A stretch of 64,000 nt of DNA, from NCBI GenBank assembly GCA_903813345.2, contig CAIIXF020000001.1, positions 11,197,598-11,261,597 on the forward strand. The letters are read 5' to 3'. Within the stretch, counting starts at the first letter, position 1. Every line of letters starts with the position of its first letter. A program made the translations under genes and the position numbers. A model generated the notes under the pieces. It made no database searches. It worked only from the letters and a program-made list of their open reading frames with translations, and was not told the DNA's origin. This stretch comes from Owenia fusiformis (lineage: Eukaryota > Annelida > Polychaeta > Sabellida > Oweniidae). Of the stretch, positions 1 to 64,000 are shown in pieces.

Positions 1-905
1 CTGGTTGGTGCATTCTTAGTCAAATTTGTTCTTGTAGATGTCTTCTTTCATTTACGATATAAAAAAATGTATAGTGGATGACCAATGTTCATAGTAGAGC
101 TTTCAGATCTCCCCTACCCCATTCATTAGGAAAAATGACCGGAAACTATTAAAAAAAGTAAAATAACTTCAAATTATGAACTTTTACAAAGTTGTACCTA
201 TTCTATGTCAATACTTTGTATTATTTAATCTTTTTCTGATGTTTCAGGACCCTCATTAGTATTCTAATGCCTAGAAATGTGATATTTAAGGACAAAACTT
301 TTTTTCATTTTCGCTTTCAGCAATAACGTTTAGGTCCCTTTATATTGAGTTTTATGCTGACTGGTTGGTGCATTCTTGGTCAGATCTGTTCTTGTACATG
401 TCTTCTTCCATTTAGGATATAAAAATGTATATTGGAAAACCAATGTTGATATAAAGCTTTCATGTCTCCCCTGCCCCATTTATAATGTAAATGAAAAAGT
501 AATTTCAAATCATAAACTTTAACAAAATTGTAGCTATTCTCTATCAATACTATGTATTATTTAATGTAACCTTCATTTGATTACATGTGTCTAAAATTTG
601 TCATTTTTAGCATTCTGCATTTAGCAGTAGCATATAATTTTCCACAATTATAATTCTTTGATGATAGATTCATATATGTTTTCTATTGAATCTGTCTTCT
701 TTGATTTAAGTTAAAGAAAATGTATGTAAGACAAACAATGTTTTTATTAGAGGTCTAAGATCTGCCCTCCACCATTTAATAAGAAAACCGACACAAATGT
801 TATTATTGCATGTTAATATTCTTAAACTTTTCAAAAGTTTAGCACATTTATTAGCACACTAAAATCAAAAAATGACACATAAATGGGCAAAATGACAAAC
901 TTTTC
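1..905 (-). repeat. Tandem array of ~360 bp unit, left arm
   Basis: The sequence at 1 restarts at 361 with the same opening (CTGGTTGGTGCATTCTTRGT) and the same internal block ending in CTCCCCTACCCCATT. Two further, more diverged units follow to about 905. The array runs off the left edge of the window. The same unit recurs in opposite orientation at 2440-4035, so the two arrays form a large inverted repeat. Nothing in the unit looks coding. Confidence 0.85.
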
Positions 906-2439
906 ACTTTCAGTATTAGTTGTTTATATTTTTAGTTCAATGGTGATTGTTGATATATTTTAGATCATATATATTCAATTATTTGTCTTGTTATCTTCAA
1001 AGCATGGAAAATGTGTTTTAAACACAAATATACATATTAGGGATAAAATTACTACACTACCATATTTTTAAAAGATTACTCAAAAATAGAATAGTGCGAA
1101 ATAATTTTGTACCTTCAGTTTACCCTCATATGAATCAAAGGATATGTCTATATATAAACATGATTGTTCACAACTCTCGAACTTAATCTAGCAACAGCCT
1201 GATTTTTCAAATCTCCCTGGTTCTATGTTAGAGCTGCATTTAAGTCATCTTAAAGGTCTAAGTTGCTCATGACACCACAAGCTATATATTCAGATATGTA
1301 AGATCTCTAAATAATTGTTATAGTTCTGAGAAACTCATCCTAAAATATTGTCCAACGATGTGCACTATGTTGTTTATTGCCACATGGACAAGTAGCAATA
1401 CACCCTTGACTAGAAACTTTGTATTTGCAATTTTCTCTGCCTTATGCCATTTTACATTTGCGAATTGCCAAGGACATATGATTTTTGTGTTGCTACGAAG
1501 GTTTGTTTGTGAGTACTGGTACAAGACACCCATCTTTGATATATCTTCAAATAGGTATTGCACTTTGAGATTCATATAGTAGGACATAAGAAACTTTAAG
1601 AGCTCTTTTTAACTCTCATCCTTCTTTGCAAGCAACATTCTGTATCATCAGACTGAATACAAATTCTCTCAACAATGAATTCCTTTGTCTTGTCTGCAGC
1701 ACTGTAATAGACATGGGCCATAAGGAGAGTGTCAACTTCTTCATTTCACAATGATTGCATTTACCAAAATATCCCCAAGCCCAATCCATCATGAACTTCC
1801 TAATAACACCACCCTTAGGTGTAATATGGAAATCACCAAGCCTTTAACATTGCAATTGATATGAGGGAATCACTCAGATGCGAGTAGGTAGTTACCAGTT
1901 TCGCCACCAGGTGGCTGATTCGGGGGAAATAACATGGCAGGGTATTACAAAATTCCCTTAAACTTGAATATGCATCAGTTTTAGTGGTTCACTTTTCAAA
2001 TTACCCTTATGTATGTGATAGTTATACAAATTAAAATAAGTCCAGTAAAAGAAAATATTATCTGCCCAACACAAGAAAAGATATTTCATTTTTTGTAGTT
2101 TTACAACATGGGGTCTATGGGGAATCTCCCCGACCTAGAAGTCACATTTTCAAAGTTGATCAACTCTTTTCAAAACCACACTTTTAGATGTAATTTTATA
2201 TGTAGATTCCAAATTTGACACCAGTTTGATTGAATTGTGATTTTTTTTAATGATGTAAATCAAGATTATTTCTACTCGCATCAAGGATATTCAACCAATA
2301 TGGCTTGATCACTGGTTATGATTATCACACTACTATACCCCATTACATTTAAATATATTCCAAGTGTTCTACTATACATTGCATAGATTCATGAGCAGTT
2401 TGCAATGTATTATTACCAGAAAGCCCAAATAGACAAAGA
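906..2439. other. Unassigned core between inverted arrays
   Basis: About 1.5 kb of AT-rich sequence between the two opposed arrays. The only longer reading frame is on the minus strand at 1318-1587 (89 codons, with the stretch CPWQFANVKWHKAEK). I do not recognise it, it shows no clear splice sites, and it may be a remnant of whatever the arrays once flanked or simply chance. No promoter or RNA gene was seen. Confidence 0.4.
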
Positions 2440-4035
2440 TAGAGAATACCCGCCCCATTTGCAACTCAACTTTAAATGTCTAATTTTTAGACTTGTATAC
2501 TCATGAAGTTCCTGAAACATCTGAAAATATCAAATAATACATAGTATTGATCTAGAATAGCAACAACTTTGTTAAAGTCTATACTTTGAAATTATTTGGT
2601 TTTTATATTTCTGGTTATTTTTTCAAAATGGGGTAGGGGAGATATGTAAGCTCTCATATAATGTCAGGCTGTCCTCACATGTTTAAATACCTTAAATCAA
2701 AGAAGGCAGGCAAAAGAACAGATTTGTTCAAGAACCATCAACCAATCAGCATAAAACTCAAGATAAAAGGAAATACAGTAATGTTATTGCTAAACGTGGA
2801 AATGATGAAAAATTGATGAAAAATGCCAAATTTTGTTCTTAAATGTCTAATTTCTAGACACAAAGTATATTAATGAAGGTCCTGAAACATTAATTATACC
2901 ATTCAATAACACATATGGAATGGCTACATCTTTGTTAAAGTTTATACTGGTAATTTGAAGTTATTTTTTATATTTTCCGGTAATCTTCCCTATTAAATGG
3001 GGTAGGGGAGATCTGAAAGCTCTAATATGAACATTGTTTGTCCACTATGCATTATCAATACCTTAAATGGAAGAAGACATGTACAAGAACAGATTTAATC
3101 AAAAATGCATCAACCAGTCAGCATAAAACTCAAGATATGAGGATCTATATGTTACTGCTGAAAGCAGCATTGATTAAAAAATGCCAAGTTTTGTCCTTAA
3201 ATGTCTCATTTCTAGTCACTTGAATACCAATAAAGGTTTTTAAAAATCTTAAAAACATTAAATAACACATAATGTTGATATAGAACAGCTACAACTTGAT
3301 TAAAGTTTACAATTTCAAGTTATTTTACATTTTCATATTTCTCGTTTATTTTCCATAATAGATGGGGTAGGGGATATCTGAAAGCTCTAATATGAACATT
3401 GTTTGTCTACTATACATTTTCTATATCTTAAATGGAAGAAGACATGCACAAGAACAGATTTGATTGAAAATGAAACAATCAGACAGCATAAAACTCAAGA
3501 TATGAGGAACTATATATTACTGCTGAAAGCGAAAATGATAAAACAAAATGCAAAGTTTTGTCCTTAAATGTCTCATTTCTAGCCACTTGTATACCGAGAA
3601 AGGTTCTGAAATATCTTAAAAACATTAAATAACACATAATATTGATATAGAATAGCTACAACTTTGTTAAAGTTTATGATGTCAAGTTATTTATTTTTTT
3701 TAATTTTTGGGTAATTTTTCATAATAAATGGGGTAGGGGAGATCTGAATGCTCTCATATGAACATTGTTTGTCTACTATACATTTTCTATACCTTAAATG
3801 GAAGAACACATGTACAAGCACAGATTTAATCAAAAATGCAACAACCAGTCAGCATTAAACTCAAGATATAAGGAACTATATGTTAATGCTGAAAGCGAAA
3901 ATGATTAAAAAATGCCAAATTTTGTCCTTAAATGTCACATTTCTAGACACAAGTACACTAATGAAGGTCCTGAAACATCTGAGAAAGCTTAAATAACACA
4001 TAATATTGATATAGAATAGCTACAACTTTGTTGAG
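2440..4035 (+). repeat. Tandem array of ~360 bp unit, right arm
   Basis: At least four and a half head-to-tail units. Landmarks such as GGGGTAGGGGAGATCTGAA and CCTTAAATGGAAGAAGACAT recur about every 360 bp (for example near 2998, 3362 and 3728). This is the reverse complement of the unit at 1-905. The innermost unit, near 2450-2800, is the most diverged and the outer units are most alike, mirroring the left array. Non-coding. Confidence 0.87.
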
Positions 4036-4463
4036 TTGAACATTTTGACTTTTTGTAGTTTCCATTTTTAGCCAATTATTTTCTAAAATATACAAGGTAT
4101 GTCTTCTTCGGAACAGTATTTAGATATGTTCGCAAGAGTTATATGCTTCGCAGGCGAAATCCCTTATGCAGGACACCCTAATAGAATAAAAAATACACAG
4201 AAATTCCATCCAGCTCAAAAAGTCATTTTTTCCTTAACGGAGCCTCTTAGAAAATTTTCCACCCCGAGTATGACAGCTGACCACGCCACGTCAATATTGC
4301 TTAGTCATCCATGAGAGTTACATAATGATCTAACAAGTAAGTACCATTTGATGGAGGACAAACTAGGCTTTTTTACTACTCTCTTCGTATTTTTAGAAGA
4401 TTGCTCAAAATTCTAGTATCTCGTCTTTGAAGTTGAGTGTACTTTTTTGTGGACGCCCTGTAT
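4036..4463. other. Unassigned intergenic stretch
   Basis: Lies between the repeat array and the GPCR block. A 71-codon open frame at 4099-4314 matches nothing I know and has no supporting features. I see nothing else here. Confidence 0.4.
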
Positions 4464-4553
4464 ATGCAGATGCATGCATATCATTTCCTATGATAGGTGC
4501 TACAAATGCTGATGCCATAGCTTTGTATGCTACATGCCTCTGTTTAATAGGAG

Positions 4554-4560
4554 TATATAA
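4554..4560 (+). promoter_or_regulatory. TATA box of GPCR copy A
   Basis: TATATAA lies about 150 bp upstream of the conserved ATG, inside a stretch conserved with the paralogous promoter at 17018. Conservation of the surrounding ~100 bp (CTACATGCCTCTGTTTAATA in both) supports a core promoter. The transcription start would fall near 4585. Confidence 0.6.
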
Positions 4561-4711
4561 ACTGACGGCATTGTCAGAGATAGACAGAGTAGACTGACAG
4601 GGTTCTCACGAGATGAATCGAATCACAGATAGCGATCACAGATAGGCAATCAGTTACTCAAATATCTGATTAAACTGTTTTTGTCTGATGATTTCTCGTT
4701 ATCACACAAAG

Positions 4712-6145
4712 ATGAAAACAGGACTTGATGCAAGACTGTTCGTGATGGTTTATTTCCTGATAATAGGGACCACACTCCAAGGTGTGTCATCAATGGAAGT
4801 ATCAGGGTTTAAAGTGACGAACCCTCCAAATGGAAAAGTTGATATGAATTTGAATATTTCGAGAATTGAACTGAACAATACACTTGAAGGCACAACCAAC
4901 AACAGTGACACGACAACTGAAACTGGCAACAGTGACATGCAGGTTAATGCCAACCACAGTGACACAACAACTGTAGATACAATCAGTTTACCAACTGAAG
5001 CGCAAAGTATCGTGACAATAACTAAAATGATGAATAGAAATGAAGACAATACGAAAGTATTGGTTCTGAACACTCCAAACGCTAGGTGTACACCGCCAGT
5101 TGGTGATCCAGTTACGGGCCTCAAACTACCTTTCGCAGAACACGCCCGTGTAATGCAGATTTACGTCGCAGCTTTTATCTGTGCCTTCGGTGCGGTTAGT
5201 AACATTCTCGCATACATCGTACTCTCTCGACAAAAACAGAATACCAGCGTGTTCACAATGCGTTGCCTCGCTATAAATGATTGCATCTATCTCATGTGGA
5301 ATGGAATTTGGGAAGTTTTATACTGGATATACGGACACACATATTGGATGGACAAGTCCGTGGGAGCAAGGTCGCATCACATCAGCCTCGCATATCCGTA
5401 TGTATCTACAGTAGGGTATATGCTACAAATGACAAGCGTATGGCTTGTAGTTCTGATGACCGTGGACCGTTTTGTAGCTGTTTGCTTTCCTATGAGGGCA
5501 GTGTCACTATGTACAATATTTCGAGCAAGGGTTCTCTGTCTTTCTGTTTTCATTATGTCTATCGTTTACCATATTCCCATGTTCTTTGAGTGGAAAATGG
5601 CCTGGGCGAGGAATATGTGCAGCAGGAAATTCGAATACGTATTAAGGTTCACGGACACTGGAGAGAACTTTTATTATCAGTTGATTTACGGATTCATTTT
5701 GAATCTCATGTTTAAGAATGTCGTACCGATATTGATCGTCTTCATATTGAATATAATGTTGATTCGGGATCTCTACCGAGCGAAGAGAGCGCGAATGGAG
5801 ATTCAGAGTGGGGCTAACACACATTCGAGACAAGAGAGAGACATTACGATGACTCTTCTTTCAGTCTCTACGATCCTTGTTATTTGTCTGATACCAAGAC
5901 TGGCACTGAAAGGCATGCGATTGGTGCTCTGGATTCCAGAGACAAACGAAGAGAAGATTGCCCAATTTGGGTCCTTGGAGGCATACGATAACTACTATTG
6001 GAGTTCGAACTACCTCTTTTTAGCTTCTGTGTTCTTAATGAGGGCCAATGCTGCCGTTAACTTGTTCTTCTATTGTATCGTTCGGAAGGATTTTAGGAAA
6101 GAATTGCAGGCTATTTGTACCTGTAATAAAAAGAAGACGAGTTAA
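4712..6145 (+). CDS. FMRFamide-receptor-like class A GPCR, copy A
   Basis: A single-exon seven-helix receptor of 477 residues from the ATG at 4712. An in-frame ATG at 4688 would add 8 residues, but the paralogue begins at the position equivalent to 4712, so that start is preferred. In numbering from 4688: a hydrophobic signal-like segment at 17-35; a Ser/Thr-rich ectodomain with several N-glycosylation sequons to about 150; TM1 about 157-180, TM2 190-212, TM3 233-260 ending in DRF rather than DRY, TM4 280-300 ending YHIPMFFEW, TM5 330-357, TM6 386-410 and TM7 441-466 with NAAVNLFFY in place of NPxxY. YPYV before TM3 and the HIPxFFE stretch are typical of invertebrate FMRFamide receptors. A plasma-membrane neuropeptide receptor is inferred; the ligand is unknown. 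The cytoplasmic tail stops at KKKTS, 74 residues before the paralogue ends. Confidence 0.85.
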   Translation: MKTGLDARLFVMVYFLIIGTTLQGVSSMEVSGFKVTNPPNGKVDMNLNISRIELNNTLEGTTNNSDTTTETGNSDMQVNANHSDTTTVDTISLPTEAQSIVTITKMMNRNEDNTKVLVLNTPNARCTPPVGDPVTGLKLPFAEHARVMQIYVAAFICAFGAVSNILAYIVLSRQKQNTSVFTMRCLAINDCIYLMWNGIWEVLYWIYGHTYWMDKSVGARSHHISLAYPYVSTVGYMLQMTSVWLVVLMTVDRFVAVCFPMRAVSLCTIFRARVLCLSVFIMSIVYHIPMFFEWKMAWARNMCSRKFEYVLRFTDTGENFYYQLIYGFILNLMFKNVVPILIVFILNIMLIRDLYRAKRARMEIQSGANTHSRQERDITMTLLSVSTILVICLIPRLALKGMRLVLWIPETNEEKIAQFGSLEAYDNYYWSSNYLFLASVFLMRANAAVNLFFYCIVRKDFRKELQAICTCNKKKTS

Positions 6146-6366
6146 ACTCAAATGGACGAAAGTTCACGACTTGGCGCACAGGGGCAAGTAACCAAGGAGT
6201 CTTGAGGAGAAATGAGAAAGGGTGAACAATATATCCGGCCGGGTGGACTGGTAAATGTTGATTTGGCTTCTCATCTGCCGATGAATCCTGCAATTACAAC
6301 GTTAGACCAAAGTGAGGTTCAACTAAAAGAGCAGCACCAGAATATGGTGAAAGTGTCATACTTTGA
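6146..6366 (+). other. Ghost of the lost GPCR-A tail (now 3' UTR)
   Basis: Immediately after the copy A stop the DNA still aligns to the last 74 codons of copy B: GGGGCAAG, AAGGAGT, AGAAAGGGTGAACAATATAT and GCAGCACCAGAATATGG occur in both. The first stop arises where copy B has an AAA codon, and a second in-frame TGA lies downstream near 6202. The tail was therefore present ancestrally and was lost in copy A. Confidence 0.75.
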
Positions 6367-6519
6367 TAACTGGTCATTGTTACAGACAGTAAAGTACTGA
6401 GTTTTATTTGGGGGAACTTGAACCTTTCGATCTGGTCCAAGACAAGACTAGTGACAAGATTTCCACCTTGTAATGTATACTTATTATTATTTAAAATATG
6501 TATGTTTATTTTTATTTAT

Positions 6520-6525
6520 AATAAA
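6520..6525 (+). terminator. Poly(A) signal of GPCR copy A
   Basis: AATAAA about 375 bp after the stop. It aligns with AATAAA at 19372 in the paralogous block, followed in both by a GATAGGAA-like stretch. Confidence 0.55.
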
Positions 6526-6911
6526 AGTTGATAGGAAGTTACCCGTTCTTTGCGTATAATTATGTTTATATATTGTATTTTAATTTCGAAGTGGACTAGC
6601 AAAACGAAGGAACTTGATAGGCCTGTACTAGCAGAAATATTTTTCATTCTAATCTGGGCTGAATGCACATCGTCTGTCAAACTTTCTTTCGGAAAACAAA
6701 TCTCGATTTTTTTTACAAAACAGGTTATGCAGTTTCCGTTCCTGATGACCTATTTCTGTTATGTGGCCGACAGCTGAAAGTTATACAAACCTAAATTTCA
6801 GCGTCATCTCAATAACACAATGTACGCTCCCCTCCATAAGTTTGGGTACCGGAAGCTTCATTGGGTACCATACCAAAACGTTCAAAGTTTGAGTCTTAGT
6901 TTTGTTCCGTA

Positions 6912-7496
6912 CCCCCTATCACACCAAACTAGTTCTTACCCGTTCTTGCCAGTCCTACGAAAACGTCGTAAAGTCGGCTCAATCTGGCTGTGGTCGGGAG
7001 ATATGTCTAGAATAATTAGCTACTTCGTTCATAAACAGTCTTCAATACGTCCATCTCATTCGCAGTTCGTTCAGGTCGCACCACGTCGGTGTGCAACGTC
7101 GTATAACGCGTCCCTTAGTCTAGAAGGTCATCATGACCTGATTACAGGACGGTATGGTCGCCATCGAATTTTGAATCGATTCAAAATTCTAAATCACATT
7201 CCCCGTCCGGGAAAGTCCATGAAGTTCGTAAACAGACCGTAGAACATTGTAGCTTCGTTCATTCCGTTCGCACACAGTTTAGAACCAGTTTTGAAGAACG
7301 CAGTGGCAACTTGCATCCGACATGGTGTAACTTGAACGAATTGCAAATGAGAGGGACGTATTGAACTGCTGTTTATGGACGAAGTATAGTAGCTAATTAT
7401 TAAAGACACATTTCCCAACCACAGCCAGATTTAGCCAGTTGACTTTTCTGTTAGGCTGGACAGAACGATTGAGAACTAGTTTGGTGTGATAGGGGG
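6912..7496. mobile_element. Long-TIR DNA transposon, TTAA/TTAC-type target
   Basis: A 585 bp element with mirrored ends: CCCCCTATCACACCAAACTA at the left and its reverse complement at the right. The inverted similarity extends about 200 bp inward (for example AATCTGGCTGTGG in both arms), so it can fold into a long hairpin. TTAA follows the right end. The paralogous GPCR block lacks it: near 20430 the flanks GTTTTGTTCC and TTACAATAAT sit almost together. Ends beginning CCC at TTAA-like targets suggest a piggyBac-type non-autonomous element; that is an inference. No coding capacity. Confidence 0.85.
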
Positions 7497-7964
7497 TTAA
7501 TTACAATAATTTGGAGGTTCATGACCACTCTTGAAGTCATCACATATTTCTGTCTTTCAATTAGAAATATGAAATTGATGATTTTGTATCGTCAACTCAA
7601 TGACGAAGCTCTTCTCGTTACTATCAATAACCATGTCGATCAATCCTTTTAGCATCAGAATTTAATATGAAAAATATTTTCCCAATCATGATAAAATAGC
7701 AATACCAATTAAATGTGACGTCAACAGAACATTTCATTCAGATTATCAATCCATTACATAGATTAGACATACAATTACTGGATGAGCGTGGTGTAAAAGT
7801 GGTTTTGAAAAATGGCAAATTTCTCTTTATGTAGGTTATTTATCGTTTATTATTCTACATTAACTCTGAAAATAATGGTGTCTATAGTTTTTCGGCGTTT
7901 TTGAAATATGCAGATTTATACCCCCTGGTGTGATTTTAAGGGGGGGGGGTACTAGGAAAGCTAT
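7497..7964. other. Tail of duplicated block A, otherwise plain
   Basis: 7497-7770 is the resumed block A, matched at 23318-23490. The remainder is AT-rich DNA with a short poly-G run near 7942. No gene seen. Confidence 0.5.
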
Positions 7965-8690
7965 GTATAATTCTTAGAATATACAACTAATCATCTTGAT
8001 ACTTAGAGGTAATCATCTACTTACAATGTTCTACCATTATGACAAGTTTCATCAAAGTTGGTCGATTGGTTGATATGGTAACTGAGATCACATGTTAAAA
8101 AAGTACACAAAAATCTAAGACACCCCTGAGACAAAACACATATTATTTTCATGAAATAGGAAGGACTCACCATGAAAACATTTTAGAAAACTTATTCATA
8201 GTATGTTTGATAATATTAAATCAACTAATGTTTTATCGAAGCCACACAGTGAATACTATTTGCTGATGATTATATGGCTATGCAAAGAACTTTAGAAAGG
8301 GGACGTGGCACTTTCCAAAGAAATATTTATTTGCGTTCAAAGTTTTGAGGTAAATAATTAACCATTTGTCCTAATAAAATATTACTTGAATTATTATGTT
8401 CGATATTTACAAGTAATCATCTGCTTATCATGTCCTAACAGTATGACAAGTACCATCAATGTTGGCCAGTTGGTTGCTATGGTGCATGCAACCTTTGACA
8501 AAGCAAATAATATGTTCATCAAATTGGGAGAAATTAGCATGAAAACATTTCAGAAAACTTATCCAGAGCTGTATGTTTGATGATGTTTAATCAATGAATA
8601 TTTCTTTTTAGCTATTTGATGCATTGTATTTATTGATCATAATACGACTATGCAGAATGTGGCTGTCACAGATACTCTGAGATTAAGCGT
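7965..8690 (+). repeat. Two degenerate direct repeat units
   Basis: Units at about 7965-8280 and 8390-8690 share the order TACTTAGAGGTAATCATCT / CAAGTAATCATCTGCTTA, ATGACAAG..CATCAA.GTTGG, ATGAAAACATTT and GTATGTTTGAT. Inverted relatives lie at 9955-10290 and 10905-11012. A 64-codon frame over the second unit is not shared by the first, so the units do not look coding. Confidence 0.65.
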
Positions 8691-8828
8691 GGGGACATAT
8701 TAATTCATTTAGTCTATCATTTGCCCCAAAAACCTCATTAAAAGATCAAGCTATGTCAACTTCTCCATCTGTTGCAATCTTTTCTACCAATATGTCTATG
8801 AGATTATCAGGTAGAATGGTTGATCTGA

Positions 8829-9315
8829 TCAATTAAGCTTTATGTTGCCATTAACAAGTTTCCATCCATGATTCTCAGGATTGGGTATATCTGATTTATT
8901 GAAGTGTGCATTCTTCCGGATAGACGCTTGATGGTTAACATGTTTCACATGTTGAATGAGGGGGTCTTTACTTGGTGGCAATGGGGAAAGATCAAAATCA
9001 TGTGTTTTGTTCACTTGGGTCTCTGTTAATTCCAAAGAATTTCTGAAGGTCGTAAATAGATTCTTGAATATGCTCCCACTTCTGATGATTCGCAGAGCCT
9101 GGAGCTTCCCCCTCCAACAAAAGCACTTGTTGAGTCCCAGTCTGTAAAAGCATTGCATGATGGAAGTGCCGGACACAGTTTAGATCCTCCTTGCTTGTTC
9201 CTACATCAATCAATATCAGTTGTTTGAACCGAGTACAAACAAGAACACTTCTGTATCTACAGAAAGCAATACTTACTCGAGTCTCTAGCCAATACTTGGC
9301 TAGAGGGGATTTCAT
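8829..9315 (-). pseudogene. Remnant of widespread mobile-element ORF family
   Basis: Minus-strand open frames here contain PLPPSKDPLIQHVKHVNHQ and IPNPENHGWKLVNG. From memory, these resemble the C-terminal half of a large uncharacterised animal protein family typically reading LPPTxxALxxHVKRAxYQ then PxPxxHGW, spread by mobile DNA in cnidarians, molluscs, ticks and fishes. It is fragmentary and without an intact start. A more distant set of relatives is at 50368-51817 and 53800-54930. It abuts the palindrome beginning at 9272. Function unknown. Confidence 0.55.
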
Positions 9316-9954
9316 CTGAAATACTGTGAACTCTATTTGAAAAAAGCTGGCCGTGGTGTCATAAATTTATTGATTATTTTAAAAATCGCCAGATAAATAA
9401 ATCATTAATCAAAACCGGACCCAGGTCGGCTCCTTGATGAGATATGACATGATTTTATCAGGATTTCGTCTAAAATTAAAACAAAATGCCTCCAAGAAAA
9501 ATGGCGATGTTCGAAAACTGGACGAAATGTCGTTAACGTCTGACATTAGAAACTGGCTGTAAGTTAGCGATCCAGAAGATGTGAACTAATACACTGATCA
9601 CTTTATGTGTGTTTTGGAATTTTTGGTGAGGTCGAATAAGACCAAAACTCGCAATTCAAATTGTGATGTGGAAAAATGGCGGACATATGATTTCAAATTT
9701 TATGATTACGACATGACCAGTTGTTCATGCAGGAATATATCTGTACTGGAAGGCCACGATACAGTGGCCTTAGACGAAGGTAACGCAATACGATATCTGT
9801 TGTTTTTAGAATTCATTAAGAAGTGTTTCCAGTCTTTGTATTTAGCTGTAATAGTTGCAGGACCCTTTAAAACAATTGGATCTGATATTCTCCTTCTTTG
9901 TCTCTCTTTTTTCCTCTATTGATATTTTGTTCTAAGAGTCTGGTATAAAATATA

Positions 9955-10290
9955 TTACAGCACTATCTCTAGGTAAAGCCTCAAATATGTACATAATGTG
10001 ACAGCCATATTCTGTATAGTCTTATTATGATTAGCAAATTCAATGTATCAAATGCCCCAGATGAAATATCTATTATTGATTTAACATTATCAGACATACT
10101 CAAAATAAGTGTTCTGAAATGTTTTCATACAAATTCCTCCCAATTAGATGAATTTTTTATGTGCCCAATCTCTCAGAGTGTGTCTTAGAATTTTCTAGTA
10201 CCCCCTTAATGTGTACTTCTTAACAAATGATTTCTGTTACAATAGCAATCAGTTGCCCCACATTTATGAAACTTGTCATAGTGTAAGAAC
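9955..10290 (-). repeat. Inverted copy of the 7965-8690 unit
   Basis: The reverse complement matches 7965-8280 and 8390-8690, including GTGACAGCCATATTCTG, TGAAATGTTTTCAT and ATGAAACTTGTCATA. With those units it brackets the region around 9272. Confidence 0.6.
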
Positions 10291-10298
10291 ATAATTGT

Positions 10299-10479
10299 TG
10301 GATTTACACTAGCGCGCTAGGACGTCTTAGCTAAAACGTTTTAGCGTTAAAACGTTTTGCAAATGTTGTAAATCCAGATTTACGCAAGAGCTCTCGGCTA
10401 AGAGCTAAAACGTTTTAGGACCCTAGTCACAGCCAAGACGTCTTGGCGTTAAAACGTTTTACAAGCGAGTGTAAATCCA
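10299..10479. mobile_element. Small foldback built of 6-10 bp palindromes
   Basis: Perfect 12 bp terminal inverted repeats TGGATTTACACT (10299) and AGTGTAAATCCA (10468) enclose a run of self-complementary words: AGCGCGCT, GACGTC, TTAGCTAA, AAAACGTTTT (several times), AGAGCTCT and AAGACGTCTT. A back-to-back junction TGTAAATCCAGATTTACGC near 10370 suggests two fused units. No target duplication was recognised. Non-coding. Confidence 0.7.
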
Positions 10480-10904
10480 TCGGTTTTAGCTAAGAGCTCT
10501 TAGTCCGGGTTTTTGCGTTGCTCCGAACGAAACATTTGAAACTTTCCATATACATAATGTCGCATGGTCCTTTATTTTGTCTTAATATCCCTTGTTCCCA
10601 ATATCATCCCAAAATTATTGAAAATAACTTATTTGCCTGGCGATTTATCATAATCCTAATTTATGCATAAAATCTTCCTGCTCTCTTTCATGCTTTTAAC
10701 AGTGCTGTCTTTTGGTCATATTTTTCTGAAACCGATGCATTCTTTAGTACAAAGTCGGGTACAAAGTATAGCCTAGAAGCGGGAAAGGAATAACTATATT
10801 GACTGAACCGTCCTTCAACCAGTACTGAACTGCTTTTTTCATTTTACATGTATACCTGTCAATAACAGGATGATTAGTTAGATATTCTCGGAATTATGTA
10901 TGGC

Positions 10905-11395
10905 TTTCATGGTAACCCCTTAATGTGTACTTTTTAATAAATGATTTCTGTTACCATAGCATCCAATTGGTACACTTCAATAATGAAACTTGTCAGAGTG
11001 GTAGGACATGATAAGATTTACGCGGTAAACACGATACAAAAATATGTCATATTCCGCAACGAATATGGCATATTCACTTGCGGTGTATGACAGATTCACC
11101 TGCGGTATATGGCATACACACTAACCAATGAGAACGTGATACGGAAGTATGCAATTGTCAATTGCATCGATTGAACGAACAAGTAAAACGTTATAAATTA
11201 ATCGTCATAAACTTACTCAATCAATCCAAGCATATTAGTACTCCACGAATTAACTATATTGGTAATCCAGTGTAGTTTTACATTTAGAGTCGATTCTTGC
11301 AACCAATCAAATCAAGGCTTTTAGTATCACGTTTTCATCACCGGTATATGTCATATTCACCAGCGGTATATGGCATATTCCGCAAGTGACTATAT
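10905..11395. repeat. Partial inverted unit plus CATATTCCGC-type repeats
   Basis: 10905-11012 is a partial inverted copy of the unit at 7965 (TTAATGTGTACTTTTTAATAAA, also at 10205). From 11040 to 11395 short motifs such as GCGGTATATGGCATA and CATATTCCGCAA recur near both ends, suggesting another small element. Boundaries are uncertain. Confidence 0.45.
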
Positions 11396-11755
11396 TTGAT
11401 AAATATTATTGATTTATAGGATCATTATGAAAACTTTTCAGTGTTTAAATGTTAAAATATACACATTGATACAATTTTTGACAAAGTAGCAGCCATAAAA
11501 TCCAAACAGATTTGCAAATATTTCACTTTGAGATCAAAGGGACACATTTGGGAGGGGGTCAAATTGAGAATATTTCAAGATATAAATACTATTTCTATGG
11601 TAACCATATCAGTTAGAGATTGGAAATTTCTGGCACTTACTAACCAAAACACACATAAAGTGATCAGTGTATTAGTTCACATCTGGATTGCTAACTTAGA
11701 ATTAACAGCCAGTTACTAATGTCAGACGTTAACGACATTTCGTCCAGTTTTCGAA

Positions 11756-11895
11756 CATCGCCATTTTTCTTGGAGCCATTTTGTTTTAATTTTAGACGAA
11801 ATCCTGATGAAATCATGTCATATCTCATCGCCATTTTTCTTGGAGCCATTTAGTTTTAATTTTAGACGAAATCCTGATGAAATCATGTCATATCT
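11756..11895 (+). repeat. 70 bp tandem duplication in palindrome arm
   Basis: CATCGCCATTTTTCTTGGAG begins at 11756 and again at 11826, and both copies run to the same ATGTCATATCTCATC. The left arm of the same palindrome has one copy, so the duplication arose after the arms formed. Confidence 0.9.
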
Positions 11896-12064
11896 CATCA
11901 AGGAGCCGAGCGGGGTCCGTTTTGATTAATGATTTATTTATCTGGCGATTTTTAATAAATATTCAATAAATTTATGACACCACGGCCAGCTTTTTTCAAA
12001 TGGAGTTCACAGTATTCCAGATGAAATCCCCTCTAGCCAAGTATTGGCTAGAGACTCGAGTAAG

Positions 12065-13888
12065 CCCTACCCTAGTCTAATGTACACCTTTCAAGTCAAG
12101 GTTGCTAGTTCTGATAGCCTCTTTCCATGTAATTGTTATAATGGGTAAAAAATGGAATATTGAATTGCTTATATTTTTGTTTTCAGGACTCGCAAGAGAC
12201 GCTCTTGTTTGAGCCTCTATAGGGTAAGGAAAAAATTGTGTCTTGCTTTATTTATGAAGCCAATTTAAGTCAAAAAGATAGCAATGAAGAGGCAAAAGAA
12301 GAATTAGCATCAAGTACTGATGAATATGACAAAATTAATAACAATGAATCTGGGACACATGTTTGAACGAGGTTCACGTAACCGTCAATCAATATTTTGC
12401 GTAACCGAAATTAAAAATACAATATTATGGCGTTCAAAATATACATTACTAAATGCATCACCGAATGCGATGCCTACAAAAATCGTCAATTTTTTCATTG
12501 ATACACAATAGAAGAAAGCAATGCACCAACCTTAGTTTTGTGTTCCATTGCGGTGGTCGTAGTCGTCTAATCTCGTTTTCAGAGGTGGCCACCGTCATGC
12601 TATAACACCGTGGTTCTGCTGTCTTGGTGATTTAATGAAAATGCATCCACTGAACAGCATTTGAGGTGTTGTTGCCCAGAGGCCAGGAATTTCAGTTATC
12701 TGATTTTTACTCGGTGTTTTACCATTGACTATTCTTCATTTTCCAATTGAAATATTAAATGAGACTTTAATTTCCCGTCTTTTTGGAATTTCTTTCTGAT
12801 ATGATTCTGCCTCAATGTTGATTTTCCGAAAATTGGACACATTCTAATAATCAATTTTGTGTAACAAAGTTGATATCATATTATCATCCATAGATTCTAG
12901 TTTAAGCACATAAAAATTGGGTTGATAGGACATATTTAAGAAATTATTACATTTTAGGGCCACGCTGTATATAACAGATATGTTTATCTATCCAGATGTA
13001 AAAATGTACGACCAAATTTTGTAGGTTTTAAAAGTAATGTAAAACAATAATTTCAATTAAATGTAAAGTTGGAGAAAGGGGAAAGTGGGACGAGATTAAA
13101 AATACCGCAAACTATGTTCTAAAGAAACTATAGCCATGTATAATATTGTTTATACACCCTCCCACTTGTATCTTTGCTTGAAGTATGGCCAATAAGATTA
13201 TCACATTGGGAAGTATCTTTCCTTATTTCCATGTATTGACGCTTCGTGTATTGTTTGCATCTTACTGCCATCTTTCATTCCAAAGCAAGTTTATACTGGG
13301 TCTAATAGTTTTGCAGGATTTAGTGTCTGTTCTCTGCCTTGTAGGTTTTAGCGGGGCATGTAGCTGTTACTCTCGGCACTCACAGTGGTAGTGCTGTGCA
13401 GCGGGCTATGGTAAGGTCGGATGGGTATGTCGGGTTGTCCATAATCACGTGTAGTTATTTCAAACATAAAGTTATCTAAGTTCGTTGTACAATTATGAAA
13501 ATATGTTTGCTGTTTTCAAATATAGGTCTCTCTGGGATTAGTTAGTGAAGGAATCGTTTCAATCTCTCATCAATCCTTGACTTCGGGAATAGAGAGTTCA
13601 ATGCATCAAAAAAGTAAATTCTTAAAAAATCAATCGACGTGTCATGTCAAAATTATAATTGAATTATTTATACAAATTGATGTTTTGCATCTCTGTGATT
13701 TTCCAGCAGAGACTTTTTTAAATCTTTGAAGGTTCTTGAAATAGTGAATGGCCTAATCGTTTCAGAGAAAAAATAAAATGCATCCAGGGGATGCATTGGA
13801 GAGTGTAAATTATAAATAATTTGGTAAAAGTAAAAGTACCTTGTTCCTAGAGTTTCTAGTGCTCTAGTATGGACAAGTAGAACCCCAC
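12065..13888. other. Unassigned intergenic stretch
   Basis: AT-rich sequence with only short open frames (for example 68 codons at 13185) and no recognisable product, splice pattern or repeat. I see nothing here that I can name. Confidence 0.4.
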
Positions 13889-13892
13889 TTAA

Positions 13893-14192
13893 CCCCCCTA
13901 TCACACCAAACTAGTTCTTACCCGTTCTTGCCGGTCCTACGAAAACGTCGTAAAACGGGCTCAATCTGCATGAATCTGGCTTTGGTCGGGAAATATGTCT
14001 ATCTAATAATCAGCTACTTCGTTCATACGTCCATCTTCAATACGTCCATCTCATCGTTCAGGTCGCACCACGTTGGTCTGCAACGTCGTATAATGCGTCC
14101 ATTAGTCTAGAAGGTCATCATGACCTGATTACAGAACGGTATGGTCGCCATCGAACTTTGAATCGATTCAAAATTCTAAATCACATTCCCCG
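13893..14192 (+). mobile_element. Truncated copy of the CCCCCTATCACACC element
   Basis: Preceded by TTAA (13889-13892), it starts CCCCCCTATCACACCAAACT and follows the element at 6912 closely for about 280 bp (ACCCGTTCTTGCC, AATCGATTCAAAATTCTAAA). It stops at CACATTCCCCG, lacking the right arm. Confidence 0.82.
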
Positions 14193-14275
14193 TTGCAATA
14201 TTCGCAAAAACACACAGAAAAATGCTCTCATTTCAAATATTTCAGAAGGATTTGCCAAGGGGGTGACTTTTGGGT

Positions 14276-14760
14276 ATGGATGGGCCGTGCGTGAAGCGTG
14301 CGGAGCAGTCTAGAGTAATTTTGCAAATTTTCTTAAACATATGTTACGTTTGTGATAAAAATGTGAGAGAATTCTGCCTATCGCGTAAAATAAGGAAAAA
14401 AGAAAAATCGCAAATTCGACGTTCCGATAAACGAACCGTTTCGGTAACCAGCGTAATCGAGCGGACATTTTGCTGCATATTTTTCAGCTATGTATTACAT
14501 GTAGGCCTAATCGAAAAAATGTGTAGGCTATATCTCCTAGACTGATGGATGGGCCGTGCGTGAAGCGTGCGGCGCAGTCTAGAGGAATTTTGCACATTTT
14601 CTTAAACATATCTTACGTTTGTGATAAAAATGTCGTGGGAATTCTGCCTAAACGCGTACAATAAGGAAAAAAGAAAAATCGCACCTTCGACGTTCCGACA
14701 AAACTAAACGTTTCGGTAACCAGCGTAATCGAGCGGACTCAAAATATTAGGAAAATCGCA
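14276..14760 (+). repeat. 269 bp tandem duplication
   Basis: ATGGATGGGCCGTGCGTGAA begins at 14276 and again at 14545, and the copies stay alike through GTTTCGGTAACCAGCGTAAT. Two copies are seen; the second breaks off near 14745. The product of the open frame at 14270-14545 is unrecognised. Confidence 0.85.
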
Positions 14761-16914
14761 ATTTTGAGGTCACAAAAGATATGCAAATTAGCTAATTTGC
14801 ATGAATTATAATCTACATGATATATCTTTCATTTTATACCAAGATTATTTAAAACGGATAAGAATTGGAAGTGTTACAAGACAAAACATTTTGTTGGTAG
14901 TTGAAATTAATTCAGCGTCTGTTTCCATAGCAACGGGACCATTTTTAGAACTCATCATGTGGAAGTAATAGTGGTGATGCATAGCTTTCCAAAAATACCA
15001 AGAAACCAAAGGTCAGTCGATCCTTTTTCATTTTATTTTTTCACAAATCTCTTCTCGTCGTTTAAAATTAAAATCATTTTTCTTCAAAATGTTACAGTCC
15101 AAACCCGGTTTTAGCGTAGAAAGTCACATAATACGGCTTGCGTGATTCTCAATTAAAAAGTTCCAAATTAATTATTTTGAATCCCGATAGGCAAAATACT
15201 TCATAGAGGGAGGGGGTAGACATATATGTTCAACTAATGACAAAATATTGTAGAAAAATATGATTTTGCTGTCGTAAGTAAAAGTAAAAGTAAAATGCCG
15301 TGTGGTCAGGTGGTACAGTTTCTGACGTCGTATCATCTACACTTCATTGAATCGAATTTTGACATATATCTATATGTTCTCTGGAAGCTGAGAAATTATG
15401 CAACCGCGGTATAGATGTTAGATTAACGTACCAGAACTTCAGCTCATAACAATCATAATTGCATATAATATTTATTTATCTCCGTCAAGATCACCCAGCA
15501 AGGGATTCAATCATTTTTTAAATTCTAATTCTTCTTACTATACTTTTGTATAAATATTTGCAAACAAGTGCACAGCATGTGTTTGGAACTGCATTATTTA
15601 AAGAGAGAATTATATACCGATACTGTAAATCTTGAAAGGACTGTTGACCGAGAAAATTTAAGCATTTTTTCGAAAGTAGCGGTCAACAACACCTACTAGC
15701 GGTCAACAGAACATATTGTTGACCGCTAATCAACCAATCAGAATTGAGTATTTTAACTGAGGTACTAACAAGATAGATTGGTAGGTCAATTGTACATGTT
15801 GCTTGTCACCCCTATAGATCTGATATTGACTTTAAATTAATGAACGATAACTAAACTGGTTGAAATGATAAATCAATACATTGAGAACTCGATAGTTATC
15901 TGTTATAAATTGGAAGTTATTTTGAATTGATCAATCATCACTGTGATCATACAACAGTCTTGAAATTAAAAAATATTGAACTATAAAGTATAACATTCAT
16001 GAACATATTAACATTTAATTAGAGCATGCAATGTTGCGTACATGTATAAGCTGCGAATATTTATCGTATTTACAATATTTGGCGCAGTGAAAAATAGTGA
16101 AACCATACAAGGATATCATTTTCTCATGAGTGGATATGTCTTTGTCATGTAACATCACCACAACATCGATATTAAATAGCCAATTAACATTTTAGATTGC
16201 ATACTTTTGATTTCCTTCAAACTTAACAGACATGGTCTCATTGATACGGTGTGTCTTGTCAGGATGAATTCTTTAATCAAATATCTTAAATTCAGTCAAT
16301 ACAAGATACAAATATCCATATTATTGGACTAGGTTATTATGAGCATGTCTTCTTTTTATGAAGCGGTATTTTCTACTCTAATTTGAAACACAGCTAACAG
16401 TCATTCATTCAATTTATCTATACTTGTTTTTTGATTTTCCCAAAATTATATTATGCTACTTATTTCTATTTTTCTGTACCTCAGTTAATATAGTGAGGAG
16501 TTTGCGAAATAATAAAAATGGAATTTTTACCTTTATGAAAATTGCCAATTATTTTACAATTTCAATAGCTGACATTGTCCTTATGCGCCACATGCAAACG
16601 ATAGTGAAAGTACATGGATCATCTGACTTGGAATACTATTCATCATTTTATCTATTTTTCTGCCAATTGCATAATTATTCTCTTGTAGTAATGGAATCGG
16701 GCTAAAAGATTTAATAATAGATATAATCTCAAATGATTATTCATTCTATTGTAATCTAATATTGTATATAGTTATCTAATCCATGGTTGAAACTAGTTCC
16801 GATGTGTGAGGTCTCTAAAGAATTTTGTGATATCAATTATGTCCTTTTAAATGTTACGATTTTATCATTCACTTAGCTAACGCTTAACGAAAATTAAAAT
16901 AATCTACTCGGTTA
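14761..16914. other. Unassigned intergenic stretch with one hairpin
   Basis: Mostly featureless AT-rich DNA. At 15698-15728 TAGCGGTCAACA and TGTTGACCGCTA form a perfect 12 bp stem with a 7 bp loop. A further TAGCGGTCAACA lies at 15677 and TGTTGACCG near 15644, perhaps marking a small decayed foldback. No gene seen. Confidence 0.5.
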
Positions 16915-17017
16915 TAAGTGCAGATGCATGCATATCATTTCCTATGTTCTGATGATAGATGCTACAACTGCTGATGCCACAGCTTTGTATATGCTACATG
17001 CCTCTGTTTAATAGGAG

Positions 17018-17024
17018 TATAAAA
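17018..17024 (+). promoter_or_regulatory. TATA box of GPCR copy B
   Basis: TATAAAA, 150 bp upstream of the ATG, at the position equivalent to the TATA element of copy A and in the same conserved context (TTTAATAGGAGTATA). This is the cleaner match to the TATA consensus of the two. Confidence 0.65.
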
Positions 17025-17167
17025 GTGACGGCTTTGTCACCGACAGACAGAGTTCTCAAGAAATGAAACGAATCACAGATAGCGAATAAACTACAAGGCA
17101 ATCAGTTACATAAATATCTCAATAAAGTATTTCTATTTGACGTTATCTGACCTGTAATTACAGAAAG

Positions 17168-19036
17168 ATGAAAACAGGACGTGATGCAAGAGTGTTCGTG
17201 ATGGTTTATTTCATCGTAATAGGGACCACACTCAAAAGTGTGTCATCAACAAATGTATCAGGGTTTAACGAGACGAACCCTCCAAATGGAAAAGTTGATG
17301 TGAATTTGAATATCTCAAGAATTGAACTGAACAGTACAGTTGAAGGCACAACAACAACCAAAAACAGTGACACGACAACTGAAACTGGCAACAGTGACAT
17401 GCAGGTTAATGCCAACCACAGTGGCACAACAACTGTAGATACAATCAGTTTACCAAATGAAGCGCAAATAACTGATATGGCGAATGCAAATGAAGACATT
17501 ACAAAAGTAGTTGATGGCACCGTCACTGTTAACGTAAGCACGACTGTCAAACCAATCAAAATGTTTAAATTGACGTACAAATATTTCATGAGTATGGTAA
17601 CAAAACTTGCAAAATTAGGCATCATAAAGTTCTATACTTTTAAAATTGATAATGATACTATAGATACAGTAACTAATGACACAAAAATCATCATAAAATG
17701 GTCTGAGTATGTTGAGCTAATAAGGACGTTGTATCTGAAGACTCCGAATGCTAAGTGTACACCGCCAGTTGGTGATCCAGTTACGGGCCTCAAACTACCG
17801 TTCGCAGATCACGCCCGTGTAATGCAGATTTACGTCGCGGCTTCTATCTGTGCCATCGGTGCGGTAAGTAACATTCTCGCATACATCGCACTCTCTCGAC
17901 AAAAACAGAATACTAGCGTGTTCACGATGCGTTGCCTTGCAGTGAGTGATTGCATCTATCTCATGTGGAATGGACTTTGGGAAGTTTTATACTGGATATA
18001 TGGACACACATATTGGATGGACAAGTCCGTGGGAGCAAGGTCGCATCACATCAGCCTCGCATATCCGTATGTTTCTACAGTAGGGTATATGCTACAAATG
18101 ACAAGCGTCTGGCTAGTAGTTCTGGTGACCGTGGACCGTTTTGTAGCTGTTTGCTTTCCTCTGAGGGCAGTATCACTATGTACAATATTTCGAGCAAGGG
18201 TTCTCTGTCTTTCTGTTTTCATTATGTCTATCATTTACCATATTCCCATGTTCTTTGAGTGGAAGATGGCCTGGGCGAGGAATATGTGCAGCAGGAAATT
18301 CGAATACGTATTAAGGTTCACGGACACTGGAGAGAACTTCTATTATCAGTTGATTTACGGATTCATTTTGAATCTCATGTTTAAGAATGTCGTACCGATA
18401 TTGATCGTCTTCATATTGAATATAATGTTGATTCGGGATCTCTACCGAGCGAAGAGAGCGCGAATGGAGATTCAGAGTGGGGCTAACACACATTCGAGAC
18501 AAGAGAGAGACATAACGATGACTCTTCTTTCAGTCTCTACGATCCTTGTTATTTGTCTGATACCAAGACTGGCACTGAAAGGCATGCGATTGGTGCTCTG
18601 GATTCCAAAGACAAACGAAGAGAGGATTGCCCAATTTGGGTCCTTGGAGGCATACGATAACTACTATTGGAGTTCGAACTACCTCTTTATAGCTTCTGTG
18701 TTCTTAATGAGGGCCAATTCTGCCGTTAACTTTTTCATCTATTGCATCGTTCGTAAGGATTTTAGGAAAGAATTGCGGGATATTTTTACCTGCAATAAAA
18801 AGAAGGCGAGTAAAGCTCAAACCGACAAAAGTGCACGACTTAGCACACAGGGGCAAGGAACCAAGGAGTTTAGAGGAGAACTGAGAAAGGGTGAACAATA
18901 TATCCCACCAGGTGGGTCGGTGAATGTTGGCTTCTCTTCTACCGACGGACCCAACAATTCCACAATTACAACGTTAGATGTAAGTGAGTTTCAACAAAGA
19001 GCAGCACCAGAATATGGTGAAAGTGTCAGACTTTGA
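17168..19036 (+). CDS. FMRFamide-receptor-like class A GPCR, copy B
   Basis: A 622-residue single-exon receptor, paralogous to 4712-6145. Residues 1-27 look like a signal peptide (VFVMVYFIVIGTTL). The ectodomain to about 215 is Thr/Asn-rich with many N-glycosylation sequons and is about 71 residues longer than in copy A, the extra part lying around residues 102-190. The seven helices occupy about 220-530, with DRF at 323-325 and NSAVNFFIY in TM7. The cytoplasmic tail ends GESVRL* and is complete. About 21 substitutions separate the two cores over roughly 350 residues. The ATG is preceded by TTACAGAAAG, which could be a splice acceptor of a 5' UTR intron; copy A has CACAAAG there. A neuropeptide receptor role is inferred from family resemblance; the ligand is unknown. 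Confidence 0.88.
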   Translation: MKTGRDARVFVMVYFIVIGTTLKSVSSTNVSGFNETNPPNGKVDVNLNISRIELNSTVEGTTTTKNSDTTTETGNSDMQVNANHSGTTTVDTISLPNEAQITDMANANEDITKVVDGTVTVNVSTTVKPIKMFKLTYKYFMSMVTKLAKLGIIKFYTFKIDNDTIDTVTNDTKIIIKWSEYVELIRTLYLKTPNAKCTPPVGDPVTGLKLPFADHARVMQIYVAASICAIGAVSNILAYIALSRQKQNTSVFTMRCLAVSDCIYLMWNGLWEVLYWIYGHTYWMDKSVGARSHHISLAYPYVSTVGYMLQMTSVWLVVLVTVDRFVAVCFPLRAVSLCTIFRARVLCLSVFIMSIIYHIPMFFEWKMAWARNMCSRKFEYVLRFTDTGENFYYQLIYGFILNLMFKNVVPILIVFILNIMLIRDLYRAKRARMEIQSGANTHSRQERDITMTLLSVSTILVICLIPRLALKGMRLVLWIPKTNEERIAQFGSLEAYDNYYWSSNYLFIASVFLMRANSAVNFFIYCIVRKDFRKELRDIFTCNKKKASKAQTDKSARLSTQGQGTKEFRGELRKGEQYIPPGGSVNVGFSSTDGPNNSTITTLDVSEFQQRAAPEYGESVRL

Positions 19037-19325
19037 TAACTGGTCATTGTTACAGATACATGTAGTAAAGGACTGAGACTGACTTTGGTTGAATTAACGT
19101 TTCGATGGTCCAAGACAAGACTATAGTGACAAGATTTCGACCTTGTTCTAAAGTTGTTAGGTAAACATATATGTCGAATTATATATGTAATTAACAAGTT
19201 TTTTTGTATAAATTGTATATATTATGATAGCTTAGACTTACATGTAGTGTTGTGTAGTGTAGTTTTGTACAATATGTATTCATTTTGTAATGACTAATAT
19301 GTCAGGTCATGACATCTAAAGAGTC

Positions 19326-19331
19326 AATAAA
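19326..19331 (+). terminator. Poly(A) signal of GPCR copy B
   Basis: AATAAA about 290 bp after the stop, with a second AATAAA at 19372-19377 separated by a TA-rich microsatellite. Either could serve; the second aligns with the copy A signal. Confidence 0.5.
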
Positions 19332-19379
19332 AGATATATATATATATTGTATTATATTGTATTATGATGTCAATAAAAA

Positions 19380-20843
19380 TAGATAGGAACTATCCCGTTA
19401 TTTACCTATAGTTATATATATTTTAATTTAAGTGGATGAGTGGGTATAATTTTGAATTTAAGAAACAATAAACAACAAAAATAGCTGCAGCTGCCGATGC
19501 CCTATTTTCTTATGATTCGAAGTCGTTACAAAAAATGTATAAAGGTCATGCAGTTTACGTTGCCAACACCAAATCCTCTTGTGATGTTGACAAGCATGTA
19601 TAACGTCCCTTTTCTGTTTTGTGAACTTCAATTATTGATCAACTACGTATAGTGGTCCTGGGTTCGGGTATATCAGAAGCATACAATCTGCACACATAGA
19701 TAAATTCAGACTAACATTTGGATATCTAAACCATGTTGGTAGGTACAAGGTAGATTATAATTTGATTTGTAGTATCCAGATATTAATTATAGGAAATACC
19801 CATAGTAATATTTAGGTCATGATTGGTACGTTGAAAATCCACATCATATATAAAAGGAGGTTCCTCAGGCTTGTGACTGAGCGTTGGTGGGTTTAACGTT
19901 TTAATCCATGGAAACACTCCCCTTCCCTGCATTTTTTAATAATAAGACATAACTGAGTCACTGGACTCTTTTTACAAGTCCAGGAACACTTTAGTGCACG
20001 ATGTATTTTTTATAGGTAACATTTTTAATTTGTTTTTTATTTTTATAGTTAACATTTTTTATTGATTTTTTTTTTGTTTTCTTTCATTTACTTATATAAT
20101 TTACTCCTATTTACAAATAGGCCGGGATGTTTTTCGCTATCGCTAACATAATTAATTTTGATAAATAAGATCTTTCGCAAAACAAAAATATAATTCCGTT
20201 TATCCGATTGAAGAATTTTATTTGTCCAGATGACAATATATCTGCCCTGAAACCGTCTGTAACTAGTACATACAGAAATAAACTGACCCTGGCCTCAGTT
20301 TAAACTGAGTTGAAATATTTAATTTTCACATTTATCTCAATAACAATATACACTCCCCTCCATAAGTTTGGTTCAAGCACAATTCATTGGCTAGCATATC
20401 AAAACCAGTTAATCAAGTCGTAGTTTTGTTCCTTTATTACAATAATTCGGAACTTATGTCTCAGTCACATTTAATCTACGGCAACCGTACGGCGGCCGTA
20501 GGCTCTTCTTTATCGATTTAGTGCAGCCACTGCAGTCGTACGGCCACCGAGAGCAAATGTAACTAAGTTTTCTCCAATAATAGCTTTGATTTAAACAGTA
20601 ATTTCATTTAAATCATTTTCCATGCTTGGACCAAATCTCCATTGATGCAATGCTAAAATTCATTAAAACCTAGGCTTATTTGTATGACAACCAACATGTT
20701 CATGTTTAATCACAATATATACATTGACAGAGTCATCCAATAGTATGTCATTTGAGTTTCAGACAGATTCAACCATCACTTTTTGAGAAGTCATCAAATT
20801 AGTGACTATTGCAAGTTTCCAGCATCGAAGTGAATTGAGGTCT
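19380..20843. other. 3' flank of GPCR B, no gene seen
   Basis: AT-rich DNA, partly duplicated block B (to about 20480). A short palindromic patch, CGTACGGCGGCCGTA, lies near 20487, with GTCGTACGGCC near 20536. No coding region recognised. Confidence 0.45.
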
Positions 20844-21153
20844 AGCCCAAGGAGGATTGACTCCCAGAATCAAAGTCGATATTTTCCAACAATGAAAAAG
20901 TCGAAATGTCGTTATTTTCTGAAATTATAACCGATTATGAATTCAAAATAAAGAGTTCAAAAGGTTTGAACCAATATCTCGATCATTTCTTGTGAGTTTT
21001 GGAATTTTTCGTTAGGAAATAAGAAAAAAAATTCACGATTCAAATGTTGAAGCGAACAAAATGGCGGCTGTCGGAATTAAAATGTTGTAGCACACCCCCA
21101 TATATGGGACAGAATATCGATGTTGCACTCTGGGAGCCAATCCTCCTTGGGCT
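20844..21153. mobile_element. MITE with AGCCCAAGGAGGATTG ends
   Basis: Terminal inverted repeats of 25 bp: AGCCCAAGGAGGATTGACTC at 20844, mirrored at 21129-21153 with one mismatch. About 310 bp, non-coding. A second left-like end, TCTAGCCAAGAGGGGGATTA, follows at once near 21160. Relatives: 61791-61916 and the arms of 9272-12064. Confidence 0.82.
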
Positions 21154-21589
21154 GTTGGGTCTAGCCAAGAGGGGGATTAACCCCAGAGTTCAAAGATGAC
21201 ATACGCTTATAATGTAAACGGGACAGCATATTTTCCATTCAATCGAGGTTGGGCCATGCAGCCGAAGGTAAGCCATACAACCGAATTTTGCCGATTTAAT
21301 CTGACGGAGAATGCTTAGCCTCTCTTTTTGACCAATTAGAGACGTCCTCTTCGCATTCGTGGTACCCTCGTACAACTTCGTTTGCAAAGAACTTGAGGTA
21401 TCTTCGGTCGCAAGCCAAAAGTTGACACCCTAAAGTAAACCTGTATTGAGATGACGTACACCTCTCTGATTGGTCCAAATCGATAAACAAAAATGGCGGA
21501 TTCAAAATTTTCTAATAACGCTTCGAATAATATTATGTTGATTCCTGGCGTATTAACCAATATCAGACTTGCCAACCTAAAATGAAAAA

Positions 21590-22180
21590 TTTTCGGGAGA
21601 TTTAAAAAAAATTGCGGTACTTTTACGGGAGTTTTTTTCAAAATCCAGTTTTTGCGGGAGTTTTTTGAAAAAAAGCGGGAGTTTTTACGGGAGATTTTTG
21701 AAAAAACGGTAGTTTTTACGGGAGATTTAAAAAAAAACAGGAGTTTTTGCAGTAAATTTTGAAAAAAACGGGAGTTTCTACGGGAGATTTTGAAAAAACG
21801 TGAGTTTTTGCGGGAGATTTTGAAAAAAGGTATTTTTCGCGGTAAAATTAAAAAAACGTGAGTTTTTTACGGAAGATTTCAGAAAAACTGGAGTTTTTGC
21901 GGTAGGTTCTGAAAAAACTGGAGTTTTTGCGGTAGGTTCTGAAAAAACGGGAGTTTTTACGGTAGGTTTTTTTAAAAAACGGGAGTTTTTACGGTAGATT
22001 TTTTTAAAAAACGGGAGTTTTTACGGTAGATTTCTGGAAAACGGGAGTTTTTACGGTAGATTCTGAAAAACGGGAGCTTTTACGGTAGATTTCTGAAAAA
22101 ACTGGAGTTTTTACGGTAGATTACTGAAAAAACGTGAGTTTTACAGTAGATTTTGAAAAAACGGTCCCGTTTTTACGGTA
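21590..22180 (+). repeat. Minisatellite, ~30 bp ACGGGAGTTTTTACGG units
   Basis: Roughly twenty degenerate units of the form CGGGAGTTTTTACGGTAGAT plus a short A-rich stretch, immediately inside the left end of the element at 21564. A related array (TTTTACGGGAGTTATACCA) occupies 22600-22895 by the right end. Confidence 0.87.
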
Positions 22181-22599
22181 ATAAATCCAGCGATTTAATT
22201 GGTTGAAATTATTATGACACATGCGCAGTTAATAAATTAATTAGAACTTATAATCTAAAATAGATGTCACGTTCATTATTTCACAGCAGTCCCTACCCAT
22301 AATGCGCCTTATATGGCGGGAATATTTTGTTTAGCGCCATATAAAAACAAAATGTATTCTCCCGACAGAAGTATGACAGAATATGAACTGGCCCCCGTTT
22401 GTGGACATTTGGTGTGTAAACTTATACCGAACTGATCGCAGAAAAGCAATTTGAATGGGAATGAAGTACTTTTAAGTTATTTATGAACGTATCGATAGTG
22501 AACCATGGGAGCCAATCCTTCTTGGAGTAAAAGAAAGAAGCGTGCCTGCAATAATCAAGGTCACAAATTTGTCAAATTCCTTTTAAATACGGTAGATTT

Positions 22600-22895
22600 C
22601 GACAGCAAAAAACGGAGATTTTACGGGAGTTATACCAAGAATACGGGAGATTTTACGGGAGTTATACCAAGAATACGAGAGATTTTACGGGAGTTATACC
22701 AGAATACGGGAGATTTTACGGGAGATTTCAGCAAAAATACGGGAGATTTTACGGCCATATTTTTTTTAAAATTACGGGAGATTTTAGTAGAAATACGGTA
22801 CGGGAGTTTACGGGAGTTTTTACGGGAGAAAACGGTACGGGAGTTTGGTATTTTTTACGGAAAAACAAAAAATTTACGGGAGATTCCCGTAAAAA
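22600..22895 (+). repeat. Minisatellite, right array of ACGGGAG units
   Basis: Units of about 30 bp read ATACGGGAGATTTTACGGGA. The open frame across it (22505-22996) encodes only the repeat and is not a credible protein. Confidence 0.85.
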
Positions 22896-22921
22896 AACGG
22901 GAGGTTGGCAAGTCTGAATAT

Positions 22922-23862
22922 CATAGCTTGGTTTTTCACATCAAGATAAAGAAATATATAAGGAATATGTTTACATCGATTAAAACAGCATGGTGACGCG
23001 CTATGTTCAAAAATTAACTGGTGAGAATTTGCACAAACGAAGGTGGTACGCAAGAGACGTATTATGTCAGCCATCGCTAAAGCTCTGGCCCCCCCCCCCT
23101 CTTGGTCTAGCCCAGGAAAATCAAAGACAAACAAGTGTGACATCTATTATGTCAGCGTTAGTCGTCAAACATAAACAACCAAGCTTTGAGAAGTGATCCA
23201 AAATGGTACTTCCAGTTGTCAAAGTTATGGATGGGAGTGCGTCGGATGTCCGGCTAGTGCTTCAAGACGAATTCTCTCCTCCAGCGCATTGAGTTTCCTG
23301 GTCCGTAGCATCGACGGAAGCTTTTCTCATTAACATTATCAATCACCATGTCGATCAATCCTTTCAGCCACAAAGCTTAATATGAAAAAAACTTTTCCAA
23401 TCATCATTAAAAGAATGTCTTCGGGTACCAGTTAAATATGACGACAAGAAACGATTTCATCACTAATCCCGGGGATTACATGTTTAATGCAATATGTGGC
23501 TCCTTAATATATAGTGTAAGATTGTTTTAATTGTCAAACTATTCTTCAGTATTGGAGGCTAAATAAATAAATAAATAAGCTCTCGACATTTGGCAAAACA
23601 TTATGAGGCCTTTATACACGTACATATTAGAAGACTAAAAGCTAATTTGTGTAACCTGTACTTGCATGTGTTTATAAGATATAATGGAAATTAAACCAAG
23701 ATGATATCCATTAAAGAATCTTGTCTTCCACTCTAGGGCTCAAGATTAAAGGAACATTAAATGCGAAATGATGAAGCCACACTACGTGACGACATCAATA
23801 TAATTACCAACGATTCCCCGTCTGTGCAAGTAATTATGTAATGACAAAAGCGACTGATTGTA
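22922..23862. other. Intergenic; includes resumed block B
   Basis: 23318-23490 is the resumed segmental duplication. A poly-C run lies at 23090, and a short ATAA microsatellite near 23563. No gene recognised. Confidence 0.45.
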
Positions 23863-24153
23863 CAGGGGCGGATCTGGGAACCAACAAGGGGGGGGGGCCC
23901 AAACTTCTTGTCTGAGTAAAAAACTTTTTGGGCCCCAAAAACCCAAAAGTGGGCCCAAATTTTGAAATTTTGAGGCCCATTTTCTTCAAAATTTGGCCTA
24001 AAATTAAAAAACAAGGCCTTAGAAGGCCTACTTTTTGGGGCCTTAAGGCCCTTTTTGGCTCAATTTTTTTTTGGGCACAATTTTTTTTTCTGGGCCCACC
24101 CAAGGGGGGGGGGGCGGGCCCCTGGGTCCCCCCCCCCGCCAGATCCGCCAGTG
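23863..24153. mobile_element. hAT-like MITE, GGCGGATCTGG ends, 5 bp TSD
   Basis: The ends CAGGGGCGGATCTGG and, mirrored, CACTGGCGGATCTGG are flanked by TTGTA at 23858-23862 and 24154-24158. The interior is low-complexity (GGGCCC, poly-G, poly-T), which creates overlapping spurious frames on both strands. 291 bp, non-coding. Confidence 0.85.
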
Positions 24154-25101
24154 TTGTATGTGGCATTTTCCACTTTTTGCCAAAGGGTGATTTAACCTAC
24201 ACATTTTTCTTTATCATGTCTTCATTTGATCTACCGTAGCTTCACCATCGTGGTTAGCTTCGATCTAAGAACAACCCTGTCCCTCCATCAAACCCCAGCT
24301 TGTTAGATCAAACTTCAGCGTAATTCTATTTCAAAGCCATTGTTTGATTCACCCTCGCATGTTGCTAGATATTAAAATGAATATTAGCATTCTTTTTAAC
24401 GAATAATGGAGAATACACGACGATTTTCCCACGTCCATTTGTGTAAAACTTGAACCCACACAAGCGACAGATTAGAGGCGGAGAGGTATACCAGAAGGGT
24501 TCTGTTTTCATAGTCTATATCTAGACATATCATGGTTATTAGTTTAGTTTACATAAATGCAGAATCAAACAATTGAAAGCGGCAGATAGGCCTTGTTTAT
24601 GGCAAAAACTGTAAACTGGAACGATGACTGCAAGCGGAACACCTCTGCAAGTGGAACACTTTTGAGAGTCTCATGGCGAATTCACTTAAGGAATAGGATG
24701 AATGAAGTTGTGGTCTCTCACGATGTCAGGGTGTGTTTCGGGGTGAAATCTGATTTCAGGTGGGAGACACTGAGTAAGTGCCACGCCCACATTTATAACA
24801 CTCAGGTGCCTCTTGCTCAGAAAAAGCAGACTAACAATGGTACCGGCCTTTAAAGTTTTAATATACTTTGTTCGCATTCACGATCAAATGAGAATATATA
24901 CAAAGTCGTTTTGATGAAAATTAAGAAGCTTATCATTGGAATATTCTTTTGATATATTCTTCTCATAAGACTAATGATATTCAAATAAAATATCTTCAAT
25001 GGAACTCACAGACTGAATAATGGTAGTCTGCATTAATTTGTAATTGCCTTCAACTAACTGTATGCTCAAACTGGTTACGTAGACTAAAGTTCAGGTGATA
25101 A
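24154..25101. other. Unassigned intergenic stretch
   Basis: Only short frames (86 codons at 24593) without recognisable product; no repeat structure noticed. Confidence 0.4.
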
Positions 25102-25452
25102 AATGGTGGATGTAGAGGACACGGGGGGGGTTGTCTAGATATCCTATATTCCTCAATGAAATGTAAATTGAAATATGATTCTAGCTGTAAAGTACGAAGC
25201 TATCTTTCGAATCGACACAAATAACAGTAACAAATGGTAGGTGGAGTAAACCTTGAGATGTGTTTTTGGGCAAATTTGTTTAAAATATTTAAATGCATGG
25301 ATAACAAGACAAAAGAAATTATAATGTTATATTCACAATATTCCTCTCATTATCTTTAATGCAAAATGTTTATAGTTTAGTGATTCACTGTTCGTAAAAA
25401 TCGTTCAAACTTGAAATACCCCCCACCCCCCCCCCCTTCATATCCGCCCCTG
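25102..25452. mobile_element. Decayed relative of the GGCGGAT MITE
   Basis: The right end reads ATATCCGCCCCTG after a poly-C tract, mirroring a weaker left end (ATGGTGGATGTAGAGG then poly-G). It matches the layout of 23863-24153 but the ends have diverged and no target duplication is visible. Confidence 0.45.
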
Positions 25453-26026
25453 TGTCGTCTCCAGCCCTGCAAGACGTGTTGCTCTCGGTTCCAGGAGAGT
25501 GGGCATTTCAACGGGAAATGTGACGTAGTCTGATTAAGAAGGAAGCTGGGTTTCCATTACCTCTCACTATTTTTTGGAGGTTGATATTATAGGTTGACGG
25601 ATTCTGTGATTTGGGGAAAGTTTATTTAGAGCCTAGGGTGAAGAAAAGAACCCTTGACTCATTTGAAAATTGTTGACCTCTTGGCACTAGCTCAGAGTCA
25701 ACGTGTCCCGTTAATAACCACACCTGGGCATTATCACAGAAGGAAATTAGATAACAAATAAAGGGAGGAAAATTAATTGTATCTTGCTTTGAATATGAAA
25801 ATGTTAAGATGTTCTCTTCTTGAGGATAGTGTTTACCAATTTAATATTTGAGGACTTTGTAAGTGTTAGAGCCACGAACTGCACCTGAGACTAGACATGC
25901 CACGTCTACAATGTAAACGTTTCTATAGATTACAATTTGGCATCACCCTTATAAAAAACTACCATTTTCATTCGCTCTTAAAATTTATGAGACTCTGCCA
26001 GCGGGGTTAAAAGCGACTAAGAATTC
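25453..26026. other. Unassigned intergenic stretch
   Basis: No open frame of note and no repeat recognised. Confidence 0.4.
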
Positions 26027-26875
26027 CGATTGTATCAGATGCTGGCACAATTTTGCCGGAAGTTTGCAAGAAGTAACTTTTGGCAATGCAGCATGCTAGA
26101 GTAACCTAGTAGGTGTAAGAAAATATAAGGTGATGGCCTTTAAAGTGGTAAAAACAATTTTCACGGCCGAATTGGACTTCAATTCCTGCGATTTCAGGGG
26201 GTACTATAAGACTATTTCATAACATAAAGGATATAGTTGCTATTGTTCTGTTTTCTACAGCACACATTACTAGTCCAAAGATGAATAATATCCTAAAGTT
26301 ATAGGCCGATATCTGTATTAGTCTCAGAAATATTGCAATTAATAGGAAAAAAATATGCAATTTTAGTCATTTTTAAGTCTCACGTATCTTATATTTGTAG
26401 CTTCCAGCAAAAGATGGCAGCTTAAATAGTTCAAAATTGTTTTCTAAAAACTAATTCAAGCTTTGTTTGATATTGTAATACAATTATAATAATGATAATG
26501 TACTATTTATGATTTTTAATATGACTTTATAGTACCCTACCCCTGGAAAGTGGGCGTGGTCATTGTTATCATTTTGCAGCATACAATTAAAAACTTGTAT
26601 TGATAGAAAGCAAATCAATGCATTTTTAACATTTTCACTTGTCACTTGACATTGTAATTCATTCGTTACTAAAATATAGGACTCTACATATTTTATATAT
26701 ACGTTTTCAATTTTGTACAATGTATCATGATGAAATCTAATAGGCTGTTTCATTTTCAGTGTTCACTAACGCATGAAATGTAAGTCACAGTGTTTCCAAA
26801 TTACCTTTGCAATGAGAAAGTACCACAAAGACTACATAATATGAGCAGTTTCAAGGTCCTAATACTAATACTTAC

Positions 26876-27670
26876 CCCCCTATCACACCAAACTCGTTCT
26901 TACCCGTTCTTGCCAGTCCTACGAAAACGTCGTAAAACGGGCTCAATCTGGCTGTGGTCGGGAAATATGTCTGAAATAATTAGCTTCTTCGTTCTTAAAC
27001 AGTCTTCAATACGTCCTTCTCGTTCACAGTTTGTTCAGGTCGCACCACGTCGGTGTGCAACGTAGTAGAACGCGTCCCTTAGTCTAGAAGGTCAACATGA
27101 CCTGATTACAGAACGTTATGGTCGCCATCGAATTTTGAATCGATTCAAAATTCTAAAATCACATTCCCGTCTGAGAACGATCATGAAGTTCGTAAATAGA
27201 CCTTAGAAAGTTGCAGCTACGTTCATTCCGTTCGCACACAGTTTTGAAGAATGCAGTGGAAACTTGTTTGGTGTGATAGCTATATTTTTGCTAACTCGTT
27301 CATAAGCAGTGTTAAATACGTTCTCAATCAGTTTAAACCCGTTTGCAATTAGTTCTACCTCGTTCTCAACACGTCCTCAGACAATTCAACTCGTTGTTAA
27401 AACGTCCCTAGTAGGATTGAAGTACGACGGTTCCGTTCGTAGTACGTCCAGCTCGTCGTTAGTACGTTGTCACTCGTTCTAATTGTAGAACGTGACGACC
27501 ACGAGAACATTTTGAGCATTGTCTTAGTTCTAGAGGACCTACCCGTTCGAGTACGTTCGATGAAGTTTGTTAATAGATCCCAAACGGTTCTTAGTAGGTC
27601 CAGTCCGTTCGTACACAGTTGAAGCCCGTTTTTGAGAACGTAGTGAGAACTAGTTTGGTGTGATATAGGG
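26876..27670. mobile_element. CCCCCTATCACACC element inside palindrome arm, TTAC TSD
   Basis: Starts CCCCCTATCACACCAAACTC and ends GGTGTGATATAGGG, with TTAC on both sides (26872-26875 and 27671-27674). The opposite palindrome arm keeps the empty site near 30010 (GATCGGCAAGCA, i.e. TTGC in the mirrored strand). It is longer than the 6912 copy, with an internal partial end near 27262 and CGTT/ACGT-rich arms. Non-coding. Confidence 0.87.
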
Positions 27671-28739
27671 TTACCGATCTATCGGCGTTCAAAAATAGAG
27701 AAAGCTGTCGTGAGTGCAGTTTTAACTAACTTTGAACTGAAACTGCTGCTTAATGAATATTTTTCTCAACATCTGTGACTTTTTTAGACCCCAAACGTAA
27801 GATACCAAGACATAATGCTACCAAGTTCTGATATTGGAAGTTTCAGAGCTCTAGATCAAATATTCACTTCTGCATGTACTTTTAAAAAGACTCAAAAGGA
27901 CAAAAAACCTGTCAGATATTGTGAAAAATATGAAAGATGCACTATTCAGAACAATTTATCTCTCAAATGTTACTTTTATTTGACATAATTTCTAATTCCG
28001 CCTCCAATTAGAACCACCAATAATACATATGAGAAGACTTAACGTCATAGTAAGTGGAAGTACAGATCTATTGGCTTCTGAAAATGGGAAAAGCTCTAGC
28101 AAGTATGATTTTCACCAGTTTTTCATCTAAGACTGCAACTTTCTGAATTTTCTTTTTACAAACTGCACAGTAAGACCAAAGACATTAAAGGAAACCTGGT
28201 CATTGTACCACCAATAATAAGTAAAAATAATATTGGTAATATATACCAAGTGTTTACTTTAATTCCAAGGCATCTGAATTGATAAATAAATGAAATCAGT
28301 ACTTTATTGTATCTTACAAAATACACTGTTTGAATGCAGCTTGACATCACAGTATCAAGTGAAAGATACGTTGTTATATACAGCTATATATCACTTTAAC
28401 TGACTTTACTCTTCAATTTGAAATATGCCTGGCCATCCTAAGAAAAATGCGACGGAGGGCAAAGAGGGTGCATGGTACAATTGGTAATTAAGCTCTTCTA
28501 GAGTTTAAAACTCCCACAATTTTTAAAAATGAAATGGAGAATAACATGTGAAAGTATAGGATGAACTAATTGTTCTAAGAAAGTTTTTGAAAGTAACATT
28601 GCATGAAATGTTTAAGCAAGAGATATGTTCCAAAATACTTTCAGGTAGAAATAAAGCTCCGTAATGTAAAAACAATGTATTCTCAGTATTCAATAATAAC
28701 ATTCTTTATAGTTTTTTTGGTCTTAAGCATATCAGTGAT

Positions 28740-29223
28740 TATCCCATGGTTGCAAGGATATAGATCGAATATCACATGAAGATATATTTGATATGTGGAT
28801 CAAGTTATAATATTTTAGCAAAAAAATTTACAAACCATCGAATATCACTTTTAAACTATCGAATATCACGTCTTAAAAAGTGATATTCAATGGTTTGAAA
28901 AGTGATATTCGATGGTTTCGAATTTTTTCAAAAAAAAAATTTCTTTTTACATTTTTTAATTATTTTAAAAAATATTTTTAAAAAATTTCAACATTTTTTC
29001 ACAATTTTTTTTCAATTATTTTTTCAAATTTTTTCTCAAATTATATTTTTCACATTTTTTTGCTGATGATGATTTCCCATGGGATAAATAAATTTTTTTT
29101 TCAAAAATATCAATTATATCCACTCATGGATACAAATATCTTCACTCACTCGCTGCGCTCACTCATGAAAATATCAATATCCACTCATGGATATAAATGA
29201 TATTTTTTCAAAACCATAGGATA
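28740..29223. mobile_element. AT-rich foldback element near palindrome centre
   Basis: The ends TATCCCATGGTT and, mirrored, TATCCTATGGTT bracket several inverted motifs (CGAATATCAC, CCATCGAATATCAC, ATATCCACTCATGGAT) and a poly-T stretch. A small palindromic word, GTGAGCGCAGCGAGTGAG, lies near 29150. Non-coding. Confidence 0.6.
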
Positions 29224-30866
29224 TTCCTATATTATATCAATTCGGATGTTGAAGTCACTTAATAAATAATAACAAGATGTAACTCCTAGTAAGCACTTCA
29301 AGTTTCAGTTCTAAATAAAATACAGTTAAGTTGAAAAATTGTTAAGAATACATACATTTTTTCACAATCACAATTTCACCATTTCTGACTGTATTTTTAG
29401 GTGTCAATGGTTCAATGATTATTTGATATAACCTCCTGAAACTACTACTCTCATATATATTTGGTGGTATAGTGATATGGAATCCTGTCTTTTGGGGTCT
29501 CACGGAATTCTTGTTTTAGAGAAGAAAATCCTGAAAGCTGCAGTTTAATATTATGAATTATAGGTGAAAATTGCACTTGCTACACTGCTTCTCCCATTTT
29601 TAGATGCTAATAAATCTGTAACTACACTTACTATGACCTTAAGTCTACTCATATGTATTATTGGTATTACTAATAACTAGAGGCAGAATCAGAAATTATG
29701 GTAAATAAAAGTAAAATTTAAGAGATAAATTGTTCTGAATAGTGCATTTTATCACATTTTTCGCGATATCTGACTGCATTTTGTGTCTTTTGGGTCTTTT
29801 TACGAGTCCATGCAGATATGAATACTTGATCTAGAGCTCTGAAATTTCCAATACAAGAATTTGGTAGCACTATGTCTTGATATCCTGTGTTTGGACTCTA
29901 ACCAAATCACAGTTATTGAGAAAAAAATTCATAAGTAGCAGTTTTAATTCAAAATTAGTTGAAACGGCACTCAAGACAGCTTTCCTCATTTTTGAAAGCC
30001 GATAGATCGGCAAGCATTTACACCATGATCTTGAATCTGCGCATACATATTCTTAATGGCACTATCTCATTGCCCAGATATTTTGGAAACATTGTTGTCA
30101 AAAGGTAAGGGTGATCAGAGAAAAAGTTGGTAAATCGAAACAGCCTATTAGATTTCATTATGATACATTGTACAAAATTGAAATCGTATATATAAAATAT
30201 GTAGAGTCCTATATTTTAATAATAAATGAATTACATTGTCAAGTAACAAGAGAAGATGTTTTAAATGCATTGATTTGCTTTCTATCAATACAAGTTTTTA
30301 ATTGTATGCTGCAAAATGATAACAATGACCACGCCCACTTTCCAGGGGTAGGTTACTATAAAGTCATATTAAAAATCATAAATAGTACATTATCATTATT
30401 ATAATTGAATTACAATATCAAACAAAGCTTGAATTAGTTTTCAGAAAACAATTTTGAGCTATTTAAGCTGCCATCTTTTGCTGGAAGCTACAAATATAAG
30501 ATACGCGAGACTTAAAAATGACTAAAATTGCATATTTTTTTCATATTAATTGCAATATTTTTGAGACTAATACAGATATCGGCCTATAACTTTAGGATAT
30601 TATTCATCTTTGGACTAGTAATGTGTGCTGTAGAAAGCAGAACAATAGCAACTATATCCTTTATGTTATGAAATAGTCTTATAGTACCCCCTGAAATCGC
30701 AGGAATTGAAGTCCAATTCAGCCGTGAAAATTGTTTTTACCACTTTAAAGGCCATCACCTTATATTTTCTTACACCCACTAGGTAACTCTAACATACTGC
30801 ATTGCCAAAAGTTACTTCTTGCAAACTTCCGGCAAAACTGTGCCAGCATCTGATACAGATTGTAAT

Positions 30867-33380
30867 CTTTGCGCAATAATTATTCTGATCATTTTCGTAA
30901 TGGTTACGAGCCAACCATTGCAAATTACTCACAATTTTGGTGATTGACCATAACAACATCACCATCCAAGGTGGTGATATAATAAAATCAGATTATACGT
31001 CAAAACATAAAGGATAGAGGGTTGATATATAGTGGATCAATAATGGAAAAAAGTCAAGCATAGATATCTGTAACAAAGGACTATTACAATAGATGGCCTC
31101 TCGTATTTTATATGAAACGGAATGATGAGGTATAATTGTTGTGAACTATTCTTGATAAATGCCAAATTAATGGTGATTAGGTAGGGACAAGATAGCCAGT
31201 CATTAATTAGAACTGACTTGCATTCCTTTTAAGAAACAGGAAACTTTCAGGTATGTCCCCTTTATCATTGTACATTAATTCCATTATCTAATGTCCAAAT
31301 CGGATTACCTCAAATTAGAATCTATAAATTGTTATCAAAAAAGTGTTATTTACAAGAAATAACTTAATTGTTGTTCTATTTTGAGGTATAATTGTTCCGT
31401 AAAGATTTTAAACAATCTTTTGTTTCATCATTGGGCACACTATCACCAAATATGTAAGCTGCTTAAAATTCAAGTTAAAATGTTAACAGCTAAACTTGAA
31501 TGCGAAGTCATGAAGGTACGATCACCTTATGATTATACAATGATATTATGATAATCATTAATTCATTAAACTTACTTGTATATGGAAATTAAACATATTA
31601 TGTAATTAAACATAGATTTATGTACTTAAAAACCAACACAGATTAAGGATTCTTGTTTTTGTACAGTAGGCCTATGACCTATAATAGGCCTACCAAGTGC
31701 TTGTTGAAATTGTATTTATTCAGTGACTTGTTTCAAGCAACTGAGACATTACAACTCAGTACAAAACTTCCAATCTCAAATCCTGAATAGCATTTAAATT
31801 GAATGTACATTGACTATGTTACCAAAATGATCGCATGACCAAAATGATTTCTAAAAACCTCGAGATAATCCTCCAAATAGTTTGCCTGAAAATAATGTAA
31901 TTGCATTACTTATTTAATTGAATTATATTACATTACTTATTGAACACCATGCACGGGTGTTGAGCCACGATGATACGTGAGCACCTTTGATGATCCACGT
32001 TGTTTGAACCTACCGCCGAGCTCGCTAATCCATTAAGACCCGTGACACAGCCATGATACCGCCGGGCAAGCTCATTGTACCACCGGGTCTGCTTTTATAC
32101 CCCCCCCCCCCCCATGTGACCCTATATCACCTCACATTTGATGAAACGTTTGACAGCACTGACATACAGTATCAACAGAGTGATTACGGGCCTCACTATT
32201 CATTTACTTAATGAAGAATTAATACCGCACAAATTGATTAAAACGGAACTCTAACTTCCTCCTTCCCTTTGTCATAGTATAATGCATTAGAATACATTAA
32301 TTCCGATTTACTTCAACTTTTATATGACAAAGATATCATCAAGTAGAATCTGTTTTGGTCAGAAACATGAAGAGGATCATATATCACATTGATTTTATAT
32401 CACTTAGTATATCACTTTGTTTTTAGCTTATTAGTAGAATCTGATCATGTGATAGAACATCTTTAGTGTCTGTATCATGACGTACTTCACAGGGAATCAT
32501 AGGAGCTTTTAGAAAGGCTTGAAATGTGATGCTGGATACAACTTAATACTTCATTTAACTAACTTGTAATGTGTTTTATGAATTATTTACATGGAAATGT
32601 AAACATGCCTGAAGATAAGATATACATGTAGTTTTCTTTCATAGATTGTCAGACTTGGACATCAAAGGCAGCTAATGAGGTTGCAATCAGCAATTACAAA
32701 ATCAACGGTTATAATGAAATCAAACTTTATTTTAACACAATATGACTAAAGTCCTATTTTGAAGCATACATATTATCCCCACCATGCACAATAAGAGATA
32801 CATACATGTACATGTGTATGATGAAGTAAATGTTAAGGCTTCATTGACCTCACTTAGAGCCTCATTAAATGGAATCACAATGTGTTATATAAAACTTTCA
32901 TTTCATACTTCAAAAATTCATATACTTTTTCCTGACTTTAAAAACTTTATTACATTTTACGGAAATGCAGTAAAACCTTAACCTGCGCGCCAAGTCTAGT
33001 TTTAAACTACTACAAAGCTCTCTTTTGAGAAGCAAAGTCTCGAACGAATGCAAAGGCTATAGGTAAAACTCTCTGTACTGGTTGAAACTATTTGTAAGTG
33101 TTGCTTACAGGGTGCTCCTCGTTTTATGTTAACCGTTGCCGAACAAAAAGAGCAATTCCCTGGAGTAATAAATTCCTCAATCATAACATATTTTATTGAA
33201 TCTTATATCTGAATGATCGAAACTTTGCATTGGATCTTTAATTAATAAAATAGATGTTATGTAAGTACTTTTAGTGTGTATTCATTATATTCAAAGTGGT
33301 GGAGTATCCTGTTGATTTTATTGGTGTCTGATTAATATAAAATATTGGCATGGTTTCATATTCCTTTGTGCTGTTAATTT
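30867..33380. other. Unassigned intergenic stretch
   Basis: AT-rich, with a poly-C run near 32100 and several short frames (60-65 codons) of no recognisable product. Nothing I can name. Confidence 0.4.
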
Positions 33381-34108
33381 CAGAAAGGAGCACGTAGGTT
33401 ATCGCAAACAATTTCAGAAGGTTATATCTTGGACTATGACTATTTTCTGACAATGAAGACAGGTTTATCTTTTAGATCAATTCATTATCTCAAGGAAAAT
33501 TATATACAGTAATAATAAAGTCAAACAAACTCGGAGATATTTAACTAGCAATCAACCCATCAACACACTTTTTCAAAGATGTTGACCCCATTTTCACCAA
33601 AAATGCAATCATTTTTACAATGTTTAATGCATTACTATTCTCTATTTTGATGTATCAAATAGTTCTTGAAAGAAAATTTAATTGCTTTAAGATAAGTGTT
33701 CCCCATGTTATTTTTCCATTGGAAAATCTCATGCTATCCATTGGTTTCAGTTCATTTTGGTCATCCAAATTCGGTATCTTTATAGTCCCTGGAGCAATCA
33801 ACTTTTCCTTTTAGAAAATCGTACATGTCTCAAAGCACATTCTAATTATGTATTCAACAATATAATAAAAGGTTGCATTTTTGGTGAAAATTAGGTCAAC
33901 ATTTTTGAAAAAGTATGTTGATTGGTCCATTGCCCCTTCAATATCACTTAGATCTGATTAACTAAATTATCAATACATATACTTTTCTTGAAGATAATGA
34001 ATGGATCTAAAAGATACACCCATGTTCATGATCAGAAAATATTGATAATTCAAGTAAGAATAGTTTGAAATTGTTTGCAATAACCTACTTGCTCCTTTGA
34101 AAATGATG
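33381..34108. mobile_element. ~730 bp imperfect palindrome
   Basis: Arms of about 230 bp: GTAGGTTATCGCAAACAATT at 33393 mirrors AAATTGTTTGCAATAACCTA near 34068, and CACTTTTTCAAAGATGTTGA near 33566 mirrors the stretch near 33900. TCTTTTAGATC is shared between arms. It lies just downstream of the CAND1 3' end. Non-coding. Confidence 0.78.
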
Positions 34109-34862
34109 AAAATGATGACGTCAACTCAGCTTTCAACTAAATAATGGTTGAATATCGACTTACATTTTAGCTAGATACCTCATAAAATAAATTATGTATT
34201 ATATTACAAAACCACTAATTGAAATGTTCTTGTGAATACAGGTTAATTAATAATTCTTATATATCACCCAAGGGCTTTGATTCTATGGGCCGATAATGAC
34301 TTTTGGATGTCATTTTTCCCCATTTGTCTGTTTTTTTTTGCGCCCACATGTTTCTGCATGAGCCTGAGGCATTGACAGAAAATATCATTTTGCCCACATG
34401 TTTCTAAATGAGCTTAAGCTTTACTGTTGATTTACACAAAATCAATTTCAGTCAATAAAGAATTTTATTCCTAAACTGAAATAAATGACGTTTGACAATG
34501 TTTACAACAGGTTTCCCCGCATGACAACTGCCCGTTATTTTACAAAACTGGACATTATAGTACTTACAAAACAACAGGTCATTCCTTAGGAGTAAGTGAC
34601 TTGTTGAGGATCTATTCACTTTGAAGTGACCTACATCTATCAATCTCATGTTAATCCCCAATAACCTGAGAAAACTGAAGTTTTGTTTTGCAAAGATATA
34701 CAATTACTCTTTAGTAGTTGGCAATGATCATTTGGCAAAATATTATTCGAAAAAAATATAGTTAATTGGCATTTTCCTCGTGAAACAGCAATTCAATCTT
34801 CAATAAAATCTGATTTATTCCCTTGAATTAAGAGAATATTTACAATAATAAATGATCTTTCT
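34109..34862. other. Intergenic, downstream of CAND1
   Basis: A direct repeat of about 55 bp (CCCACATGTTTCT at 34345 and 34395) is the only structure seen. An 83-codon minus-strand frame at 34452-34703 is unrecognised. Confidence 0.4.
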
Positions 34863-34868
34863 TTTATT
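34863..34868 (-). terminator. CAND1: Candidate poly(A) signal of CAND1
   Basis: AATAAA on the minus strand about 365 bp beyond the CAND1 stop. Another lies at 34814-34819. The choice between them is not determined by the sequence. Confidence 0.4.
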
Positions 34869-35231
34869 GTTTACTAGTCACACAAAGGTAATAACCAAGT
34901 TATTAAACGTGTAAATATAATACCAAGCTTTCAATTATACACTCTATAAGCCCTAATAACAGGGGTTTACTTTTGTATAAAATGCTCACATAATTATTAT
35001 AGCAATCTTTGATATCGACTTGTCAATTAACTTCATGACACGTGGAATAGTCCCATGATTTATAACATTTCTTGGATTAAACAAATCTGAGCTACAATAT
35101 CCAATGGATTATACTGTAATGTAATATAGCTCTCTAACTGTCCGAAATTCCAGCCTGTAGAATAAAGAGCGAAGATCTCAACTATTTACATGTCTTACAC
35201 ATTTCTATACATGTAATAAGGATTTCAGTTT

Positions 35232-35362
35232 TCAGCTTGTGTCCATTAGAGTTGTGTCAGATGAGCTTGCATTTGCGTCTTTCTGAATTCCCTCGAACAT
35301 TGCGCACAATTCTGGGTTGACTTTGATCTGGTTGAGAAATTCATTCATCAGTTGGCTCTTAT
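35232..35362 (-). CDS. CAND1: CAND1 exon 29, stop
   Basis: Encodes [18 protein letters not shown] to TTLMDTS and the TGA at 35234-35232; 6.1 kb from exon 28. Confidence 0.96.
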
Positions 35363-38300
35363 CTGAAAAAGTACACACATGATTTCATTTAGTTAAATCA
35401 AATCACATTTAAAGGAAAGCTTTGCCACAAGGCATTAACATGACAAAATGTCACCACCTAGTTGCTCCTTGAGAAGGTCAATGAAGGTCAAATCTCAAAT
35501 CTAAAGTCAGATTCTAACTTCTGATAACTTGTAGATGATTGTAAAAAAAGATTTGGTCAATTTGAAGCAAGTTGAAAAAAAAACTTTTTGACATTTTTTA
35601 CCTTGAAAAGGTCACCAAAGGTCAAATCTTACATATAAAGTCAGATTTGAACTTCTGAAAACTTGTAGATAATTTTGAAAAAAACTGAAGTCAGTCTAAA
35701 CAGTATTTGGTGGTGACATAAAAAAAGTTTTTGAGGATGCTGATTCTAATATCTTATACATACTACTTGCTACTAAGTGGACCAGGATTTCAGAGAGAAA
35801 ATCAGATCTAGCAAGAAAGTTAACAAAAAAATTGTTTCAATTTTAGAATATTTTTTGGCTCATATCATTCCTTAACATGTCTATTATATTTCTATAATTA
35901 TGGTTACCATTTTTATTACTTGGGAGAATTTAAACATTTTTCCCCAATTTTTGCACTTTAAATCCATAATAACTTCACCAATTTAAAACATATCATGGAC
36001 TAAAGAGTTATGGTATTTGAGATTGTAAGGAACAGATTTGCATGTCAATTGTACACTTTGATTAAATAAACAAGATAGCAATAAATATTGCACTTTGAAG
36101 AGTGAAATGATCGCCATGTAATTTAACCAGCATGCCCAAATATCTTATCAGATCTTGGCACTAATCTACTCTTGCAGCTGTAAATATGAGGTTCAACGAC
36201 TTTAACCCATCTGATGAGATAAATGAGAATCTCTAGGCTACATTTAGTTAATTGGTCTCTGTAAATGAATGAGGAGACTATTTACAAGTTTTGGAACTAG
36301 CTGGAGGAATATTTAGTTTTCATCTACATAGGCTCAACAGTACTCCTTCGACTAAACCCTTGGGGGAGGGGGAGGTAAATCTTTTACAAATGCAAAGAAC
36401 AGTAATCTGGATAAAGTGAACACTGCCAAAAAGTACTCAGCTAGCCAAAAAAGTGTTCACTACAAGTTAGTATTCACTTAAGATTTTCATGAAATGTTGT
36501 CTTAAGCCCTCAATTCAATACACAGCAATGTGCTCTAATTGACTCTGTTTGTTTAATTTGTCATCGTAAATTCACTGAGTTTGTTATCCCTAAGTCAATG
36601 TTTGCTTCACTAATGATACATCAATCAACATTTTTGAGGAAGAAGTCTGTGAATCTACTCTGAAATACATTATGAGTCTTGTAATTAACCTTATTATATA
36701 GAAACAAAAGGATGATACCATGCCAAATAATCCAATCTTAAACTGGGGATTGACGAATGATGAAATGAAGGAGCAAAACAATTCTGGGATGATAAATGAG
36801 TCAAATGACCTAACTAGAAAAACAGCAGTGCCTCAGAGTAGCAAATCCCACCAAATAAAACATATTTTCACAAATCACTCATTGATGAACATTTCATGAT
36901 AACTAGGCTGTAATATTGTCTCCTTTTGCCAAAATCAGTCTATGACCTGACATGACGACCATATTATTACAAATTCTTTCTTCACCCAAGAGGCCCTGTG
37001 ATCATAATGTATTAACCTATGAAATTTGTAGCAAAAGTGATAGTCTAACCTGTATTTACATAATCAGAAATTCTGAAAAAATGAAGTCATTTTGAGTTTG
37101 GCAGACATCTTGAAAATGCCATATTGAGTCCAATGCCCAAATTCAGCAAAAGCAGAGGGCTTTTGTCTCAAGGCATCAGCATACAAAATTCGAACCAAAT
37201 CTGTCGACTACTATTGTATTGTATTGCAATGGCGTAGCGTCATATACGCATAAAACGCCATGGCGTACTCTCAAAATTTATAAAACAGCTGATTTTTTAT
37301 ATTGATTTGCCCAACACTTCAAAAATGGATAAAAATGGCTAATAATTTACATTCTATTCGTCCATAATAGTCGGAATTTCGTATTTCAAACGCCCCAGAA
37401 CGCTTCAAATGCAATCTCATTTTCAAATTTTCGTTGGGGGGACCTCACCCGAACCCCCCTCACAGCACGTCTATTTCGCTTACTCGTGGCGTACCCTCAC
37501 AAAATACCCACGCTACGCCACTGTATTGTATTGTATTTTTACAAAATATGGTGGCCATTTTAAATTGAGTGGCTATATTTAAAATGGTAATCAGAGTTGC
37601 ATATTACATCTACTACCAATCAACTAGTCATTTGCTCCATTCATTTGTTTGTCAGTTCTTCTGTCTTCCCAGCAATAATCAAATACTAAATGACAGATTT
37701 AGTTCTAATTTTGTAAGGCAAAATTCCTAAGACAACTCATCCCAATACAACTCATCCTAAGAGAACTCATCCCAATACAACTTATCCTAAGACAACCCAA
37801 CCCAAGACAACTCATCCTAAGAGAACTCATCCCAAGACAACTCATCCTAAGACAACCCAACCCAAGACAACTCATTCCTAAGAGAACTCATCCCAAGACA
37901 ACTCATCCTAAGACAACCCAACCCAAGACAACTCATTCCTAAGAGAACTCATCCCAAGACAACTCAACCCAAGACATCTCATTCCTAAGACAACTCATCC
38001 TAAGACAACTCAACCCAAGACAACTCATTCCTAAGACAACTTATCCCAAGACATCTCATTCCTAAGACAACTCATCCCACTTCACTACTTGTATAATTGA
38101 TGATTGATTTTGTCCTCTATATTATAGATCCCTTTTTCATTTTTACTATTACAAAGTGGTATTTGATTATACACTCAATTTTTGATATTGATTTTTAGTA
38201 TTTTGAAATGGATTGAACTTGAAAGTTATGTTTAAGTATTTTTATTATCACACCATCGGTGGGATACAGTCGTCATAGTCATCGTGATCGTGAGTGTCCA

Positions 38301-41300
38301 GCTTTTTTGTCAAGTTCTGGCGCTGATTAACTTTTGGGTGACCATCTTGTTTTCTGGTGGCCATTTTGAAGGTTTTTCAAAAAATTTTGTCATCGCCATT
38401 TCAGGAAAACAGCTTATCAGATTTTCTCCAAATTAACACACATGATAGAGGATATCAAGTTCGATAAATCTTGTCATCGCCATTTCAGGAAAATAGCTTG
38501 TCAATTGTCTCCAAATTCGCATACATGATAGAGGATATCAAGTTCTAGATCTGATTAACATTTGGGCAGCCAACTTTTTTTGGTGGCCATTTTGAAGGTT
38601 TTTTGATGGTGTGATCTCGTTCATGTCATGTACCTTGTTAATTCTGGGTTATTCTCAATATGTTTCCAATTGATAGTTTTAATCATCATAAATCTGAAAG
38701 TTTGAGATTTTATTTACAATTGAGCCAAATCCATTCTGATACTCATAGCATCTCTCTGTTTCACCTGAAACATCTCAGGGCTGAGAAGAAATGAGATGTC
38801 ATGGTTTATCATGATGAGCCAAATCTGACATACCATATTGTGATTAAAGTTGCAACAATTACTCATCTACCAGTGTCAAAATATATTTAAGTTTGGATAT
38901 TTCATCAAGACTAACATATATTTTTACTATCTACAAAGAAACCCCCTGGATGAACATTATTTCAGCTGATATTCCTCTTGAAACATGGTGAATCTTAAAA
39001 ATCTATAAATGGGACTCCCTTTATAGAAGCTTTGAACTGAATTTACACTTCTCAATGCTGAAATTGAGAGTTTATGCATACATTTTAAGGAAATGGGTAT
39101 GTCAAAGAAGATGTTAAGCCAAATATTGACCTGATAGCTCAGAAAAAAAATTCAAATTTTCTCTCTACAGTCTTTGTTACCCCTTTAAAGATTTTAAATC
39201 AAAGACAAAATTAATCTGGGAGAATTATTCTGATAATAGCCCGAGTAATACATTCTTACTGAGTAAATTCTAATCTGACACATTTGGTGATCTTTGATTT
39301 AATAATCAAAGTAAACATCAAGTTGAACAAGTTTATCTTTATCTCAATCAATCAACACAAATAAACTAAAAATAAACTACAAAATACAAAAATATTAAGT
39401 AAATACAGCATGATAAAATATGAAATGTGTCAATTTAAAGTACAGTATGAAGAAATGTATATCAAAAACAAAGATATTTCATGGCCTATCACATTGTGCT
39501 AACCTCTAAAATCTCTAAATAATTCTCACATATTGTTTCAAAAGTTGAAATTAATTGCATAAAATTATGTTATATTTATATTTCAAGTTGGGATTAGAAG
39601 CATTGGGATGAGTTGGGATGAGAAACTTTTAATTAAAATCCCTTCTTGGGCAGAGGTCCTATGCCATAAGGCATAAAAATTAGAACTAAATCTGTCATTT
39701 AGTATTTGATTATTGCTGGGAAGACAGAAGAACTGACAAACAAATGAATGGACCAAATGACTAGTTGATTGGTAGTAGATGTAACATGAAACTCTGATTA
39801 TGAAGGAAATTAAAAACCACTAAAATAAGGATGGACGGACAGATGAACAGACCGACGGAAGCTTTTCTATACTAGATACAGTAATCCTCCCAAACGAGGT
39901 CTATGGGATAGAATATTCAAACAGATAGGATGCAATAAATTAGTAGATCGTTGAAAAATAAACTTAATTTCAATTAGTTTTTCATTTACTGGGGCATGTC
40001 TTTGATGATGCAATGAATCATCGTCTTGGTTACCGTGTAGGAGTATGATTGACTACAAACCTGTGAACTCAAATCGGTTTATCTTCATAAAGATAATAAT
40101 AGACGCCTAATCTGTAGTTATGAAATATTACTAATCATAAATAAATGGCATCCCCATCTATTTCATAAAATTAATGAAACATTTGCTAATATCTCATCTC
40201 AGCTAAACCTTTACATTAACTCTTGACTCACGTAACTGATACAAATATTACGTGACTGCTGAAAAAACTCACAAAGGAATAACAATGGTTGGTGAAAGTA
40301 ATGTTTAAGTTGATTTCAGGTTGTTTGACTCAGTGTTCACAACTTGTACAAAATGATGTCTTGTGTACTTCTATGAATGAAATGTGTGAAAGTAATTTTC
40401 ACATAAATAGGTCAATCTGACCTGAAGACATATGGTCAATGCATGTACTTATAATAATTTATTGTTGTATTTAATTTGGTCCTCCATTCTCACTGACATT
40501 AAAACTATGACCACATACAAAAGTGTGCAACTGGTAATTGTAAAAAAACATCATCTAATCATTTTCAAAAGTATAATCTTGACTGCTTACTGATTCTTAA
40601 CAAATCTAGCATGGCCATTATACTCAAAGATTATTCCAAAAATAAAATCAAGTTGTTTTATCCATGTATTAGGTCAGGGATTTCATTTGCAGCAGACAAC
40701 ACAGGCAATTTTCACCAGTTGTTGCCTGTTGTTTTTAGGGACTTTTCCATGTTAAACTCATGACTTCCATTAATTTTGTGTGTTGTTTCATCTATATAGC
40801 CTGTTGTGAGAAATTCTTGTGAAACCCCTGTATTAGGTAAAATCTTTTAAATTATAGCCCTTGTAAATGAGCACTGTGTATCATAAAATAGTTGATAACT
40901 AGCTGCTAAATGGGAAAACATCAGCAAATGAACAATAATGATAGCTTGATCATGATCATGATTACCAATGTATGCTTTTCCTATTAGATACTATAGAATC
41001 ATTAGAGATAACATATGCCTGTAATCTAGATAAACCAAAATAGTTCCTGCTTAGAGATGCGTTACTTACTAATCAGTCACTATCAATGATGGAACAAGTA
41101 CAGAAAGAGCCAACCCACATCACACATGTATCTTCTTGGACGATATGTTCATTCATCCTTGCTTTGCTTATATTTTTGTGGTTATGCACCTTGTATTGAT
41201 AGTAATGATGCCACTAAAACAATGAAAACTTCCCATATTTACTAACCTGCACCTTGTATTGATAGTAATAATGCCATTTTAACAATGAAAACTTCCCACA

Positions 41301-44300
41301 TTTACTGACCTGAATCTTGTATTGATAGAAATGTCACTTTAAGAAACTTCCCATATTTATTAGCCTACATCTTGTATTGCTAGTAGTGATACCACTAACA
41401 ATGGAAACTTCCCATATTTACTAACCTGCATCTTGTATTGCTTGTAATGATACCACTTTAACAATGGAAATCTATCACTATTTACTAACCTGCATCTTGT
41501 ATTGCCAGTAATGATGCCACTGCCCTCATAGCTGACCTCTTAAGTTCATCCTGTTTCTCAAACTCTTGTTTTACAGAGTTTGCCTTAACTTTCTGGGTAC
41601 ATGTCTGACGTAGCGGTTCCACCAAACGATCTAATCCTGATAATCAAGTAAACAGAAAGTTTATTTTCTATGGGGACAAGATGTGTAGCATGTTAGTCAA
41701 TGTTGAATGGTTTGGTCAATATAGTAGCTCTGTGCCTCAACAAATCATGCAGGTAGCTTACAGGAAATAAAGGTGTTGGGGTAAATTTCAATCAACACCT
41801 GATTTTTTATTATTAAAACATCAACAGAGAGATTAAGATATTAAACCCTACTTTCAAATGCTTTTGTGAATTTTAAATGCATGTACCCAAAGAAGAACAT
41901 CTTCGATCTTCAAACTTAAAAATTATTTATTCTAAAACAAAATTCACTTTTACTTACTCTGCAGTACAGCATTAGGCACTAGATGAGCAAGGCGGACTAA
42001 CATAAGATATGTTAACATTTTGATATCATAGTGATCCTTCAAACCATCCTCTACATGGTTAAGGAACTCAAAGATATCTATCCTATCCAGACAGGAGTCC
42101 AACAATGTGTACATACACTCAAATGCTGCCTGTAACATACATGTAAATGGAAATAATACGACATTTAATTCACTGGGTGGTGCAATATTTGAATATTTAT
42201 ACATTCCATATCTATACAGTATTTTTATGGTTCTGAAACACAAAGCCCAACTGCCACGTCATAATTTATATTTTATTCCAAAAATAGTCTATATTAAATC
42301 TGATATTTTGGTTTACCAAATACTTTGCAGAATGTCCGGTGTATGTTACTTAATGTGATTTATTGTTTATTGTGGTAACTGTGGTAACCTTTAACAAGAG
42401 ATATGATGTCACATAATCTCAAAACATGATTAATGAAATGTAATCTGTACAGGTACGTACCTTCCTTATATCAAGTCCATCATCCACTGTGTGTTTGAAA
42501 GGCCCCATCTCAACCTCTCTGATAAGCTCTTTCTGTTGAGACAAAAATAACAAACATTATTTCTTCAGTATAGGAACATCTGTACTACAGTAATTCAGTT
42601 CCTCTGTATTTCCTCACGCACTGTTTTGGTATTTTTTATAACAACTTTTTAACAGATCCTTCCAAAAACCAAAATAAGACAAGAATGTGCATTTAGACAA
42701 GATAATAGGCTGCTTGAAAATCTCACTCACCCTAACTTTAGTTTCATTGTAGAGGTGGGGCAGTATTGACTCTAAAAGGTCTCGAATGAGAGATGGTTTA
42801 TTGTGCGCTGCAGAGTTGAATGCAACGAGGGCTACACGACGCACATTCAGGTCAGAGTCTTGTATCGTATTCAAGAAATCTCCTATTGAATTACGTAATT
42901 GTGAGTCTATGGCTTGAGGCTAAAAGTACAGAGATATCAAATCATGAAAGTATATATTTCAAACTATGTGAAAGTATCAATTGTTTTATTCTGTTTTGCC
43001 ACTTTTGTCAGGTAATGAATTTCACATGAAAGTAAAAACAACCAGGTGAAAGTGTCAATTGTTTCATTCTGTTTTGCTGCCTTTTCTCTACTAGATCATG
43101 GATTTTAAATGAATACAATGTGAAATATATGATCAAATCTTGATCTAATATAAGAAACTACTAGCGTATAATGAATTCTCTTCAATTCTGCTCCTTTGAA
43201 AATATGAACAAACCTGATCAGAAATAGTGAATTTCACAGCTGTTACAACTGTACTTCTAGTAAGAGCTGAGCCAGAGTCAAGATTGTTCTTTAACTTTGG
43301 AAGGAGGTTGTTGGGGTCTATGAGGGTTAGTTTCCCTAAGCACTCTGCCACTACATTCCTAGTACCCTCTTCTTGTGATTCACAATGACTGAACAACATC
43401 AACCTGGAATCCATGGAGAAATATAATGAATCCATGTTCATTGTACTTATTTGGGAGCATAATGCCACATGAATTCATGTAGAAAAACAGGTGTTAAGCT
43501 CTATCATTCAGGAATCATTTAAATAATCAATCAAGGTTGGAGACTATAACAATATGTCAGCACTTGTGGTGATGACATTAAAGTGATTAACCTCCCTCAT
43601 CCAGGAATCATTATACTCTAAAAGTGATGTTTTTCTATTAAAAAGTTCAAAACATGTGATATAATAAAAAGCTTGCCATGTGAGCTGAAAAGGATGCGAC
43701 GAACTAGACTCAGAGTGAATTTTGATACGTTTACTCTGCCTGTTCCTACCCTCTTTTTCACAAGCTCTTGCAAAGGGACAAGGAATGAAATTGAACACAG
43801 TTCAATATAGTCTATTACATGTATTAATAGGGTTAATTTGGAAATAAAAATGATCAATTGCCATCCTTCCAACGATTCTCCATATTTACCCCTATAGGTC
43901 TTTGAATTTTGACTGAAACTGACACTTTAAGACAATATCCCATAACTTACCAAATAGGCTCTATGTATGGTTTTATATTTTCTACTGACTGAGCATTCAC
44001 AGATTCACAGCTAATAATCTGAAATGGAAAATGAGGCATTGGCATTGATTTACATATGCAAAATTATATTTATAAGACAAAGGTTGAAATATTGAGGAAT
44101 TGTTCAATTTGGACCATTACATCATTTAGCAAACCATGTAAGATGCACACATCAATAAAACTGATGGAATTAAACCAAAGAGGAATGATCAGAAAATATT
44201 ACCTCTTTTAATGAATGAAGAAGCAAGTATTGTTTTTTCACTTGGCGCTCTATTTCTTTGAGAACAAATGGTAAGTATTTTGGGAGGTTTCCAACAGCAA

Positions 44301-47300
44301 TGTTTCCTATAAAAATACAGAATGGATTGTCATTTTTCATCAAATTATATCTACAAGAGAAAACTTTGTAATGATGGCCCACTCAAATTCCTTCATAGGC
44401 TTCAGTCATACATGAAAATAGTTGATTGCTAATAGAAAACAGGGAAAAAGTGTTCTAGTTTGCAGTTGCTCCCTTTGAAATTCATGTTCAGATAAAAAGA
44501 TTAAACAGAACATTATTCGATGAAAGGCCATTGTTATATCTTAGATTTAGGTAACAGTACAACAAAAGAGTGTGTTGTAGTTAATTCAATCAATAGGTGG
44601 CAGCATCTCCTAGTGGCGTATCCAAATGGTGGATTTCCAGTATAGTATGAAAATTATATGTCAGGAAAGCCAAAACTCTCTTATTTGTGAACTAATAGGT
44701 GGATGGACTAAAAGACACAATATGTTGCAGCAATGTTACTTGCCCAATGCAAATGATGCAGCAGACTTGACTTCCTCATTGTGTGATGAAAATGAGTCCA
44801 GAATTACATGCTCTAAGTTCCCTTGATCAGCCAGATCTCTACAAGGTAAATATACACAAATTACATATGTACATACTATATGTACATTAAAATACAGAAA
44901 TTAGGAAAACAAACCCCAAACATCCCAAACTATAATCAAATGTCTACAGAAACAATGTCTTAAACCCTTCTCACTCACAATTCAGGATCTACATGAGCTT
45001 GGGAGATCTTATTCATACAGAAGACCACTATATAATTTGTTGAAAAGCAAATCAATAACAAAGCATTAACATGATTAACATGTTGTCACCACCATTTATT
45101 GGAAGTTGTAAGAATCATCCACAAAAAAGTTAGAGACTATAGGAATATGTCAACACTTCTGGTGGTGACAAAAAATGAACTCTTGACATCAAAAATAGTT
45201 GCAAGTATTTATGCAAGATGGAGCATTTAGTCTCAAATAATGTGGGACAAACAAAAACAGATGTGTCTACTGTATAACTGTAAATTACTCCAGGCAGAAC
45301 ACTTTCCCAATTCATTATCTAACAAACCAATGTGGTTGCCACTCTTCCAGAGTGAGCAGAGCTAGCAGCTTATTTCAACTTACATGTGGTTACCAATCTC
45401 CCCCAGTGTGAGAAGAGCTAGCAGCTGCACAGAATCAGAAGACTGCGATGTTTTTAAGTTGCTGACAAATTGATTAACGACCCCTGTACCCTGTTGCTTG
45501 CAACATATAGTAAGGGCAGCTACAGCTTTGGCAATGGAATGGAATGCCTGGAAAATTACAACATAAATGTATATTAATAACAAACAACACAAGGTGATCC
45601 TCTTTTGATTCGCTTTAACTTGAATACCTTTTCCAGATAAGTTCATTTTATAGAAAATGTTGTGTAACATTCTTGTTCTACTGGCAAAAAATCAAAAATA
45701 TATAACCGATAGTGATACATCTACATGATGTACTACATGTGCAGTAGAGTGTATACATGATGAGTATGTGTACAGTATACATTGTATTCATGATGTAGTA
45801 CATGAACAGTATACATGATGTAGTTCATGTACAGTATTCATTGTACACATAATGTAGTATTTGTGATGTACATGATGTATGTACAGTATACATGATGTAG
45901 TACATGTACGGTGTATGTACATGTACAATATGCATTGTATACAAGATGTAGTACAGTATACCTGTTTATGTACAGCGAAGCTGCCATTAGGGGCAGAGTA
46001 TATAGGACCAGTCAGCATATTGAGAAGTTCAGTGAAGCCCATTCCAGGTGTATTACTCTGAACCAATGCTTGGAAAAACTCTAGTAATGAGTTTAGTGCT
46101 CCTCCTAAAAGCAAGGGAACCTTCATGAGAAGCAATATTTATATTATGATCATCCAACATTTGTCAGAGGTAACATTTTTAAAAACTCCTGTAATAATAA
46201 TGGACAAAATTGATCATTATTAATGATTAAACTTATATGACATTGTATGATGTGAATAAAAATGAAATAAGAATTAAGTTAAATAAAATAAATAGATGTG
46301 TATATCTCTGGACCTACCTTGCAGAAGAGGTGATTGTATGAGCACTAGCAGTTGAGGCAGAATAGCACTCTGAATGTTGGACATGCTTAGCTTGCTAACT
46401 TGAGATATGGTTGTAAGTAGGTTCATAGTGAGCTAAAATAGAGAACAAATAAATAAAGTTGAGGGACTAAAATTATTGCTTTCTAAACTTGTTCATGCTT
46501 ATTCCACAATATTTTTTTGAAAATTTGAACAAACAATATTGTGTCTTATTTGGTTCAATTTGTGTATTTACCGATTCCACTCTTTTTTAAAAATTATTCT
46601 CACAAGCTATACATTCAAATGCTAGACATAAAACTGATTCTGATTCTGTTACTGTATTTTTCTTGAATTGTGTAATTGTTAAGCCAAAAAATAAGTTTGT
46701 TTACCTGAGATACATGGAGATCACTTTCATTGATCAATGCAGGTAATTCTTTCATAACATCATTAATCATAGATGCACTCAGAGATGAACCTATATAATA
46801 TACAATTCATAAAATTAATTGGCAAGTGTAAACATTGCACTTTTAAACAAAACAGGAATTGCAAAGTTGTTCAATGAGATTTAGACATCAAACTGTTATA
46901 CAGTAGTGTGTAAATAAATTAACACATATGAAAGAGAGGTTTTACATTTACCACTTTAACCACTCTGTCAATATCTGTAATGAATTGATTGAAAAAATGT
47001 ACATATTCTTGATCAATACTTTATGGATATGCTAGATAAAATCTTTTTTATGCAAACCTCTTTTAAAGGACAACTGAAATAGCTTTTCTCAACTTGCAGC
47101 TACAAAAATGCGGTTTTCTCCATTGTAAGCCCAACGTAGAGTTCTTGCGATAGCCATTATAAAATAAATGTTAGATAACTGCTAACGGTCATAAATAACG
47201 AAACAAAACTAACTGATCAATCAAATTGGCCCCCACGTGATAAGTAACGTCATATACAAAATATAGCTTTGGTTTGTTGGTTCCTTAGTAATCACAACGT

Positions 47301-50300
47301 CACGGCAACCATAGGATTGTAGTGTAAACCAAAACAAAACATTTAGGCATTATGACGTTATGGGCCACGTGGGGACCAGTGAGAGATCACGTGGGGGCCA
47401 ATAACGTCACAACCAATTCGAATATTGCTTATTAAGCAGCTATAACGATCGTTAGAGTGAAATAGTTTTCGCACTACTGATGAGAAAACATGTCCAAATA
47501 CATTTATCAAAAAATTATATTGATTCCTGTAGGTTAAAAATACCATTTCATATCTGCTTTAAGTGTTTACCTTGCCTGTAAGTATTTCACAACTGTAAAT
47601 GGAGGGTACTCACCATAGTTTTTGAACATTGCATCAAGGCAAACAAGAGTGCTTAGTTTCAGGGCTCGTTGATTCTTCCTCAAGAATGATGCCAGAATGG
47701 GCATTCCCTCAGGCTACAAAGTATGTAACACATTATTATGTTCAGTCTAAATCAATAAACCAAGTATAGCTAGTTTTTGCAGTAAAGTGGCTAAGCAAGG
47801 GTTTTCTTTTTTATGTATTCAAAATATAATTTATCACTATATCATATCATTTAACACGTATGTACTATTAAGCACATGTTTCAGTTAGCCTATACAAAAA
47901 ATATGATCACTCAAAATATTCAACGGTATTGGACCACAGGTTCTATTAGAATCAGAGAACACTGAACTGTTCAACTTACCAACATAGGTCTGAGGTCTAT
48001 TTTTAAAGGAGAACCTGAAATCAAAGTGAGAGACTTGACAGTGGTCAACCTGGTGATCTCATTCCTTAGTCTTTCCAAGAAGATAGGAAGGCAGTTCTGT
48101 AGCTCCTGCTGTAAACTGTCTCCAAGGTTACATATGATCTGGCCCCTGAAAGTAAATTGTACAACATAAAAGTTTGCCAATAAGTTTGTATTGTAAAACT
48201 TGAATATCAAAACACATCTCTAATCTGAACACCTTTCAATGTGAACAATGTTTCAGACAGTCCTTAACCTTAAAATGTGAACCCCTATTAATCGGAACAC
48301 TTTTGGCCAGTCGAAGTGGCATTCAGATTAGACAGGTTAAACTGTACTCATAATCTGAATGAGGCACCTTCCTAGTTATTCACTGAGGAAAACGTATATA
48401 TATGAACCTAATTAGTAATTACTAATATGCATTCAATCAAGTTATTTCACTTTTATCAGATGTGAAATATGTATCAAAGGTTACCATGCTATATCCCATG
48501 AGAAGGAATATGACTTACATGCAAGAAATGGCCCTCTCTTTGACCTCCTGGTCTATATCTGCAGCTTTAAGTCTGCTCAATGTGGCTGTGTAGATCTCCT
48601 TTACATAGGGTGCAAAACTGAATGCAGTTGGCTGCTCTGAAAGTTCATAAACACGTCTCCTGAATCCGTGTTTTAAATGAAAAGTTGATGAATTTAAAAT
48701 GTCTATATTGAAAGGTTGAAAATTAAAATTTTTATGTTCCTAGCCATAAGTTACACTTTTAATTTTCAAATTGTAAAAATTATTATCTTGCCAAATTCAT
48801 TAAGTGATGAGCATAATACATGAATGTTTATTTTACTGAAGACAAGCTAAAAGCATGCACATTTCCACTGACAATAAAATATACATTTTGTGACTTAATA
48901 TTAGATAATACATTTTCAAGATCGTTCACAGAACTCAATCTTACCTAGTGGTCTAATGACCTTGACCATCTGCTGGGTGACCAACAAGGCCTCTGATGTG
49001 ATTTTGTAGAATGGGTCTCCAATGGCTGCTATAACAGGCTACAATAACAACATTATATAACTCTGTATTACAGTATATTTTAGTGTATAATCAATATATG
49101 TTTTTAAAATAAAAATATTTTATCAAAATCATCATCGATTGTCAACATCAAACAATTACTTTTCTAAGTCTTTTATCGAGAAAAGGAAAAGGCCGTCATT
49201 AAAACTAGCATTTCATATACAAAAAATAATAAATGTTGGCGTAAAGGCAAACAATGAAATAACCCAGCGGGTCTTGTGAGGTTATGTGAATATCTATAAA
49301 AATGAAATAGAAAATCACATACTGGCAACAGGACAGGAACATGTGGGTGGAACACAACTGGATTGTGATGAAGAAGTACACAGTTCAGAAATGACAATGT
49401 GTCTATCTTCATATTAGAACTGGAATTTTTTTCTCTGAAAAATAAACATACTGAAATGTGACATTTTGTCTTATCGTAACCATGTTCAATCAGTGATTAA
49501 ATCAACACAAAAGTAAATAAAAGTTAGGTTTGTTTTCAAGGAATCAAGCAAAGTTAATTATGTAAATTAGTAATATTGAGAAAGTTTCAAATCTGATATC
49601 CATTTATATAACAGGAGTAACTGAGGATGAGTAACTGGCTATTTGTTCACAATGGTGAGAGATTTTTAGTATAATTGTTGAAAATGAAATTAAAAGAATC
49701 TGATAACTCAAAAATCCATTATTTTGTCAAAAAAATACTATTAATTGGTTCCTTTGATTTATTTCCTAATTGATTCTACTTCTGTGTTTAAACACAAAGT
49801 ATGGAAGTCCAAAAAAAGTGTGTGAATTAGGCAGGATGCTTACCCCAAAGAAAACTGTATACCAGGTACCAGGGCTGGGATGTGGTCATTCAAGGCCCCT
49901 GGCAGGACCAACACCAACTCTGTCAGTAAACTGAAGCACCCCTGTCTTGTCTTAATACTCTTCTCTTTGAGTTGTTTATGTATGGCTTTAATAATACTAG
50001 GAATCTGGATTTGAAGCAGCACAACTGGCCTGAAGAAAATTTGGGGTAAAACATTAGAGATGCAATCAATCTACGTCTTATTCTTCCAAATTATGTTTCT
50101 GAAAGTAGACTTAAAAATACCAAATTTAGACCATCTAGATTTGATGAATAGTCAGGAATATTTAGGTGAAAATATTTCAAAAATATATAGAAGCAATTTT
50201 AAGGTGGATTTCAAAACTTCATACCATTCTTTTGAAAACCTGAAGTGGCACCAGGCAGTCCATTGATTTTTTCACCGAAAATCCCAGATGGCCGCCGCGA

Positions 50301-53300
50301 TGTATGAAAAAATTATAAAAAATGACTAAACGTTATGATTTAATAAGTCTAAATAGTTGTATACTGATTAAACATTACTAATAATAGTACCTATCAGAAG
50401 CTCATATCCATTTAAAGTCATTGGATCATTTTTGTGTGAAAACTGGAGTCCCACAAGGCTCAACTTTATGTCCTCTACTTTCTTTCCATTTTTTGCATTG
50501 ACCATGGCATTTGCACATAGCAATGCATAGAAATCCATTTTTGTAACATGTGCACCTAGGACCACATTTCACCTTGCACCCACACTTGACCAATGCTTCA
50601 CATGCTGCTTGAGGAAGGGCTGTATATAGTGGCACCAGGAGGGACATGTCATACTACCAGCCCCATGTTGTGAACTCCGATACCTATGTTGGATTGAGAT
50701 TATACAGTTGGCCCCAAACAATACCACCTTGGTTAGCAAGTTCTTAAAATTTTCTGTGCAAGGGCTCCTTTTGTTGGTGGCATTCTATCAATGACTGTAT
50801 TGCCATCACAGAACATTTGCCTTCGCGCTGCATCGATATCTATCTGGTTGCTGGTTCGATCATATACTAGAACAGTAAAATGTTTCAGGGACTGAATGGC
50901 ATGAACTGACAAAGTCAGGTTTGTTGTAACCATTTGTGCTACTTGTAGAAAAGCTCTGAGTAACTTCCTTGAACACATTTCATAGTTTGAAGGGCAGATT
51001 CTTTGCTATGGCCAAAGAATGGTGCAGTTATATGATATAATTTAATACCTGTAATTTTTGAGAGGTAAGAAGGCAATCCAGATTGACACTTATTGTACCC
51101 TAATGCTGCAGCCATGGCAAGAACAACTACACCAGTATCTCCACTGATTCTGATTATGAAGTCTTTTTAACCCTCTGAGGTCATCTGTTTTACCTGAACA
51201 AAGAGTCTAGTGTAGTATCAGCTTCTTCATGAGTACAAGGTTCAATCATTACTGTAACTGGCAACTGAGGAAAGCACTTCAACAGATTCCACAATAGTCA
51301 TAAACATCAACCCAAAAATAGAGTTGGCCAGGAATGCTAACAGCTCAGTCTTGTTCTGGTTGTTTCTTAGAAAGCTTAACCGATTCTGGAGCATCACATT
51401 CTCTGCATAAATCATCCATTGCCACAATGAGTCCTTGTCAGGGACTTCCTACTGTTTTATAGGTAGACATCCCAGATAACATCTTATCTTGAAACACCTT
51501 CCATAGGCCACCTTAACTTGGGATGAGACATTGGTACCATATTCTTGGAAGCTGGTAGCCACACCAGGATGCATCACATGGACCAGAAGGATGCCATCTA
51601 TTAAAATTGCATCTGCAGATGGCTTTTCCAATACTTCAGATCCATCTGGCTTAGCTTCTTGACATTTAAGTAAGTCTGCTTTTGTTGTAGGTCTCGTGGC
51701 TCCGTGGTTATGTAGTGATGGTGGGAACTCATGGTTTTCATATTTGAAAAACTCAGACATATCATTGTGTCTTGATTGGCATGCAATGTAGAGTAATAGC
51801 AAAAAGGTCATAATCATTTCTCAGATCCTTGACTTCAGGATTCACTTGCATGCATAGTTGGTGTGGTCTAGGGAGAAAAAACAAAGAATCATCTGCAGTG
51901 ATTCCTGAGGTCAAGGAACTGAGAGAAGAAAATTACCTTTTTGCTAAGCTCTATATTGCTTGCCTTTGACAATCAAGACAAACCAGAACAACGGCAACGC
52001 CAAAGCGTAGCGAATCCCATCGAACAGAAATGGCTGGCATTTTTACAAACGAATAGCAAATATCATAAAACAACACACCAGAAAGGCCACCATTTTCAAA
52101 ATGGTTGCTCACTAGCCAAGTTGTCATCAGAAGAAATAATATGCTTTTAAGTAGCCACCTCTAAAATTTTTGAAAAATCTCACACGTACTTGTAAAATTA
52201 CACACATAAAAATGGTGGCCATTTTTCAAAATGGCCAACTACTCCCCAAAGTTTTATTAGACAATGTGCCATGCTTAAAGTATTCACATATCAAATATGA
52301 ACAAAATCGCTCCACTACTTTTCAAGTTATAGTAAAATATGTTAAAATGGCAGCCATTTTTCAAAATGGCCACCGTCTACCAAAAGTGTCATTAGAAATA
52401 GACAGTGTGCCATGCTTATAGTATTCACATACCAAATATGAACAAAATCACTCCACTACTTTTCGCGTTATAGTAAAATACGTTAAAATGGCGGCCATTT
52501 TTCAAATTTTTTTTCAAAATGGCCGCCTTCTACCAAAAGTGTCATAGGACAGTGTGCCATGCTTATAGTATTCACATACCAAATATGAACAAAATCGCTC
52601 CACTACTTTTCGAGTTATAGTAAAATACGTTAAAATGGCGGCCATTTTGAAAAATGGCCGCCTTCTACCAAAAGTGTTTTTAGACAGTGTGCAATGCTTA
52701 TAGTATTCACATACCAAATATGAACAAAATCGCTCCACTATTTTTTGAGTTATAGCAAAAATCGTAAAATGACGAGTAAAGGCCGCCATTTTTCAAGATG
52801 GCTGCCATGTGCTTCTTTAATATCTACATTTGTAGCATTATTAATGTCCTTTATAATTTTTTTACATTTAAAACATTGCTATTACAGTTTTACATATTAC
52901 ACCTAAATTACTGTAAAATCGGCACTAAAATGGCCGCCATTTTGAAATGAGTGGCCATTTTGAAAATCGGCTTTCGAGCAGAACTTCTACCCCCATAGGG
53001 TATATGTGTACAAAATATGAACAAAATTGGGCCAACGGTATTTGAGTTATTGCCCGGACGGACGGACGTACTTACGTACGGACGGACGTACGTACAGACG
53101 GACGGACGTACGTACGGACGGACGGACGGACGGAGGCGTTCCCTATATCCCTCCGAACTTCGTTCGATGGGATAATAACAGGTCTGAGTTTTTCAAACCT
53201 GAAAAGCATGAGTTCCCGTCATCCCTAGCTAAGCATGGAGCTTGAGACCTACAACTAAATGACTTACTTACTGTAGATTGGGTTAATTTGGCGCCCGCTT

Positions 53301-56300
53301 TAATTTGGCGAAATTGAAAAATTCGCCAATATAAATCTCCGCCAAAATTTAGAATGAATCCCCGGGAATCATCTAGGGTATTTCGTCCAGTGTATTAAGG
53401 TCACTTCCGGTTTATTTTTCCAAAAATATGAAAAAATGTCTCTCATAAATTGGCTCAGAACTGGTCAGTCACTCATTTATACTCAGGGAAAAGTAGCAGC
53501 ATCGATTGAGGTGTAAAATGTAAAGGATGATCTCACAAAAATGTACAAACGTGGTGAATATCGCCAGTGGTCCTCAAAAGAAAAAATGAACATAGCCAAA
53601 CATGCCCATTTAGATCTAGATCTACATGGTAATTCGCAAACAGCGCGTAAGTTTAACATTCCATTAACATTTTTTTGCATATCCGCCAAATTAAATAGCC
53701 GCCAATATGCCAAAAATGGCAAAATCGCCAAATTAAGTAGCGCCAAATTAACCCAATCTACAGTACTTAAATGCCTAGAAACTAAGCCAGATGGGCCAAA
53801 GTATTGAAAAAGCCAACTGCAGATGCAGTTTTAATAGACTGCTCCTTTCTGGTCCTTTCTGGTGTTTCATCCCAAGTTAAGGCAGCTAATGGAAGGTGTT
53901 CAAAGATTAGATGTTGTCTGGAATGTTTACATACAAAACAGTGATAAGTCCCTAACAAGGATTTATTGTGGCACTGGTGCTAGAAGGATGATTTATGCAG
54001 AGATGCACAAATGCCAAAGAATTGGCCAGCCTTTCTAACAAATTTTCTTAAATTGCCAGATATAGCAATGATTGAACCTTGTACTCATGAAAAAGCTGAC
54101 ACTAGGCTCTTTGTTCATATAAAACAGATGACCTCAGAGGGTAAAAAATACTTCATAATCAGAAGTGGAGATACTGATGTCCTTTTTCTTGCCATAGCTG
54201 CAGGATTAGGGCGCAATATGTGTCAATCCAGATTGCCTTCGGACCTCTCAAAAATTACAGGTATTAAATTATATTATATAACTGCACCATTCTTTGACCA
54301 TAGCAAAGAATCTGCCCTTCAATCTATGGAATGTGTTCAAGGAAGTTACTCCAGCTTTTCTACAAGTGGCACAAATGGTTACAACAAACTTGATTTGTCA
54401 GATCAAGCCATTCAGTCCCTGGAACATTTTACTTTTTATTATTATATGATCAAACCAGCAACCAGATAGATATCAATGCAGTACGAAGGCTAATGTTCTG
54501 TAACAGTCATACAGTCATTGACAAATACCACCAACAAAAGGAGCCCTTGCACAGAAAATCTTAACTTGCTAACCAAGGCAGTATAGTTTAGTGCCATAAC
54601 TAAAATGGTTATTGAGTTCACAACATGTGGCTGGCAGTATGACATGTCCCTCCTGATCCCACTATGTACATCCCTTCCTCAAGCAGCTAAGGCATGCCAA
54701 GCATTGGTCAAGTGTGGGTGCAAGGTGAAATGTGGTCCTAGGTGCACATGTTACAAAAGTGGATTTCTATACATTGCAATGTACAAATCCCATGGTCAAT
54801 GAAAGTCATTTGACTAAAAAAGTAGGGGACATAAAGTTGAGCCTTGTGGGACTCCAGTTTTCACACAAAAATAATCTAGTGACTTTAAATGCATATGACC
54901 ATCGAATAGGTACTATTATTAGTCATGTTTGATCAGTATTTAACTATTTCGACAAATTAAATGATGATATTAGTCAATTTTAGTGATTTGCCGATACATT
55001 GTGGCGGCCATATTGGATTTTTGGTGAAACAGTCAATGGATTGCTTGGTGCCACTTCAGGTTCTCAAAAGGATGGTATGAAGTTTTGAAATCCACCTACA
55101 GATTGCTTCTATATATTTTTGAAATATTCTGTGAACTTATCTCCTATTCAAACCCGACTAAAATGTGTATGTATGGATAATATTTGAACATTTCAATCCC
55201 TCCCTCCCCCATAGAATATGCCTGGTCAAAGCTTTAAACCCAAGATGCCCACCCCTACATATACTGAAAGCTTTTTTCTTACTGAGTTTAAAAAACTTAT
55301 TCTACCTTCATTTGCAATTTACATTTACCTACATTTTCATTTACCCACATTTAAAACAAGGCATTAACATGCAAAATGTCACCACCTACCATTTGCTACA
55401 GATACCAAATGCCGAAACACCATCCGCCAAATGCCATCCACAAAAAGACTGAAATTATAACAATATGTCACCACTTCGGGTGGTGACATAAAAATCCATA
55501 AACATTTTCAAGTCAGTGCAAATTCGCTTTCAACTGAAAGCAGCTGTAAGGCATATTTACCCCTCTTCCTGCTCCATGGCATCAGGGTCAGAAGACACAG
55601 TGGGTTTAGTCTGTCTTAGAAGAGTAATATAAGCATGGAATATATCTGCCTTCACATTCTCCTCGCGCTCTGAAAATACAGGGTAATGTAGTATAACATA
55701 ACAAGGCATTAACATGAAAAATGTCACCACCTGCCATTTGTAACAGATGTCGAACATCAAACGCCAAATGCTGAACACCATCCACAAAAAAGTAGGAGAC
55801 TGAAACAGTGTGGCGGTGGTGACATAATAACTTTTAGAGTGCCATTGTTCCAGTACATGGTCTTAATTCCTTTATTCCCTCAATGAACATTTGCTCTCAT
55901 ATTATTTTATTTTGCAGTAAACATGTTTCATACCTTTGAATCTCGACACAAGTGCAGGTGATACAGTCTTATAGAGCTCCTGCAACATCTCATGTCTTGT
56001 CCCCATGATAGCATCCAAACACTTGGCTGAGGACCTCCTCACCTTCCAGCTCATGTCATCATCATCACTGTACTCATCATCAGACTCTCTATAATTAACA
56101 CATAAAATATGGCATATGATTTCCACATATTAGTTGGCAAAAATCATCAGACTCTCTATAATTAACACATAAAATATGGCATATAATTTCCAATATTAGT
56201 TGGCATAAATCATCAGGCTCTGTAATTAACACATAAATATGGCATTAACCTTCATCTCTCTATGACTACTATGTAGAATGTGGCAAAAATCTACCACACA

Positions 56301-59300
56301 AGATATGGCCTAAATTGTGATTTATTTTCCATTATGACATAACTTTTAAAACAATCCCTTCAAAAAATATAGTGAGAACAGACATCTTGCAGTGATTTTA
56401 TTTAGTTTACTGTCTTTGATACATGCTACAACTGATTATTACTAAGACTTAAGACACATGGGAAGTTGTTTCTTTGAATAAATTATGCAAAAATTATCTT
56501 GAAGGAACTGTTTTTGAACAAAATAATTGCTCTTCTGAAAATTTGGTTTCATTCAACAAGGTTAATGTCTGGTGGTCTATAAGCTAATGAATATATGAAC
56601 AATGTGTTGAACCAAAGTAAAAACTTTTAAGACTTACTCTTCCTCATCATCCTCCATATCTTCATCCATCCCCTCATCCCCATCCTCCTCATCATAGTTG
56701 TAGTTAGGGTCATGTTTGATGTAGTCCAGACACAGGTCAATCACCTAAATTGAAACATTACTTTAAATGTTGTAGCATATATGGCAAATTAAGAGAGTCG
56801 GGACCTGGCTTGACTTATGTAATGGTAATCGGTGGGACATATGAGTACCAACTATGCTGATTTCCACTATAACTGAGCCCAATGTTAGATGCAGACTGGA
56901 CTGAGGGAATCTTAAATGTTATGACACAGCCAGAGGTTAATTTTGCTGTGGTCCAGATTCAGTCATCAATTCTGTTTTCAAAATGGTTGACTTGCCAGAT
57001 TTCTTTCTCTACTTTGCTTATTAAACTGTATATTGTGTGTAATTCCTAACATCCAGAAACAGCCATCTTTCATATGAATATGATGATGTTAAAAAATGTC
57101 CAGTTTGTTGTTTAAAAGACACAATTGAGGTCACATCACATGAGATCTATTGCCAATCACATGACAACAATCATCCAATCAAAGGCCAGGAACATTGTGA
57201 GAAAATGAACATAAATATTCAACTCACCACTGGTATATGGGGAGATATTTCTTTAGGGCATCTTCTGACAAATGACTCGAAGGCCTGTATACAATACTCT
57301 CTCAGTTCATCATCTTCTATCTTACAGAAGCTTACAATAAGAGGCACTATTTTTTCTAAATGTTCCCCAATCCTGTGGCCTGCTGAACGACTGCAACATT
57401 GAAATTCATTATGTTAATTCATAACCTAAAAGGCATACATGAATCAAGGCTACATATGGGTTAAAAAGGAATTCTCAATGGGTTTAAATGAGAAGACAGT
57501 ACAACAGAGGTATTTGGACATAACAGTTATAATAGGGTTATGCTACTTAATATCTGTGAGTGGATAGTCTCATCCTCCAAACATAGGATACAGATTCAGA
57601 TATTCTGGAACTTGAATCACTGCGATCGGAGGATGGGATAGTCTGGGATATTAAATTTCAAAACAGGGTTAAAGTTGAAAGTTGATCCATAGTGAATGAC
57701 AGACGAGTATACAAATTACATTAGAATCATTCATGCTATACCTTATTGCCCCAATACATTGTATATATGTACGAGTGGTAGATGTAGATTTGTTCTTTTG
57801 TAGCTCAGTTAATAAGAAGTCAATCAGCTCTACAAACAGGCAGCTGTTGCAGCTTGATACAAGGTGGCCTAAAATATAATAGCACAATTGTTACATTTGT
57901 GGTCATAGACTTTTCTATATGCTTTTATTAAGACAATTTAAGCCTATGAGTGTCAAAACAGGAAAAATATTTAAACAAGCATAAGGAAACTCATATTTCT
58001 ATTTTGTTATTAACATTCATTTTCATCATGACATTGAAGTTGATAATTCTACTTTGCAAATCTGAGTACATTAAATGGGTTATCTGTGTGTGAATATTCA
58101 CCCACCTATGGCTAGTATAGATCTCTTTCTAACAGCTAATCTGGGGCTAGCAAGCTGTGGCAGCAAGGCTTGTTGTATTGAAGGGTGAAATGTGATAAGT
58201 AGACCACCAAAGCGACTCAGTAAATCACCAAGTATATCCAATGCCTCAAGCTGTACCGATACGTCCTCTTGCTAAAACACACAATTGTTACACATACCGT
58301 ATTCTCTGTAATTAGCGCCCAGGGCGTTTAGAAAATTGAAAATACATTATTTAGACCATTCTAATAAGCGCCCGTGTATGAAAGAAATCAGAAATCCCGA
58401 GGAATTTCATGTATGGCAATTTTTCTTGACAAGAATGCATTTTCTTCAACATATTTTTATAATAATATGACAAGTGCTGTTATTGGAGAGAATACGGTAA
58501 AGATCGCTTAGACAATATTGACAGTGGTTGAAGACCCGTCTATGTCTAATTTATTTCCGGCACGCCCACTTTGTCATTATCGCCGATTACCTTCAATATT
58601 TCCACTAGAGACTGCTGGATATCGATCTAAAGTTATACATTATTTCTAATTTGATGAGAGATCATCATTATTCGTGCAAAAGTCGTGTAAAAGTCGAGAA
58701 ACATTAAAAAGAAACCAGAAAGTTCACGACCTTGACATGCGCAGAACATCTGCGCAGTAGCTTTTGAAATTTCTGAATGCCGATAAAGAACAATTCCTTC
58801 ATTCATTATGGACTATTTGGAGACAATATTAGCATGGTATGGTGTGGGAAGCACCCATCGATAGATATGTATCGAGAGGATGCATAGAATTACAAAACGC
58901 GTCGTGTTTACAGCAGTTTTAGGGTAAGTACTCTATTATCGCCCGCTCCTGGATTTTGAGAAATATTTTTTTCCTGATATATTCTTCAATTCTTGTTGAT
59001 TTCTCGATGTTTCTTGAACTTTGTGAAGCGGGGTGGGCGCTTATTAGAGAGTGGGCGGTAATTACAGAGAATACGGTATGTATCACACATGTGGAAAACA
59101 AGGCATTAATATGCAAAATGTCACCACCTACCATTTATGACAGACACCAACCACAAACCCCCAACCAACTGCCAAACACCAACTGCTGAACACCATCCAA
59201 AAATATTGGAGACTATAACAATATCAAGGGAGGTGAGCTCTACACCAGTTTTTTCTGGGTCATTTAAAATATTAAAATGTGAACACCTGCTAATCTGGCA

Positions 59301-62263
59301 CTTTTGACTGTTCCAAATAGCATTCAGATAACTCATTATTTCTGAATATAAAACAGGGACTCTATTTTGAAACTGCACTCACTTTTTAAATGACTCATTT
59401 TTAAAATTGCACTCACTTTTGAAATTGCACTTGTTAATCTGCCAGTGATTTTCTTACAAATATTAGCCGCGAGTGCTGTACTCGCTGGAGGAAGTTCACT
59501 GATCACTGTCTTTAATCCTGGAAAACAAAAAATAAAGTGAAACATATAACATGTCATGATGTTTACTTGTTAAAAGATCTGAAACTTTTCGGTTAATAAA
59601 TACTATTAAATTCACTAGAGATTCATTTATACTCTTTTTGATGTATTATCTCATCACTTTTCATTAATGACCATCAATAATTTTCTTTTATAATGAGAAC
59701 AAAATCCCCTAAAAGGATTACAAAACATTGCTAGCAAAAAAAAAAGATCAAAACCAACCTATGCTGGATATATCTCTGAGTTGCTCCTTGTCTGACAGCA
59801 TATTGCTACACAGTGTGTCTATAATTGTCTCTACTTGGAACTCTTTTACTTTGTTTACCAGTGGACCTAGGCTGAAATTATTAAATGACATGTTATTTTT
59901 TATTTGTCACAGTTTTGAATTTCATATTACGCTCTAGCATCAGATCAGATGAGGCACTTGCCTCTGTGCTTCATCTCATCATGTAAAGTATTATCATTGC
60001 AGTCTTCTATTGCCATCATAATTTACATTCATATTTCTGTCTGAGTTACATAGCTACATATACTAGGAATTTATGAATCAAATATCATTAATTGTTGGGT
60101 TTAATATTTGTATAAATATTATTTCTTTTTTATATGTATAGTACATGAAGATTGACACTACATGTATTAAATGTTGTTTTACCATTTTACAGCTAAATTT
60201 TGAACCTCTCCATTCTTGTCTTCCAAAAGTTTCAGCAACATTTTCACCACTTTTCGTTCGCTATCATCATCTAGCTTGATAGAATCTTTTTGCAGTTCAG
60301 CCATCAAGTCATTTGTTGCCATGAACCGAAAATCTTTGTCACTGGAGGTCATCTAAAAAGGAGCACATCATTAAGTCATTTGCCATGTCCATAGTACTAG
60401 AGAATGAATGAAGCCTTTTGCCAGCATATAACCTATAAGTTACCAGGTCAAACAAGGGTTTCTCACAACAAATTAATAAAAAAAATCATAAATTCAACAG
60501 GGAAAAGTTGAAAAGTCCCTAAAAACAACAGGCGGTTTTGTGAAAACAAACCGTGAAAGTCGCCTGTTGCCTGCTGCTAATGAAACCCCTGTCAAAGCAA
60601 CTTAATAATGAATGATGCCCTTAACACAACATAGATCTGAAGGTAAATACAACCATGAATGCATTCTACTAAAAATTACTTGCCTACTATGGACATTTAC
60701 CTACAAAATAATTTTTTGCTTCTACTAACAAGACAAAACAACAAAAAGATGAAATCCATACATTATTGTATATGGTTTATACATCATTGCAAATCTGTTA
60801 TCTCTGTAAATGATGCATAAATATGATGTTTTTCTCATACTGAGTGTACATCTCTCATGGTTTTTTCTCAGTAAGAAGCTAAAGTCCAGCCAGGTATAAT
60901 TTTCTTACACAAAGTGTAAATACTGCAACAAGTGACAAGAGACAGCATTATAGAGTACATACAGGCATTCTCTGCCATGGGGCATTCCCGGACAAAGCCT
61001 TGGCATCAGGAATTGTTAGACTGTACAATACAACTGTATAATATATATATATATATCACCATATTGATGAATCGATGTGTCTAATTTGAAGTTTCAATAA
61101 AGAAATCATAAAAGACAATATTGAAGATTGTCCTACAATGTCCTGTGTCCCTGAATACCCCTATGTACATGTACCAGGCCCGTTGCCAGGATTTGCCAAG
61201 GGGGTGGGGGGGGGGGGTTCAGTTTTCAAAAATTTCCAGGGGGAGTTCACATTTGACAATTTTGGCCCAAATATGGCTAAAATCACTTGAGAAGTGCTCA
61301 AAATAGTGAAAAACTGCATGATTTTGAAAGAATTTTTGGCCAGGGGAGGGGGATTCGCTCAAACCGTGCGAACCCCCCCCCCCCTGGCTACGGGCCTGTG
61401 TACTCTTGTGTCAAGTGGTATACACTTGGATAAAGAAGAATGGTGGATAAGTAAAACAATTTGTCATACACTACAATAGTTGGTTCACCTTGAAGATCAA
61501 ATGTTTAGTTAGTGTCAAGCTCCTGGTCAAGCTTCAGACTGAGATTATCAACATCAACATGCATCTTTGATCTCTTTACAGTGGGGGACAAAAATAAAAC
61601 TCAACGTTCACAAGTTGTCACAATGAGCTAAATTCCAAGTTTCGTGTCTCAAACTCTCCCAAGCGGTAGAAAAATAATTCCCGTTCACTAAAGTAGCACA
61701 ATAAATGAATACAAAGCTTCATACCTGCAAATAATGGATAAATCCCTACTAAATCGAATGAATGTTTTCATGAATCGCCATGTTTGTTATCCAAGGAAGG
61801 TTGACTCCCAGAATGCAACATCAATAACCATATTTACTCATGACAGGTTTCAAAATGGCGGAACAGCATTTTGAAAGCTGGCACGTGTCATGTTGCATTC
61901 TGGGAGCCAATCCTCCGTTCCGGCGCAATCGGACGACAAAATCACCTCAATATTTGAAGAGTCGGCAAAACATGTGAATATCCACTTCAACTTTTGAAGT
62001 TCTTATTTGTCATTAGGGACACAAATTCCACTATATTTGGATTTACTCAGACGGAGAAAATAGAGCACTGAATACAATGAGGTAAGAATTTATTAAATGT
62101 GCGACAGCATGTAATTTTCATAGCTTTTGCAATTCTTTATGATCCCCACTGTAGGCTAGTCTTTGACTTTGGTTCAAAATAATTCTGGAAAAATAACAAT
62201 AAAAGGTAAAGTGTTTCTCACCTTCTCCAGAAGATTTGCGATGTGGTAAGATACACTTGCCAT
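35232..62263 (-). CDS. CAND1: CAND1, cullin-associated NEDD8-dissociated protein 1 (29 exons)
   Basis: Complete gene, 1,234 residues, beginning [14 protein letters not shown] and ending TTLMDTS*; the human protein has about 1,230. CAND1 is an all-HEAT-repeat exchange factor that wraps around un-neddylated cullin-RBX1 and swaps substrate receptors of SCF-type ubiquitin ligases. Recognisable blocks in order: [23 protein letters not shown], the acidic loop [76 protein letters not shown] and [20 protein letters not shown]. Exon ends: 62263-62222, 60352-60183, 59871-59759, 59517-59417, 58271-58106, 57868-57742, 57390-57228, 56744-56638, 56088-55934, 55669-55561, 50029-49844, 49434-49323, 49038-48945, 48636-48519, 48145-47980, 47713-47614, 46790-46705, 46432-46318, 46104-45962, 45547-45384, 44838-44744, 44306-44203, 44018-43951, 43403-43214, 42919-42731, 42532-42461, 42129-41958, 41636-41490, 35362-35232. 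Lengths sum to 3,705 nt and all phases agree. All introns are GT-AG except intron 21 (GC-AG). Introns 10 and 28 exceed 5.5 kb and are full of mobile DNA. Confidence 0.97.
35449..35718. mobile_element. TGTCACCACC element, long copy (intron 28)
   Basis: TGTCACCACC at the left and GGTGGTGACA at the right, preceded by the family's usual GGCATTAACATG. It contains two copies of a ~70 bp segment (AAAGTCAGATT..AACTTCTG). 270 bp, against 87-112 bp for most copies. Non-coding. Confidence 0.75.
37227..37523. mobile_element. hAT-like MITE, GGCGTAGCGT ends, 5 bp TSD (intron 28)
   Basis: CAATGGCGTAGCGT and, mirrored, CAGTGGCGTAGCGT are flanked by TATTG (37222-37226 and 37524-37528); TATTGTATTG flanks both sides. 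297 bp, non-coding. Confidence 0.85.
37726..38079 (+). repeat. Minisatellite, ~15 bp unit AAGACAACTCATCCC
   Basis: About two dozen degenerate units (CTCATCCC, CTCATCCT, CCCAACCC or CTCATTCC endings) in intron 28 of CAND1. Confidence 0.93.
38248..38614. mobile_element. MITE with TCACACCATC ends
   Basis: Perfect 10 bp inverted ends TCACACCATC and GATGGTGTGA; an internal ~85 bp direct repeat begins TCATCGCCATTTCAGGAAAA. About 367 bp, non-coding; target duplication unclear. Confidence 0.65.
40675..40830. mobile_element. hAT MITE with perfect 8 bp TSD (intron 28)
   Basis: CAGGGATTTCA at the left mirrors CAGGGGTTTCA at the right, flanked by TATTAGGT at 40667-40674 and 40831-40838. The 8 bp duplication identifies hAT. 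Related copy at 60453-60591 in intron 1, in opposite orientation (GCAGCAGRCAACA, TTGTTTTTAGGGACTTTTC shared). Confidence 0.9.
41188..41489 (-). repeat. Five tandem copies of the CAND1 exon 28 donor junction
   Basis: The exon 28 end (ATACAAGATGCAG|GTTAGTAAA in sense) is followed by five imperfect copies about 61-64 bp apart (TTGTATTG landmarks at 41191, 41254, 41317, 41372 and 41433; the real one is at 41497). Several keep a GT at the equivalent donor. Confidence 0.85.
41490..41636 (-). CDS. CAND1: CAND1 exon 28
   Basis: Encodes [18 protein letters not shown] to LLAIQDA. Its 3' end and donor are tandemly copied in the intron (41188-41489). Confidence 0.96.
41958..42129 (-). CDS. CAND1: CAND1 exon 27
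   Basis: Encodes [18 protein letters not shown] to PNAVLQ. Confidence 0.96.
42461..42532 (-). CDS. CAND1: CAND1 exon 26
   Basis: Encodes [18 protein letters not shown] then GLDIRK. Confidence 0.96.
42731..42919 (-). CDS. CAND1: CAND1 exon 25
   Basis: Encodes [18 protein letters not shown] to LYNETKVR. Confidence 0.96.
43214..43403 (-). CDS. CAND1: CAND1 exon 24
   Basis: Encodes [18 protein letters not shown] to VKFTISDQ. Confidence 0.96.
43530..43578. mobile_element. Right fragment of the TGTCACCACC element
   Basis: GGAGACTATAACAATATGTC followed by a decayed CACTTGTGGTGATGACAT hairpin, in intron 23 of CAND1. The left part is absent. Confidence 0.5.
43951..44018 (-). CDS. CAND1: CAND1 exon 23
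   Basis: Encodes [18 protein letters not shown] then IEPI plus two bases of Trp. Confidence 0.94.
44203..44306 (-). CDS. CAND1: CAND1 exon 22
   Basis: Encodes [18 protein letters not shown] to LLLHSLKE. Confidence 0.95.
44744..44838 (-). CDS. CAND1: CAND1 exon 21 (GC donor)
   Basis: Encodes [18 protein letters not shown] to ASFAL plus one base of Gly. The frame is kept only if splicing uses GG|GCAAGT, a GC-AG intron. Confidence 0.92.
45084..45170. mobile_element. TGTCACCACC element (intron 20)
   Basis: TGTCACCACC to GGTGGTGACA, 87 bp, with the family's preceding GCATTAACATG and internal ATCCACAAAAAAGTTAGAGA. Confidence 0.7.
45329..45377 (-). repeat. Duplicate of the CAND1 exon 20 end
   Basis: AGAGTGAGCAGAGCTAGCAG and GTGGTTGCCAC copy the exon 20 end (AGTGTGAGAAGAGCTAGCAG, GTGGTTACCA at 45385-45431). 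The GT donor is not preserved in the copy. Confidence 0.7.
45384..45547 (-). CDS. CAND1: CAND1 exon 20
   Basis: Encodes [18 protein letters not shown] to TLGEIGNH; ends two bases into Ile; donor GTAAGT. Confidence 0.95.
45715..45958. repeat. Minisatellite abutting exon 19 donor
   Basis: Degenerate units built from TACATGATGTAGTACATG and TACAGTATACA fill the start of intron 19, from the donor to about 245 bp in. Many units are self-complementary. Confidence 0.8.
45962..46104 (-). CDS. CAND1: CAND1 exon 19
   Basis: Encodes [18 protein letters not shown] to FAVHKQ. The donor GTATAC runs straight into a minisatellite. Confidence 0.95.
46318..46432 (-). CDS. CAND1: CAND1 exon 18
   Basis: Encodes [18 protein letters not shown] to QSPLLQ. 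Confidence 0.94.
46705..46790 (-). CDS. CAND1: CAND1 exon 17
   Basis: Encodes [18 protein letters not shown] to HVSQ. Confidence 0.94.
47614..47713 (-). CDS. CAND1: CAND1 exon 16
   Basis: Encodes [18 protein letters not shown] to MFKNY. Confidence 0.95.
47980..48145 (-). CDS. CAND1: CAND1 exon 15
   Basis: Encodes [18 protein letters not shown] to LKIDLRPML. Confidence 0.96.
48519..48636 (-). CDS. CAND1: CAND1 exon 14
   Basis: Encodes [18 protein letters not shown] to ERAISC; ends two bases into Met. Confidence 0.95.
48945..49038 (-). CDS. CAND1: CAND1 exon 13
   Basis: Encodes [18 protein letters not shown] to VKVIRPL. Confidence 0.95.
49323..49434 (-). CDS. CAND1: CAND1 exon 12
   Basis: Encodes [18 protein letters not shown] to HPHVPVLLP. 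Confidence 0.95.
49844..50029 (-). CDS. CAND1: CAND1 exon 11
   Basis: Encodes [18 protein letters not shown] to PGIQFSL. Confidence 0.95.
50368..51817 (-). pseudogene. Decayed mobile-element ORF (PIN-like/Cys-rich family), left arm
   Basis: Minus-strand open frames carry, in N-to-C order, [57 protein letters not shown] and a Cys-rich end [20 protein letters not shown]. From memory these are landmarks of an uncharacterised, mobile animal protein family (YDRTS, PPTxxAL, then CxCKxxCxxRCxC). The copy is broken into several frames and has no intact start. Its inverted sister is at 53800-54930. The Cys-rich end may bind metal or DNA; that is an inference. Confidence 0.6.
52080..53060. repeat. ~140 bp satellite with AAAATGGCSGCCATTTT cores
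   Basis: Four clear units and flanking degenerate ones. TATTCACATACCAAATATGA recurs at about 52281, 52422, 52568 and 52704, spaced 136-146 bp. Each unit has the self-complementary AAAATGGCGGCCATTTT and CAAAATCGCTCCACTA. It sits at the axis of the intron 10 palindrome. Confidence 0.9.
53055..53134 (+). repeat. GGAC/GTAC microsatellite
   Basis: GGACGGACGGAC and CGTACGTAC blocks of about 80 bp, followed by TCCCTATATCCCTCCGAACT and TCGTTCGATGGGATAATAA. This combination often ends repeats in marine invertebrate genomes, from memory. Confidence 0.85.
53271..53763. mobile_element. MITE with 6 bp TSD and surviving empty site
   Basis: Perfect inverted ends of at least 23 bp (CTGTAGATTGGGTTAATTTG and on) are flanked by TACTTA at 53265-53270 and 53764-53769. 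The opposite palindrome arm has the unfilled site, reading ACTTACTTAAATG in the matching orientation near 51670. The subterminal motif AATTTGGCG is repeated. 493 bp, non-coding. Superfamily undetermined. Confidence 0.9.
53800..54930 (+). pseudogene. Decayed mobile-element ORF (PIN-like/Cys-rich family), right arm
   Basis: The longest frame, 54011-54469 (152 codons), contains [13 protein letters not shown] and [15 protein letters not shown]. These acidic motifs recall the E-A-D-T and D-T-D pattern of XPG/asteroid-like PIN nucleases, a resemblance from memory rather than a demonstrated homology. A second frame (54605-54802) carries [17 protein letters not shown] and [13 protein letters not shown]. 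The gene is broken. It mirrors 50368-51817. Confidence 0.6.
55377..55488. mobile_element. TGTCACCACC element with terminal hairpin (intron 10)
   Basis: TGTCACCACC at the left; the right end is itself a perfect hairpin, TGTCACCAC, loop TTCGG, GTGGTGACA (55466-55488). Preceded by AAGGCATTAACATGCAAAA. 112 bp; the cleanest copy in the window. Confidence 0.8.
55561..55669 (-). CDS. CAND1: CAND1 exon 10
   Basis: Encodes [18 protein letters not shown] to DPDAMEQEE; followed by the 5.5 kb intron 10. Confidence 0.95.
55722..55824. mobile_element. TGTCACCACC element (intron 9)
   Basis: TGTCACCACC to GGTGGTGACA, 103 bp, in the same orientation as the copy at 55377, with AACAAGGCATTAACATG in front and CACCATCCACAAAAAAGTAG inside. 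Confidence 0.75.
55934..56088 (-). CDS. CAND1: CAND1 exon 9
   Basis: Encodes [18 protein letters not shown] to SPALVSRFK. Its acceptor TATAG|AGAGTCTGATG is copied upstream twice (see 56081-56250). Confidence 0.95.
56081..56250 (-). repeat. Triplicated CAND1 exon 9 acceptor
   Basis: About 67 bp including the polypyrimidine side, AG and first exon 9 bases is repeated: GTTAATTATAGAGAGTCTGA at the real exon, again with its AG boundary near 56155, and a third, shorter copy near 56220. Decoy acceptors lie upstream of the true one in transcript order. Confidence 0.87.
56638..56744 (-). CDS. CAND1: CAND1 exon 8
   Basis: Encodes [18 protein letters not shown] and the first half of the acidic loop (DEDMEDDEE). 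Confidence 0.95.
57228..57390 (-). CDS. CAND1: CAND1 exon 7
   Basis: Encodes [18 protein letters not shown] to [11 protein letters not shown]; donor GTGAGT. Confidence 0.95.
57742..57868 (-). CDS. CAND1: CAND1 exon 6
   Basis: Encodes [18 protein letters not shown] to TYIQCIGAI; ends with two bases of Ser. Confidence 0.95.
58106..58271 (-). CDS. CAND1: CAND1 exon 5
   Basis: Encodes [18 protein letters not shown] to RKRSILAI; ends one base into Gly. Confidence 0.95.
58296..59077. mobile_element. ACCGTATTCTCTGTAATTA element, nested ends (intron 4)
   Basis: ACCGTATTCTCTGTAATTA (58296) and its perfect 19 bp reverse complement (59059-59077) bracket 782 bp; an extra AGAGAATACGGT at 58487-58498 suggests a shorter element (58296-58498) next to, or nested in, a longer one. 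GCGCCC/GGGCGC motifs lie just inside the ends. Non-coding; possibly two tandem insertions. Confidence 0.75.
59119..59240. mobile_element. Decayed TGTCACCACC element (intron 4)
   Basis: The left end AAAATGTCACCACCTACCAT is intact and the internal GGAGACTATAACAATAT is present; the right hairpin is reduced to GGGAGGTGAG. Confidence 0.6.
59417..59517 (-). CDS. CAND1: CAND1 exon 4
   Basis: Encodes [18 protein letters not shown] to TSAISK; donor GTGAGT. Confidence 0.95.
59759..59871 (-). CDS. CAND1: CAND1 exon 3
   Basis: Encodes [16 protein letters not shown] through DISSI; ends one base into the next Gly codon. Confidence 0.96.
60183..60352 (-). CDS. CAND1: CAND1 exon 2
   Basis: Begins [17 protein letters not shown] and ends NLAVK plus two bases of Cys; first HEAT repeats. 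Confidence 0.96.
60453..60591. mobile_element. CAGGGRTTTCA MITE, second copy (intron 1)
   Basis: In opposite orientation to 40675-40830 but the same family (GTCCCTAAAAACAACAGG). Flanked by TCAAA at 60448-60452 and 60592-60596; no 8 bp repeat is present here. Confidence 0.8.
61175..61398. mobile_element. hAT-like MITE, CAGGCCCGT ends, 5 bp TSD (intron 1)
   Basis: CAGGCCCGTTGCCAGG at the left mirrors CAGGCCCGTAGCCAGG at the right, flanked by TGTAC (61170-61174 and 61399-61403). Poly-G and poly-C tracts lie just inside each end. 224 bp, non-coding. Confidence 0.87.
61791..61916. mobile_element. MITE with GGTTGACTCCCAGAATGCAA ends (intron 1)
   Basis: The left GGTTGACTCCCAGAATGCAA and, mirrored at the right, GATTGGCTCCCAGAATGCAA enclose about 125 bp with an AAAATGGCGGAACAGC core. 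Same family as 20844-21153. Confidence 0.78.
62222..62263 (-). CDS. CAND1: CAND1 exon 1
   Basis: [14 protein letters not shown], 14 codons including the start; donor GTGAGA; phase 0. Confidence 0.96.
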
Positions 62264-62382
62264 GGTTAATTCTTTCTGATGTTATTTTCTTCTAGGATTA
62301 TGTGTATCGTTGCATAAATAAGCAACAATTCAGCAAATGTTGGAGAAAAAATAGCCGGTCACTTTTCTAAATGAATTTCCTG

Positions 62383-62393
62383 TGCGCATGCGC
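62383..62393. promoter_or_regulatory. NRF1-like palindrome in CAND1 promoter
   Basis: TGCGCATGCGC, the palindromic NRF1/NRF-type core, lies 120 bp upstream of the CAND1 ATG. Such sites are common in TATA-less housekeeping and bidirectional promoters; a coding exon may start about 170 bp further on in the other direction. Confidence 0.6.
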
Positions 62394-62560
62394 TCTTGAG
62401 GTAAAGTGTTAGGGACCTACCATTTTTGTCGATAAACATTGAAATAGGTCTAATTATTTTGTTGGTTTTATCGATAAATACGACTTACATAGTTTTATTT
62501 TAAACGTACTTTTTAAATTTTATCTTATTCTCCAAAGATGACATCGACTATTGCACGTAA

Positions 62561-62770
62561 CTGAACTATCATATATCATTGATCGATCCCCAAAAACTAG
62601 TTCAATTTATTCATCAAGTTGATGGTTCATCCGGGGAATTAGCAGATATTAGACCGAGTGAAATTTTGCATCAAATAAACTCAAATTTCTGGACTAACAA
62701 AGACATCGAGACACTATTTAATAGTGCAATCACAATGACTCCATCTGGAGATGCACCCGATGCAGAAAAG
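62561..62770 (+). CDS. Possible 5' exon of a gene divergent from CAND1
   Basis: An open frame reads IDPQKLVQFIHQVDGSSG through SGDAPDAEK and meets a strong donor, AAG|GTGAGT, at 62770/62771. The frame has no ATG of its own; it opens after a stop at 62558-62560, and a short ATG frame (62538-62564) lies in front in another frame. The composition looks like real soluble protein, but I do not recognise the family. The next exon is not seen before the window ends. Confidence 0.35.
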
Positions 62771-62881
62771 GTGAGTGCATTTATTTTTGGAAGAACGAAT
62801 GAGCACACGTGTTTTTCGTACAAAAAGTTCCCTCCAAAAATGGTGACCCATTTGCAGACCATTGCAGATTGCATTTGTTGA

Positions 62882-64000
62882 CATAATCAAGCTTCAAAAA
62901 TTTACTTTGTATATTTTATTGATTGTGTAACTTATTATTATTTAGTCTAACACCTTTAATGGTTTGTCATAAATATTGTTATTTTGATGCACATTTTGCG
63001 AGTTACAAATAGATTGACCTTGCGAATCAGCTGATTCAATGCACGAATAACTGACAAAGATGGCTGCATAAATATTTTCGTGAACATTTATTGACGATCG
63101 GTTTCAAGCAGTTGCATTGCTATTTTATATATCTTTTCTCAGATTTTACTTAGCAAGTGATATCTGTAATATGTGTTATTTCCATATTCCGACCTTGGAT
63201 CTACAGTTTGTCCAACAACATTGGATCTAGTCAGGGGCCTCGTTTCTTATCTTAGTGGGGGGAATTTAGTGGAAAATATTTCAAATGGTGATACAAGCAA
63301 ATTTATTGGCTTAATCTGTTATTTAAACTATTTGGAAAAATTCTGTCCCTGTGATCAATCAAACTGAACACTATTTCAGGAAAAAATTCAAGATGGCTGC
63401 CGTATATGTGTAATTCGATACAAATGACACTCTAGATTCATATATAGAGATAAATATGGTTTAAAATTATATTGATTCAGTAGTAAAGCATGTACATTAT
63501 ATCTAGAAATACAGTTACATTCATTAATGAGCTGAATTGGGCAGAATGACTTTATATAGGGATTCTACAAGGTTCTATTTTGGGAGCACTCTTATTTTGT
63601 AACAACTTTAGTCATTAAACTTGTTTTCTTGAATAATGTTGATATTTCACACATAATTCAATCTAATATTTCAAGTTTACATGAAAACACTATCTTACAA
63701 GTACCAAGGAGACTTTGAAGGAGTCCTGCAAGGTTCTACTACACTCCATTATTATCACAATCTCTTGGAATTCGGTGGAAAATATTCAAAATTGCGATAC
63801 ATGCAAATTTATGGGCTAGTCAGTTATTTATGCAAATAAGAAAAATTCCATCCCTCAAATCAGCCAAACCTAATACTATTTCAGTAAAAAATTTATGGTT
63901 GTCGAAATATGTACACAATTCCGTAAAAATGACACCTTAGGTTCATACATAGAGATAATATGGTTAAAAAATAGGTTCACTCAGTACTAAGACATGCAAA
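62882..64000 (+). repeat. ~500 bp tandem repeat running off the window
   Basis: From about 63230, units repeat with a period near 500 bp: GTGGAAAATATT..AAATGG/TTGYGATACA..GCAAATTTAT, ACACTATTTCAG/ATACTATTTCAG, ATATAGAGATAAATATGG/ACATAGAGATAATATGG and TTCAGTAGTAAAGCATG/CTCAGTACTAAGACATG each occur twice. 62882-63230 holds nothing I recognise. A 64-codon frame at 63173-63367 is not conserved in the second unit. Confidence 0.7.

Follow-up and report, generated by a model that had tools for sequence, protein, structure and literature searches.

The window, that is, the whole 64,000-nucleotide stretch of Owenia fusiformis DNA that was analysed, contains a large palindromic element at 50149..55160 (no strand assigned), which includes two nested insertions and whose sharp ends are common to 20 fetched loci and 48 paired-end elements. 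The left arm (50149..51846, − strand), delimited by inverted-repeat search, consists of a terminus and an outward-reading gene relic that covers the C-terminal half; tblastn places residues 491-952 at 51793-50495. It is followed by a 50-bp spacer at 51847..51896 (no strand assigned; inverted pair I12) and by the right arm on the + strand, which is split into three pieces. The inner end at 51897..51980 was recognized by inverted-repeat search and comparison with other copies, the second piece at 53175..53270 adjoins 51980 in canonical copies, and the third piece at 53764..55160 holds the outward gene relic (tblastn residues 578-945) and then the terminus. About 106 bp of other copies are missing from the right arm of the window copy at 54041-54044. 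Long inverted arms with outward-reading relics of one gene had been proposed in the sequence-only reading, and both searches confirm them.

The pieces of the right arm are separated by two insertions foreign to the element, neither assigned to a strand. The first (51981..53174) is a mobile repeat in which tandem units of ~140 bp with AAAATGGCSGCCATTTT cores accompany a CGGA/CGTA tract; the second (53271..53763; inverted pair I17) is MITE-like with terminal repeats TACTGTAGATTGGGTTAATTTGGCGC. None of 20 other copies carries the satellite at its place. In 18 of them no more than about 10 bp separates the two sides, and a gap of less than 80 bp was found in L024 and L027; the junction letters were inspected in four copies. 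The second insert is missing from the same 20 copies. A free copy of the satellite repeat with matching ends was located at L017:356-1398. The satellite had been regarded as the centre of the unit, which these comparisons do not bear out, and it was rejected as a component of the mobile unit; judged from the other copies, it is a later, unrelated insertion. The foldback transposon Tetris of Drosophila virilis is likewise linked with a satellite, but PMC4079207 reports the transposon as the satellite's source, whereas the one in the window is unrelated to the element in which it is nested.

Termini, axis and target duplications

Comparison with other copies moves the ends from the earlier 50165 and 55130 to 50149 and 55160. 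The left tip (50149..50174, + strand) begins with TAGTCAGG... and the right tip (55132..55160) reads TAGTCRGG... on the − strand. Searching the 498-Mb host genome with at most 3 mismatches gave 50 left and 51 right ends, while the backwards sequences used as controls gave 0 for both. These ends form 48 left/right pairs with a median length of 3,409 bp, and no pair in the genome-wide pairing exceeds 6,412 bp. The copies, with fixed TAGTC...GACTA termini, are dispersed over the genome, and their flanks differ between the fetched loci.

The left and right tips align fairly well once a 10-base gap is allowed. An initial assignment of the left tip to the parent's 5′ tip and of the right one to its 3′ tip was dropped on this account, and both tips may derive from the same end of the parent.

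The true axis of the palindrome is the 50-bp spacer at about 51847-51896. Of 33 genomic matches, 31 have an opposite-strand partner that abuts at this position; six short matches to an older subfamily have no such neighbour, and the axis was not visible there. Self-alignment of L014 in reverse covers 23-3379 of 3,411 bp. Outward-facing gene relics on both strands were found in 46 of the 48 elements (43 before 17 hand-picked C-terminal search rows were added), and the relic reaches in both arms to ~360 bp from the termini. By these alignments, nearly the whole element is shown to be an inverted repeat of the 3′ half and terminus of a transposon gene, joined head-to-head at the 50-bp spacer.

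Both outer flanks could be read in 19 sources, and 17 of these carry an exact 3-bp target duplication; a cross-element control matched in only 12 of 380 comparisons. L022 was left out of this count and of the arm comparison below as its left end lies outside the fetched stretch; L024, which was cut, is not in the count, and its row is included in the control. In the window copy, flank comparison gives GAA on the left (50146..50148, + strand) and AAA on the right (55161..55163, + strand), an imperfect duplication with two of three bases matching, and in L013 the duplication fails. In addition to the 17, TTT/TTT surrounds an element whose ends lie in L060 and L061. The duplications are located outside the arm pair and do not flank each arm. 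TA was initially taken for the target duplication, an assignment superseded by the 3-bp duplication outside TAGTC...GACTA.

The gene relic and its relatives

A 955-aa open frame located elsewhere in the genome is matched by both arms over its C-terminal half only; when this intact frame was compared with 26 sequences, no match started before residue 450, the rows reported being those of seven named sources and any with such an early start. The core of the relic shows a loss shared by both arms. The stretch corresponding to TGCD of the intact relative is missing in both window arms, and no such TG[CSW]D site was present in 23 element copies, two TGSD matches (window copy and L028) lying elsewhere. 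The relics retain EADTR and DTDV as well as open stretches reaching 224 aa, and stop codons are frequent in the genomic gene matches. Because both arms have only the C-terminal half with a shared core loss, the element is shown, as far as its reading frames tell, to encode no working protein.

The intact relative consists of a long N-terminal half and a C-terminal half with acidic motifs. By eye, these acidic motifs and TGCD presumably resemble an XPG/FEN1 nuclease. The PIN/XPG assignment made from the window was not confirmed. Over the genome, the XPG_I profile matched no member of the gene family; a sequence search against solved structures gave no match, HflX coming nearest at E 0.017. Structural models of the C-terminal half (16-row alignment; pLDDT 40.9, pTM 0.27) and of residues 56-412, taken alone, of the 955-aa frame (pLDDT 38.0, pTM 0.22) were both of too low confidence to be usable. 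DUF6589, a domain with a putative link to Academ, gave a sub-threshold match in the N-terminal half (E 0.0019 and 0.00075; 18.7 bits against a cut-off of 27), and Helicase_C, sought as a sign of AcademH beside eight DUF6589 places, was not found. Pfam on eight window fragments returned two chance-level matches only, NCBIfam on the 955-aa frame none, and no curated Academ or XPG profile matched the gene. A Tesmin/TSO1 CXC protein was rejected, TCR scoring 8.2 bits (E 4.3), below the Pfam cut-off of 23.5.

The genome-wide gene search announced 153 matches, 150 out of 337 candidates having been scored. Among the 150 matches listed, 122 fall within the 48 paired-end elements, and seven with at least 54% identity lie outside them: five form two more head-to-head pairs, and two represent one unpaired copy at C1:25.45 Mb. 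The sequence-only reading had taken gene copies without inverted arms as the mark of a chance pair. Among the listed matches this outcome did not arise for close relatives. Solitary genes without inverted arms do exist; they are longer and diverged, with 41-53% core identity, and look like autonomous members of the family. Relatives of the gene are repeated many times in this genome: a first-look search listed 1,796 candidates, 48 of which were scored. No autonomous element with the same ends was found by genome-wide end pairing, the full-length genes being diverged; in the single gene of L059, TAGTC/GACTA occur only within the gene stretch (598, 1402, 2782 and 2809) and termini were not seen. 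No relatives were found in viral_contigs and genome_contigs.

A more distant remnant beside a large palindrome had also been pointed out in the window. The remnant at 8844-9053 (− strand) is a real but weak relative, matching the intact one at E 2.9e-5 when 751 bp were searched and composition correction was disabled, and only at E 0.014 when 26 sequences were searched. The inverted pair 9272-9617 / 11644-12064 lies next to it and may belong with it.

Origin and spread of the palindrome

Taken together, long inverted arms that dominate the element in its many scattered copies, fixed ends with target duplications of constant length, and the lack of a working transposase inside (N-terminal half absent in 26 sequences, frames broken) point to a foldback element. 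With only C-terminal coding sequence in its arms, the element is non-autonomous and must borrow its transposase. We consider it probable (about 0.8) that the element is a non-autonomous foldback DNA transposon which arose once by rearrangement and spread as one unit with a transposase supplied in trans, the supplier perhaps being AcademX-like. The earlier proposal that the gene and its inverted partner move as one foldback unit is upheld by the 48 paired-end elements and their duplications.

An already damaged autonomous copy would have been rearranged once by snap-back synthesis or template switching, its 3′ half being copied in reverse over its 5′ half; such a snap-back origin is a story that fits. 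The palindrome would then have spread as one unit, with a transposase supplied in trans recognizing its ends. More tentatively, the supplier may come from an AcademX-like superfamily, that is, a transposase with an additional nuclease. Passages of PMC10045372 describe AcademX as making 3- or 4-bp target duplications and carrying a nuclease, so the 3-bp duplication, which is not exclusive to AcademX, fits AcademX-type mobilisation. In contrast, the helicase-bearing AcademH makes 9- or 10-bp duplications. A fully palindromic Academ derivative with half a gene per arm was not found in the literature searched.

A precedent for a gene end inside terminal repeats is Galileo, a P-superfamily element of Drosophila with long terminal repeats, into which a 69-bp ORF end was recruited in reverse and whose transposase-less copies are two repeats only, according to passages of PMC4168063. 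Galileo differs by 7- or 8-bp duplications instead of 3 bp, by a recruited piece of 69 bp against a coding relic of about 1.4 kb here (PMC4168063), and by terminal repeats varying in size, whereas the axis is fixed here.

The most serious competitor, somewhat short of even odds, is that a different superfamily making 3-bp duplications (Harbinger, Zator or one without a name) gave rise to the unit, which merely acquired a gene fragment and whose transposase is unrelated to the relic. Excerpts of PMC10045372 and PMC2213677 ascribe 3-bp duplications to Zator and Harbinger-type elements, respectively, and neither an intact relative with the same ends nor a profile linking the relic to Academ was found. 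Nevertheless, the relic extends close to the termini in both arms, as the element's own gene end would, and its relatives are a large repeated family in this very genome.

Distances over the outer 1.2 kb of 20 elements bear on the age of the palindrome. Across elements, left arms differ from left arms by a median of 5.1% and right from right by 4.4%; left and right arms differ by 11.3% within one element and by 11.5% across elements, and by 15% in the window copy. Because the arms differ by 11% within an element and only by 4-5% between elements, palindrome formation, by this measure, is older than its spread. It is very improbable that the arms were instead repeatedly re-made or homogenised by gene conversion with no single founder palindrome: several subfamilies with different inner parts exist and part of the left arm is additionally duplicated in five loci (L010, L011, L023, L025 and L026), which would suit such a process, but the two arms of one element resemble each other no better than arms taken from different elements, the axis is constant and the two tips remain distinct.

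Even less credible is a palindrome maintained for two genes, each arm encoding a working nuclease-like protein; EADTR, DTDV and the open stretches would favour it, whereas the N-terminal half is missing from every arm seen, stops are common and the TGCD-holding stretch is gone. A chance pair, formed by two independent gene insertions facing each other or by a local segmental inversion duplicating one copy, would suit the window alone with its 15% arm divergence, but is refuted to near certainty by 48 elements with the same ends, the common axis and target duplications outside the pair, while the differing flanks of the copies argue against one segmental duplication family.

Tandem dimers and their implications

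The element also occurs as four tandem dimers, which account for 8 of the 48 paired elements. In the three sequenced ones (L009, L011 and L024) one TA (GAC-TA-GTC) serves both the right end of the first copy and the left end of the next, and no 3-bp duplication separates the copies. The two members of each dimer are 99.97%, 99.97% and 100% identical, against a divergence of about 5% among other elements. Both flanks were read for two of the dimers, and in each case a single 3-bp duplication surrounds the complete pair. This structure is as expected from dimer integration or from IS30-like circle-based replication; passages of PMC9333248 describe tandem dimers with abutted inverted ends for the bacterial copy-out paste-in element IS30, similar to the GAC-TA-GTC junctions here. 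IS30 is bacterial, and in the present case only integrated dimers, and no intermediate, were seen. KolobokP is, according to PMC9587614, a eukaryotic, multimer-forming element of composite-like architecture, with terminal direct repeats instead of the inverted arms found here. That these integrated dimers reflect a eukaryotic DDD/E-type transposon able to pass via an end-to-end joined intermediate is unlikely though conceivable, and other routes such as sister chromatid end joining fit as well. A joined-end intermediate might be promoted by the long palindromes and by a transposase that carries a nuclease.

The odd inverted gene pair is now recognizable as one of about fifty copies of a transposon family whose ends, axis and duplication length are precisely defined. 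A large, nearly complete palindrome with half a gene per arm can spread repeatedly in an animal genome. The exact end-to-end dimer junctions provide a concrete clue to the movement of a poorly studied transposon group, and if the dimers do reflect a joined-end intermediate, a bacterial insertion-sequence route would be extended to eukaryotic DDD/E elements.

Palindrome, ends and copies

The arms of the window element (50149–55160) run inverted from 50171 to 55128 in pieces that are 81–95% complementary by inverted-repeat search, and open pieces of one gene lie on each side, directed outward, much as the sequence-only reading had described for 50165–55130 (decayed copies of a gene, inverted around a satellite). 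The window occupies C1:11197598-11261597 of assembly G000 (498 Mb, 525 contigs). There, of 98 candidates for a 253-base right-arm probe, at least 40 were scored as matches, many of them in opposite-strand pairs close together. Left and right arms recur with unchanged layout in all 20 loci fetched for comparison (L009–L028). L010, L011, L023, L025 and L026 make up a subfamily in which part of the left arm is additionally duplicated.

All end sequences read have sharp termini, TAGTCAGG on the left and TAGTCRGG on the right, outside which the DNA differs. Allowing at most three mismatches, 50 left and 51 right ends were found genome-wide, while the end patterns read backwards gave no genome-wide match for either end. 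There are 48 opposite-facing pairs, spanning 1,346–6,412 bp (median 3,409); two left and three right ends are unpaired. Exact 3-bp target duplications were observed in 17 of the 19 sources having both outer flanks in hand, against 12 identical flanks in 380 control pairings across different elements; the 3-bp flanks of L013 do not match, and those of the window copy are GAA/AAA. A further element of greater divergence, whose ends are L060 and L061, has TTT/TTT flanks. Paired ends and 3-bp flanks are the signature of whole-palindrome transposition, which bears out the earlier proposal of a foldback unit. The shortest derivative with both ends (1,346 bp, G000:C5:32103864-32105209) marks a stage on the way to a MITE.

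Long terminal repeats are already known in foldback elements. Galileo took 69 bp of its own ORF into its repeats (PMC4168063), and Tetris is reported as a foldback element linked with a satellite (PMC4079207); the present family differs from both in being a near-complete palindrome with half a gene per arm, fixed in about fifty copies. Searches of literature outside Repbase and most subscription papers brought up no palindromic half-gene Academ derivative.

Nested insertions and tandem dimers

The satellite (51981–53174) had been proposed as the centre of an arm/satellite/arm unit. Of this layout the arms recur, but neither the satellite nor the stretch at 53271–53763 is present at the corresponding place in any of the 20 loci. 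The counterpart of 51980 continues into that of ~53175 within some 10 bp in 18 of them, with a residual gap of less than 80 bp in L024 and L027; the junction letters were read in four canonical copies. Since a free copy with matching ends also lies outside the transposon (L017:356-1398), the satellite is a nested insertion within the right arm. It is a mobile element of ~140-bp tandem units with a CGGA/CGTA tract, found also at L013:6927-7153, and no clear target duplication was found for it in the window, L017 or L013. It recalls the satellite-carrying Helentron-type elements reported from oyster (PMC7492417). The MITE-like stretch at 53271–53763 (~490 bp, 26-bp terminal repeats of its own, duplication ambiguous) is a second nested insertion. 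Tandem arrays elsewhere in the window lie at 2472–4032, 21590–22180 and 37725–38079 (periods ~365, 30 and 15 bp, respectively).

Eight of the 48 elements stand end to end in pairs, at C1:52.59, C10:22.96, C10:28.37 and C12:31.61 Mb. The joint in the three sequenced dimers is CCCGAC-TA-GTCAGG, with a single TA and without a 3-bp repeat between the copies; the fourth, located by coordinates and a 3-mismatch end only, seemingly lost a few bases there. The copies within the sequenced dimers differ at 1/3,418, 1/3,772 and 0/3,717 positions, and a single target duplication (CCT, CAT) surrounds the whole in the two with both flanks read. Exact joints at the element ends speak against assembly error, within what assembly sequence can tell. 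Origin from joined-end intermediates, by analogy with IS30 (PMC9333248), would fit, as would cut ends joined on sister chromatids. The dimers observed here are all integrated.

Gene relics and family assignment

The 161-aa right-arm frame gave 153 genomic matches. Among the 150 listed, 122 lie inside the 48 elements and 28 outside, seven of the latter at ≥54% identity (five in two more head-to-head pairs on C6, two being a lone C1 copy) and 21 at <54%, mostly single genes elsewhere in the genome. Outward relics on both strands were found in 43 of 48 elements by this search alone and in 46 after adding rows of the C-terminal search; the other two seem to have lost internal sequence. One of the single genes, L059, is open over 955 codons, and two frames open for 1,602 and 1,573 aa (G000:C8:34915240 and C1:49629323) match its protein at 32%.

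A distant remnant at 8844–9053 (minus strand), PPSKDPLIQHVKHVNHQ...IPNPENHGW, aligns to residues 829–899 of this intact relative (E = 2.9e-5 with 751 bp searched and composition correction off; 0.014 in a separate search), with LPSCNAFTDWDSTSAF in an adjoining frame at 9113–9166. The remnant belongs, in decayed form, to another branch. The link once drawn from it to a neighbouring palindrome is at most tentative, as the inverted pairs there (9272–9617 and 11644–12064, mostly 93–100% complementary, ~2–2.6 kb apart) overlap it at the edge only. These pairs are probably another long-repeat transposon.

Assignment of the element family to AcademX is tentative, at somewhat less than even odds. The 3-bp duplication fits AcademX, which produces 3- or 4-bp duplications and has a nuclease, though Zator likewise produces 3 bp (PMC10045372). 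The N-terminal half of the 955-aa frame matches DUF6589 at 17.4 and 18.7 bits, below the cut-off of 27; its tail matches CXC at chance level, NCBIfam gave no match to the frame, and comparison of the frame with solved structures gave no useful one. DUF6589 occurs at eight genomic places, five inside open frames of 1,952–2,641 aa (G000:C11:14708020, C3:26995943, C5:17848263, C11:19954101, C1:55249787) that are possibly large transposases. Helicase_C was not found beside the eight, so no tie of DUF6589 to AcademH emerged.

The motifs EEADTR, TVDTDVVVL and TGCDTTSGFHGRSKK of the 955-aa frame resemble acidic and helical motifs known from FEN1/XPG nucleases, a likeness taken as a lead only. The PIN-like identity first suggested gained no support: XPG_I occurs at 10 genomic places, none in this gene family, the C-half profile matched no solved structure, and two structure models were both of low confidence.

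Axis, age and origin of the palindrome

The true axis is a 50-bp spacer (51847–51896) flanked on both sides by gene sequence, the inverted pair I12. A 201-bp probe spanning the left inner arm and spacer gave 72 genomic rows, 33 with its main part, and 31 of these 33 lie no more than 12 bp from a partner on the opposite strand; the exceptions are a lone fragment (C1:25.45 Mb) and an insert-bearing element (C9:15.45 Mb). An older subfamily gave six short matches without a partner, and its centre may differ from the main axis.

Arm distances were taken across the outer 1.2 kb in 20 elements. Their medians are 5.1% (0.3–9.8) among left arms, 4.4% (0.0–29.2) among right arms, 11.3% (7.1–16.8) for left against right within one element and 11.5% (7.1–33.6) for left against right between elements. 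By these distances the founder palindrome predates its own spread, with no ongoing equalisation of its arms.

The arms align to the 955-aa frame only from about residue 486 through the end; none of 26 sequences searched matched it starting before residue 450, and the TGCD-bearing stretch of the intact relative is missing from both window arms. Therefore, the palindrome was probably made from a copy already damaged, and we infer that it relies on a transposase produced elsewhere.
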